Source: a virus
IMG/VR virus record: IMGVR_UViG_3300007770_000024
Location: 1 to 46,738 of that record
Direction: 5' to 3' (one strand)
Length of the DNA: 46,738 nt
The number at the start of each line of letters is the position of its first letter. Within the stretch, counting starts at the first letter, position 1. Below the pieces are notes generated by a model. The model did no database searches and was not told where the DNA came from. It saw only the letters and a program-made list of their open reading frames with translations. Both the position numbers and the translations under genes were made by a program. Positions 1-46,738 of this stretch are shown piece by piece.

Positions 1-471
1 ATTAATGCTGCAAGAATTGTTTTGGGAGGAGCCCCAGAGTTGACAAGTAGGACGAAAGGCTTGTTTAAAGACCGTTTCCCTCACGTTAAGATTATTGAAA
101 CGGACGTAACAACTGCACAGTTTATTAAATATATGGCAAATTGTTTCTTTGCAACCAAAGTTTCGTTCATGAACGAGATGAAACAGGCAGCGAACACTCT
201 CAATATCAATTGGAATGATGCGATGTCTGGCTTTGTTTCTGATGGTCGCATTGGTAATTCACACCTTGATGTCCCCGGTCACGACGGGAGCTACGGTTTT
301 GGCGGTAAATGTTTTCCAAAAGATTTGAATGCGTTTATTCATTTGTTTGAAGAGATTGGAATTGACCCGCTCGTCATGAAAGCTGCGTGGGAAAAGAATC
401 TTGAGGTCCGCTCCAACCTCGACTGGACAGAGATTAAAGGCGCAGTAAGCGAAGGAGAAGCAAATGGCTAG
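1..471 (+). CDS. UDP-glucose/GDP-mannose 6-dehydrogenase family, 3' part (partial)
   Basis: This is the C-terminal part of an NAD-dependent UDP-sugar 6-dehydrogenase, which oxidises the C6 hydroxyl of UDP-glucose (or a related sugar) to a carboxylate. The frame is open from base 1, so the real start lies outside the window; the first in-window TTG at 22 is not needed as a start. The central helix of the family (FIKYMANCFFATKVSF) is clear, and so is the catalytic-cysteine motif GFGGKCFPKD, whose cysteine is codon 104 of the fragment. The usual C-terminal UDP-binding domain appears to be absent or very short, because the chain ends about 50 residues after the cysteine. The stop overlaps the start of the next gene, an SDR epimerase, so the two are probably co-translated and act on the same nucleotide sugar. 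The exact substrate cannot be told from this fragment. Confidence 0.88.
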   Translation: MNAARIVLGGAPELTSRTKGLFKDRFPHVKIIETDVTTAQFIKYMANCFFATKVSFMNEMKQAANTLNINWNDAMSGFVSDGRIGNSHLDVPGHDGSYGFGGKCFPKDLNAFIHLFEEIGIDPLVMKAAWEKNLEVRSNLDWTEIKGAVSEGEANG

Positions 472-1381
472 ATGCTTAGTTACAGGTCATAGAGGATACA
501 TTGGTTCGCATTTATATGAACGATTACAAGAACTTGGGCACGAGGTTCAAGGAATTGATCTCCAAGAAGATCACAATATTTTAAAAGATTTAAAAGAATA
601 CTCTGACGGCAGCGGTCGCTTTAACCCTCACTATTGGAACTTTAAGCCAGAATACATCTTTCACTTAGCGTGCATTCCCCGCGTTGCTTACAGTGTCGAA
701 GAACCTGTCAAAACAATGCGAAACAATGTTCTTTGTGGAACGTATGTGCTTAATTTTGCAAGAAAAGTCGGAGCAAAAAGAGTCATCTACTCAGGCTCTT
801 CCTCAGTTAGAGGTAATGGCAATGGGCCAACCAGTCCTTACGGCCTGCAAAAACTATTTTCTGAAATGGAGTGTAAACTGTATTCTGATCTTTATGGTCT
901 TGATACTGTAAGTCTCCGATATTTCAACGTTTATTCTAAAGATCAAAAAGCTACTGGTCCTTATGCGACCGCAATTTCAAACTGGATGCAGCACATTCGA
1001 GATGGAAAACAGCCCTTTATTACTGGCGACGGCGAACAACGCAGAGACATGCTACACGTTAGTGACGCTGTTGCTGCAAATATTTTTGCAATGGAGTACG
1101 AAGGAAAGTTCGAAGGAAAACATTTCGACACAGGTACAGGGACAAACATCTCCCTAAATGAAGCATCTACAATCGTTAATAAATATTTTCCTGAAATTAA
1201 GTTTAAATACATCGAGGAGAGAAAAGGAGACGTTCTTTTAACCAGAGCAAACCCAGAATCACTCGATGATCTTGGTTTTAGGGTTCAAACTTCCATTGAA
1301 GACGGTGTTCATAATTGTTTTGTGAACCTGTTAGAAGAATTAAAAGGAGCAAAAAATGGCAAAAAATATGAATCTGTCTGA
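464..1381 (+). CDS. NAD-dependent sugar-nucleotide epimerase/dehydratase (extended SDR)
   Basis: A 305-residue extended short-chain dehydrogenase acting on a nucleotide sugar. The N-terminal Rossmann glycine motif TGHRGYIGSHL has glycines at residues 8, 11 and 14. The catalytic YxxxK is Y126-K130, with a serine cluster at 112-114. The run LRYFNVY followed by GDGEQRRDMLHVSDAV is typical of UDP-glucose or UDP-GlcNAc 4-epimerases and UDP-glucuronate decarboxylases. The length is normal for the family. It overlaps the upstream dehydrogenase by 8 bases and the next gene by 26. With the dehydrogenase it could make a uronic-acid or epimerised sugar for glycosylation of phage or host surface. Family assignment is firm; the choice between epimerase and decarboxylase is not. 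Confidence 0.9.
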   Translation: MARCLVTGHRGYIGSHLYERLQELGHEVQGIDLQEDHNILKDLKEYSDGSGRFNPHYWNFKPEYIFHLACIPRVAYSVEEPVKTMRNNVLCGTYVLNFARKVGAKRVIYSGSSSVRGNGNGPTSPYGLQKLFSEMECKLYSDLYGLDTVSLRYFNVYSKDQKATGPYATAISNWMQHIRDGKQPFITGDGEQRRDMLHVSDAVAANIFAMEYEGKFEGKHFDTGTGTNISLNEASTIVNKYFPEIKFKYIEERKGDVLLTRANPESLDDLGFRVQTSIEDGVHNCFVNLLEELKGAKNGKKYESV

Positions 1382-1613
1382 TCAGGCCCTCGGCGCAGTG
1401 ATGATGGCCCTACAGAAATCTCTAATGGAGCAAAGTGATATTGTTCCAGTCCTAAAAGGATTTAATTTCAGACTTTCGGACGAAGGGTTGGTTGTATTAA
1501 ATCCCCCGCTTGTAAAGTTTTCAGACCCGGAACCTGAAGAAGATAATGGACAACTTGACCTTGATCTAGACGATCAAGAGGACACGAAAGAAGTTTCCGC
1601 CTCTGGGGAATAA
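1356..1613 (+). CDS. Small acidic hypothetical protein
   Basis: An 85-residue protein I do not recognise. The first half is a probable helix rich in Met and Leu. A short hydrophobic segment with LVVLNPPLVKF follows, and the last 30 residues are strongly acidic (repeated D, E and Q). No signal peptide, membrane helix or cysteine motif is present. It starts at an ATG 26 bases inside the 3' end of the epimerase gene, preceded by a purine-rich AAAAGGAG-type site, and is followed after two bases by the FmdB-like gene. The start site, the overlap pattern and phage-like packing make it a real gene, but no function can be given. Confidence 0.65.
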   Translation: MAKNMNLSDQALGAVMMALQKSLMEQSDIVPVLKGFNFRLSDEGLVVLNPPLVKFSDPEPEEDNGQLDLDLDDQEDTKEVSASGE

Positions 1614-1615
1614 AA

Positions 1616-1876
1616 GTGCCGCGTTATGTTTACAAGTGTGCAGTCTGTTCTGATTTGTTCGAAGTGAGACATTCTCTCGAAGAGCGCAAAACAGACTGTG
1701 AAAAGTGTGAGAACAAAAATTCTTTAGTTAGAGTGCCAGCCGGTTTTATAACTCTCGAACAACAAGTCGACCGCCCTGCTGAAGTTGGTTCTCTTGTCAA
1801 TTCTTTTATAGAAGACACTAAAAAAGAAGTGAAACAGGAGAAAGAAAAGTTCTTGCAAGAAGAGTACGTCCCGTGA
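1616..1876 (+). CDS. FmdB-family zinc-ribbon protein
   Basis: An 86-residue protein starting at GTG. The N-terminus (MPRYVYKCAVCSDLFEVRHS) and the paired CxxC motifs (C9/C12 and C29/C32) match the short FmdB-type regulatory zinc ribbons. Here the motif is followed by a Lys/Glu-rich tail instead of the usual glycine-rich tail. These proteins probably bind one zinc ion, but their role is not established; they are common in phages and may act on transcription or as assembly adaptors. The stop overlaps the next start (TGATG). A second family member sits at 42663-42872. Confidence 0.75.
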   Translation: MPRYVYKCAVCSDLFEVRHSLEERKTDCEKCENKNSLVRVPAGFITLEQQVDRPAEVGSLVNSFIEDTKKEVKQEKEKFLQEEYVP

Positions 1877-2184
1877 TGACATTTTTTTTATATTTGTTCT
1901 TAGTTTTATCAATATCGGCAAACGTGTTGCTGATATGGTATATTAGACAGGTTATAAGGAGGGTCTGGGACTTGTCCGAGAACATGGACGAGATTGTTGA
2001 GATCTTAGAGGAATACAGCAATCACATTCAAACTATCAATGAAATGGAGACATATCACGGAGACGCTGTTATAGACAACTTATTAAAACACTCTAAAGCA
2101 GTCGAGGAGTCACTTAAAGCATATATAGAAGCTAGAGAAATTGTTCGAGAAGAGGCAGAGCAAGAACAAGATGACGAGGACTAA
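1876..2184 (+). CDS. Single-pass membrane protein with cytoplasmic coiled coil
   Basis: A protein of about 102 residues, not recognised. Residues 2-24 form one hydrophobic membrane helix (FFLYLFLVLSISANVLLIWYI) followed by RQVIRR, so the N-terminus is probably outside and the rest cytoplasmic by the positive-inside rule. The remaining part is a charged, probably coiled-coil helix ending in a Glu/Asp tail. A GTG one codon earlier (1873) is possible, but the ATG at 1876 overlaps the upstream stop as TGATG, which suggests translational coupling. It could anchor a phage protein at the inner membrane; nothing specific supports a function. Confidence 0.65.
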   Translation: MTFFLYLFLVLSISANVLLIWYIRQVIRRVWDLSENMDEIVEILEEYSNHIQTINEMETYHGDAVIDNLLKHSKAVEESLKAYIEAREIVREEAEQEQDDED

Positions 2185-2851
2185 AAAGAAGAAGACATAT
2201 TATTTTACGAAGGTGCATCAAGATGCAATCGTAGAGTACGCACAAACAAAGGATCTTAAAGTAAGAACAAAATTGTACGTCGGCCTAATTGAACCAGCGT
2301 TCAGTGAACTGGTCGACAAGATTGTTTATACTTACAAGTTTACCAACCTGCCGAACATTGACCTGTATAAAGAAGAGTGCAAGATCTGGCTTACAACAAT
2401 TCTAGACAAGTTTGACCCAGAGCGAGGATCCAAGGCGTTTGCATATTTCAGCGTCATAACAAAAAACTGGTTTATTCACAAGGTAAAAAAGAACGCTCTC
2501 CAAACAAAAAGAGAATTACAGTTTGATAATATTAAAAAAGAGTTAGAGCAGGAATACCTTTCCACCGAGAATGAATATTATCAAAAAAGAAACGAAAAAG
2601 AGTTTTGGGAGGGTCTCTGGTTTGAAATTTCTCAATGGGAAGGTCAGAACCTAAAGACGAACGAACGCAAAGTTTTGGAGGCCATAAAAATATTATTTGT
2701 TAACTCTCAAGAGATTGAAATTTTTAACAAAAAGGCTATTTACCTATACATAAGAGAGATAACTGGACTGAACACAAAACAGATAGTTAACAATCTCAAC
2801 AAGTTACGAATTAAGTATAGGGAGTTCAAACATAAATGGGATCGGGAATAA
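2171..2851 (+). CDS. RNA polymerase sigma factor for late transcription (T4 gp55-like)
   Basis: A 226-residue divergent sigma factor that would direct host RNA polymerase to phage late promoters. Residues 80-110 contain a sigma-70 region 2-like segment, FDPERGSKAFAYF then VITKNWFIHKVKK, matching the core-binding and -10-recognising helices of T4 gp55 and its relatives. The rest is a charged helical domain and the C-terminus has another basic helix. No full region 4 is evident, which fits gp55. I chose the ATG at 2171; an upstream TTG at 2141 would overlap the preceding gene by 44 bases. The gene overlaps its neighbours on both sides. Position beside structural genes fits a late regulator. I did not find a T4-type TATAAATA upstream of structural genes, so the promoter it recognises is unknown. 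Confidence 0.8.
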   Translation: MTRTKKKKTYYFTKVHQDAIVEYAQTKDLKVRTKLYVGLIEPAFSELVDKIVYTYKFTNLPNIDLYKEECKIWLTTILDKFDPERGSKAFAYFSVITKNWFIHKVKKNALQTKRELQFDNIKKELEQEYLSTENEYYQKRNEKEFWEGLWFEISQWEGQNLKTNERKVLEAIKILFVNSQEIEIFNKKAIYLYIREITGLNTKQIVNNLNKLRIKYREFKHKWDRE

Positions 2852-3153
2852 ACAATTCTGAAAATCTGGAAGACCTCTTAGAAGAGGCGGTTAAGAACAT
2901 TCGCTTAGACCGAAGCACCACAAACATTCTATTGTCGGATTTAATTGCTGAGATGAAAAAAGCATCCACAGACAACACTCATAAAGATTTGGGGTTAATT
3001 GCGGCAAAATATGTCGAAACACTTCAGCGCTCAAACGAGCAATTGGTAAAGGTCTCGGCAATCATAAATAAGCAAAACAACAATCCTGCTACAGTGTCGC
3101 TGTCAGATCAAGATAAGGATACCTTATTTGATCTAATACAGGAAAATAAATAA
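2836..3153 (+). CDS. Small helical hypothetical protein
   Basis: A 105-residue, almost entirely helical and charged protein with no membrane segment or cysteine. The core ALIAAKYVETLQRSNEQL-like region (residues about 52-75) is the most distinctive part, followed by a short predicted coil. It overlaps the sigma gene by 16 bases and ends exactly before the hub gene. Its length and place next to the gp55-like gene resemble those of small late-transcription coactivators such as T4 gp33, but I see no shared motif and do not assign that role. An assembly or terminase-related role is equally possible. Confidence 0.6.
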   Translation: MGSGINNSENLEDLLEEAVKNIRLDRSTTNILLSDLIAEMKKASTDNTHKDLGLIAAKYVETLQRSNEQLVKVSAIINKQNNNPATVSLSDQDKDTLFDLIQENK

Positions 3154-5646
3154 ATGTCGAAACCTACAAGCCTTAACCCCCCTTTGGGTCTTTTGAACAA
3201 CATTGGAACAGCTACGGGCAAGCCTCGTATTACCGCTGAAGAAAGCGCCGCCTCTATCGCTAGGATGACACAAAAGCAGGCCCTGTCTCATCAGGTGTTC
3301 AAGAATATCTCGAAATTTAAGGCAATAGTTTTAAGGGTCAAGCGAGGAGCTTCAGGTCCGGGCCTTTATAACAATTCTGAAAAACTAGACTCAACGGTGT
3401 CTCGCCACGCTCCCGCTTCTTGGGGTGATAGACTTTTTGGTATTTCATCTCCACTAGAATTGGACGAAGATGTTCAACTAATTCAAATTTGGGCTAGAAT
3501 ACCCGAACTTCACGCCGGATTAGAACCCCCCGAAGGTCTTTTGGGAGAAGCAACAGACAGAGATAATTGGCTAATAGATCAGCACGATATTTTCACCGCG
3601 CAAGATACTGATGTTCCCGAACCGAAACCGGGAGATATTGTGTGGGTTGATTACGGAAATCGAAATAATTTCACTGACCCAATTTATTTGGGACCTGTGC
3701 TCGGAGGCAAGGCCCAGATAACAGTTTCAAACAAATCTTCAAACACTCTAACGTCTATTCATTCTAGCGGCGGCAAAGGTTGCGTAGGTTCTCAACTAAA
3801 CGGCGCCAGTCCCAAAGGCGATTCTTTAGCTGGTTCAAATACACCGGCCACCACAACGATGGACAAGTTTACCCAGTATGGCACTTGCTACCCCACAAGA
3901 AAAAAGGGAGGAGGTAACAATTGCAAGGGTAAGAATTCTAAGGGGCAATATATTTGGTGGCTCTACACGCACGAAGCTAAACACCTCCCTGCGATAAGAC
4001 AATATTGGCTCAAAGGCGGCAATCGTGCTCGGCTAAAAGCCTATGTAATTTGGGCGGCAGATTATTGGATCAAAAAAGCAGGAGCAAAAAACGAGGTTGT
4101 GGACATAGGCCCGTTGCTGGGCTGGGAGAAGGGCTTAGAGCCTTGGCGATTGTTGGCTCAAATTGTCTGGGGAGTTTTTTATAGAGAGTGTCGTTGGAAC
4201 CCGCTTGGAACTTTGGGAGGGACCTTGAGAAACAGCCCTTCAAGAGCCATTGAGCTTAATGATACTGGCTATGGAATGGGACAACCTCCAAAGGCCATTC
4301 GATTCGACTGGGAAAAGACTACGGATAAGAAAAATCTTCTTGGAAAGATGGAACATTGGGAACTGCTTGATCCAAAGCTCTCAATCGACTTCACGATCAT
4401 CTCTTATTTGAGACTTTTCAGAAACAGAAAAAAAACATATAAAAAAGACGGCCTCCTCAGTCACATGAAAAAAGGTGGTAAGAATACTTTTTCTTTGGGT
4501 ATCTGGTGGGCTGGCGGCGGCGCAGAACACAAATATACAAGAAAACACAACGATATAAAAGTAAGAGGCCCCACTCTTTGGAACAATTTAAGTGGGGAGG
4601 CCACTGTTAAGAGCGCTATAAAATCTCTTTTAGGATCAGAGACAATAAAGCAGGTGATCGACAAACGACCAGTACCAGCGTTCCCTCCCAACGGCGGCGA
4701 AGGTCGTTCTGCAGAGGAAGCTTTTGGTGTTTGGAGGGCAATAGCTGAAAAGAAAGGCGTAAACCCAGCAACAGATACAAGTCCCGCCTCTTCGAAGTCA
4801 AAGAAAAAGGCAGGGTCAAAGTCACAACTACCGTCAACAGATTCTCCCCCCCCTACGTCTAATTGTCACGAGGAGGACGAATCAACCCCTCAAGACCACC
4901 CTCAAGGCAAGCGGAAAAAGAAAAGAAATTTAAGTCCACTTAAGCTTGAAATTGCAGACATTCCCTCTAAGTGGAAAAAGGGCGCCAAGTTTAGAGACTA
5001 TAAAAGAAGAGGTGGTCTGGATCAAATAGTTTTACACGAAAGTCTTTCCTCTGGTCGAAAATCAACAGAAAGAATTCTGACCAAACGAAACCTTGGAGTA
5101 CATTTTATTATTGACCGACACGGCGGAATAACCCAGCACGTGCCAATTGAAAGAGCGTGCAGTCATGCAAAAGGAAACAACCACCGCTCCGTTGGGATTG
5201 AGATCGAAAATCCGTTTTTTGGAAAAAAGCTTTCAAAAACATCTGCTAAGAGCGAAGTAATTCCAGTTCAGTGGCTTTGGAGAACAAAGTCCAGAGGAGG
5301 ATACCTAACAAACACCTCGGCACAGCTTAACAGTTTGTATAAAGTGATAAGCTGGGTTTGTAAAAAAGCTCCGACGATTAAAAAAACTGTTCCCGGTCAA
5401 AAAGGCTCCTCTTTTTATTGGGGAAGCGCAGGAGGTAAATTCTCCAGTATGTCTGGGATAATCCCTCATAACTGGGGAAAACACCCTCACGGAGACGGTC
5501 TGATGGCTGCACATTATATGTTCCTCAGACTGAACAAGGGAATGAGCCATTCGGCAGCATACAAAAGAACAATAACCGTCTTAAGGGCTGTTGCGTCGGG
5601 GAAAAAACCAAGATGGACAGACATAAACACAACGATGAAAGCGTAG
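3154..5646 (+). CDS. Baseplate hub protein with transglycosylase-like and amidase domains (gp5-like)
   Basis: An 830-residue tail-tip enzyme. Residues about 48-188 resemble the OB fold of T4 gp5 (PGDIVWVDYGNRN, then DPIYLGPVLGG). Residues about 325-470 look like a soluble lytic transglycosylase: E345 in YRECRWNP is the likely catalytic glutamate, and GYGMGQ at 372-377 matches the family's G-x-MQ-type motif. A Ser/Pro/Lys-rich linker covers about 545-600. Residues about 620-800 are an N-acetylmuramoyl-L-alanine amidase domain (amidase_2/PGRP type): H628 in VLHES, S679-E683 (SVGIE), and H772 with D781 in PHNWGKHPHGDG are candidate zinc or catalytic residues. The two activities would cut glycan strand and peptide stem during injection. 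T4 gp5 has only one lysozyme domain. The following gene may supply the needle. Confidence 0.85.
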   Translation: MSKPTSLNPPLGLLNNIGTATGKPRITAEESAASIARMTQKQALSHQVFKNISKFKAIVLRVKRGASGPGLYNNSEKLDSTVSRHAPASWGDRLFGISSPLELDEDVQLIQIWARIPELHAGLEPPEGLLGEATDRDNWLIDQHDIFTAQDTDVPEPKPGDIVWVDYGNRNNFTDPIYLGPVLGGKAQITVSNKSSNTLTSIHSSGGKGCVGSQLNGASPKGDSLAGSNTPATTTMDKFTQYGTCYPTRKKGGGNNCKGKNSKGQYIWWLYTHEAKHLPAIRQYWLKGGNRARLKAYVIWAADYWIKKAGAKNEVVDIGPLLGWEKGLEPWRLLAQIVWGVFYRECRWNPLGTLGGTLRNSPSRAIELNDTGYGMGQPPKAIRFDWEKTTDKKNLLGKMEHWELLDPKLSIDFTIISYLRLFRNRKKTYKKDGLLSHMKKGGKNTFSLGIWWAGGGAEHKYTRKHNDIKVRGPTLWNNLSGEATVKSAIKSLLGSETIKQVIDKRPVPAFPPNGGEGRSAEEAFGVWRAIAEKKGVNPATDTSPASSKSKKKAGSKSQLPSTDSPPPTSNCHEEDESTPQDHPQGKRKKKRNLSPLKLEIADIPSKWKKGAKFRDYKRRGGLDQIVLHESLSSGRKSTERILTKRNLGVHFIIDRHGGITQHVPIERACSHAKGNNHRSVGIEIENPFFGKKLSKTSAKSEVIPVQWLWRTKSRGGYLTNTSAQLNSLYKVISWVCKKAPTIKKTVPGQKGSSFYWGSAGGKFSSMSGIIPHNWGKHPHGDGLMAAHYMFLRLNKGMSHSAAYKRTITVLRAVASGKKPRWTDINTTMKA

Positions 5647-5655
5647 GAGAGAAAA

Positions 5656-6651
5656 ATGACCACAAATGTAAAAGCAACGTTAAATAAAAGAGCAAACATT
5701 GGCGACGGCGATGATCCAAATTATGGTGGAGCCGGGTGCAAAGTTATGCACGAAGAGCTTCCCAATTTCGCCGAAGCTCCTTGTGAAGATGTCTGGGTAG
5801 GTCAAAACAACTCTTATATTGTTTTAGGCAGGGACAGACCTGCAGGTATAACTTCCGGCGCTGGAGGCGGCGGTGAAACTCGCTGTGGAATGATTGACCT
5901 TGTTGCTGGAAGAAATTCCGCCAATATAATCAACAATATCGAGGGAAAGCAAATCAACACCAATCCTAGTTTTAAAAAAGATGCTGCCCGAGTCTATATA
6001 ACTCAAAAAGCGAAAAACATTGATGAATACCTTGACCTGCAAGGTGCTGACGAAGCTTTTAACTTCGGAGACCATAGTATAAACCATTTCTCTCCTCAAG
6101 ACAGGTCTGCCGTTGCAATCAAAGCAGATGATGTCAGAATTGTCGCCAGAGAGAGTATAAAAATTGTAACAGGGGTCGATCATAAGGATTCACACGGCGG
6201 TCATTTATCTTCTCGCGGAGGCGGCATTGATTTAATTGGAGGTGGCATCGAAGGAGAGCAACAACCTCTCGTGAAAGGCCACGCCCTGAAGACATGTCTA
6301 TTAGACATATACAAGCAACTAGATGATGTTGTTGGAATGTTGAATACTTTTGTTTCTGTTCAGACGGCATTCAATAGAGTGGTTGCAAATCATAAACACA
6401 AAGTTACTATCGAAGAGGCTCTCGGTCGAATGACAACGGGAAAAGGCTCTGGCGAGCTGGGCGGCGTCACAAATCATCCGGACTATGCCCTTGCTTTTTA
6501 TCACGGCCCCAGAGCGATGATACAGGCAGAACTTATGTGTAAAAAAGACGCAGTGATAAAAAAGGGTACGCTCGGCGCTCAAAAAATTAAATATTTAGAA
6601 CTTCCGTGCTCAATGGATAATATTTTAAGCACACATAATACGACAAATTAA
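5656..6651 (+). CDS. Putative baseplate spike/needle protein
   Basis: A 331-residue virion protein that probably forms or caps the central spike under the hub. Residues about 153-174 (AVAIKADDVRIVARESIKI) show the alternating hydrophobic V-x-I pattern of the triple-stranded beta-helix of gp5/VgrG spikes. Glycine-rich segments flank it (GAGGGGE and SSRGGGIDLIGGG). The C-terminal half is more globular and contains conserved-looking Cys residues. A strong ribosome binding site, AGGAGAG at 5645-5651, overlaps the hub stop and fixes the ATG at 5656. In T4 the needle is part of gp5; here it appears to be a separate gene. No PAAR motif was seen. Assignment rests on the strand pattern and gene order. 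Confidence 0.6.
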   Translation: MTTNVKATLNKRANIGDGDDPNYGGAGCKVMHEELPNFAEAPCEDVWVGQNNSYIVLGRDRPAGITSGAGGGGETRCGMIDLVAGRNSANIINNIEGKQINTNPSFKKDAARVYITQKAKNIDEYLDLQGADEAFNFGDHSINHFSPQDRSAVAIKADDVRIVARESIKIVTGVDHKDSHGGHLSSRGGGIDLIGGGIEGEQQPLVKGHALKTCLLDIYKQLDDVVGMLNTFVSVQTAFNRVVANHKHKVTIEEALGRMTTGKGSGELGGVTNHPDYALAFYHGPRAMIQAELMCKKDAVIKKGTLGAQKIKYLELPCSMDNILSTHNTTN

Positions 6652-6656
6652 TAAAA

Positions 6657-9600
6657 ATGACAAATACAATAGAAATAAAGATAGATGTAATAGATTACAA
6701 ACAACAGATACAAAACGTCACAAACGCTTGGAGTGCGGCTGCTGCAGATGGGAAAGCTGCCCCTGATCCGGGAATCGACGTTGAGTTGTTGTACAGGGAG
6801 GCTTTAAAACTTACGAAAGTAAAAGTCGGCGAGGTTGCTGTCAAAGGTGGTCCTTTTGCTGACGCGGTTGACCTGTTGGAATTGAAAAATGCAGCCAATT
6901 CAACCCCCGCTGGAGTGAGCCAACCTCATAATTGTGACCCAAGCCACCCAGATTATGTTGGTGGGTATGGCGCAGGTAACGACCCAGATCCGGAAGTCGA
7001 TACCGATGGAAAATTAGTTGTTAAATCTGTGGGCGTCTGGTACACAGTTGAAGCCGACCAAGCTAAAATAACAGAAGAAAACATTAAAAAAGATCCAGCC
7101 ATTGCTCCCATCGTTTCTGATGCTCAAAAACCTTGGATGGATAAGGCAGATGGAACGATAGAACTTCTCAATATCGACGGCGAAAATTATTGGGCATGTA
7201 TCGTCCGAACATCAGCAAAAGTGGGCTCTGATTGGGTGCAAAAAAAGCTTAATGCTTGGAGCAGTCTTGGCAAGATTGAGGGCGGAGGTGTCAGTCTTGA
7301 CAGTGGTCGAAAATGGTACAGAAACAAAGATATGTCCGGTGATCCGGTTCCAAATACTCAGGATCCACGAGTTCCTGCCCTTCATCGATTTATAAAACAC
7401 TGGACAATTGATATGGCTCAAATTGAAAAGAAAGATTGGTATGAAGAGGAAGCGACGTTGGGAACCCTCAAGGAACTGGGTGAAAACCAACTTGAAAGTG
7501 ATTTGGGCGCGAATTTAAAACAGATTGACCTATTTGCAAACTGGTTAATTATCAATATGGAGACTTTCCCAATAAGAACCGAATTTGGCCTTGATTGGGG
7601 GACCAAAAACTACATTGCAATACCCTCGGCAGAAAGAGTTTGGAGAATTCTTGTTCACGACAATGTTAAGACAGAACTTAAAAAAGACACAGCCAAACTT
7701 GGAGCCCATTTAGCAACCCAAAAAGAAACTACTCAGAAAGAGCCAATTGTGTTTTGGTCAGGGGGAATCGCCAGAAGATTTGGACTGGCCCCCTCGGGCC
7801 TTGCAAGAGATCTGAACGTTGTCGCTTCAATTTTGGAAGCCTATCAAAAAGAAATTAAAAAAAGCAAAACAATGACAACCCCGGTAGATTTAGCAATTTA
7901 TGCCGACAAGTTACGAGATTTCCCATCAGCCTTTCAGACGTTGCTAGAACAGCAGAAGGGATATAAAGGAGTGGCCCCAAATCTTAATGACGACCTCAAA
8001 GACCAGTTTCAAATTCAAATTGATAAAAATTGGAAAATTGTTGCCATAAGTAATAAAAGAGTTGGAAAGGGAGTTAGTTCAACCGACGAAGGTGTGCTTG
8101 TTACAGGCGATGCAGTCAAGGCTGAATACTTTGAGGTCGGAATCCCTCCAGTTGGTGTCGTTCTTGGTGACTCGACAGTGTTACATTACCTCCACCAATC
8201 TGCAAAAATTTTAGACAAGATAGGCTCCCCCGAAGGTGTTAAATTATATCACTGGTCGGACTTTCTTAAAGATTTTCATTACCCCTTTCCTGAAATAAAG
8301 CCGGTTGGAGGACCTGTCACTGAAGTTTTAGACGATATTATAAACTTTGGCTTACCACCCGGAGGTCTGAATGATGTATTTGCAGACCCAGATGGTCGAA
8401 TCTCCGGTAAACTTTTACACAATATCAATAGACAAGCTGACGCTACATACAACTTGATCGGCGAGAGAATCTTTGGAGGACAGATCCTTTCTAAAAGAAT
8501 GACAAGGATTCAATCTGTTGAAGACATGTTCGGTCAGATGCTTCACAAAGTCAGTATTGCAGAACTCATCGGCATCGCATTTAAATGTTTAGCAAAATAT
8601 ACAGATCTGGCAGGCTATTTAGACGCTGGTTGTGGGTACGCAATTGAAACTTTAGGTCTCGAAAAGGCTGAGAAAGAACTTTTGCCGATGCTAGAAAAGA
8701 AAGATCCTCAAACAGCAGCCTTTTTGAGACAGAAGCTTGACGACATGAAGGCCATGCTCGTCGGAGCGCAATCAGGCCAGTGGATTTCAGCAGCAACAGA
8801 CAACAAAGTGGTTGCGACAGTTGATAAAGCAGATGCAACAGGGTTTATGAAGGAGGCTGGCTCTAAAGATGTAAAAGCACAGCTAGACAAGGGCCTGAAG
8901 AATATCCTCAGTGGTCTCGAAACATCATCACCCGAACGAGTGGCAATTTGCGCAGCTTTAATCTTATTAATACCGGCAATATGGCAACTGATTAAAGAAG
9001 ATATAGACGAAGAAAAGTTGTGGAGATCTATGAAGAAAAGACTCAGAGTCTTTATTATGGCAGACTTTCCAATTATTGACTTTTTGGGCGCAATTGGCGA
9101 TATGGTCGTGCAAATAATGTTGAATGTTGTGAGAGACATTCTTATGTCGCTCATCGAGCGGATTATAGGAAAAATTGATCAATATTGCTCAGAATCCGCA
9201 GACAGCGACCTCATTAACTCAGACCCAGAGGATTCACCCTATAATCAGGGGAATATAAACGATATCATTCGAGAAAACGCCTCCCCAGAAGAATTTGCCA
9301 AAGCTATTGCAGATGTGACTGCGGAACTTGGATCAACGGAGAATGTTATAACATTTGTTGACTTTACAGACTTTTTTGACGATTTGTCCGAGAAGTTATC
9401 AGTGAGTGAGTTGTGTTCGCTGATGGGCGGTCAAGTGTCACAGGCGCTGAGATCAAGGATTGAGCTTCTGGTCCAAGAGAGCCATCCCAATTTGCTCCCT
9501 CTTTTGAAACGTAGGATACTTTTCGAAAAAATATTTAAATCTATTTCCGCTGTAGTTGATCCATCGGCTTGTCGAAGACTTGTGGAAGAACACGAAGAGA

Positions 9601-12600
9601 GAAAAAGACTTTATTCAGAATGTTGCATTAACCCAGACCCTTACGCAGCAAAAGAAAAACACTTGGCCGATCAAATTGGACCTGACGAGGCTAAAAAAGC
9701 AATCGACAGAGAAAAAATAGAAAACACCGTATTTATCAAGGACATGATTCCGTGGATAGCTGATCCAAAATATTTAGAAAACTTGCTCCCACCGCTTTTT
9801 TGTGGCCCAGATGCTCCAAATGGAATTGTCAAACTACAACAACCTTCAATGGCATATTCTTTCGACAAGATGTTAAGAGGTCTTTTCGAAGAGGTAGAAA
9901 ATACTTTCAACAAGGATGTTAAAAAATATAAAAAAATGATTATGTCTTCATCAACTCCGTGGAAAGATGCTAACGCCACAGATCCTGATGCTGGTCACCA
10001 AACCTTCGGAGACTCAGTAAGCACGTGGCTAGACATGCTCGTTTCTATGATTTTGCCATTTGGAGATGATCCAGAGCCAAGCAGCACACAGGCAAAGAAC
10101 ATGGCATTCAAAATGAACACTGCTGCCGGAATTGTTTCGCCAGAAGGAAATCTTCTTGTTGCAAAAGAATTGCGACAACAGTTAGACCCTGAAGATATGA
10201 ATTTAAAGTTTCATAAAGGTGACTATGTTGAGGGTTTTGAAATTTCATTTAAAGCAAAAGCAAAAAAAATAACATACTACGAAAACAGATCTACTGAACC
10301 AAAAGTGATTCCGCTTCTCGACCCGAACGACCTTGATGAACTTGGAGTGCCGCAAATGATCACTCTCGACCCCGGAGAATATCGAACAGATGTTGTTTAT
10401 ATTGATCCCAATTATAATGATGCCCTGTTTACAAAAATTGCAACAACAGGAGAGCTGGAACAAAGCGAAACAACAGCAGCCGAAGATCTGAAGAAGATGG
10501 TTCAAGAAGGTCCGTTAAAGTCTATATTCAGCGACCAGACCAGCAGTGATAAATTTTTCAACACTGTTCTTGCCACCTCTGAGTTTGATGACTTATATGA
10601 GGCGGTTATTATTCAAGTGTATAAGCGCTTCTTGGAAAAAACAAAGGATAGTGGATTTTTTCAACGAAATATTTTTAAACGCTTAAAATTAGAAAGTGGG
10701 TCGCCCCCGCTATCCCCAATTGTCGCAAAAGACGGCCAATGCCAACCCTATTCGGAACAGGTTGGAGCCAACCCAGACTTTATGAACGCTGGAACTTTCG
10801 TTGCGAAGGTTAAAGAAAGAAGAGAAGAATTACAATGTAAGGTAGAAGATCCAGAAGCACAAGCAATGCAGGAAGCGGTGGTTGAAATGATCGCAAGACT
10901 TCAAACTATTCAAGTGTTCCTAAAGCTTCTTTTCGCCGCCTCGTTGTTTGACTTTGAAAATGTGTTCAATAGTCAGGTGGTGCAAGAGATGATTGCCACC
11001 GAACTCGGCGAGGACATGCTAAAAACAGGCTCTCAACGACAGAACATAAGCACCCAAGAAAGAATCTCCAGAACAGCCCAGCGGATTGCCATCGGCATTA
11101 TCGACTCTAAAGAAGATTCTGCCCTGAAAGATGCTCAAATTGTTCAAGTGATGAAAGATAAGAAAATGAAATACAATTCCGCACTTGATATTGTTGAAAG
11201 TGGCGAAGGCCCAAAAATAGAAAACGTTTCTTTGAAAGATCCGCTAACAGGTGAAGAAATTGAAGTAAGAACAGGCAGTCAGGCTCTGCTCTTCTTGGCA
11301 AAAGAAGAAATGCCAGAGATAAAAGAGCTTTATAAAGAAAAGATGAAGCACCTACTGCCTCAAGATAATGTTTTTGATCGATCTGATCCTAAAAGATTTT
11401 TTAGTCGTATTGCGTACAGTGATTTTGTTGAAATGCCTTTCGGAGTCAATAACGCTGGTCCAACACTGCTTGACGGAGGAATTCCCAGAAGACTGATAGA
11501 AACAGCACCAAAGAAAGGCCACCCAGTTTACCCGAGATTTCAAAGAATTAGAGAGAAGGGTTTTGACGGAGGTTTGTTTTTTGAAAGATATGTTGAGATA
11601 GTTCCAAGAGAGTTGCCAGAGGGAACAAAGGATCAACTAAAGAAATTAATAGAAGTTGCCGACCCTGATACAAAATCAACGCTGGAGTGGATGCTCGGCG
11701 GATTTGCTCACAATCAGTTTCCCGATGCAAATTACAGTCACAGAGGAAAAATAAATCTTGATCGCGCCAAAGTTCATTTCCCAAGAATGAAAAGGATATC
11801 GGTCAATCAAAGCGGATTTGAAGGTTTATCTGAAAGTGATCCAAAATTCACTAAACCCGCTGGAAACACTGGGATTGACATTAATTTACAAATATATAAG
11901 ACGCTAATCAACTTGCCCTACACGACGTATTTTGAGCCAATAAAGTTTGGTGTTCGCCTTAGCTTGGTGGTGTCTGAGAATAGCGATGTTAATTTTAAAA
12001 AAATAGAAGAAGAATATAACAACTATCTAGACAGCATCATTGCGGAAGATGATGGTTTCGCTACCATGCTAAAAGCCCAGAAGATAAGAGATAAGATTTT
12101 AGAAGAAAAAGTTTTAATGCTAGAACAGGTGCATACCGGCGGAGAAAGATTTTTGGTCCTGCCTCTTATTGATGAGTCTGAATCACCATTTGCTCCCTCT
12201 ACCAAGTTTATCGATGTTGTGGGAGAGGACACTGCCGACAATCACCTTCTTTTAGATTCAGTTGATTATTTCAAAGTCAAAACCACTACAGGAGCTACAG
12301 ATCAGCGAACGAGCGGCGATATGAGAGATGCTATCGAAAACAGTCCCGAGGGCAAGGCTATAATTGATGGTGTTTTCAAAATGGATAGATTCTTTAGCGC
12401 AATGACCGCAAATCACATCGTTGCTTTTGACGTGGCTTATCCGCAGATTGTGGATATTTTCAACGCCACAAAAGCCCATCTCGGATCTTTGATAGATGTT
12501 ATCAGCAACATTGGACAGTACGAAGAACCAATGCTCGATGATATTGAGGACTCAATTGATATCAAGCCTTGGTGGGAGACAATAAGTATCGACTGGGAAG

Positions 12601-14066
12601 ATGTGCCCATTTTCCTTTTGCAAATGTTGGCGAGCATGGTCGACCCAACGTGGAGGTCCAATTGGATTTGGCAAGGTGGCATTGGTCCAATAACACCCAT
12701 TGGCATTGCGGCAAAGCTTCTAGGTCCAGATCCAACAGGAGAAGAAGATCGCACCGAAAACGAGATAAAGAAGCAGTGTTTTGACACACTGTCTGCAAAA
12801 ATAAACGCTTCCAAAGACATTCTTAAAAAAGCTGCTGATGCTCTTGCTGCAAATAAAAAGCCCGGAGGCGCCACAGAAAAGTTCTGGCCATCCTTGTCTT
12901 TTGAAGAGCAGAGGACACTCCTAGACTTTCATATGCACGATATTATATCCAAGTACGGAATGAGTTCGATGGACTGGGCACAGCAAAACGGTGATACCAT
13001 TTACATTCAAAACGGATATGTGCTGACTGGGGACAAGAGAATTGAAACTGTTGGGATTGACACGGAGACAACGGACTATCAGGATGAAGTCTCCACCATC
13101 CTCAATGCCAGTTCGTTCAACCCAGGCACTTACGAAGGCGACTACATGCTTAAGAGATATCCTCGAAAGATACAGGAGTCTTATAATATATTTTCTTTTG
13201 TAAGTGAATATCTTGAAGGATATTACGGAGTTATGATGCAAAATCCGGAACTTCAACAGGGAATCTATTTGCCGGGTAAAGAGTGGCCCGAGATGGACCT
13301 TGGACTCGTTGAATTAAGAAATGCTTTGGCAAGGTTTTTGAGCGGTTTGAAATTTAATTCTTACAAATATACTCTCGGCGTTGACAAGTTTAATCCTTGG
13401 CCTGTTGATTTTCTCTATATCTCACAACCGCAAATATCTGAACACGCCGGTAAAAATATAGCTACACCGATACAGTGGGGAGATCCCGAATATGCAGGAA
13501 TGAACTTCGGTCACTACAACGCACATCCAATGGTTGTTGAAGATAAGGGACCCGTGAAACACGGCTACCCCTCGCTTATCCACAGCAGTCTTTCTATAGC
13601 AGATACACACAGGTCGATATGGCAGGGTTTCGAGGCGCAAATATATAAGGAACATATAGCTTTGAAAAGTCTCGACGATCAGCTTTCCATTGCGCTGGTC
13701 GGTATTGGGGCAACCGCTGGTCGCCCAAGAGCACCGCTATCGCCGTCAGACTTCTCTGATGATGGAAAGACACAAGCGTTCAAAGGGTATAGGGGCGGAC
13801 TAGGCGAGTTTCAAGTCTTCCATCCAGATGGCTTTAAAAAATATAGCGCCTACACTCAGGGCTCTTGGATTAATTTACCACACTTGTCTCCTTATTATCT
13901 TGCAGCTTATTATTTCTCTAAGTCGCCTCTCATAGAGGCCGGTGCCAATGAATCGCTCGGCAAAGACAATCCGGCGTGGAAACATTCTGAAGGCAAGGGA
14001 CAGTTTGGCAAATGGAAATTAACCCCACCAGAGGAGGTTACTTCATCCAAAAAAACTTGGTTCTAA
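6657..14066 (+). CDS. Giant baseplate-region virion protein (2469 residues), unknown fold
   Basis: A single uninterrupted 2469-residue reading frame between the spike and gp25 genes. I recognise no domain. It is mostly charged and globular in composition, with helical regions in the middle and strand-rich parts near the end. Three hydrophobic stretches stand out: residues about 761-778 (VAICAALILLIPAIWQLI), 805-835 (rich in I, L, V and M) and about 1985-2000 (IFLLQMLASMV). These could be membrane-active, as in a protein delivered or exposed on injection, or buried helices. A cluster of Cys residues occurs near residues 1000-1012. No clear Shine-Dalgarno site precedes the ATG, only an A-rich run after the preceding stop. 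Its place suggests a baseplate or tail-tip part. A tape measure is possible by size, but the chain is not the long coiled coil expected. Confidence 0.75.
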   Translation: MTNTIEIKIDVIDYKQQIQNVTNAWSAAAADGKAAPDPGIDVELLYREALKLTKVKVGEVAVKGGPFADAVDLLELKNAANSTPAGVSQPHNCDPSHPDYVGGYGAGNDPDPEVDTDGKLVVKSVGVWYTVEADQAKITEENIKKDPAIAPIVSDAQKPWMDKADGTIELLNIDGENYWACIVRTSAKVGSDWVQKKLNAWSSLGKIEGGGVSLDSGRKWYRNKDMSGDPVPNTQDPRVPALHRFIKHWTIDMAQIEKKDWYEEEATLGTLKELGENQLESDLGANLKQIDLFANWLIINMETFPIRTEFGLDWGTKNYIAIPSAERVWRILVHDNVKTELKKDTAKLGAHLATQKETTQKEPIVFWSGGIARRFGLAPSGLARDLNVVASILEAYQKEIKKSKTMTTPVDLAIYADKLRDFPSAFQTLLEQQKGYKGVAPNLNDDLKDQFQIQIDKNWKIVAISNKRVGKGVSSTDEGVLVTGDAVKAEYFEVGIPPVGVVLGDSTVLHYLHQSAKILDKIGSPEGVKLYHWSDFLKDFHYPFPEIKPVGGPVTEVLDDIINFGLPPGGLNDVFADPDGRISGKLLHNINRQADATYNLIGERIFGGQILSKRMTRIQSVEDMFGQMLHKVSIAELIGIAFKCLAKYTDLAGYLDAGCGYAIETLGLEKAEKELLPMLEKKDPQTAAFLRQKLDDMKAMLVGAQSGQWISAATDNKVVATVDKADATGFMKEAGSKDVKAQLDKGLKNILSGLETSSPERVAICAALILLIPAIWQLIKEDIDEEKLWRSMKKRLRVFIMADFPIIDFLGAIGDMVVQIMLNVVRDILMSLIERIIGKIDQYCSESADSDLINSDPEDSPYNQGNINDIIRENASPEEFAKAIADVTAELGSTENVITFVDFTDFFDDLSEKLSVSELCSLMGGQVSQALRSRIELLVQESHPNLLPLLKRRILFEKIFKSISAVVDPSACRRLVEEHEERKRLYSECCINPDPYAAKEKHLADQIGPDEAKKAIDREKIENTVFIKDMIPWIADPKYLENLLPPLFCGPDAPNGIVKLQQPSMAYSFDKMLRGLFEEVENTFNKDVKKYKKMIMSSSTPWKDANATDPDAGHQTFGDSVSTWLDMLVSMILPFGDDPEPSSTQAKNMAFKMNTAAGIVSPEGNLLVAKELRQQLDPEDMNLKFHKGDYVEGFEISFKAKAKKITYYENRSTEPKVIPLLDPNDLDELGVPQMITLDPGEYRTDVVYIDPNYNDALFTKIATTGELEQSETTAAEDLKKMVQEGPLKSIFSDQTSSDKFFNTVLATSEFDDLYEAVIIQVYKRFLEKTKDSGFFQRNIFKRLKLESGSPPLSPIVAKDGQCQPYSEQVGANPDFMNAGTFVAKVKERREELQCKVEDPEAQAMQEAVVEMIARLQTIQVFLKLLFAASLFDFENVFNSQVVQEMIATELGEDMLKTGSQRQNISTQERISRTAQRIAIGIIDSKEDSALKDAQIVQVMKDKKMKYNSALDIVESGEGPKIENVSLKDPLTGEEIEVRTGSQALLFLAKEEMPEIKELYKEKMKHLLPQDNVFDRSDPKRFFSRIAYSDFVEMPFGVNNAGPTLLDGGIPRRLIETAPKKGHPVYPRFQRIREKGFDGGLFFERYVEIVPRELPEGTKDQLKKLIEVADPDTKSTLEWMLGGFAHNQFPDANYSHRGKINLDRAKVHFPRMKRISVNQSGFEGLSESDPKFTKPAGNTGIDINLQIYKTLINLPYTTYFEPIKFGVRLSLVVSENSDVNFKKIEEEYNNYLDSIIAEDDGFATMLKAQKIRDKILEEKVLMLEQVHTGGERFLVLPLIDESESPFAPSTKFIDVVGEDTADNHLLLDSVDYFKVKTTTGATDQRTSGDMRDAIENSPEGKAIIDGVFKMDRFFSAMTANHIVAFDVAYPQIVDIFNATKAHLGSLIDVISNIGQYEEPMLDDIEDSIDIKPWWETISIDWEDVPIFLLQMLASMVDPTWRSNWIWQGGIGPITPIGIAAKLLGPDPTGEEDRTENEIKKQCFDTLSAKINASKDILKKAADALAANKKPGGATEKFWPSLSFEEQRTLLDFHMHDIISKYGMSSMDWAQQNGDTIYIQNGYVLTGDKRIETVGIDTETTDYQDEVSTILNASSFNPGTYEGDYMLKRYPRKIQESYNIFSFVSEYLEGYYGVMMQNPELQQGIYLPGKEWPEMDLGLVELRNALARFLSGLKFNSYKYTLGVDKFNPWPVDFLYISQPQISEHAGKNIATPIQWGDPEYAGMNFGHYNAHPMVVEDKGPVKHGYPSLIHSSLSIADTHRSIWQGFEAQIYKEHIALKSLDDQLSIALVGIGATAGRPRAPLSPSDFSDDGKTQAFKGYRGGLGEFQVFHPDGFKKYSAYTQGSWINLPHLSPYYLAAYYFSKSPLIEAGANESLGKDNPAWKHSEGKGQFGKWKLTPPEEVTSSKKTWF

Positions 14067-14114
14067 TAATGAAAAATAAATGCAAATAATATTTAACTTA
14101 AAGGAAAAAAGATA

Positions 14115-14513
14115 ATGGCCCAAGGATATTCACCTCATTTACCGCTAACAGTTGATTCTGTAGACGGATTTTACAAATTAAATAAAACATATAAAGAGTT
14201 CATAACCCAGAATCTTAAAATGTTGTTATTAACGGTTCCCGGAGAGAGAATGATGGACCCTGAGTTTGGGGTTGGCCTGTATCAATTCTTATTTGAAAAT
14301 GCCCCTCAAGACAGCATATCGCACGCAATACAGGAGCAAGTGCTTAGATATATGCCGTTTATTGAGATTCATGATATCTCGTTTAATCGGGGCGGCGGGA
14401 ATCATGCCCTGCCCGATGAGCTTGACCCACATTATTTACGAGTGTCGGTGACATTTAAAATCATTCCATTAGATCTGGTGGAAATATTAGAAATAACTAA
14501 ATTTTTAGACTAA
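14115..14513 (+). CDS. Baseplate wedge protein gp25-like (GPW/gp25 family)
   Basis: A 132-residue baseplate wedge protein of the family shared by T4 gp25, phage P2 gpW and type VI secretion TssE. The signature GERMMDPEFGVGLYQFLFE lies at residues 43-61, and a conserved-looking helix after it (DSISHAIQEQVLRYMPFIEI) completes the core. It starts the wedge with gp6 and is followed by the gp6-like gene as in T4. AAGGA at 14101-14105 lies 9 bases before the ATG. The gap after the giant gene (14067-14114) is AT-rich and may carry a promoter, but no clear element is visible. In spite of an old 'lysozyme' label for this family, no catalytic activity is expected. Confidence 0.92.
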   Translation: MAQGYSPHLPLTVDSVDGFYKLNKTYKEFITQNLKMLLLTVPGERMMDPEFGVGLYQFLFENAPQDSISHAIQEQVLRYMPFIEIHDISFNRGGGNHALPDELDPHYLRVSVTFKIIPLDLVEILEITKFLD

Positions 14514-14541
14514 TTATAGAGAAGAAAAAGGAAAAGGCCGA

Positions 14542-16338
14542 ATGCCCAAGACACCCAAAAAGCCAGCCATAAAATATACGAGCCGCGACTTCCAATCAAT
14601 TCGAGAAGATTTGCTCAACTACGCAAAACAATATTATCCAACAACGTATAAAGATTTTAATGAGGCTTCCTTTGGTTCGTTAATGATGGACACCGTTGCT
14701 TACGTCGGTGATATTTTGTCTTTCTATCTAGACTATCAGGCCAATGAATCGTTTTTGTCTACTGCGATTGAGTATGAAAATGTTTGGAAACTTGCACGCC
14801 AATCGGGTTATCGAGCAGGAGCCACATCAACCTCCACCGGTCTTCTAACTTTTTATGTATTAGTTCCGGTCACAACGGTAGGTACAGGCCCAGATACGAA
14901 CTACATGCCCTTTCTTAAGAGGGGAAGTAAATTTTCGAGTACAACAGGCAACGTTTTTACTTTGCTGGAAGACGTAGATTTTAAAAACTCTGACAATCAA
15001 GTTGTTGTTGCAAATGTTAATTCGACAACCGGCGTTCCCACTTCATTTGCAGTTAGAGCAAAGGGGAGAATTATTTCTGGTGAACTGGCAGTTGAAGAAA
15101 AGAAGGTTGGTCCGTTTGAAAGGTTCAGAAAGGTGGAGCTAAATGCTCAGAATGTATCCGAAATCGTTTCGGTTGTGGATGATCTTGGAAAGGATTATCT
15201 CGAAGTGGATTATCTCTCACAGGACGTAGTGTTTGTTCCCGTGATTAATACCGGAGATAACAGAGATACCGCACCTAACATTATGAGACCCGTTTCTGTT
15301 CCAAGGCGCTTTACTGTTGAGTCTGAACCTTCGAGAACGATTCTACAATTTGGATATGGACAAGAGGGAGAGAAATTAGGCTACTTAGAGCCGAATAAAG
15401 TCGTTCTAGACCAGCACGGTAGAGATCATATTGTCGATACCTCTTTTGACCCTGTTAATCTTATAGGAAATGACAAGATGGGAATCGCCCCAGCGAACAC
15501 GACCTTGACAATAGTTTATCGCGTAAATACAAGCGAGAATTCAAACGCGGTCACTAACTCCATAAAAGAGGTTGTAGATCCGAGGTTTGAGTTTCCATCT
15601 CAAGAGACACTAACACCTGCAAAGGTTGCTTCCGTGGTCTCAAGCCTTGAAGCTATTAACGAAGAGCCAATCATTGGAAACGTTTCAGAGTTGTCCTCGG
15701 AAGAGCTTAGGGTCCGCGCCATTGATAGCTATGCTTCTCAAAATCGAGCAGTCACGAAACAGGATTACGAAAGCTTGACCTATAGAATGCCGAAAAAATT
15801 TGGGGCAATCAAGAGAGCGGCCCTGGTACAAGATACAGATTCCTTAAGGCGAAATCTAAATTTATATGTTATTTCAGAAGATTACAATGGTAAGCTAGTG
15901 GCAACAAATCAAACTATAAAAGAAAATTTAAAAACTTGGATAAATCATTATAAAATGATTAACGATACTGTTGACATTCTAGATTCAAAAATTGCTAACT
16001 TTGGTATTCAATTCAAGGCAATTTCGGAACCCGGAAACAATAAATATGACCTTCTTGCTGCCGCAGTGACAAGGATAAAAGAGGGCTTTATAGAACGCTC
16101 TTATAATATTGGAGAAGCAATAAGTAAAAGTGATATTTTATTTCTCTTAAAGCAGGTCCCCGGAATCTTGGACGTTGTTGATGTCGAAATCATCAATAAG
16201 TCAGGCGGCGCATACTCAGATTTGAATTATGATATTGAAGACCATACTTCTCTCGATGGCAGGTATATTCTCGCTGAAGAGAACATAATCTTTGAAATAA
16301 AATACCCAGACGCAGACATTAAAGGTACAATAGTTTAA
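14542..16338 (+). CDS. Baseplate wedge protein gp6-like (baseplate J family)
   Basis: A 598-residue wedge protein matching T4 gp6 and the baseplate J family. The N-terminal helical region is diagnostic: DFQSIREDLL, then FNEASFGSLMMDTVAYVGDI and FYLDYQANESFLSTA at residues about 16-75. The central part has strand-rich domains, and the C-terminal half contains the 'ELRVRAIDSY...RAVTKQDYESLTY' core typical of J-type proteins near residues 390-415, ending in a domain with SKSDILFLLKQVPGILDVVDV. In T4, gp6 dimers link neighbouring wedges and form the ring that drives sheath contraction. The gene follows gp25 by 28 bases, with an A/G-rich GAAAAAGGAAAAGG leader. Confidence 0.93.
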   Translation: MPKTPKKPAIKYTSRDFQSIREDLLNYAKQYYPTTYKDFNEASFGSLMMDTVAYVGDILSFYLDYQANESFLSTAIEYENVWKLARQSGYRAGATSTSTGLLTFYVLVPVTTVGTGPDTNYMPFLKRGSKFSSTTGNVFTLLEDVDFKNSDNQVVVANVNSTTGVPTSFAVRAKGRIISGELAVEEKKVGPFERFRKVELNAQNVSEIVSVVDDLGKDYLEVDYLSQDVVFVPVINTGDNRDTAPNIMRPVSVPRRFTVESEPSRTILQFGYGQEGEKLGYLEPNKVVLDQHGRDHIVDTSFDPVNLIGNDKMGIAPANTTLTIVYRVNTSENSNAVTNSIKEVVDPRFEFPSQETLTPAKVASVVSSLEAINEEPIIGNVSELSSEELRVRAIDSYASQNRAVTKQDYESLTYRMPKKFGAIKRAALVQDTDSLRRNLNLYVISEDYNGKLVATNQTIKENLKTWINHYKMINDTVDILDSKIANFGIQFKAISEPGNNKYDLLAAAVTRIKEGFIERSYNIGEAISKSDILFLLKQVPGILDVVDVEIINKSGGAYSDLNYDIEDHTSLDGRYILAEENIIFEIKYPDADIKGTIV

Positions 16339-16340
16339 AA

Positions 16341-17861
16341 ATGGCAATCAAACGATATCTTTCTATAGCAGACACAACAATAACAGACGCATTTGCAGCT
16401 AATTTGTCAACTCGCGGAACTGGATCTAACATGGGCGCTTCAGATATCTCTGAGGTCTTCACTGTTTACGGTCAGGTTTCAAATTCCTCGGGAGTTGCAT
16501 ATGAAAACGCAAGAGCATTATATAAGTTTCCCGCCGACACAACAATGGTCACGGATCGCGCCAGCGGAGAAATCCCAGTAAGCGGGAGCGTTAATTTTTA
16601 TTTAAGACTGTACAATGCTAAGCATTCACAAACACTCCCTTCCAACTTCTCCTTAACTGTTGCTGCGGTCTCTCGATCTTGGGAAGAAGGTGTCGGCCTT
16701 GACATGGAAGACTATTCAGACCTAACATATGATGACGTGGGGGCAAATTGGGAGCGCTCTGCTGCAAATACTTCATGGACATCTCAGGGTGGAGACTTCC
16801 ACACTGCTTCTTGGGATTTGTCATCGTCTTTTGATGTCTATCTCGACAAGGGAACGGAAGATATTGAACTGGATGTTACAACTTTGGTCGAGCAGTGGAT
16901 GAATAGCGCCGGAAACGTGCTCGGATCTAAATCAAATTATGGCGTAGGGGTTTTCTTAAAAGCGAGCCACGCCTCAGAACAAAGATCATATTATACAAAG
17001 AAGTTTTTTACAAGAGGAACAGAGTTTTTCTTTAAGCGCCCTGTTATTGAGGCGCGCTGGGATTCCTCCAGAAAAGATAATCGAGGAAATTTCTATCTAA
17101 GCAGTTCTCTTGCGCCAGCAGCCGATAATCTAAACACACTATATCTATACAATCGCGCCCGAGGAAAGCTTGCTAATATACCGGGACTGGGCAACACGCA
17201 AGATAAAGATACAAAAATATATTTAAGCGTTTATCCGTCTCTTGGCGGAGAAAGAAAAAGACTTCCAGACGGTGGTGGGGTTGTCGCCGATGGCAATAAA
17301 ATCGTGACAGGTTCTTGGGTTGCCACAGGCATTTACAGCGCATCTTTCCCATACTCAGGGTCGGAAACCACACTCTACGATGTTTGGTCAACTTCAAAAA
17401 CTTGGTCACCTTCGACTGAAATATATACAGGCTCTGCGATTGCGGTTAAACAATATGGCCAACTGGGCGTTCTTAGTAACAATTCTGACTCAAGATATGT
17501 CTTTTCAATACAGAATTTAAAATCGGAGTATTTGAAAAAAGAAAAAGTAAGATTAAAAGTATTTGCACGCCAAAAAGATTGGTGTCCCACAATCTACACA
17601 AAAGCAACTACCACAATTCCGTCCGAGGTTGTTGAAGATGTTTATTATAAAGTAACAAGAGCTAATGATAACTTGACCGCGATCAATTATGGCACGGGTA
17701 GCGCTTATCACACCCGGCTTTCATATGATATCAGTGGAAGTTATTTTGACTTAGATTGTGATCTTTTACAAGAGAATCACACATACAACATTAATTTTTT
17801 ATATTACGATGGGCAAAAATACAACGAACAACCAGAGACGTTTAAGTTTAGGGTGAAGTAA
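16341..17861 (+). CDS. Virion structural protein, DNRLRE/carbohydrate-binding-like
   Basis: A 506-residue protein rich in Ser, Thr, Tyr and Asn. The N-terminus 'YLSIADTTITDAFAANLSTRG' and later LDVTTLVEQWMNS with SNYGVGVFLKA resemble the beta-sandwich module of the DNRLRE type (CBM-like), spanning about residues 1-235. The remainder is strand-rich and may hold Ig-like folds. It lies between gp6 and the 3122-residue gene, where T4 has no equivalent, and its start is two bases after the gp6-like stop. It is most likely an exposed baseplate component that contacts glycans or neighbouring proteins. The domain call is by motif pattern only. Confidence 0.7.
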   Translation: MAIKRYLSIADTTITDAFAANLSTRGTGSNMGASDISEVFTVYGQVSNSSGVAYENARALYKFPADTTMVTDRASGEIPVSGSVNFYLRLYNAKHSQTLPSNFSLTVAAVSRSWEEGVGLDMEDYSDLTYDDVGANWERSAANTSWTSQGGDFHTASWDLSSSFDVYLDKGTEDIELDVTTLVEQWMNSAGNVLGSKSNYGVGVFLKASHASEQRSYYTKKFFTRGTEFFFKRPVIEARWDSSRKDNRGNFYLSSSLAPAADNLNTLYLYNRARGKLANIPGLGNTQDKDTKIYLSVYPSLGGERKRLPDGGGVVADGNKIVTGSWVATGIYSASFPYSGSETTLYDVWSTSKTWSPSTEIYTGSAIAVKQYGQLGVLSNNSDSRYVFSIQNLKSEYLKKEKVRLKVFARQKDWCPTIYTKATTTIPSEVVEDVYYKVTRANDNLTAINYGTGSAYHTRLSYDISGSYFDLDCDLLQENHTYNINFLYYDGQKYNEQPETFKFRVK

Positions 17862-17865
17862 AGAA

Positions 17866-20800
17866 ATGAGTATTAAAGATCTCTTCAGCGAAAAACAAAA
17901 TGTAAAGACAATTCAAGACCTAAACAAAGAAGATATAGGTAAGGATGTAGAGTCTGTTGAGTATCTCGATACATACAAAGAAATACAAAAAAGATTTATC
18001 CCTCCAACCGACTTTAAAGATCCTAAGAATTTTGTAAAATTTGGATCTGCAGAGAGCTATTACACCGACGCAATTGAAAGAATTTATAACACCTATCCTT
18101 ATGACGGATCTTTGCACGAGAAATTGGAATGGGAACACAGTTCTTCATTTTTAGATTTACACGTCTTTAATAATGAATATCCAAGAACAACTGGATACGC
18201 CCTGTTCTCACCTTCTGGCTGGGGCTCGTTGGTTGGCTCACAAGTTAACTCATTTGGTCTCACAGATAATCCTGAGTATATACAGATTAAGGGTGGTCCT
18301 CATTCTGGTGAAATTGATCGAGCGCCTTATACTAATGCAAATATTTATGATACCTCTAAAAAAAGAGCATCTAACTTAGCTTTAAATTTTGATGAAGGTG
18401 TTGCTGTCGAGTTTTGGATGAAAAAAGCTGCTAAAGTTTCTGACTCCTTAACAGGTCTAGAGACCATTTTTGATGTTTGGAACGGGGACTATAGCTCGAC
18501 TGGGTATGGTCGATTTTTTATCGGGTTCCTCACAAGTGAATCAACGTGCAAGATAACTGTGGTTACTGAGTCAGGTTCAGTGAACAATACGGTGAATTCA
18601 GCCGATTTTATCGCTTCTCTCGATGACAAGTGGCACCATTACGCCGTTAGTGTTCGAAACGGAAGCTCAAACCTTGAAACAACGTTTTATAAAGATGGCG
18701 AGTTTATAACCTCCCTGTCCTCTGCGGACGCCGGTAGTGGAAAGGTGAATGAAATAACAGGGTCTTTGATCGCCAATATCGGCGCTTGCAGACTCCCAGC
18801 CCTAGACATCACCGCAGCAGGTGCCCTCTCTTCTGCAGAGAGAATCGACGGATACGGTAAACTTTCAGGTTCTATTGACGAGTTCAGATTTTGGAAAAAT
18901 GAAAGAACTGCAAAACAAATTGGAACTTATTGGAGAGATCAAGTTGGCGGCGGCACCAACACTGACGACGCAAATACAGATCTAGGTGTGTATTATAAAT
19001 TTAATGAAGGTATTGTCGGCACAGGTTCATACGATTCTGTTGTTTTAGATTATTCTGGTCGAATTTCAAACGGAACTTGGACAGGATATTCGACAAGTTC
19101 AAGAGCGACCGGTTCTGCAATTATGGAATCTAGCGCCAGTGCCAAAGAATTTAGAGACCCAATTATTCGCTCTAATCATCCAAAAGTTGCTTCATATAAA
19201 GATCTAAAGATTGCCGAGGGTAGAGAATATGATTTTAGAAACACCACGTCCATAATCCACAGTATTCCAACTTGGATTGTTGAACAGGATGAAACTGTCG
19301 GAGGAAACACACTTAAAAAGATGATTCAAGTTATTTCAAATTATTTTGATAACTTGTCGCTTCAGATGGATCATTTGCCAAAATTGAGAGATACGTCATA
19401 CCTCAGTAGCAGTTTTACACCCCCTGCTTTTATGGATCGAATATTGGATTCTTCTGGCTTGCCGCTGGAAGCGGACTTGTTCGATCTTGCTTCGGCTTTA
19501 GAATACTATAAGTCCCGAGATGAAGAGAGGGTTTTCGAAAAGAGACTTCACGAAGTTAAAAACTTAATTTATAAAAATGTTTACAATAACCTGACACACA
19601 TTTACAAATCGAAAGGTACAGAGAAAGCGTTTAGGAACATGATGCGCTGCTTCGGCGTAGATGACGAGATATATAAAATAAACTTATATGCTTCAGACGA
19701 GGCGTTCGAGTTTAAAGACAACTATGCATCAAAAACTGATGTTAAAAAATATATTAACTTTAATAAAGTCAATCACACTGGCGCGGTTGTTTATCAGTAT
19801 AAAGATACAACAAATCCCAACGCCACATCTTTCTTAGCAGGTACGAACACATTAACTTCCACCAAAGAAGGTGCAGGTCACGCACTCACGGTAGAATCTG
19901 AAGTATTCTTTCCTAAGAAAGTTCTTAGACAGAGTGTTTATTTTGGAGATCAGGTTGACATAAAATCAGGCTCTTTGTTTGGAATGCACACTGCGAACGA
20001 CATCGAAAACACCTCTACGGCTTGGGCCACACACAATTATGCAAACTTTCAAGTTTATGCGGTTCGAACCACTGATGTGGTCACAGGAGATCTTACAAAA
20101 GATGCATACTTCTTATTGAACTGCACCGATAGCGGTTCCGGCGGTCTGATTCCGAAGTTAAAAAGTCCAAAATTCAAAAATGTTTTTGACAATAAAGAAT
20201 GGAACTTTGCCGTTCGCCTAAAGCCGAATAAATATCAAAGCTTTCCTGCTATTTCCGGTTCAACAGACGGTCCCGACTCGGCGAGAGGTTACGACGTTGA
20301 ATTTTATGGCGTCAACTCAACTTTGGATATAGTGGATAACGAGTTTTCAGTCTCAGCTTCAATTAACAAAGAAGAGGGATATCAAATATTGACAAGCCCA
20401 AAACGGCTTTATGCAGGTGCTCATCGTCAAAATTTCACAGGCTCTGTGCTGACAGCTTCGGACATCAAAGCAGGTTCTTTGCGCTTTTGGAACACTTATC
20501 TCACTGACGCTGTTATCAAACAACATGCTTTTGATGCACAAAACTACGGCACAGAAAATCCAATTAAAAATGCGTTTCTAACAGAAGAGACCTTGACTGC
20601 GGCAGAGGTTCCAGAAATAAAAACACTGGCACTGAACTGGGACTTTAGCAGAGTTACAGGGTCAGATGCCGCAGGCCAATTTGTCGTAGATGACTTTTCG
20701 TCGGGATCTGCAAAGGTTCGATACGGCTGGCTGGGAAATGCTCTTGATAAACAGCACACTGGCCGGGGAGACAATTTTGATGGCAGTGAGCCAACCGTTC

Positions 20801-23800
20801 AAGGTTCTGAGTATATTTTAAGTGCGAGAAAACAACTCCCGGAGATTGTTCTCTCTTCAGACACGGTAAAAGTCCTTTCCCGAGATGATGAAAGGTTTAC
20901 CAGAAACACGAGACCTTCTCGAACTAGGACAACGATTGAAAAAAGCATGTATGCAACGATCTCGGAAGAGATGCTGAACATGTTCTCTTCAATTGCCGCG
21001 TTCAACAACATAGTTGGTGAACCTGCAGACAAGTATCGACAAAAATATAAAAAATTAGAAAAATTAAGACAATTATTTTTTGAAAGAGTGAACAATACCC
21101 CGAGTATCGAAAAGTATCTTGATTTCTACAAGTGGATGGATGGCGCTCTATCGGAGATGTTAAGAAAACTTGTACCTGTGTCCGCAGATTTTTCAGACAA
21201 AACAGTTCAAACAATTGTTGAGAGCCATGTTCTTGAAAGAAATAAATATCATCATAAGTTTCCAACTCTAGAATTCAAAGGTTCCGACCCAGAGGCAAAC
21301 GTTGCAGGCGTTAATGAACTGATGTATGATTGGAAACACGGACACGCGCCTGTGGACAGTGCAGACAACGCGGTGGGATCATTGTTTTTCGTTAATCCGG
21401 GCACCGCAACTGACGGTTCGGAAAGCGTGACAATTGTCTCAACAGATGGCACATCTAAAACCTATACAGCAAAAGCGGCAAATGACTATGCCAGTAACGA
21501 ATTCGATGCTTCTGGTGCCCCCACCGACAATGTGACCCAGTTGATGGGCGCGATAAACCACGCCGCTGGTCACAACAATGGTGTATCCAACTCAAAAATA
21601 ATATTAGAGAGCACTTCTGTGTCTCCCGGCAGATTACTAACAATGACACAAGTTCGCCCCGGATTCGACGGTGAAACAACAATAACAAGCACTCTAGCAA
21701 ATACAACCGTGAGAAATTTTACCGGTGTTTCAAGCCAGGGTGATAATCACCTCTGGTGGAAAGATCGCGCTGATCGCAAAGGCGTTCTGTCTTCCGGTAA
21801 CACTGCCGTCGACGACAATAAAGAAAAGATTCATAATGCGTACACAACCGTAAACGTTTCGGGTTCCACCTACGCCATTAGAAAATTTAGCAAACCCTAC
21901 AGATTCTCAACTAGCTTATCGCGAGACCTTCGAGGAGGTACAAACTTTTCAAAAAATAAAAAGATTGACTACTGGAGAGTCGGCAACGCATCGGCTGATG
22001 TGTTAGTTTCAACGATAGCAGAGGCGTTTGGTGATTTCGATAAATGGAATGTAACAGCCTCGCACAGTGACAACTCAGCACTAACAACAAAAACGAAACA
22101 AACTTGGAAATTTTCCAACGAAGCGATACAAGATAAGATTGCATCCTTCTTTAATGTATATAAGACCTCTGTCTCAAAGAATCCCGGCACTTTTTGGGAG
22201 AATGAAAGTCTTGAGATTGTAAACCTTCATAATGATGTTTACGGCCCAGATAAAGAGCGTCCAATGCAGGGGCCCTTTACCGAGAAACACGTCGGAGGTC
22301 TCCAACACAGACACGCAAAGATAAATACTGGTTTCGACAACGAACAGACAAGGCCCGAGGCTTGGAGAATTGAAAAGACAGCAACGGGTTTTGAAATTCA
22401 CAGCCCAGACCAAAAAAACGATGGCACTTTAGATAAAACGGTGGCATATGCCCCTTATTATCGAGACGTGATGGCAAAACGCCCCGTAAATATTAGAAAT
22501 ATTCAAATGACAACCGGCAGCGTAGCATCTGGAGATGATACAGGAGTTTCTCCGACAGTTATTGGAAACTATGCTCACGATTACGAGATTGTTCAAACAT
22601 CTGGCCGCTCAATTAACAACAGATATTTTGTAAAAAATGAGGGAATAGCAGAAATTACTTCCGTCAGGTCCTATGAGATGTCGGGTGCTTATGATTTTGC
22701 TCTTCCTGATAGATCCTTGTCGGATAAAAATAAAACAGTCTTTGTTGAGAGGTTTTCTGCTCCCGGCGGTCCTGAAATAAATGGTCGCGGATTTTTAGAC
22801 ACTGTTGCTGAAGAATATGCGGTAAACAATGCGCTTCCTTGGAGAAATTCCATTGTAAGAAATCACTTGAACGACCTTCATCAAAAGCCTTCGGGAAGAT
22901 TTGGAACACACTTTGACAACGGCGATGCAGGAAAAGCGACATTCTCTTCAGCGTCATATCACAAGACCTATAGAAATCGCCAGCGCAGGCTGGAGATAAC
23001 AGGAAATGTTGAAGGAGATCACATTCATCTTTCTTGGAATGCGTACACTGCGTCAAATTATGACAACTGGTTTATTCAACGCCCAATCCCTCAGAGCGAT
23101 ATGCAATATTCGTGGGTTACGGCATCTGCGACAAAAGGTCCAGTAGGCTATCAACAGCCGAACTATTCAAATGCAAGTCTAGCCTCAACAGATATTGTGG
23201 TGTTAACTGGTAGTGAGTTTGGAAGTTATAGATATGACGACAACAACCGGCGATATTGGGGAACCTACGAGGGACAAGTCCACACTAACGATGACGTTAG
23301 TAATTTTACTTTTGTAGACTTTGTGGGCCTTAATCACAATATAGTCGACCCAATAACCGGCAGCCAAAACTTTTTAGGAAATGAAACATTAAAAACAGTA
23401 AATTTAGCCGGTGTTTCGAGCATGGTTGAGGCAAACTATGTGAATCAAACTTACATAAAGGGAGAGCCAACCAACGACGAACAAACCGAAGATGCTCCAC
23501 CTCTTTATGCGGGTGTCCCCTCTATCCTAAATGGCCTGATCCTTCACCGTCAAGGTCCATACGGCTGGCCTTCGTGGAAACAAATAAGAACCGGCAACCA
23601 CCCAGTTGTGAGAAGACATAAAAAAGATAATACGTTATCTTTTAATTTTAGAGAAGATGAAATTACAAACTACACAGAGCCGATGATAACCACAAAGTAT
23701 CATCCAATGATCCACAATCTTGAAATACAAGATGCTTCCAAGCTCTTAGAGACTAGGCAGGCGGTTGTAAAGCACACGTATGCTAATAATTTAACTCAGT

Positions 23801-26800
23801 TTGTAAAAAGAGACAATCAAATTTCAATCGAGCAGAGATTAGGCATCCAGCCAAATCCCGACAAGCAAATGTACGATCAAATAAATTATCTTCTTTATAC
23901 AGATGAGATTGATAAAGAATACAATGCAGTTAAAGAATTGAATTATGTCACTCACCGAGAGACGGTATTTCCAAAAGAAGAACACACTTTCTTAGATAAG
24001 ATTCGAGGAAGAGATTCATATACATGTCCATTTTGGCGCGAGAATAAAACAGATAGAGAACAAACAAATTTCGTAAACTCTCAAGGTGTCACGGTTCCAA
24101 AACAAAGTATTTGGGCTCTTGACGAGAGAAAAGACTGGGCTACGAGCAGTCCCACGAGCAGTCTAAGCCAGTCAAGTTACGCAGGAGAACTACAGAACAA
24201 TTACACGATTTATCACGGTGTCAGCAACATAGGTAGCGAACAAAATCCACACGCTTTTTTATGTCCATCTCCTATTTTAAATTATCCGAGATGGGACTAT
24301 CCGGATTGGGGTGGAAGCGCCCACAACACCGATAATGTAATTTTTGTTTCCTCGCAGAAATGGGAGACTGCCGAACAGGCTGGAAAAGAACCGTTTACGG
24401 TTGATTACAGAACCTTTGCCAATGAGATGCGAAGAGTGGCAAAAGACTATTCAGTTCTTCCCGAGTTCAGAATAAGCGAGCACATGCCCTACTACATTAA
24501 CGAAAAAGGTGGAAATTTCCGGTCAAAGAACTTGGGTTATTTGACAATTTCTGGATCTTCAACCCCTGATAGCTCTGACGCTGAGTTCTATACAACCTAT
24601 AGTCATAGCGATTTTATGAAATACTTTGGACAAGTACAGGAAGATTATGTTGATAAAGGAGTCCACACAAGCAAATTAACGCTTCGAATGGACGCGATGA
24701 TGAAGTTGTTACCTTACGACGGCTTTTACCCAGCGACTAGAACGGTTCAATTAGCCAGCTTATTCTCCTCTAGCTACGGAGAAAACGTGAGTGTGATAAG
24801 CGGGGAGAGAAGCTTTAGACCGTTTATGCAGCCATTTTTTGCCCCCGGCATATTATACAACACGATTAAATCTGGAGTCGCTGTTGACTGGCCGCTTATG
24901 AAAAATGAAGTGGGTTCAGCGCCCTTTGGTTCAGGACAGGTAGGAAGTCCCATTGATCACATGCCTACTCGATATGCGCTCACATCATCGGCTGGTGCGT
25001 GGTACGATGATCTTACTGGAGTACTTTGGGGCGGTTCAGAAACATATGTCAGAAGACCGAGAGTTCCATTCGAAGCGTTGGTCGAGCCAGAAAATGTGCC
25101 AGCGCTTTTACAAGCTATTCCAGATGCTAATCCCCACCCTTCAGCAAGTCTTTCCACAGAGGTTCAATGGGACGCCTCCGGGTCTCCCCTGTATAAACTT
25201 GCAATGCATAATTTTTTGGCAGAAACTGTTGATTTCTTTTTAGAAGACGGCAATTTACAAAGCTTTGTTTCTGCCCCTGATAACAGTCCCAATCACTTTA
25301 TAGTTGATGAAGAAGTCGACGTTTACCTGATGGACGTGCTAATGTATCGAGAGACAACATATCAAGATACACAATACGAGTACTATAATAATGTAAAGCC
25401 GGTTAATAAAAATTATTCAAAACTGGAGATGTGTGATAATTGGGCTTGTTTTGGCCCACCTGTTGATCACATGAGCCCCGTCATCGCTGGGATTTTTCCA
25501 GTGAAAATAACTGGATCTTCAAGAGATCCGTATACTCCCCCATATTATCACGGACTTTCACGCGCCAGATTAAAATTTAAACCAAACAAAGGTCCGGGAA
25601 AATATACTTTACCTGAAATAATGGAAAATATAGATATTTCTTTTAGGAGGGTTCTTGGTTCATCTAATGGAGGTTCAGCAGGCACCGCTATCGAACAAGC
25701 TTCAGATTCTTCAATAGCGTCATCTCCCGGTACATTCGCGACTATGGATCACTGGGCCAACTGCATCGACGGAAACAAAGGCAGTGGTTATTATTCTGTG
25801 GCATCTGCTGAACAAATGAGATTGGATGCTTGTTTAAACCTTAGATCTTTGACGAACGTAAAATCTGTTGAATACGGCCCACCCCAACTTATTCCTGACG
25901 GTGCAGGTGCTCACAAAACTCTTCCGGGGACCCCAAAGCTTGTTAGAGACGACCCCAACGCTCCTTCAAAGTGGGTAATTCAAACAAAGTTTGAAACACC
26001 CGTCTTAAACTTTAAAGATAAGAGCACAGTAACTCCGACTCACGGCACAGGCTCTGTTGTTAACGGGATATGGTTACAATACGGAGACATTCCCGAAGAT
26101 ACGGGGATTTATTTTCAAATTAGAGATCCAGTTCAATATTTAGTCTTTGGAGATAAAAAAGAAGATGGAACAACAACTATAAGTGCTGCTAACGATGCCG
26201 CTGAACCCGACGAGTGGCGACCACCAAACGATCTTGCCTCGACAGGATCAACAGGCTCTTTAGGTCATCTTTGCGGGTTCAAGTTCGAAAACAAAAAAAT
26301 CGGTCAAATTGCACCAACTAAGAGAATTAGTGAAGCAGTTGTTGCTATTCCGTTTAGGCAGCTTGGAACCAATCAAAAGAAATTCTTTAACATCCCAAGA
26401 AACACAGTCGAAAAAGCGGTGTCTTTAGCAGGAAACCCAAATCAAAAGTTCGATGACAAGTACATCGATCCAGATAAAGCAATGGTAGATATGGTCAGTA
26501 AGATGCAGAGATTTGTTATACCGCCCCGATTGGACTTTTTGACACACAAAGATATCCAACCATTTGCTATGTATATATTTGAATTTACTCACGACTTAAG
26601 CCAGAAGGACTTGTCTGATATTTGGCAGAACTTGCCACCTGACGATACGGTCGGGGGAACTCAAGTTGGAATTGGTCGAGACTTTAAACAACAGTCTCAG
26701 ATAATTACACACGACCTGTTAGCAACAAAAGAAAAACTTCAAGATCGAGATGTTCACCCGCTCGTTCCAAAGTTTCCAAAAAATACTAAATGGATGTTGT

Positions 26801-27234
26801 TTAAGGTTAAACAAAAAGCAAACACAAACTACTTTACAAAAACCGCCGACTCTAGAGACGACGCGAGATTTAAATTTAATTTCGAAGTGGGTTCAAAAGG
26901 CGCCGAGAAGGAATCAGTTCCAGATTACAGCTATAACTGGCCATACGATTATTTCTCTCTTGTTGAGCTAGTTAAAATGGACGCCTCGGTTAAGTTTGAG
27001 GACACGAATTTTGTTATGGACGATGTTACAATTGATGTCGAGTCCATTGCAAAGAAAGCAGCAAAAATAAAAAAAGCAGGCAAGAAGTTTAATGTTGAAA
27101 TAGATCCTCCAATCAGTGATCTTATAAACGCCGCCTCATCAAAGCAGAAAAAAGAGGACATGAAAAAAGAGGCCGACAAGGCAGGGAAAAAGGGACTTGG
27201 AGCCCCTGGCAACGACCCATTTAAGGGAAAATAA
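17866..27234 (+). CDS. Giant baseplate/tail protein (3122 residues) with lectin-like domains
   Basis: A 3122-residue structural protein in the position of T4 gp7 or gp10, but much larger. Residues about 165-375 form a LamG/concanavalin-like sandwich (DEGVAVEFWMKKA, DDKWHHYAVSVR, GSIDEFRFWKNERT). A second such domain probably spans 650-895 (ending with GSLRFWNTYLTDAVIKQH). Between them, residues 575-610 hold IYKSKGTEKAFRNMMRCFGV, a helix motif I associate with phage tail proteins. Residues about 1165-1290 look like an inserted Ig-like module with TIVSTDGTSKTYTAK. The last 80 residues are very Lys/Ala-rich and probably helical or disordered. The frame has no break. It is likely a multi-domain wedge-to-fibre scaffold that binds surface glycans. 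I cannot assign the central 1300-2600 residues. Confidence 0.8.
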   Translation: MSIKDLFSEKQNVKTIQDLNKEDIGKDVESVEYLDTYKEIQKRFIPPTDFKDPKNFVKFGSAESYYTDAIERIYNTYPYDGSLHEKLEWEHSSSFLDLHVFNNEYPRTTGYALFSPSGWGSLVGSQVNSFGLTDNPEYIQIKGGPHSGEIDRAPYTNANIYDTSKKRASNLALNFDEGVAVEFWMKKAAKVSDSLTGLETIFDVWNGDYSSTGYGRFFIGFLTSESTCKITVVTESGSVNNTVNSADFIASLDDKWHHYAVSVRNGSSNLETTFYKDGEFITSLSSADAGSGKVNEITGSLIANIGACRLPALDITAAGALSSAERIDGYGKLSGSIDEFRFWKNERTAKQIGTYWRDQVGGGTNTDDANTDLGVYYKFNEGIVGTGSYDSVVLDYSGRISNGTWTGYSTSSRATGSAIMESSASAKEFRDPIIRSNHPKVASYKDLKIAEGREYDFRNTTSIIHSIPTWIVEQDETVGGNTLKKMIQVISNYFDNLSLQMDHLPKLRDTSYLSSSFTPPAFMDRILDSSGLPLEADLFDLASALEYYKSRDEERVFEKRLHEVKNLIYKNVYNNLTHIYKSKGTEKAFRNMMRCFGVDDEIYKINLYASDEAFEFKDNYASKTDVKKYINFNKVNHTGAVVYQYKDTTNPNATSFLAGTNTLTSTKEGAGHALTVESEVFFPKKVLRQSVYFGDQVDIKSGSLFGMHTANDIENTSTAWATHNYANFQVYAVRTTDVVTGDLTKDAYFLLNCTDSGSGGLIPKLKSPKFKNVFDNKEWNFAVRLKPNKYQSFPAISGSTDGPDSARGYDVEFYGVNSTLDIVDNEFSVSASINKEEGYQILTSPKRLYAGAHRQNFTGSVLTASDIKAGSLRFWNTYLTDAVIKQHAFDAQNYGTENPIKNAFLTEETLTAAEVPEIKTLALNWDFSRVTGSDAAGQFVVDDFSSGSAKVRYGWLGNALDKQHTGRGDNFDGSEPTVQGSEYILSARKQLPEIVLSSDTVKVLSRDDERFTRNTRPSRTRTTIEKSMYATISEEMLNMFSSIAAFNNIVGEPADKYRQKYKKLEKLRQLFFERVNNTPSIEKYLDFYKWMDGALSEMLRKLVPVSADFSDKTVQTIVESHVLERNKYHHKFPTLEFKGSDPEANVAGVNELMYDWKHGHAPVDSADNAVGSLFFVNPGTATDGSESVTIVSTDGTSKTYTAKAANDYASNEFDASGAPTDNVTQLMGAINHAAGHNNGVSNSKIILESTSVSPGRLLTMTQVRPGFDGETTITSTLANTTVRNFTGVSSQGDNHLWWKDRADRKGVLSSGNTAVDDNKEKIHNAYTTVNVSGSTYAIRKFSKPYRFSTSLSRDLRGGTNFSKNKKIDYWRVGNASADVLVSTIAEAFGDFDKWNVTASHSDNSALTTKTKQTWKFSNEAIQDKIASFFNVYKTSVSKNPGTFWENESLEIVNLHNDVYGPDKERPMQGPFTEKHVGGLQHRHAKINTGFDNEQTRPEAWRIEKTATGFEIHSPDQKNDGTLDKTVAYAPYYRDVMAKRPVNIRNIQMTTGSVASGDDTGVSPTVIGNYAHDYEIVQTSGRSINNRYFVKNEGIAEITSVRSYEMSGAYDFALPDRSLSDKNKTVFVERFSAPGGPEINGRGFLDTVAEEYAVNNALPWRNSIVRNHLNDLHQKPSGRFGTHFDNGDAGKATFSSASYHKTYRNRQRRLEITGNVEGDHIHLSWNAYTASNYDNWFIQRPIPQSDMQYSWVTASATKGPVGYQQPNYSNASLASTDIVVLTGSEFGSYRYDDNNRRYWGTYEGQVHTNDDVSNFTFVDFVGLNHNIVDPITGSQNFLGNETLKTVNLAGVSSMVEANYVNQTYIKGEPTNDEQTEDAPPLYAGVPSILNGLILHRQGPYGWPSWKQIRTGNHPVVRRHKKDNTLSFNFREDEITNYTEPMITTKYHPMIHNLEIQDASKLLETRQAVVKHTYANNLTQFVKRDNQISIEQRLGIQPNPDKQMYDQINYLLYTDEIDKEYNAVKELNYVTHRETVFPKEEHTFLDKIRGRDSYTCPFWRENKTDREQTNFVNSQGVTVPKQSIWALDERKDWATSSPTSSLSQSSYAGELQNNYTIYHGVSNIGSEQNPHAFLCPSPILNYPRWDYPDWGGSAHNTDNVIFVSSQKWETAEQAGKEPFTVDYRTFANEMRRVAKDYSVLPEFRISEHMPYYINEKGGNFRSKNLGYLTISGSSTPDSSDAEFYTTYSHSDFMKYFGQVQEDYVDKGVHTSKLTLRMDAMMKLLPYDGFYPATRTVQLASLFSSSYGENVSVISGERSFRPFMQPFFAPGILYNTIKSGVAVDWPLMKNEVGSAPFGSGQVGSPIDHMPTRYALTSSAGAWYDDLTGVLWGGSETYVRRPRVPFEALVEPENVPALLQAIPDANPHPSASLSTEVQWDASGSPLYKLAMHNFLAETVDFFLEDGNLQSFVSAPDNSPNHFIVDEEVDVYLMDVLMYRETTYQDTQYEYYNNVKPVNKNYSKLEMCDNWACFGPPVDHMSPVIAGIFPVKITGSSRDPYTPPYYHGLSRARLKFKPNKGPGKYTLPEIMENIDISFRRVLGSSNGGSAGTAIEQASDSSIASSPGTFATMDHWANCIDGNKGSGYYSVASAEQMRLDACLNLRSLTNVKSVEYGPPQLIPDGAGAHKTLPGTPKLVRDDPNAPSKWVIQTKFETPVLNFKDKSTVTPTHGTGSVVNGIWLQYGDIPEDTGIYFQIRDPVQYLVFGDKKEDGTTTISAANDAAEPDEWRPPNDLASTGSTGSLGHLCGFKFENKKIGQIAPTKRISEAVVAIPFRQLGTNQKKFFNIPRNTVEKAVSLAGNPNQKFDDKYIDPDKAMVDMVSKMQRFVIPPRLDFLTHKDIQPFAMYIFEFTHDLSQKDLSDIWQNLPPDDTVGGTQVGIGRDFKQQSQIITHDLLATKEKLQDRDVHPLVPKFPKNTKWMLFKVKQKANTNYFTKTADSRDDARFKFNFEVGSKGAEKESVPDYSYNWPYDYFSLVELVKMDASVKFEDTNFVMDDVTIDVESIAKKAAKIKKAGKKFNVEIDPPISDLINAASSKQKKEDMKKEADKAGKKGLGAPGNDPFKGK

Positions 27235-27237
27235 TTT

Positions 27238-28233
27238 ATGGCATTTTTAAACCAAAAAGAAGAAGTGTTTGACATTGAACTGACGCAATATGGCAAGTAC
27301 CTTTTGTCAAAGGGTCAGTTAAAACCAACATATTACGCTTTTTTTGATGATGATATTATTTATGATTCCCAATACGCCGGTTACACAGAGTCCGTAAACA
27401 AGGCTGAAGAAAGAATATTGGAAGAAACACCAAGAACTGCGGTTCAATATCTTTTTGGAGGTGCGGAAACTGCAATATTTACAAGCAATAAAGGCCATGA
27501 ACAGGAGCTAATGCCGGGAGTTCAAGGAGATGTCAAGAACAAGCCAAAAGTGCAAGAGAAGGCGGATAAACTCCAATCACCCCAACTACCAATAGGAACC
27601 TCGCAGTCAAACAATAATTTTATCCCAGCTTGGAAGGTGCATTTTTTAAATAGCAAGTTGCAATCTGCGTCAACCGTCTTGTCAAGTTCTGCGCACGTAC
27701 CGGGTAGAAATAGAATTGCGACACAAAAGATACCACAATTAAACACGGACATTGAATATAAGAGAGTGGTCTTTGAAGACGGGGCAACTCAGCAGGAGCT
27801 GGACACTATGTTCACCAAAGATGATTTTGTATCCGACGAATTTTCTGATGGTTCTGTTTTTGGAATTCACAAAGAACACTTATTGATTCGGCTCGAAGAA
27901 GAGAACGGCACTTTTCAAAAAGAAAACTTCGATATTGAGTTTTTTGAAGTGTTCGAAAAAAAAGATGATGATGGAAATGTTATTTCCTCTGAAGAGCAGA
28001 GCCTTTTCTTTTTGAAGAGCCCGTTTGATGAGCCTGATGAGAATAATGTAGATTATTATTTTGAGGTCGCGATAGATAAAGAAATAGACCCAGATCTTCT
28101 TTGCACTGGGATTAAGAAACTTAAAACTAAAAATATTCTCATTGATGACAATTTTGAATGTGATCCTGATGATAAAAAAGTATCTAAAAATATTTATATA
28201 GACACGAACGAATTCGAGGAAAAATGTGACTAA
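27238..28233 (+). CDS. Virion structural protein with MAFL-type N-terminal motif
   Basis: A 331-residue protein probably belonging to the baseplate or tail. Its N-terminus MAFLNQKEEVFDIELTQYGK continues with LLSKGQ and a FDDDIIYD segment. The same pattern (MAFL, LTxxGK/R, L-S/A-K/R-G, DDxIxY) occurs in the 315-residue protein at 34033, so the two share an N-terminal domain. The middle is Gln/Lys-rich and the C-terminus is acidic, ending with several Cys residues. AAGGG lies about 10 bases before the ATG. T4 gp8 has a similar length, but I see no sequence match and do not assign it. Confidence 0.65.
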   Translation: MAFLNQKEEVFDIELTQYGKYLLSKGQLKPTYYAFFDDDIIYDSQYAGYTESVNKAEERILEETPRTAVQYLFGGAETAIFTSNKGHEQELMPGVQGDVKNKPKVQEKADKLQSPQLPIGTSQSNNNFIPAWKVHFLNSKLQSASTVLSSSAHVPGRNRIATQKIPQLNTDIEYKRVVFEDGATQQELDTMFTKDDFVSDEFSDGSVFGIHKEHLLIRLEEENGTFQKENFDIEFFEVFEKKDDDGNVISSEEQSLFFLKSPFDEPDENNVDYYFEVAIDKEIDPDLLCTGIKKLKTKNILIDDNFECDPDDKKVSKNIYIDTNEFEEKCD

Positions 28234-28236
28234 ACA

Positions 28237-31122
28237 ATGAACCCTTTTATACCAGAGGTTGAAGTAACTAAAGTAACTTTATTGAACGCTGGCTCCCTTG
28301 CCGTGCGAAAAGAAAGGTCCCCTTATATAGATTTTGTGGGCGAAGGCACAGGCGCTGCAACAGCAACAGGTGTCGTTCAAGGCGGCATGAATGTGAAAGT
28401 GCAAATGAAGATAAAGCAGCCTCCTAACGCCGACTTTACTTCAAAGTTGTTAGAAAAATATTTGAAATATTTTGAAGTAAGAGTCTTCGTCTCTACGAGT
28501 GAAGATATATTGAATCTGATAACACCGGATCTCAAAACCTTCATTGGCACCATTGCAGGTTATAATTGGCCATATAAAGATTGGTCCGATGACTACACTT
28601 ATTTCAAGTCGGACAAAGAAACAACCGTAACCAAACAAAAGAACAGCATGAAACGATACCACTCAGTAGATTTTGATATTGAAAATTTCGTAGATGGAGA
28701 GTTCTATATAGAAAAAGTTTTTTCTCTCAAAAAAGAAGAAGAGTATTTAGGCTTGGCAGCCCACTGTGTGGTTGATGTTGATAGGATAAAAGAAGAAACG
28801 AGCTTTGGCAGCGAGCTTGTGTTTGAAACTGGCAAATCTTGGGTTGAAGATCAAGCTGAGTTGTCGGGAAAGATAACAACTGTCTCCCTTCTTGATATGC
28901 AAAATCTTCAAGATTTTAGATCTATCGCTCGCTCACAAGGTTCCCAAGCAAACCTAGATGACCTTGAGAAGCTGCTAGGCTTAAGCAGAATAGAGCTTTC
29001 AAACTCACAGAAATTAAAAAAAGATTCCGGAAAACAAAAGATATTTTCAGACATCTTTACCACTCTATCTCCAAAAGGAGAAACTAGATTCTGCTTTTTT
29101 ATTGATTTTGAAAGCTTGTTTGAGGTCCACAGCCTAGCCTCAAGCCTCGACTTTATTGGAGGAGTTTCTTTAGCTCCGATAAAAGAGTCTCGAATATTTT
29201 CTTTTAGATTTAAAAAAAGACAAGTACAAAACAGGGATGGGAAAGAGGTTCTTGGGAAGAGTCAAATTGTCAAGTTTCTTGGAGACGAGGAAGTTTTCGC
29301 ATTCAGCGACGCAATGACAAAAACCAACGGTCAGTATTTTTTGGCCGAAAATGAATTGTTTACAACAAATAAGTTTGGCCAGTCAGTTTCTCCGCGTATC
29401 GGCGCCATCAGAGAGACCCTAATAAACTCAGATAAACTTAGAATGTTTGAGGGCATTGACAGTGATACAGCAAGTATGCAATCAACCCATTTTCAATACG
29501 GCGTCGAGGTGGAGGTTGAAGACCCTGCTTTTGAAAAATTGAAACAATTGAGGCAGAACATTGCAAGCAGGTTAACTTTTCTAAGACACTACTACGACAA
29601 CGACCTTCTTCTTCGTAAGAACTATAACACCATTACCCAAAAGTTTTCCGGGCAAATGTACGCCAATCTTTCCGAAGTTTATTATTATATGACCCAAGCT
29701 GCTTGGACTGCTCTCCCAAGTGAAAACCCAACCAACCTCGGTCCCGGCGAATTCTGTGGCAATTTTAACGGCTTCCCTCTCGCATTTAAAGATGGGATAA
29801 AAAAATTATTACACCCGGACCTAGCAACCCCCGAGTCAATCAATTTGGCAATAAACTTGGTTGCAGGTGCGCTATTGAGGGTCGAGAACATTATAAACTC
29901 CTTTTCAACTTCCAAAGTGTACAAGAAAGACACGAGTGGAGGATATGCATTCAACACCAGTGGCCAGAAGGCGAGCCCCGAGCCTCGAAAAATAACTTTA
30001 GATTATTGGTTCCCAACACTGGTTGATAAAGGCTCTTCTGGAAATGGTTACGAATTTTTTCACGCAGAGGACACGATCTCAACATCGACCGCAGATGACG
30101 CTCCGATTGCACCCTCTCTAGCTCGGTTTACCCAGTTAGATTTGGAGCGAAGATTTGACTCGGAAAGCGCGAAGTTTTTTCTTCGCGAATCATCGTTCCC
30201 CGATTTTGATCCAAAGTTCTTCTCTGCAGAAAGAATATACATACAATATAATCCCGTGAACATTTTTCATCGCAGATGGCCAAAGGTTCAGGCTTTGCTC
30301 CCTTATAATGGGAGCATTCTTGATCACGTCACTAACTGGATGGTGTTTTCTCATAGTTGCGATCAGTTAATGATAGAGGTCCTTAGAGCGAAACAGGGTG
30401 ACAGAACGACGATAACCGATGGTAATCTCGGAGAGCTTTATGACGGTTGGTATGATTTACTTGCCAAAGAAAATTGTACGGTCACACCAATACACGTTCT
30501 TGTTGAAACTGAAGGGGAAGAAGAAGAGGAAAAGGAAAGTAAAGGTAAGCTTGGAACCTCTCCTTTTGGAAATATCCTTGGACCAAACACTTTTGAAAAA
30601 ACTTCAACCGACTCGATTAAGGTTCCGGGGAAATTACCATCGACCAGCAAAACGTTCCCTTACGAGCTTTTAACAGGGCTGTTTTCTAGTCGAGGCAGGG
30701 TCGTGAATAAACTTCCCGCCGCAGTCGGCCCCAGCTTTATTTTCACGATGTTGTTAGCCGATGGAGTTGAAATAGAGGGGGTTGTAGACGAAACTGCAAC
30801 AAATGAAATAACAGATAAGTTTTATACAGATTTTAAAGAGTTCACAACAAAGTCAAGACTCATGTCTTTGTATTGGTTGTTGTTTGAAAATATTGTTGAA
30901 GTGCAATATTTAGATATGAGCGGAGACGTAAAAGTTTCAGATCTCAGTCCTCATTCGAACAAACGCTGGAAACAACTAAATGTTAGAGAGCGCTTGGCAT
31001 CGGGAGGAGATCAGCTTATTTGTAGGTTTAGAAGGATCTCTCTTATGGGAGAGTTTTCGGAATTAGTGAAAGAAACTGAATTACCAATATTTAATCAATA
31101 TTTTGTATTAGAGGCAACATAG
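28237..31122 (+). CDS. Virion structural protein (961 residues)
   Basis: A 961-residue protein in the middle of the baseplate/tail run. I do not recognise a family. The N-terminus IPEVEVTKVTLLNAGSL is strand-rich. Residues about 400-520 contain Lys/Arg-rich helical segments. A short very acidic, disordered run (EGEEEEEKE) is near residue 757-766. No signal peptide or membrane helix is visible. It starts three bases after the previous stop and is one base before the next gene's ATG, so the three genes 27238-33973 are one translational unit. A role as part of a baseplate wedge or tail collar is likely from context; cell-surface binding is another possibility. Confidence 0.65.
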   Translation: MNPFIPEVEVTKVTLLNAGSLAVRKERSPYIDFVGEGTGAATATGVVQGGMNVKVQMKIKQPPNADFTSKLLEKYLKYFEVRVFVSTSEDILNLITPDLKTFIGTIAGYNWPYKDWSDDYTYFKSDKETTVTKQKNSMKRYHSVDFDIENFVDGEFYIEKVFSLKKEEEYLGLAAHCVVDVDRIKEETSFGSELVFETGKSWVEDQAELSGKITTVSLLDMQNLQDFRSIARSQGSQANLDDLEKLLGLSRIELSNSQKLKKDSGKQKIFSDIFTTLSPKGETRFCFFIDFESLFEVHSLASSLDFIGGVSLAPIKESRIFSFRFKKRQVQNRDGKEVLGKSQIVKFLGDEEVFAFSDAMTKTNGQYFLAENELFTTNKFGQSVSPRIGAIRETLINSDKLRMFEGIDSDTASMQSTHFQYGVEVEVEDPAFEKLKQLRQNIASRLTFLRHYYDNDLLLRKNYNTITQKFSGQMYANLSEVYYYMTQAAWTALPSENPTNLGPGEFCGNFNGFPLAFKDGIKKLLHPDLATPESINLAINLVAGALLRVENIINSFSTSKVYKKDTSGGYAFNTSGQKASPEPRKITLDYWFPTLVDKGSSGNGYEFFHAEDTISTSTADDAPIAPSLARFTQLDLERRFDSESAKFFLRESSFPDFDPKFFSAERIYIQYNPVNIFHRRWPKVQALLPYNGSILDHVTNWMVFSHSCDQLMIEVLRAKQGDRTTITDGNLGELYDGWYDLLAKENCTVTPIHVLVETEGEEEEEKESKGKLGTSPFGNILGPNTFEKTSTDSIKVPGKLPSTSKTFPYELLTGLFSSRGRVVNKLPAAVGPSFIFTMLLADGVEIEGVVDETATNEITDKFYTDFKEFTTKSRLMSLYWLLFENIVEVQYLDMSGDVKVSDLSPHSNKRWKQLNVRERLASGGDQLICRFRRISLMGEFSELVKETELPIFNQYFVLEAT

Positions 31123-31123
31123 A

Positions 31124-33973
31124 ATGGCACCCAAATACTCAGAAGGCGACCAACCGGGCACTCCCGGAACCAAAAAAGGCGGAGCAGGCCGCAAGACGAA
31201 AAAAACAGAGAAACCAGCCGCTGAAGAAACAACGGGAAAGAAATCGTGGGAAGAATATTATGATTTGTCTTCATTTGTCCACGACATTTCTCACTTTCCA
31301 ATTCCATATTTTTTAGAAAATAAAAAACTTGTTGTCCCAAGTTATGATGGCTGGAGACTCTCCGAGGCATATCCCAATCAAAAAGATTCCGAAAACAATC
31401 AGTATGATGTTATAAGAGAGTTCATGGGCAGTTACTGGCACCAACACATTCCAAAGGCAATGACCTACGGAAAGATGATGAAATTTGATAAGTTCTCCAA
31501 AGTCAATCCCGGTATAACAGGGGAAAATTATACAATTGTGGAAATGAAAGCACCCGCGCCAACCGAGTTCACTTCCGAGGAGCCCACGACAGCAGTGTTT
31601 GGAAGATCAAAACAACAAATCTATGTTCAAACGGACCTTCAAGATTTTGACGAGAGCACCAGAGATTTTGATCTTTTGGGAGATTTGTCATATGTCACAA
31701 ACACAAACGCGGAAAGCTTGGAGTATGTTGATAGTTGCTTTTTTATTAATCGACCGTCTATTGAACTGCAGAAAGATTTTTCATCCGAGGGTAAAAAGCC
31801 AGCATCATTTGTAGAATTTAATCCTGTGTATAATTTCTACCTTTGCGATTATGAAGAAAAGATGCCAAACGCAGCGTGGGAAACTTATTTTCCAAACGCC
31901 TATTTTATATCAAAAATGATTCACCTTGATAGTGCGGACACGAGCAAGCCACCTGCATCTAACACGTCTTGGTATAGTGCTCCGCATTTTGTGTACCAAT
32001 CACAGGTGTATGGGAATAGCAAGCTGTCCAATGGCACACTATCTTTTAACAATTTAAATCATTATCTTACACAGCTTCCCAAGTCGATTGGTGACTCGGC
32101 GCCTGATGAAAAGTTTTACAAGCATGTCTTGCACTCCCCTAAAGAAGAAGTTTTCTTTAACTCTGTTAAGGAAAATATTGATAAATTTCCAATGTATATG
32201 CACATATCTTTTGCTCCGATAGAAGGTCCCACGAAGTTTGTTGACCTCTTGAAGCAAACCGAGTTTTTTGACCCGCTTGTCGAAAATGTGTTTTTCGCTG
32301 AAAAGAAAATGGAAGCAAATATCAAGAATCAGGCTGGGAACCTAACCGCAGACTTCATGAATCAAGAAATGGCAAAAGAGGGCATTACTTGGACCGTTGA
32401 TCAAGCTCTCGGAAAGAATATAAAAATCTACGATCAAGAGAACTTGGAAACAGTATGGTCTGTTCCAACAAACACAAAAGCACAGTACTTCAACCTAACA
32501 CAGTGGTTGGGCGAGATTATGAAGTCGTTAGAGGGTAGTGATCTAGAATCTTTAAAAGATTTTATTTATCCCTACAATCAGGATTTTGCAGTTCCTTTTG
32601 ATGCTGTCTCCCCAACTATTCAAGGCTTTATCCCTCTTCTTTCGGTTTTTGACACAGAGGCCGATGGAAAAACAAGCGCCCTGTTGCAGAGCCTGCTCTT
32701 TGTGATTATGAAGGGAAAAATTAAAAACTATGTTAAAGAGCACACAAGAAGCTATCAAGAAATCCTAGAAGGAAAGCCAGCACACAGTGAAACACTTATG
32801 TATGAAATAGTTAAATGTGACGCTCAAAATCTGGCCGAAATACAGACAATTTATTTACCACACTCCACTGGAATTATTGAATATCTTGATACACAAATCA
32901 CGTATGAAAAAGAATACATATATAAAATATACGCACATCAAATTGTTTTCGGAACAAAGTACCAGTACAAAGGAGTGGATCACGAACTCGCCCAGTTCCC
33001 TGACGGTGACTTTGATTGGGGTGTTGAAGATTTTAAGGTCGAGGTAGAATACGAACCAGAAGTTTTAATCTATCGAATTCCTTATTATAATGGAGAAGAT
33101 TTTTACCAAAAAAGAGCAGTCCGCGTAATTGATTCACCCCCTCTTCCTCCGGAGGTCACGTTCTATCCTATTAAAAATTCAAAAAACACAGTCATTCTCG
33201 CAATGAACGTGTCAGTCGGTCGCCAGAAAATGTCTCCCGTTTTGTTCTCTACTGCAAGAGACGAGGCAGACAATAAGGAAGAAAGGTTGTCTCGTAACGG
33301 TGTCATAAAATATTCCTACGCAGTGAATGACGGTCAACGAGGCGACTTTCTATCAAGAGAGATTCAATCGTCCGAAACTGAGCTTGAATATGAAACAGAC
33401 GATATGAGGGGTGTTTTTGAGGTTTACAGAACAACCCAACACCCAGAAAAGTATGAAGATTTTGGAGAGGCCGATTTAATGGCAGAGCTTGATAACAGGG
33501 TTCAAACAGTGTTCACAGACGAATCACTTGTCCCAAACCAGAAATATTATTACACCTGCAGGGTTCGAGATGCTCACGACAACATATCAAATCCAACACC
33601 AGTCTATGAAGTTCAGTTGTTAGACACTGGAGTAGGCATTTATCCATCGATAAAGGCAGTCGAACTAGCTGGAGAGAAAAAGAAACAAATAAACCCAACA
33701 AAAGCATTTAAAAAATATTTATTAATACAGCCAAGTCTTGAACAGTCTTCTGTCAGCGATATAGACGAAGATACGGGAGAGTTTTTAAACGATGTTCACC
33801 CTACTGCGAAAATCGGGTCAGAGAAAGTAAAGATTGGGGATCTAGAAAGAACGGTGTTTGCAAAGAAATTTAAGATGAGAATCACTTCAAAGCGAACAGG
33901 AAAAAAGATTGACTTTAATTTCGGCGTCAAGTTCGAAGAAAAGAAGGAATCAACGTCAGGAGAAAAATGTTGA
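31124..33973 (+). CDS. Virion structural protein with fibronectin III-like region
   Basis: A 949-residue structural protein. Residues about 10-40 are a low-complexity Gly/Lys/Pro/Glu linker. A region near 670-825 resembles fibronectin type III or related Ig-like folds: a Pro-rich entry (SPPLPPEVTFYP) and a late YYYTCRVRDAHDNISNPTPV strand pattern. The C-terminus is Lys-rich and basic. No catalytic motif was seen. The N-terminal two thirds, rich in aromatic residues, is unassigned. It probably forms a fibre- or wedge-linked part of the baseplate. Fibronectin-like domains are common on phage exteriors and may give weak binding to carbohydrates. Confidence 0.65.
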   Translation: MAPKYSEGDQPGTPGTKKGGAGRKTKKTEKPAAEETTGKKSWEEYYDLSSFVHDISHFPIPYFLENKKLVVPSYDGWRLSEAYPNQKDSENNQYDVIREFMGSYWHQHIPKAMTYGKMMKFDKFSKVNPGITGENYTIVEMKAPAPTEFTSEEPTTAVFGRSKQQIYVQTDLQDFDESTRDFDLLGDLSYVTNTNAESLEYVDSCFFINRPSIELQKDFSSEGKKPASFVEFNPVYNFYLCDYEEKMPNAAWETYFPNAYFISKMIHLDSADTSKPPASNTSWYSAPHFVYQSQVYGNSKLSNGTLSFNNLNHYLTQLPKSIGDSAPDEKFYKHVLHSPKEEVFFNSVKENIDKFPMYMHISFAPIEGPTKFVDLLKQTEFFDPLVENVFFAEKKMEANIKNQAGNLTADFMNQEMAKEGITWTVDQALGKNIKIYDQENLETVWSVPTNTKAQYFNLTQWLGEIMKSLEGSDLESLKDFIYPYNQDFAVPFDAVSPTIQGFIPLLSVFDTEADGKTSALLQSLLFVIMKGKIKNYVKEHTRSYQEILEGKPAHSETLMYEIVKCDAQNLAEIQTIYLPHSTGIIEYLDTQITYEKEYIYKIYAHQIVFGTKYQYKGVDHELAQFPDGDFDWGVEDFKVEVEYEPEVLIYRIPYYNGEDFYQKRAVRVIDSPPLPPEVTFYPIKNSKNTVILAMNVSVGRQKMSPVLFSTARDEADNKEERLSRNGVIKYSYAVNDGQRGDFLSREIQSSETELEYETDDMRGVFEVYRTTQHPEKYEDFGEADLMAELDNRVQTVFTDESLVPNQKYYYTCRVRDAHDNISNPTPVYEVQLLDTGVGIYPSIKAVELAGEKKKQINPTKAFKKYLLIQPSLEQSSVSDIDEDTGEFLNDVHPTAKIGSEKVKIGDLERTVFAKKFKMRITSKRTGKKIDFNFGVKFEEKKESTSGEKC

Positions 33974-33986
33974 TTTTATAGGGCTT

Positions 33987-34032
33987 TATTTGATAATAAA
34001 CACTAATTAGAATAGGAGAAAAGGGTAAAAAA
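33987..34032 (+). promoter_or_regulatory. Candidate promoter and leader before structural gene at 34033
   Basis: This AT-rich gap is one of the longest in the window. It contains TATTTGATAAT (33987-33997), with the GATAAT part similar to a -10 element, and TTGATT at 33970-33975 as a weak -35 match with a 16-base spacer. AAGGGT at 34021-34026 lies 6 bases before the ATG and is the likely ribosome site; AGGAG at 34014-34018 is further away. A similar TATTTATAAT lies at 36145-36154 in another structural gap. Late promoters of a gp55-like sigma could look like this, but two examples are few. Confidence 0.3.
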
Positions 34033-34980
34033 ATGGCTTTTTTAGATAATTCCGGAGATATAATTCTCGACGCAGTATTAACAGATACTGGCAGAATGCG
34101 CCTAGCGCGCGGCGATGGCAGTTTTAAGATTGCAAAGTTTGCTCTCGGAGACGATGAGATAAACTATGCAACATTCAACGCAAACCATTCAAGCGGCTCT
34201 GCGTATTACGATTTGGACGTCTTACAAACCCCGGTCCTTGAGGCTTTTACCAACAACACTTCGACAATGAAGTCAAAATTAATCTCCCTCTCAAACACAA
34301 ACCTCTTGTATTTGCCCAAATTGGTGTTGAATGAAAAAGACCCTAACACGGAAATGAACCAATTCACAGACATAAATTATGGGAGTGGAAGCTTTATCGT
34401 TCTTGTTGACACGGACACAGTGGAAGACTATGAACAAAGTACTTGGGGGAGAGGTGTGATGAATGGTGTGACTCCGGGAACCGTACCCAATGCAAGAGGT
34501 CGAGTTGACCAAGGACTGCACACTACGGAGATATCCGCCGACTTTAAATTAGACACCGCTTTAACAGAGACACAATACATTATTGAAATGGACGATAGGT
34601 TGGGCAAGTTGATAACGCCCGACGACGACAATCCTGTTCAAGTTCCCGTAAGCTTTGTCGATGATGACAGCATTGCCTCTTACTTCGTTTCCAAGGCCGC
34701 AGCAGGCACGGGTGCTTCAATGATTAAAGATGGCAAGACAGGGGAATTGAGCAAGAGTCCCGGCGAGGTAATTGCCGGTCCCAGAGGCACGTCATTTCAC
34801 TTTAGAATTAAAGCTTCGATGGAACTTAACTCAAGCACGTTCCTTTTCACGCAAATTGGCTCTACGGTCACAGGTCCCGCCAGCGCCCCCTATTATTACA
34901 TTGACACAACAATTAGAATTACCGGAGCCACAACGGGATATAGAATAGATATTCCAATCAGATATCTTAAGAAACAATAA
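34033..34980 (+). CDS. Virion structural protein, MAFL-type N-terminal domain
   Basis: A 315-residue structural protein. The N-terminus MAFLDNSGDIILDAVLTDTG continues with GDGSFKIAKFALGDDEINYA, matching the protein at 27238 over about 45 residues. This pattern is found in phage tail or baseplate proteins as I recall, but no function is settled. The middle is acidic, and the last 40 residues form strand-rich IDTTIRITG and YRIDIPIRYLKK. No membrane segment. It is followed by two genes with related C-termini, so 34033-37370 may be one structural subassembly such as fibre or tail terminator. Confidence 0.65.
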   Translation: MAFLDNSGDIILDAVLTDTGRMRLARGDGSFKIAKFALGDDEINYATFNANHSSGSAYYDLDVLQTPVLEAFTNNTSTMKSKLISLSNTNLLYLPKLVLNEKDPNTEMNQFTDINYGSGSFIVLVDTDTVEDYEQSTWGRGVMNGVTPGTVPNARGRVDQGLHTTEISADFKLDTALTETQYIIEMDDRLGKLITPDDDNPVQVPVSFVDDDSIASYFVSKAAAGTGASMIKDGKTGELSKSPGEVIAGPRGTSFHFRIKASMELNSSTFLFTQIGSTVTGPASAPYYYIDTTIRITGATTGYRIDIPIRYLKKQ

Positions 34981-34993
34981 ATGAGGAAAAATA

Positions 34994-36127
34994 ATGGCCA
35001 CAACCTATAAAACATTAACAAACAACGACATTGCTAGTACGAGAACCCTTCTTCACGAAGCGATTCCAATTACCGGCTCAATTGTTTCGGGAACTTATCT
35101 CACGTCGGACTTGACCGAAGAAGAAAACATTAAGAATTATGCTCACGGTATGTTCCAGTCTGTTTATGACTATCCTTATTTAAGCTCCTCTGCAAATCAC
35201 ATTTTTGATATGACTTGTGGATATTCTCCAAATTCTGCTCTTTCGTCCTCTGGAAAGACTCACTCACAACACACTAAAAAGATTAATATTTATAATCAAA
35301 TGGCTCAAATGTTGATGGGTCACGATTCCACCGGAACAATTCTTGAATTTGATCGAGATGGCGATATTGCCGGTGGCGGCACCAAACTTCAAGAGGTGTT
35401 CTTTTTAAATTTCGCCAGATTACTTACAAAGGATGAAATTAAAAAAGATTCCTTCAGATTGTCGCTGGGCACGGGCTCCGCAAGAAGTGGTCACGGTTTT
35501 ATCGATCAAAGGGAATCTACAGGCGAGCCATGTCTCCTTACTCTTGGTGATTACGGCGCCCAAACCTCCTACAAGGTGAACTCTCCCGCTGGCGAGTATG
35601 GTATTTTATATACAGGATCAGGGACTCCCAATCCTAACTCGGGCGTCGGCTTGCTCTATTATCAAGCTGGCGTTGCAGTGGTCACCGCTTCGGTCTTTGC
35701 TCGGAACCCGGCCATGACCGGCTCCGAACCGAACCTTCACAACGAATACTGTGAGTTTGGAACAGGGGCCAACCATATGGCTTCAGTCACAGCTTCCCTC
35801 TCTGGCGCAACCATTCAACACAGTGTCGATGGGTTTAGAAACAGACTGGTTGACATCTCTTTCAACAATACAACAGAGTTAAACTCGACAATTTATTTCT
35901 GCCGAGTGAACCACAATGAGTTTAATTATAGTGCGAATCCAAGTTATCTTGACAGTAGTAAAATTCGCGTTAAGGGAGATAACCCAGCAGCAGAGCCAGT
36001 TTCTTACATTACGACGATTGGTCTATATTCTAGCGACAATGAATTGCTCGCAGTTGCAAAACTCTCAGAACCCCTGAAGAAAACCCCTTCAAACGAACTA
36101 ACACTTCGCGTAAGATTAGATTATTAA
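34994..36127 (+). CDS. Virion structural protein (paralogue A)
   Basis: A 377-residue strand-rich protein with many Ser, Thr, Gly and Asn. The last 40 residues (TTIGLYSSDNELLAVAKLSEP then LTLRVRLDY) match the end of the next protein, and both share LLYYQAGVAVVTAS/VVLYNEGFVILTGS and NYSANPSY/NHSPNPTY segments further upstream. The two are therefore tandem paralogues. The beta-sheet ending with a charged edge strand is typical of virion proteins that assemble with a partner. A GGA-type site (AGGA 34984-34987) lies 6 bases before the ATG. Function is likely structural. Confidence 0.65.
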   Translation: MATTYKTLTNNDIASTRTLLHEAIPITGSIVSGTYLTSDLTEEENIKNYAHGMFQSVYDYPYLSSSANHIFDMTCGYSPNSALSSSGKTHSQHTKKINIYNQMAQMLMGHDSTGTILEFDRDGDIAGGGTKLQEVFFLNFARLLTKDEIKKDSFRLSLGTGSARSGHGFIDQRESTGEPCLLTLGDYGAQTSYKVNSPAGEYGILYTGSGTPNPNSGVGLLYYQAGVAVVTASVFARNPAMTGSEPNLHNEYCEFGTGANHMASVTASLSGATIQHSVDGFRNRLVDISFNNTTELNSTIYFCRVNHNEFNYSANPSYLDSSKIRVKGDNPAAEPVSYITTIGLYSSDNELLAVAKLSEPLKKTPSNELTLRVRLDY

Positions 36128-36144
36128 AATCAACAATACGCCAC

Positions 36145-36173
36145 TATTTATAATGTTAGCGCGAGGATAAATT
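36145..36173 (+). promoter_or_regulatory. Candidate promoter before structural gene at 36174
   Basis: The 46-base gap holds TATTTATAAT at 36145-36154, whose last six bases are a perfect TATAAT (36149-36154). The upstream -35 match is weak, and GAGGA near 36163 would serve as the ribosome site for the GTG start at 36174. The element resembles the one at 33987. It may be a late-type promoter or chance AT-richness. Confidence 0.3.
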
Positions 36174-37370
36174 GTGCCTTATTATAAATTTAAAAAGAAT
36201 GATATATTCCACAACACTGTTAAGGCTTATCCAAAATACGAAGTCTTCATATACGATTCAAAAATTTATATAAATAATAAAAATGCAACAGCAGGAAAGT
36301 TCGCAACCTACGTTGGGCACGTTCCCAGCGGAGACATTAACTTGAATGAGTTGAATATTGATAGACCCTCTACTTCAATATCTTACCCCTTTGTAGTTAA
36401 AGACAGTTCCCTAAACTCAATTGGTTCCGTTACTGCAAACTTCGGCAGTAATTTCCAATACGGTGACACAATCTCAGGCAGTTATCCAGTGTCCGCCAGC
36501 ATCGTGATAAAAAATAGATATGCTCAAGGAGCAACAAGAAGTAATATCACTGCATTGCGAACAAGCCTTGATAGCTATTCTGCTATTTCGCCTCATTATG
36601 CATACTCTTCTAATATTCATTCCGGGGATCGACATCCGTGGGACAAATCGACAGATGAGCTTTCACTCCTCAGTATTCCATCAGTCTTCTTTGGCTCTTC
36701 AATTAAAAAAGGTTCTGTTGATTTAAAGTTTTATGTCACAGGAACGCTAATCGGACAGTTGAAAGACACCAACAGAGATGGTGAGTTGATTCAGGTGGGT
36801 CCGTATGGAAACAGGGGCACTGGTAGTGTTGGAGGAGTTGTTCTTTATAACGAGGGGTTTGTTATTCTCACTGGCAGTTGGGATCTTACGGCGAATGGAC
36901 ACCCACACACAGAACAATATGTTGCTGGCGGCGGCACCGAGTCTCCTTCTTGGATTCACTTTGGAACAGGAGCGAGAGACGGAACGACAACAGGTCAAAT
37001 CCCCTCATCCAGCTTCTCAATGACCTTCGAGGGAACAAATTATATCCCAACAGTGACAATGCTTGCAAATGCTCCCGCTGGCCAACTTAATCACTCGCCG
37101 AACCCAACCTACGCCCTGTATGCAAGCTCTTCAATAAATACCGCAAGTTCTGGAACTTGGTCATACGAAGAACCTTCTGCAATTCCGGTTAAGAGCACTG
37201 TCAGCAGTTCCTTTCACGGTCACGAAGAGAAATTCGAGAAGCGAACATTCATAAGCAAGATTGGCATATTCGATGAGAATAAAAATCTTATCGCCATCGC
37301 CAAACTAGCAAACCCAGTCCGTAAGAGAGAATCCGATGATCTTACGTTCAAATTAAAACTAGACATTTAA
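36174..37370 (+). CDS. Virion structural protein (paralogue B)
   Basis: A 398-residue strand-rich protein starting at GTG, as no ATG is available; GAGGA lies just upstream. The C-terminus (SKIGIFDENKNLIAIAKLANP, then LTFKLKLDI) matches paralogue A at 34994. FGTG, NHSPNPTY and the LYNEGFVILTGS segment are also shared with it, while the N-terminal 130 residues are not. No catalytic motif or membrane segment. It is the last gene of the virion module before the replication genes and ends 6 bases before the promoter-like site at 37376. Confidence 0.65.
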   Translation: MPYYKFKKNDIFHNTVKAYPKYEVFIYDSKIYINNKNATAGKFATYVGHVPSGDINLNELNIDRPSTSISYPFVVKDSSLNSIGSVTANFGSNFQYGDTISGSYPVSASIVIKNRYAQGATRSNITALRTSLDSYSAISPHYAYSSNIHSGDRHPWDKSTDELSLLSIPSVFFGSSIKKGSVDLKFYVTGTLIGQLKDTNRDGELIQVGPYGNRGTGSVGGVVLYNEGFVILTGSWDLTANGHPHTEQYVAGGGTESPSWIHFGTGARDGTTTGQIPSSSFSMTFEGTNYIPTVTMLANAPAGQLNHSPNPTYALYASSSINTASSGTWSYEEPSAIPVKSTVSSSFHGHEEKFEKRTFISKIGIFDENKNLIAIAKLANPVRKRESDDLTFKLKLDI

Positions 37371-37388
37371 TATGGTATAATAAAGAAA
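37353..37388 (+). promoter_or_regulatory. Promoter, extended -10 type, for resolvase/primase genes
   Basis: TTAAAA (37353-37358) is a moderate -35 match, 17 bases ahead of a perfect TATAAT (37376-37381). TGG directly precedes the hexamer, giving an extended -10. The 12 bases TATGGTATAATA (37371-37382) recur exactly at 38864-38875. Transcription would begin near 37388, about 9 bases before the resolvase ATG. This fits a host sigma-70 early promoter that separates the replication block from the upstream late structural genes. Confidence 0.6.
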
Positions 37389-37396
37389 AATAAATT

Positions 37397-37942
37397 ATGT
37401 TATTAGGACTTGATGTATCCACTTCAATAACCGGAGCAACCGTTATTAACAGTGACGGCGAACTTGTGTTTTGTGAAGCTTGGAGGACAGATAAAAAAGA
37501 CTTATCTTTTTTCGATAAGCTAGAAAGAATAAAGAAGAGAATAGAGGGGATAAAAAAACTCTATAAAATCAAACAGGTTTATATTGAAGAGCCTTTGATG
37601 GGTTTTAAGTCAGGGTTCTCTTCAGCACAAACAATTGCAAAGCTTCAGCGCTTCAACGGCGCAGTTTCTTGGATTTGCAAAGAAACCTTCAGAAGAGAGC
37701 CAATTCACATCCGAGCCTCTAGTGCTCGCAAGCATTGTGGAATAAAGGTCGAGAAAGGAAAAAAAGCAAAAGACGTTGTTTTAAATTTTCTTCTTGACAG
37801 CGAGCCTAGTTTTGAGATATCATATACCAAATATGGTAATCCGGCCAAAGGCTCATACGATATGGCCGATAGTATTGTGATTGCAAGGGCAGGCTTTAAA
37901 CTTTGGAAAGAGAAAAACTCCAACTACTCTCAAACATATTAG
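37397..37942 (+). CDS. RuvC-like Holliday junction resolvase (RNase H fold)
   Basis: A 181-residue crossover-junction nuclease of the RuvC/RNase H superfamily that would resolve branched DNA during replication and packaging. The first strand carries LGLDVSTSITG with acidic residue D6. E64-E65 in YIEEP is the second acid, and D155/D158 in SYDMADSIVIA supply the last metal ligands, all in the expected order and spacing. Length matches RuvC (about 170 residues). It is functionally analogous to T4 endonuclease VII but of a different family. It overlaps the primase gene by 40 bases. A strong -10 element precedes it. Confidence 0.85.
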   Translation: MLLGLDVSTSITGATVINSDGELVFCEAWRTDKKDLSFFDKLERIKKRIEGIKKLYKIKQVYIEEPLMGFKSGFSSAQTIAKLQRFNGAVSWICKETFRREPIHIRASSARKHCGIKVEKGKKAKDVVLNFLLDSEPSFEISYTKYGNPAKGSYDMADSIVIARAGFKLWKEKNSNYSQTY

Positions 37943-38838
37943 GTCGATCTTATAGGACCAACGACGAACACCTATATTCGTGTCCTTTCTGTAAACACCA
38001 CAAAAGAAAACTCTCAGTTAACTTGTCCAAAAATGTCTTTAAGTGTTGGATTTGTGAAGAAACTGGAAGCCCCGGCAAGCTGGTCTTCAAGTTCGGCACA
38101 AGCCCTCAGAGAGAAGAGTGGAAACGCCTCTCAGGTCAGGTCGATATTTCAGAGTTCGACAATCTCTTTCAAGGGTCAGAAATCGTCGATAATTGCCAAA
38201 AAATCAACCTCCCTAAAGAGTTTGTCTCTCTTGCGAACAGTGACCTTCCCCTAAGTGCAAAGCCTGCTTTAAAATACCTTAAAAAGCGAAATATTACAAA
38301 AGGGGATATTTTAAAGTGGAAGATTGGATTTTGCTCTTCTGGAGATTATAAAGGTCGCGTTATATTCCCCTCCTTTAACAGTGACGGATATTGCAACTAC
38401 TTTGTTGCGAGATCATATAATAGTAGAGAATGGATGAAATATAAGAACCCACCGGCCTCAAAAAGTGATATTGTTTTTAATGAGTTGTATGTTGACTTTG
38501 ATGAGGATCTTATTTTGGTCGAGGGAGTATTTGATGCGATTGTTGCAGGAAACGCCATTCCATTGCTGGGATCTTCGATGAAGGTTAAGTCTCCTTTGTT
38601 CTCACTTTTGATTGATTATCCAAAAGAAATATTTATTGCCCTAGATCACGACGCTGAGAAGAAGGCTTCGAGAATGATAAACCTTCTAAAGAGGTACAAC
38701 CGGACAGTCTATAAAATAGACACCTCAGACATTGAAGATGTTGGTTCGATATCAAAAGAAGAATTCTTAGAGAGAAAAGAACAGGCCATACCGATGACAG
38801 AAGACAACCTGATTCTTCAAAAACTCTCAGGAATATAA
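37903..38838 (+). CDS. DNA primase (zinc-finger plus TOPRIM)
   Basis: A 311-residue primase that would make RNA primers at the replication fork, analogous to T4 gp61. The N-terminus has a CHC2-like zinc finger: C27/C30 in CPFC, H32-H33 and C48/C51 in CWIC. The TOPRIM part has E207 in LILVEGVFDAI and the acidic D248-H-D250 in IALDHD, as in DnaG. The length is short for DnaG and fits a phage primase without a helicase-binding domain. The only plausible start is the TTG at 37903, within the resolvase gene, because no ATG precedes the zinc finger. The helicase gene is not in this window. Confidence 0.85.
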   Translation: MEREKLQLLSNILGRSYRTNDEHLYSCPFCKHHKRKLSVNLSKNVFKCWICEETGSPGKLVFKFGTSPQREEWKRLSGQVDISEFDNLFQGSEIVDNCQKINLPKEFVSLANSDLPLSAKPALKYLKKRNITKGDILKWKIGFCSSGDYKGRVIFPSFNSDGYCNYFVARSYNSREWMKYKNPPASKSDIVFNELYVDFDEDLILVEGVFDAIVAGNAIPLLGSSMKVKSPLFSLLIDYPKEIFIALDHDAEKKASRMINLLKRYNRTVYKIDTSDIEDVGSISKEEFLERKEQAIPMTEDNLILQKLSGI

Positions 38839-38846
38839 AAAAATGT

Positions 38847-38880
38847 TTGACAAGTTGAATTGATATGGTATAATAGAGCT
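38847..38880 (+). promoter_or_regulatory. Strong sigma-70-type promoter, probably leaderless mRNA start
   Basis: A perfect -35 TTGACA (38847-38852), a 16-base spacer and a perfect TATAAT (38869-38874) with an extended TGG before it. The expected transcription start is about 38881, which is the A of the nuclease ATG, so the mRNA would have almost no leader. The 12 bases TATGGTATAATA (38864-38875) also occur upstream of the resolvase gene. This is the best promoter in the window. Confidence 0.75.
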
Positions 38881-41800
38881 ATGAAATTTGTTCACATTGC
38901 AGATACACATATTAAAAATCTAAAGTTTCACACTGAATACCGTAGTGTTTTCAACCACTTGTATGAAGCTCTCAAAGAAGAGAATCCCGACTACATAGTC
39001 CATTGTGGGGACTTGGCACACACAAAGACACAAATCTCTCCAGAGTTTGTAGAGATGTGCGCCAACTTTCTAAACAGTTTAGCAGACATTGCTCCAACTT
39101 ATGTAATTCTCGGCAACCATGATGGAAATTTGCGTAATGCAAAGAGGCAAGATGCTATTACCCCCGTCGTTCAAGCCCTCGACCATCCAGATCTCCATTT
39201 ATTAAAGAATTCCGGAGAGGTCAAGCTAAGAGATAATTTCACCTTAAATGTGTTGTCTATTTTTGACGAAGAAAACTGGGAAGAACCTTCGGATAAAGAC
39301 AATATTAATATTGCCATGTATCACGGAGCAATAAGTAATTGCCAGACGGACACCGGCTGGGTCCTTGAGCACGGCGATCATAGCGTGTCAGTCTTTAATG
39401 ACTTTGATTATGCTTTTTTGGGAGACATTCACAAAACCAACCAAGCTCTTGATAAGAAAGGGAAAATTCGTTATGCCGGATCAACGGTACAACAGAATCA
39501 CGGCGAGACAAATGATAAGGGTTTTTTGATCTGGGAGATCGAAGATAAAAATAAGTATACCTGCCGCCACGTCGAGCTAAAGAATCCCAAGCCATTTATC
39601 ACGGTAGAACTGACCCCAACAGGGAAGATACCCAGCAAGGCAGAGGTTTCTCCCGGCGCCCGAATTAGGTTGGTGTCCAACAATAACCTCTCAGTCGATG
39701 TTCTTCGAAGAGCAGTTGATGTTGCTAAGAGTCGTTTTAAACCAGAAACGGTGACTTTTCTAAATAGAGCAATTGGAGAGAGGGGAGAGATCGACGAACT
39801 TTCCGATGACCTAATCAACGAGGACCTTAGAGATCCTGCAATTCAAGAAGAGTTGATGGAAGAATACCTCAAAGACTATCAGGCCGACAGCAGCACGATG
39901 GACAAGGTGTATGCTCTGAATAGAAAGTTCAATACTGTAATTGAAGAGAAGGAAGAAGTTGGAAGAAACATTAACTGGAAACTAGACTCGATAGAGTGGG
40001 ACAATCTGTTTAATTATGGAGAGGAAAACAGTATTAATTTCAATAAGTTAAGCGGCATTGTTGGTATTTTTGGAAAGAACTTCTCTGGCAAGTCTTCCAT
40101 CATAGACAGTCTTCTTTTCACTCTCTACAATTCTACGTCGAAGAACGAAAGAAAGAACTTAAACATAATCAATCAGAATAAGACCAACGGCAGAGGAAAG
40201 GTCAATATTACGATTGGCAGCAAGCAGTATACTGTCGAAAGAACTTCTGATAAATACGTTAAAAAGCTAAAGGGCGAAGAGACGATGGAGGCAAAAACAG
40301 ATGTAGAATTCAACTGTTATAGTCCGGTCCTAGACGATACGCAAAGTCTAAACGAGATATCGAGAAACGAGACAGACAAGTCTATTCGCAAGCTATTCGG
40401 CACAATGGACGACTTTCTCTTAACGTCCATGTCTTCTCAGTTAGACTCTCTAGCTTTTATCAACGAGGGTTCAACAAAGCGAAAAGAGATATTAGCAAAG
40501 TTTCTTGACTTGGAGATTTTTGATAAGAAGTTTAAACTTGCAAAGGATGAGGCTTCGGATCTGCGCGGAGCCCTAAAAAGATTAGAGGGCCGAGAGTTTA
40601 CAGATGAAATCTTTGAAGCAGAGAAAGAAATTATTTTTAATGAAAGGGATACGAGAGAGCACAAAGAAGAGTGTGATCTTTTTAGAAAAGAGATTCTAGA
40701 AGATGAGCAAGCTCTGGCAGAGCTAAATGAAACTATTGATGCAATTCCAACAGAACTTATTGATATTGATGCGGTTTTGTTGCGGCTTAAAACTCTGGAG
40801 AGAGAATACTCAGACAGGCTGAACGAGGAAAAGACTCTCACCGGCACACTACAAGCCAAAGAAGAGTTGATTGGGAAAATAGCCTCATTCTTGTCTTCTT
40901 TTGACGCTGATGATGTTCGCGAGAAGCAAGACCTTATCGAGAACAAGCAGGAAGAACTTAAGTTTATTCAGAACGAGATCAAACAACACGAAACAATGAT
41001 AGGGGTTCAAGAGAATAAAACTCGCTTATTGCAAGAGGTTCCTTGCGGCACAGAGTTTTCACATTGCAAGTTTATTAAAGATGCCTATGAAGCGGTTGAT
41101 TTGCTCTCGCTTGTAGAGGGCAAGAGAAGTGATTGTGCAGAGAAAGAAACAAAGATTAATAATGAAATCAATGACTTAGAGCCTGAAAAGGTCATTGAAC
41201 ACCTCAATAAATATGAAGAATTGATGGGCAAGAGATCAAAGCTTTCGTCAGAGATCACCCAAACAAAGCTTCAGATCGAGACCAACAAGAATGAATATAA
41301 CAATCTCTTAAAGAATATCGATAACTTGAAAGAGAAGCAGGAGCTTTATGGAAAGAATAAAGAGGCCATCGAAAACAAAGGCGGCTTTATTAAGAAACAA
41401 AAGAAAATAAAACAAGACCTGCAAGCGAAGGAAGATAAGCTACAGGTTTGTGAGAATGAAATGTTGGAACTCTACAAGTCTCACGGATCTGCAGAGCAAA
41501 AGCTTGAACACTTGAAAGAACAACAACAAGAGCTTGTTGATTTGCGAGAAGAATACGCAGCCTACGACCTGTTCATGAGATGTATGCATTCAGGCGGAAT
41601 TTCGTATGATATTATTAAGAAAAAGCTGCCTATAATCAACGAAGAAATCGCAAAGGTACTTGCAACTGTTGTTAATTTTGAAGTATTTCTGGATGATGAT
41701 GGAAAAAGATTGAATATGTTTATCAAGCATCCAAAATATGACCCGCGACCACTTGCAATGGGCTCGGGGGCGGAAAAAACAATTGCCGCAATGGCAATTA

Positions 41801-42033
41801 GATTAGCGCTTCTTTCGGTGTCTAGCCTGCCGAAAAGTGATATTTTCATACTTGATGAACCCGGTACAGCGCTTGATGAAGAAAATATGGAAGGATTTGT
41901 TCGTATTTTAGAACTAATTAAATCATACTTCAAGACTGTTCTTCTCGTTTCTCACTTAGACAGTCTTAAAGATTGTGTTGATATGCAGATATCAATTGAA
42001 GAGCGAGAGGGTTATGCTCATGTTGAAATTTAA
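38881..42033 (+). CDS. Fused SbcD-SbcC (gp47-gp46) recombination nuclease/ATPase
   Basis: A 1050-residue single chain combining both subunits of the Mre11-Rad50 type nuclease. Residues 1-about 260 are the SbcD/gp47 phosphoesterase: HIADTHIK (D8, H10), VHCGDLAHT, LGNHDGN, MYHGA and FLGDIHK are the metal-binding motifs in order. After a linker near 335-370, SbcC begins with Walker A GKNFSGKSS (398-406). A long coiled coil (about 500-900) carries C722 and C729 as a possible hook. The signature GSGAEK (961-966) and Walker B FILDEP (D992, E993) complete the ATPase. In T4 these are two genes. I chose ATG 38881; the TTG at 38860 lies within the promoter. It would resect DNA ends for recombination-dependent replication. 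Confidence 0.9.
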   Translation: MKFVHIADTHIKNLKFHTEYRSVFNHLYEALKEENPDYIVHCGDLAHTKTQISPEFVEMCANFLNSLADIAPTYVILGNHDGNLRNAKRQDAITPVVQALDHPDLHLLKNSGEVKLRDNFTLNVLSIFDEENWEEPSDKDNINIAMYHGAISNCQTDTGWVLEHGDHSVSVFNDFDYAFLGDIHKTNQALDKKGKIRYAGSTVQQNHGETNDKGFLIWEIEDKNKYTCRHVELKNPKPFITVELTPTGKIPSKAEVSPGARIRLVSNNNLSVDVLRRAVDVAKSRFKPETVTFLNRAIGERGEIDELSDDLINEDLRDPAIQEELMEEYLKDYQADSSTMDKVYALNRKFNTVIEEKEEVGRNINWKLDSIEWDNLFNYGEENSINFNKLSGIVGIFGKNFSGKSSIIDSLLFTLYNSTSKNERKNLNIINQNKTNGRGKVNITIGSKQYTVERTSDKYVKKLKGEETMEAKTDVEFNCYSPVLDDTQSLNEISRNETDKSIRKLFGTMDDFLLTSMSSQLDSLAFINEGSTKRKEILAKFLDLEIFDKKFKLAKDEASDLRGALKRLEGREFTDEIFEAEKEIIFNERDTREHKEECDLFRKEILEDEQALAELNETIDAIPTELIDIDAVLLRLKTLEREYSDRLNEEKTLTGTLQAKEELIGKIASFLSSFDADDVREKQDLIENKQEELKFIQNEIKQHETMIGVQENKTRLLQEVPCGTEFSHCKFIKDAYEAVDLLSLVEGKRSDCAEKETKINNEINDLEPEKVIEHLNKYEELMGKRSKLSSEITQTKLQIETNKNEYNNLLKNIDNLKEKQELYGKNKEAIENKGGFIKKQKKIKQDLQAKEDKLQVCENEMLELYKSHGSAEQKLEHLKEQQQELVDLREEYAAYDLFMRCMHSGGISYDIIKKKLPIINEEIAKVLATVVNFEVFLDDDGKRLNMFIKHPKYDPRPLAMGSGAEKTIAAMAIRLALLSVSSLPKSDIFILDEPGTALDEENMEGFVRILELIKSYFKTVLLVSHLDSLKDCVDMQISIEEREGYAHVEI

Positions 42034-42658
42034 AATATGGATGATGCAGAAGTTTTATCGTGTGGGTTTGTTTTGGTGGAAGTGGTGGTCAAGACTTTAC
42101 CGCTGGCTGTTCCATCGCAAATACTATTCACTACCACTTGAAGAGAACTTAAGGCCAAGTCAGGTGCAAAACAAGTTAAACTTAATTAAATGGACAAAAG
42201 ACGGCACAAAAGAGCTTTGGGATTCGTGTGGAAGTCCGCACTGGGTCCAACATGTTATTGATGAAATAGACAGCGGCGCACGTCAACCGAAAGGCGCGCT
42301 AGATTGTGATGACTTTACAAGCTGGGCAGTTCATGTAGTTGGTAAAAAATATGAACCTAGAATATTTTCATTTACTTGGGTTGGAAAAACTTTGGATCCG
42401 TATGGAAAAGAGAAGAAAGAGATTAGAGGTCATGCAATGTGTCTCTTGAAGGACAAACAGAGAGTTCGAGACTCTACAGCCAAGATGTTTCACATTGGCA
42501 ACTGGGGAAAGTCGGAACCCCGTTTAAACCTGAGAAACCTTTGCAGGGACATTTTACAAAACACTGACGCCGATCAAGCAATTGGCTGGGCGTTAATGGA
42601 CAAAGATTTAAATCTTTTAGAATACGGGACAGGAATCCCCGACATTGATATAAGATAA
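42020..42658 (+). CDS. Transglutaminase/NlpC-like cysteine protein with Trp-rich N-terminus
   Basis: A protein of about 212 residues. C96 in GALDCDDFTSWAVH and H138 in RGHAMC form a Cys-His pair typical of transglutaminase-like or papain-like hydrolases, with GNWG later as a possible third position. The first 35 residues are exceptionally Trp-rich and basic (WMMQKFYRVGLFWWKWWSRL), suggesting attachment to a membrane surface. ATGs at 42014 and 42020 are both possible; GAGAGG at 42005-42010 suits 42020 better. The gene overlaps the nuclease stop by 14 bases. It could be a peptidase or amidase acting on the cell wall or a host protein; the true substrate is unknown. Confidence 0.6.
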   Translation: MLKFKIWMMQKFYRVGLFWWKWWSRLYRWLFHRKYYSLPLEENLRPSQVQNKLNLIKWTKDGTKELWDSCGSPHWVQHVIDEIDSGARQPKGALDCDDFTSWAVHVVGKKYEPRIFSFTWVGKTLDPYGKEKKEIRGHAMCLLKDKQRVRDSTAKMFHIGNWGKSEPRLNLRNLCRDILQNTDADQAIGWALMDKDLNLLEYGTGIPDIDIR

Positions 42659-42662
42659 GAAG

Positions 42663-42872
42663 ATGCCAGTTTATGAATTTATGTGTATGGTTTGCGACCA
42701 CAGGTTTGACAAACTTCAAGGATATGATGTCGAAAACCCTCAGTGCGTGATTGAGAATTGCACTGGCGATACTGTCAAACTTATTTCTGCCCCAAGTTTT
42801 GTTTTAAAAGGCGGCGGCTGGTATAAGGACAGCTATTCAAAAAACCCTTCCAAAACAAAAACTTCTGACTAA
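42663..42872 (+). CDS. FmdB-family zinc-ribbon protein (second copy)
   Basis: A 69-residue protein typical of the FmdB zinc-ribbon family. MPVYEFMCMVCDHRF supplies the first CxxC (C8/C11), C28 and C33 the second pair, and the ending ISAPSFVLKGGGWYKDSYSK is the family's characteristic tail. The gene starts four bases after the upstream stop. The copy at 1616 shares the N-terminal ribbon but not this tail. The function of the family is unresolved. Its place next to the lysis genes gives no further hint. Confidence 0.85.
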   Translation: MPVYEFMCMVCDHRFDKLQGYDVENPQCVIENCTGDTVKLISAPSFVLKGGGWYKDSYSKNPSKTKTSD

Positions 42873-42884
42873 TTATTAGCAATT

Positions 42885-42890
42885 AGGAGA
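42885..42890 (+). promoter_or_regulatory. Ribosome binding site for holin-like gene
   Basis: AGGAGA lies 6 bases before the ATG at 42897, one of the best Shine-Dalgarno sites in the window. It supports the start of this small gene and suggests strong translation. Confidence 0.7.
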
Positions 42891-42896
42891 AATATT

Positions 42897-43094
42897 ATGA
42901 AACACACCTTAGACTCACTTTTAGAGAGACTTTTGTCGAGAAAGTTGATGGTTTGGTTAACAGCAACGGGGCTCATGTTGACAAACACCGTCCCGCTTCA
43001 ATCTAGTGATTGGGTTGCCATTTCACTGGCATACATTGGCATTGAAGGTCTTGCAGATATTGCTACTCGCTGGCGTCACGGACACGGGAATTAA
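42897..43094 (+). CDS. Small membrane protein, candidate holin
   Basis: A 65-residue protein with two hydrophobic segments: residues about 17-33 (LMVWLTATGLMLTN) and about 39-55 (WVAISLAYIGIEGLADI), separated by a short polar turn, with a basic C-terminus RWRHGHGN. Two membrane helices with charged ends next to an endolysin gene is the usual arrangement of a class II holin. The predicted N-terminal charge is mixed. The strong ribosome site and the position 4 bases before the M15 endolysin favour a holin. A small membrane protein with another role cannot be excluded because holins share no motif. Confidence 0.6.
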   Translation: MKHTLDSLLERLLSRKLMVWLTATGLMLTNTVPLQSSDWVAISLAYIGIEGLADIATRWRHGHGN

Positions 43095-43098
43095 GAAA

Positions 43099-43512
43099 TT
43101 GAATATACCTCTTTCAAAAAACTTTAAGAAGTCCGAATTTACGTGTAGAGATGGCACAGAAGTACCCCCAGAGCTTATGGACAATTTAAGAGAGTTGGTC
43201 CAAAATCTTCAGATTATTAGAGACCACATTGGCAAACCAATTCATGTTATATCGGGATATCGAACTCCCAAGTATAATAGAAGAATTGGTGGCGCTCGAA
43301 AATCTCAACATATGAAAGCCAAAGCGGCTGATATTAGAATAAAGGGGATGTCGCCTAAAGAAATTAGAGAAATTGTGGTAACATTGATTAAAGAGGGCAA
43401 AATAAAGAAAGGGGGCGTCGGCCTCTATAAAACTTTTGTCCACTACGATGTGCGCGGCAGAAACACTCGCTGGTCAGGTAAGGGTGTAAAAGATGCCAAG
43501 GAGAAAAAATGA
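43099..43512 (+). CDS. M15-family endolysin (D-Ala-D-Ala / L-Ala-D-Glu peptidase type)
   Basis: A 137-residue zinc peptidase of the M15 family that cleaves peptide bonds in peptidoglycan. NIPLSKNFKKSEFTCRDG at the N-terminus and HVISGYRTPKYNRRIGG match the family. The zinc ligands are H71 and D78 (H-x6-D in SQHMKAKAADI) and H115 in FVHYDVRG. The TTG at 43099 matches the family's usual N-terminus; a GTG at 43006 would add 31 residues read mostly out of the holin-like gene. No signal peptide is visible, so export would depend on a holin. The stop overlaps the next start as ATGA. Confidence 0.85.
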   Translation: MNIPLSKNFKKSEFTCRDGTEVPPELMDNLRELVQNLQIIRDHIGKPIHVISGYRTPKYNRRIGGARKSQHMKAKAADIRIKGMSPKEIREIVVTLIKEGKIKKGGVGLYKTFVHYDVRGRNTRWSGKGVKDAKEKK

Positions 43513-43985
43513 AATTTACAATACTTGCTCTTGTTTGCTTGTTTGCCCTTCCGGCACAGGCAGCGTTAACGCTGGAAAACGAAGTTCTTAGCGCCAGACA
43601 GGTAAGCACTATAAAGGGTTTTATTTACGAGGCTTACCGCGCTCAAGATAAAAAAGAACAAAAGAAAATACTACAATCAATCGCTGCCTCTCTTGAGTGG
43701 GTAGAGCAAGCCCACAAATCCAAAAAAAAACATGAGGTTCTGCGCCTCACTCCAAATCCAAAGACAACCCCGCTCATAATCGCTGTAACCTATATTGTTC
43801 AAATGATAAATGACCCTCAATATAGTCACAACCCCCACATAAAAGAGCATTATCTACAGCTTTGGACAGATAGAGGCTCCCGCCTTCGCATCGTCTCCAG
43901 AACAAAAAAAGGTAAAAAAGTTTATTCAGCACTTTTAATAACAGAAAAGAAGGAAATTAAAAAGAATGAAAATAACAAAAAGTAG
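43509..43985 (+). CDS. Secreted periplasmic protein, unknown function
   Basis: A 158-residue protein with a clear Sec signal peptide: FTILALVCLFALPAQA, with cleavage likely after residue 18 or 19 (AQA-A). The mature part is basic and helical, without cysteine and without a membrane segment. ATGA coupling to the endolysin stop places it in the lysis cassette. It could be a periplasmic part of lysis or superinfection exclusion. I find no known domain, and it overlaps the next gene by 20 bases. Confidence 0.7.
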   Translation: MKFTILALVCLFALPAQAALTLENEVLSARQVSTIKGFIYEAYRAQDKKEQKKILQSIAASLEWVEQAHKSKKKHEVLRLTPNPKTTPLIIAVTYIVQMINDPQYSHNPHIKEHYLQLWTDRGSRLRIVSRTKKGKKVYSALLITEKKEIKKNENNKK

Positions 43986-44373
43986 GCTTAAAGAAATTAT
44001 CCAAGAAGAACTTCATAGAGACTTGTTACAAGAGTCGGAAGGCTGGTTTGATTGGAAAGAGGTTGAGAAAGTCCTTGCAGAGCGCGACGAAGCAGGGGAG
44101 GTAACAAGAGATTTAGTCGAAGTCCTTCAGGAAATGGGCTATACCATCGGAACCTACTACCCAGAATCAATGAACAAATACGATATGGAGTCAATGGACT
44201 TTTTCTACGATGTTATTGGCAACTATGAAGATGAGTTGGGACCTTATAGGGGTGATTATCCCGATATGGATGAAAATGAAATGGCAGAGATATTGGCCGA
44301 GTCAACTCAAGAGGCTCTTGATAAAGAAGAGGAATATTATAAATCAAACCTCGAATATGACGACGAGCGGTAA
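43966..44373 (+). CDS. Acidic protein with N-terminal ITKSRLKEIIQEEL motif
   Basis: A 135-residue acidic protein. Its N-terminus, MKITKSRLKEIIQEEL, is a short amphipathic helix of a type that I recall at the start of many otherwise unrelated phage proteins. The rest is rich in Glu and Asp with aromatic residues and has no cysteine, signal peptide or membrane helix. It starts inside the preceding gene and stops 7 bases before the next ATG. The short N-terminal helix might target the protein to a phage structure, by analogy with T4 capsid-targeting sequences. This is inference only. Confidence 0.6.
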   Translation: MKITKSRLKEIIQEELHRDLLQESEGWFDWKEVEKVLAERDEAGEVTRDLVEVLQEMGYTIGTYYPESMNKYDMESMDFFYDVIGNYEDELGPYRGDYPDMDENEMAEILAESTQEALDKEEEYYKSNLEYDDER

Positions 44374-44380
44374 GGTTAAT

Positions 44381-44785
44381 ATGCTTACTTTCTTAACCAT
44401 AAAGACGTTTCTTAAAAAAACGTGGACTTGGCTTAAGCACAACTGGAAAGCCCCGCTGGTTATTGTTTATACTATTGTTCTTTGGGTTATTTTCCGTCGA
44501 GGAGACGAGGCAAGAAAGGTTCTCGAAACGAGAGTGGAGAGCTATAAGTCTCAGATCGACGCAATCAACAGCGCTCACGCTGAAGAAATCAAGAAAAGAG
44601 ATCAAATTCTTGAACAATATACAAGCATCATAGAGGGTCTTGAGAAAGAATATGCCGAGGATAGAAAAGAACTTGACAATAAAAAGAAAAAAGAAGTGAA
44701 AAAGATCGTTGAAAAGTATTATAATAAACCTGACGAGTTGGCGCGTGAACTTGCTGACAAGTTTAACTTTGAGTATAAAGAATGA
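44381..44785 (+). CDS. Single-pass membrane protein with coiled coil, spanin-like
   Basis: A 134-residue protein with a hydrophobic segment near residues 24-39 (APLVIVYTIVLWVIF) and then a long charged coiled coil (ARKVLETRVESYKSQIDA onward). This topology, N-terminus in the cytoplasm and coil in the periplasm, is that of an inner-membrane spanin. I use the ATG at 44381 because AAGG lies just upstream and after the previous stop; an earlier in-frame start would read through an antifold of the preceding gene. It is coupled to the next gene by ATGA. No outer-membrane partner with a lipobox was found, so the spanin label is tentative. Confidence 0.55.
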   Translation: MLTFLTIKTFLKKTWTWLKHNWKAPLVIVYTIVLWVIFRRGDEARKVLETRVESYKSQIDAINSAHAEEIKKRDQILEQYTSIIEGLEKEYAEDRKELDNKKKKEVKKIVEKYYNKPDELARELADKFNFEYKE

Positions 44786-45234
44786 GATTTATAGCTCCGA
44801 TATTAATTTTAGTACTGTTGTTTCCTCCGCGAGCATTCGCTGAAGAACCAAGACCCCCCACAATTATGGGAATTGCAAAGGGTGAAAAAGCTCCGTTCAA
44901 CGGCGTCCTGTTGAATGAAACTGCCGCCGCCCAAATGTTTGTTGATAGAGACTTCACGCTCGAAGAGTGCAAGTTGAAAATAGACTTTCAACTCGGAAAA
45001 GAAAGAGCAAAATATGATCTGCTCCTGAAAAGCACGCAAGTTAGCCTTGAATCTCTCCAGCAGAAATATGACTCAGTAACAGCCTTAAAGGATAAAGAGA
45101 TCGAGCGTCTCTCTAAGATTGCTCTGGAAAAGAAAAATGATTATTCCACTTTGTGGGCAACGGGAGGATTCGTTGTGGGCGTCGGGCTTACGATTGGGTT
45201 ATTCTACGTTGCTTCCGAGGTTTCGAATCGATAG
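44782..45234 (+). CDS. Exported coiled-coil protein with C-terminal membrane anchor
   Basis: A 150-residue protein with a signal peptide (FIAPILILVLLFPPRAFA, likely cleavage after AFA-E), a periplasmic coiled coil (residues about 65-115) and a C-terminal membrane helix (LWATGGFVVGVGLTIGLFYVA). After processing it would be anchored in the inner membrane by its tail, with its body in the periplasm. GEKAPFNGVLLNETAAAQMF is a distinctive conserved-looking segment. No lipobox was seen. It could be a partner of the 44381 protein in disrupting the envelope. Confidence 0.7.
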   Translation: MRFIAPILILVLLFPPRAFAEEPRPPTIMGIAKGEKAPFNGVLLNETAAAQMFVDRDFTLEECKLKIDFQLGKERAKYDLLLKSTQVSLESLQQKYDSVTALKDKEIERLSKIALEKKNDYSTLWATGGFVVGVGLTIGLFYVASEVSNR

Positions 45235-46719
45235 ATGGGAAACAGGATTGGAAATTATACCTATCACAAACTGATAGGCACCATCAAAAGAACAATACTA
45301 CGCTATTTTAAAGATGAGCGGATAGAGGTCGGAAATCGAATAGGTATTGGTACTGATAACGCACAAGATCAACTTCACATCGAAAGCGCCACCGGAGGCT
45401 CAATTGAGTTGGACAGGAAGGATTCCTCTATAACCGACACCTCAGTGCTCGGTAATATTTATTTTGGCGGCACAAATGATGGAACCACTTATGATTATGG
45501 TGCTCGCATCACGGCCAAGGCTGACTTGGGTTTCGGCGAGTGGGCACCGGCCACCGCCGTTCCAACGAAGCTAGAGTTTGAGACCAATCCAACAGGAAGC
45601 TCAACACGGGCAACTAGAATGGTAATAAACGCCAGCGGCTCTGTCGGTATCAATACATCAACGCCTCGCGCCAAATTGGAGGTTGAATCAACCAGAGACT
45701 TATATATCGGCTCAGGCTCACACCACAATTATCACCTGCTCTTAAGAGCTTCTGATAATGAAAATTATCACGGCGTTGGTCTCGGATTTGCTAGAAGTGC
45801 AAATTCTGCCAATGTTGGCGCGTCAATAATTTTTAGAAGAACCGGCGGAGGTTCTAAAGGGGATCTTGAATTTTATACAAAACAGGGAACAGGAAATGGA
45901 GTGGGCAACGAACTTGTCATGAAGTTGACCGATGGCGGCTTTGTAGGTATTAACACTTCTGGTTCAACTGCGCCTCTATCGCCTTTGTCAATCAAACAAA
46001 CAACAGATAATGAAATTGGAGCCATTACAATAATGGAGAGCACCGACTCAGACGATGTTTGGTCGATTCACCGCACAGCAACTTATTTAAAATTTAATCG
46101 CGCAACAGACGGATCAACCTTTTCGGATATTGGGTATATAAATCCCGCCTCCGCTCCCGGCCAAATTGATTTCACTGGCCAACATCGTTCCGCGCCTTAC
46201 ACCGGTTCAGTGTCTGACTACGAAGATAAAACAGGCTTGATTGTAATCGCTTCAGGAGAACACTTCTCATTGAGTGATTCGTCCGAGATTAATATTGATG
46301 AATCGTTGCCAACTGTTAAGTTGGCCGAAAAAAGAAATGATAAGAGGTCTTTTGGGGTTGTTTCCGGAATAGAAGATCCAGCAAACACACAACGAACTTA
46401 TTCTGCCGGTAGCTGGGGAACCTCTTATGAAAAAAGAGCAGACGACCATCGCCTCATTATCAACTCCCTCGGAGAAGGCGCAGTCTGGGTTAGCGATATT
46501 AATGGTAATTTGGAAAATGGAGATTATATAACAACCTGTGAGATTCCCGGCTACGGCATGAAACAGTCAGATGACCTGCTGCACAACTACACGGTAGCAA
46601 AAATAACTCAAGATTGCTCATTTGAATTGACAGGAAGCACATACCAGTGCAAAGAAATAAATTTTAGCGGTAGCGTTCACAAGGTGGCCTTTGTTGGATG
46701 CACGTATCATTGTGGATAA
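45235..46719 (+). CDS. Tail-fibre-like protein with VGINT repeats
   Basis: A 494-residue fibre-type protein. Three related segments, IGIGTDNAQDQLHIE (about residue 36), VGINTSTPRAKLEVE (about 138) and VGINTSGSTAP with LSIK (about 240), are the G-I-x-T-...-L-x-I/V repeats seen in trimeric fibre shafts and S74-chaperone fibres. The last 130 residues contain SFGVVSGIED and GDYITTCEIPGYG, and the end has Cys-rich FVGCTYHCG. Ser, Thr, Asn and Gly dominate, and there is no membrane segment. Its role would be host recognition. An intramolecular chaperone at the C-terminus is possible but the S74 catalytic residues were not identified. Confidence 0.75.
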   Translation: MGNRIGNYTYHKLIGTIKRTILRYFKDERIEVGNRIGIGTDNAQDQLHIESATGGSIELDRKDSSITDTSVLGNIYFGGTNDGTTYDYGARITAKADLGFGEWAPATAVPTKLEFETNPTGSSTRATRMVINASGSVGINTSTPRAKLEVESTRDLYIGSGSHHNYHLLLRASDNENYHGVGLGFARSANSANVGASIIFRRTGGGSKGDLEFYTKQGTGNGVGNELVMKLTDGGFVGINTSGSTAPLSPLSIKQTTDNEIGAITIMESTDSDDVWSIHRTATYLKFNRATDGSTFSDIGYINPASAPGQIDFTGQHRSAPYTGSVSDYEDKTGLIVIASGEHFSLSDSSEINIDESLPTVKLAEKRNDKRSFGVVSGIEDPANTQRTYSAGSWGTSYEKRADDHRLIINSLGEGAVWVSDINGNLENGDYITTCEIPGYGMKQSDDLLHNYTVAKITQDCSFELTGSTYQCKEINFSGSVHKVAFVGCTYHCG

Positions 46720-46738
46720 ATGAAGAAAGATTTAAACA
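46720..46738 (+). CDS. Start of a further gene (partial at window edge)
   Basis: An ATG begins directly after the fibre stop (TAA-ATG) and reads MKKDLN to the end of the window. Too short to identify. It is listed because stop/start abutment is the rule in this genome. Confidence 0.35.

Follow-up and report, generated by a model that had tools for sequence, protein, structure and literature searches.

A single-gene SbcD-SbcC (Mre11-Rad50) fusion of the Mimivirus R555 type in a viral contig, with varied coil tips among its relatives

The window analyzed here is the whole of the IMG/VR contig IMGVR_UViG_3300007770_000024 (46,738 bases), which may be a fragment. One of its genes encodes SbcD (gp47-like) and SbcC (gp46-like) fused in a single protein, whereas in most organisms this nuclease and its ATP-driven arm, which act on broken DNA ends, are separate proteins. 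The Mre11/SbcD nuclease comes first, followed by a capping domain, a helix-loop-helix (HLH) and a complete Rad50/SbcC ATPase with its coiled coil. The gene and its parts are as follows.

38881..42033, plus strand: fused Mre11(SbcD)-Rad50(SbcC) gene, 1050 aa plus stop, with the ATG at 38881
38881..39618, plus strand: Mre11/SbcD phosphoesterase core, residues 1-246 (Pfam Metallophos; VIA-align to S. aureus SbcD)
39619..39768, plus strand: capping domain, residues about 247-296 (AlphaFold2 (AF2) model; match to the 7dog nuclease and capping domain)
39835..39951, plus strand: predicted HLH, helices 319-333 and 337-357, the Rad50-binding counterpart of Mre11 (AF2)
39952..39975, plus strand: fusion linker, residues 358-365, between the HLH and the first Rad50 strand (AF2; R362-N363 invariant)
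40072..40098, plus strand: Walker A GKNFSGKSS, residues 398-406 (G398-S406) (motif; alignment of relatives)
40513..41586, plus strand: coiled coil, residues 545-902, with an N arm (545-719), the tip and a C arm (730-902) (AF2 secondary structure)
41044..41067, plus strand: pair of cysteines at the coil tip, C722-x6-C729, a candidate zinc hook of non-canonical form (sequence; relatives)
41752..41778, plus strand: ABC signature region, residues 958-966 around S962-G963 (alignment of relatives)
41839..41862, plus strand: Walker B region with D992-E993, followed by the D-loop (alignment of relatives)

An earlier note on this DNA had described a single 1050-residue SbcD-SbcC protein, and this description was confirmed: a search of the record itself revealed no internal stop in the frame, and profiles from both Pfam and PHROGs matched the two halves. 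Pfam Metallophos covers residues 1-185 (9e-14) and AAA_23 residues 372-589 (1e-10), while the SbcD-like and SbcC-like PHROGs cover residues 1-464 (1e-33) and 191-1045 (2e-47), respectively. Since both PHROG profiles are almost 1000 positions long and each match crosses the SbcD/SbcC junction, these two families probably already include fused proteins. The protein also displays sequence similarity to solved Rad50, SbcD, and Mre11 chains.

Four of the Mre11/SbcD phosphoesterase motifs (DxH, GDxxD/H, GNHD, H, and GHxH) are present, as D8xH10, GD(43-44)LAH, GNHD(78-81), and H148. The fifth, which the earlier note had counted with the others, reads GDIH (GD-I-H, 181-184) and not GHxH. Walker A, a long coiled coil, the signature and Walker B were all located in the same frame, as proposed, in a head interrupted by the coiled coil and completed by a D-loop reaching D999 and an H-loop (H1025); these ATPase motifs are all conserved in the relatives and contain invariant residues. 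Metal-ligand positions are likewise kept, save for the His-to-Asp change of motif V. Near relatives show this change, which affects a predicted metal ligand, without exception, and R555 of Mimivirus and several other phage fusions share it, as might be seen if the nuclease chemistry had been lost or changed and the protein acted mainly as an SMC-like tether or clamp. However, the remaining metal-ligand motifs are invariant and aspartate can bind Mn, making a working altered site as likely. We regard a protein acting mainly as a tether or clamp as unlikely.

The AF2 monomer model (mean pLDDT 79.6, pTM 0.48, 51-row alignment) comprises the nuclease core, the capping domain, a disordered stretch at residues 298-309 (pLDDT under 50), the first Rad50 strand at residue 366, and a C-terminal head lobe. 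In this model, the Rad50-binding HLH of Mre11 is predicted to be retained just ahead of the Rad50 head. Alignment with VIA-align matched residues 364-1050 to Rad50 3av0_B (Z 24.6) and residues 1-295 to S. aureus SbcD 7dog_A (Z 24.2, 272 residues, rmsd 3.8). The T. maritima Mre11 chains 3tho_B and 3qg5_C, which include the HLH, matched residues 1-357/359, with a high overall rmsd probably reflecting domains that sit differently. The best viral matches of the model in Foldseek were homologues from Tupanvirus, Harvfovirus, Yasminevirus, and other giant viruses, aligned over their length. Placement of the Mre11 part beside the base of the Rad50 coil, as suggested in the earlier note, is plausible in view of the predicted HLH kept just before the head, although the position of the nuclease relative to the head in the monomer is unreliable at this pTM. 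The disordered stretch could also be read as a cleavage site, the chain being made as one and then cut at about 298-309 or in the linker to give an ordinary two-subunit complex. We consider this very unlikely, as a protease site is not known and the linker residues adjoining the Rad50 strand are invariant.

Many phages carry the two genes adjacent and in the same order, and in Pseudoalteromonas phage XG4 they share a frame and are separated by about 6 nt, so that a missed stop or frameshift might have merged two neighboring genes during sequencing or assembly. In this sequence, there was no stop or frameshift near 39900-40000. A first scan of viral sequences turned up at least 573 related stretches, and the protein was full-length in one frame in 83 of the 84 first loci. 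Further scans brought the number of loci with a full-length single-frame protein to 295 (208 distinct sequences), from independent assemblies, and none of the near relatives was split at the linker; the search for the same fusion in relatives thus bore out the proposal. Incomplete copies either run off the end of a contig or locus or come from distant phages, split or divergent, and the two exceptions within the clade (L002 and L132) are broken within the nuclease half just past motif V, away from the junction. Residues R317, Q322, N347, R362, N363, and W366 of the linker region are invariant in 51 relatives of 54-63% identity. An artefact was rejected on the basis of these relatives, its probability being negligible.

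Host genomes were also considered as the origin of the gene and rejected, since the matches in a scan of the genome_contigs collection were contigs of viruses that had been binned into MAGs, along with distantly related archaeal Mre11 genes. The plasmid collection returned four weak partial matches and no fusion close to the window protein. The MAG chromosome of a WOR-3 bacterium (CP070664, locus L095) contains only a piece of the phage gene, adjoining runs of N, which is probably a scaffold artefact.

Fusions of Mre11 and Rad50 have been reported in Mimivirus (R555), Bacillus phage 0305phi8-36, bacterial plasmids, and eukaryotes, and are of recurrent origin (Yoshida, Claverie and Ogata, 2011; PMC3175470). 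In R555, the HLH is retained with a linker of suitable length (9-12 residues are expected between the HLH and Rad50), and the nuclease motifs carry GDxxH and a change of His206 to Asp; location of the nuclease at the coil base has already been argued for the fusions (PMC3175470). The window protein closely fits this description and is a fusion of the R555 type, a kind already published in 2011. It is likewise a nuclease-first single chain that keeps the capping domain and HLH length, with a short linker (about 8 residues, 358-365) near the expected length, and it shares with R555 both GDxxH and the His-to-Asp change in the last motif. In contrast to R555 (1351 aa), it is about 300 residues shorter and comes from a tailed phage. 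Marine viral fractions are rich in homologues of R555, borne on scaffolds that also carry phage primases, but full-length environmental fusions were beyond reach in 2011 and were inferred from short marine scaffolds (PMC3175470). The window fusion also lies beside a DnaG-like primase, and the present loci confirm, at full length and in context, the 2011 inference that marine R555-like fusions reside largely in tailed phages, in a primase neighborhood.

The same fusion is found in Microcystis phage Mel-JY01 (WWT39521.1; 28.6% identical to the window protein across 99% of its length) and in the huge phages LR756508 and LR756501, although these three have CxxC coil tips, unlike the window protein. 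SbcD and SbcC also form one gene in Rhizobium phage RHph_TM61, Escherichia phage IME392, Xanthomonas phage XacN1, Listeria phage LMTA-57, Sphingomonas phage PAU, and Tenacibaculum phage pT24. T4-type phages also have both enzymes, with their genes in this order, and the window has a T4-like baseplate gene, but their gp47 and gp46 are two genes, at times with a small gene between them, and have GHxH and a CPTC tip. SbcCD of E. coli has the same folds and motifs but is encoded by two genes with a 4 nt overlap and has GDxxD, GHxH, and a CPLC tip. The view that SbcD and SbcC are two genes in T4 and bacteria is incomplete, since giant viruses and many phages carry the two fused, as do some plasmids and eukaryotes. 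In a tree of the nuclease and head, the fused state required at least four changes, three of them forced by well-supported branches, and the fusions of XacN1 and LMTA-57 nested among split relatives. This tree, which has long branches and open forks so that we rely only on the at least three forced changes, was built without pT24 and without archaeal Mre11/Rad50 pairs (a motif search of the archaeal loci revealed no Rad50 frame). Judged from these sequences, single-gene fusions are present in many phages and have arisen several times.

Three features lie immediately upstream from the fusion.

37397..37942, plus strand: RuvC-like Holliday junction resolvase (phrog_159, 1e-11)
37903..38838, plus strand: DnaG-like primase, upstream neighbor (phrog_47, 3e-44; TIGR01391)
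38847..38874, plus strand: perfect sigma70-type promoter, TTGACA-16-TATAAT, whose -10 box stops 6 nt short of the ATG

The order RuvC-like resolvase, primase, fusion is repeated in almost every relative whose flank is long enough, and the primase also lies upstream from the fusion in Mel-JY01 and LR756508. A T4-like wedge protein of the baseplate is encoded elsewhere in the window, which also gives a weak match to a late sigma factor of the T4 type. The source is taken to be a tailed marine phage carrying T4-like genes for the baseplate. The TTGACA-16-TATAAT promoter occurs once in the window (0.02 matches expected), and promoters with at least 11 of 12 matches were found within 60 nt upstream from the gene in 28 of 146 relatives (0.25 expected). 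The window gene has no Shine-Dalgarno sequence, while most relatives have a Shine-Dalgarno-like site, which suggests that the fusion mRNA may be leaderless or nearly so. Downstream from the fusion, at 42897-43512, lies a small, possibly holin-like membrane ORF, present at this location in most near relatives and followed by an M15 peptidase (endolysin family); these form a probable lysis pair adjoining the replication genes. Possession of its own strong host-type promoter in many relatives is compatible with early expression of the fusion and with action chiefly against host DNA, or against blocks placed by the host on the ends of phage DNA, instead of a part in phage replication. In contrast, the conserved linkage to the primase and the RuvC-like resolvase suits a role in replication and recombination, and we consider the host-directed role decidedly unlikely, somewhat more so than loss of the nuclease chemistry.

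Beyond the directly established domain order, motifs, folds, single-gene conservation, and primase and RuvC-like neighbors, the window gene very probably specifies a complete Mre11-Rad50 (SbcCD) nuclease in one chain, of the R555 type and from a marine tailed phage, working as an M2R2 complex in end processing. Contacts between the nuclease parts and between the ATPase heads of two chains would build a dimer with the usual M2R2 head, the HLH of each chain docking on its own coil base across the 8-residue linker. ATP binding would close the heads on DNA, and hydrolysis would open the nuclease, leading to trimming of DNA ends or hairpins, while the cysteine pair at the coil tip would tether two complexes through zinc. 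The phage would use the enzyme like gp46/47 of T4, providing the 3' tails on which recombination-dependent replication draws. Given what is known of Mre11-Rad50 and T4 gp46/47, the best reading is a nuclease that is gated by ATP and processes ends in this mode of replication; no UvsX-like recombinase, polymerase, or helicase was identified among the searched genes of the 46.7 kb, and the replication role is accordingly drawn from knowledge of the family. The fusion would guarantee equal synthesis of both halves and their joint transfer as a unit. It had been proposed that it fixes a one-to-one stoichiometry, a weak argument because the canonical Mre11-Rad50 complex is M2R2 and already has this ratio; the fusion would then fix expression, inheritance, and docking in cis rather than alter the complex. 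With subunit ratio and docking fixed, a one-chain Mre11-Rad50 would suit structural work.

Variety of the hook among close relatives is less expected than the fusion itself. The tip cysteines of the window protein are C722 and C729 (Cx6C), without the usual Rad50 CxxC spacing. A tip cysteine pair was kept in all 205 fused clade proteins sampled (142 Cx6C, 14 Cx7C, and 49 CxxC), and the CxxC tips of the clade occur in two sequence contexts. At least three hook forms were recognized: HEYDPDCxxC, DKxCxxC, and VPCGxxFxxC, the cysteines of the last being separated by 6 or 7 residues. Outside the clade, CxxC was present in all examined phage and E. coli sequences with a recognized tip pair. As sisters with near-identical heads have CxxC, this spacing does not define the ATPase family here. 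In a tree of the heads, built without coil or tip by a quick method with SH-aLRT support only, switching between CxxC and Cx6/7C required 20 changes, of which 18 were forced by well-supported branches; in a smaller set with three tip classes counted, 10 of 11 changes were forced. The heads of L327 (Cx6C) and L343 (CxxC) are 97% identical and their tips 26%, whereas same-type pairs with head identities of 95-99% share on average 89% of tip residues and 84% of coil residues. Sharp recombination breakpoints were not found around the hook, identity declining gradually from heads to tip, and a single clean swap of a hook cassette was thus not supported. Old recombination and rapid replacement both fit the switching. 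We tentatively suggest, as a reading that we think doubtful, that the hooks of the fused enzyme in this phage family are interchangeable and of three or more forms, and that close relatives have time and again acquired a different tip and outer coil, through recombination or through replacement at a very high rate. Were pairing restricted to hooks of one type, the tip would be a self/non-self tag choosing which phage DNA ends are tethered, or an ever-changing target that escapes an inhibitor. A description of hook-type exchange was not found in the searched part of the literature. Such an exchange, if it holds, would offer a natural tip-swap set for probing the role of the zinc hook.

A few copies were interrupted or differently divided. 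In LR756508 (L002:5656-6573), the nuclease half is broken just past motif V by about 900 bases containing a 305-residue zinc-ribbon ORF that resembles a homing endonuclease. A search of positions 4900-7200 of this locus for Rfam introns gave no match, and the insert may be either a divergent intron or a free-standing inserted gene. At the same site past motif V in L132 (3965-3978), the nuclease and ATPase parts overlap in different frames without an inserted gene. In Yersinia phage TG1 (L088:2755-3429), an annotated GIY-YIG homing endonuclease interrupts a split gp47. The nuclease halves of SbcCD-type complexes seem to be repeated targets of insertion. Finally, Yersinia phage YerA41 (L136:2405-5442) is divided elsewhere: one gene holds SbcD and most of SbcC, and a second gene, overlapping the first, encodes the final 185 residues.
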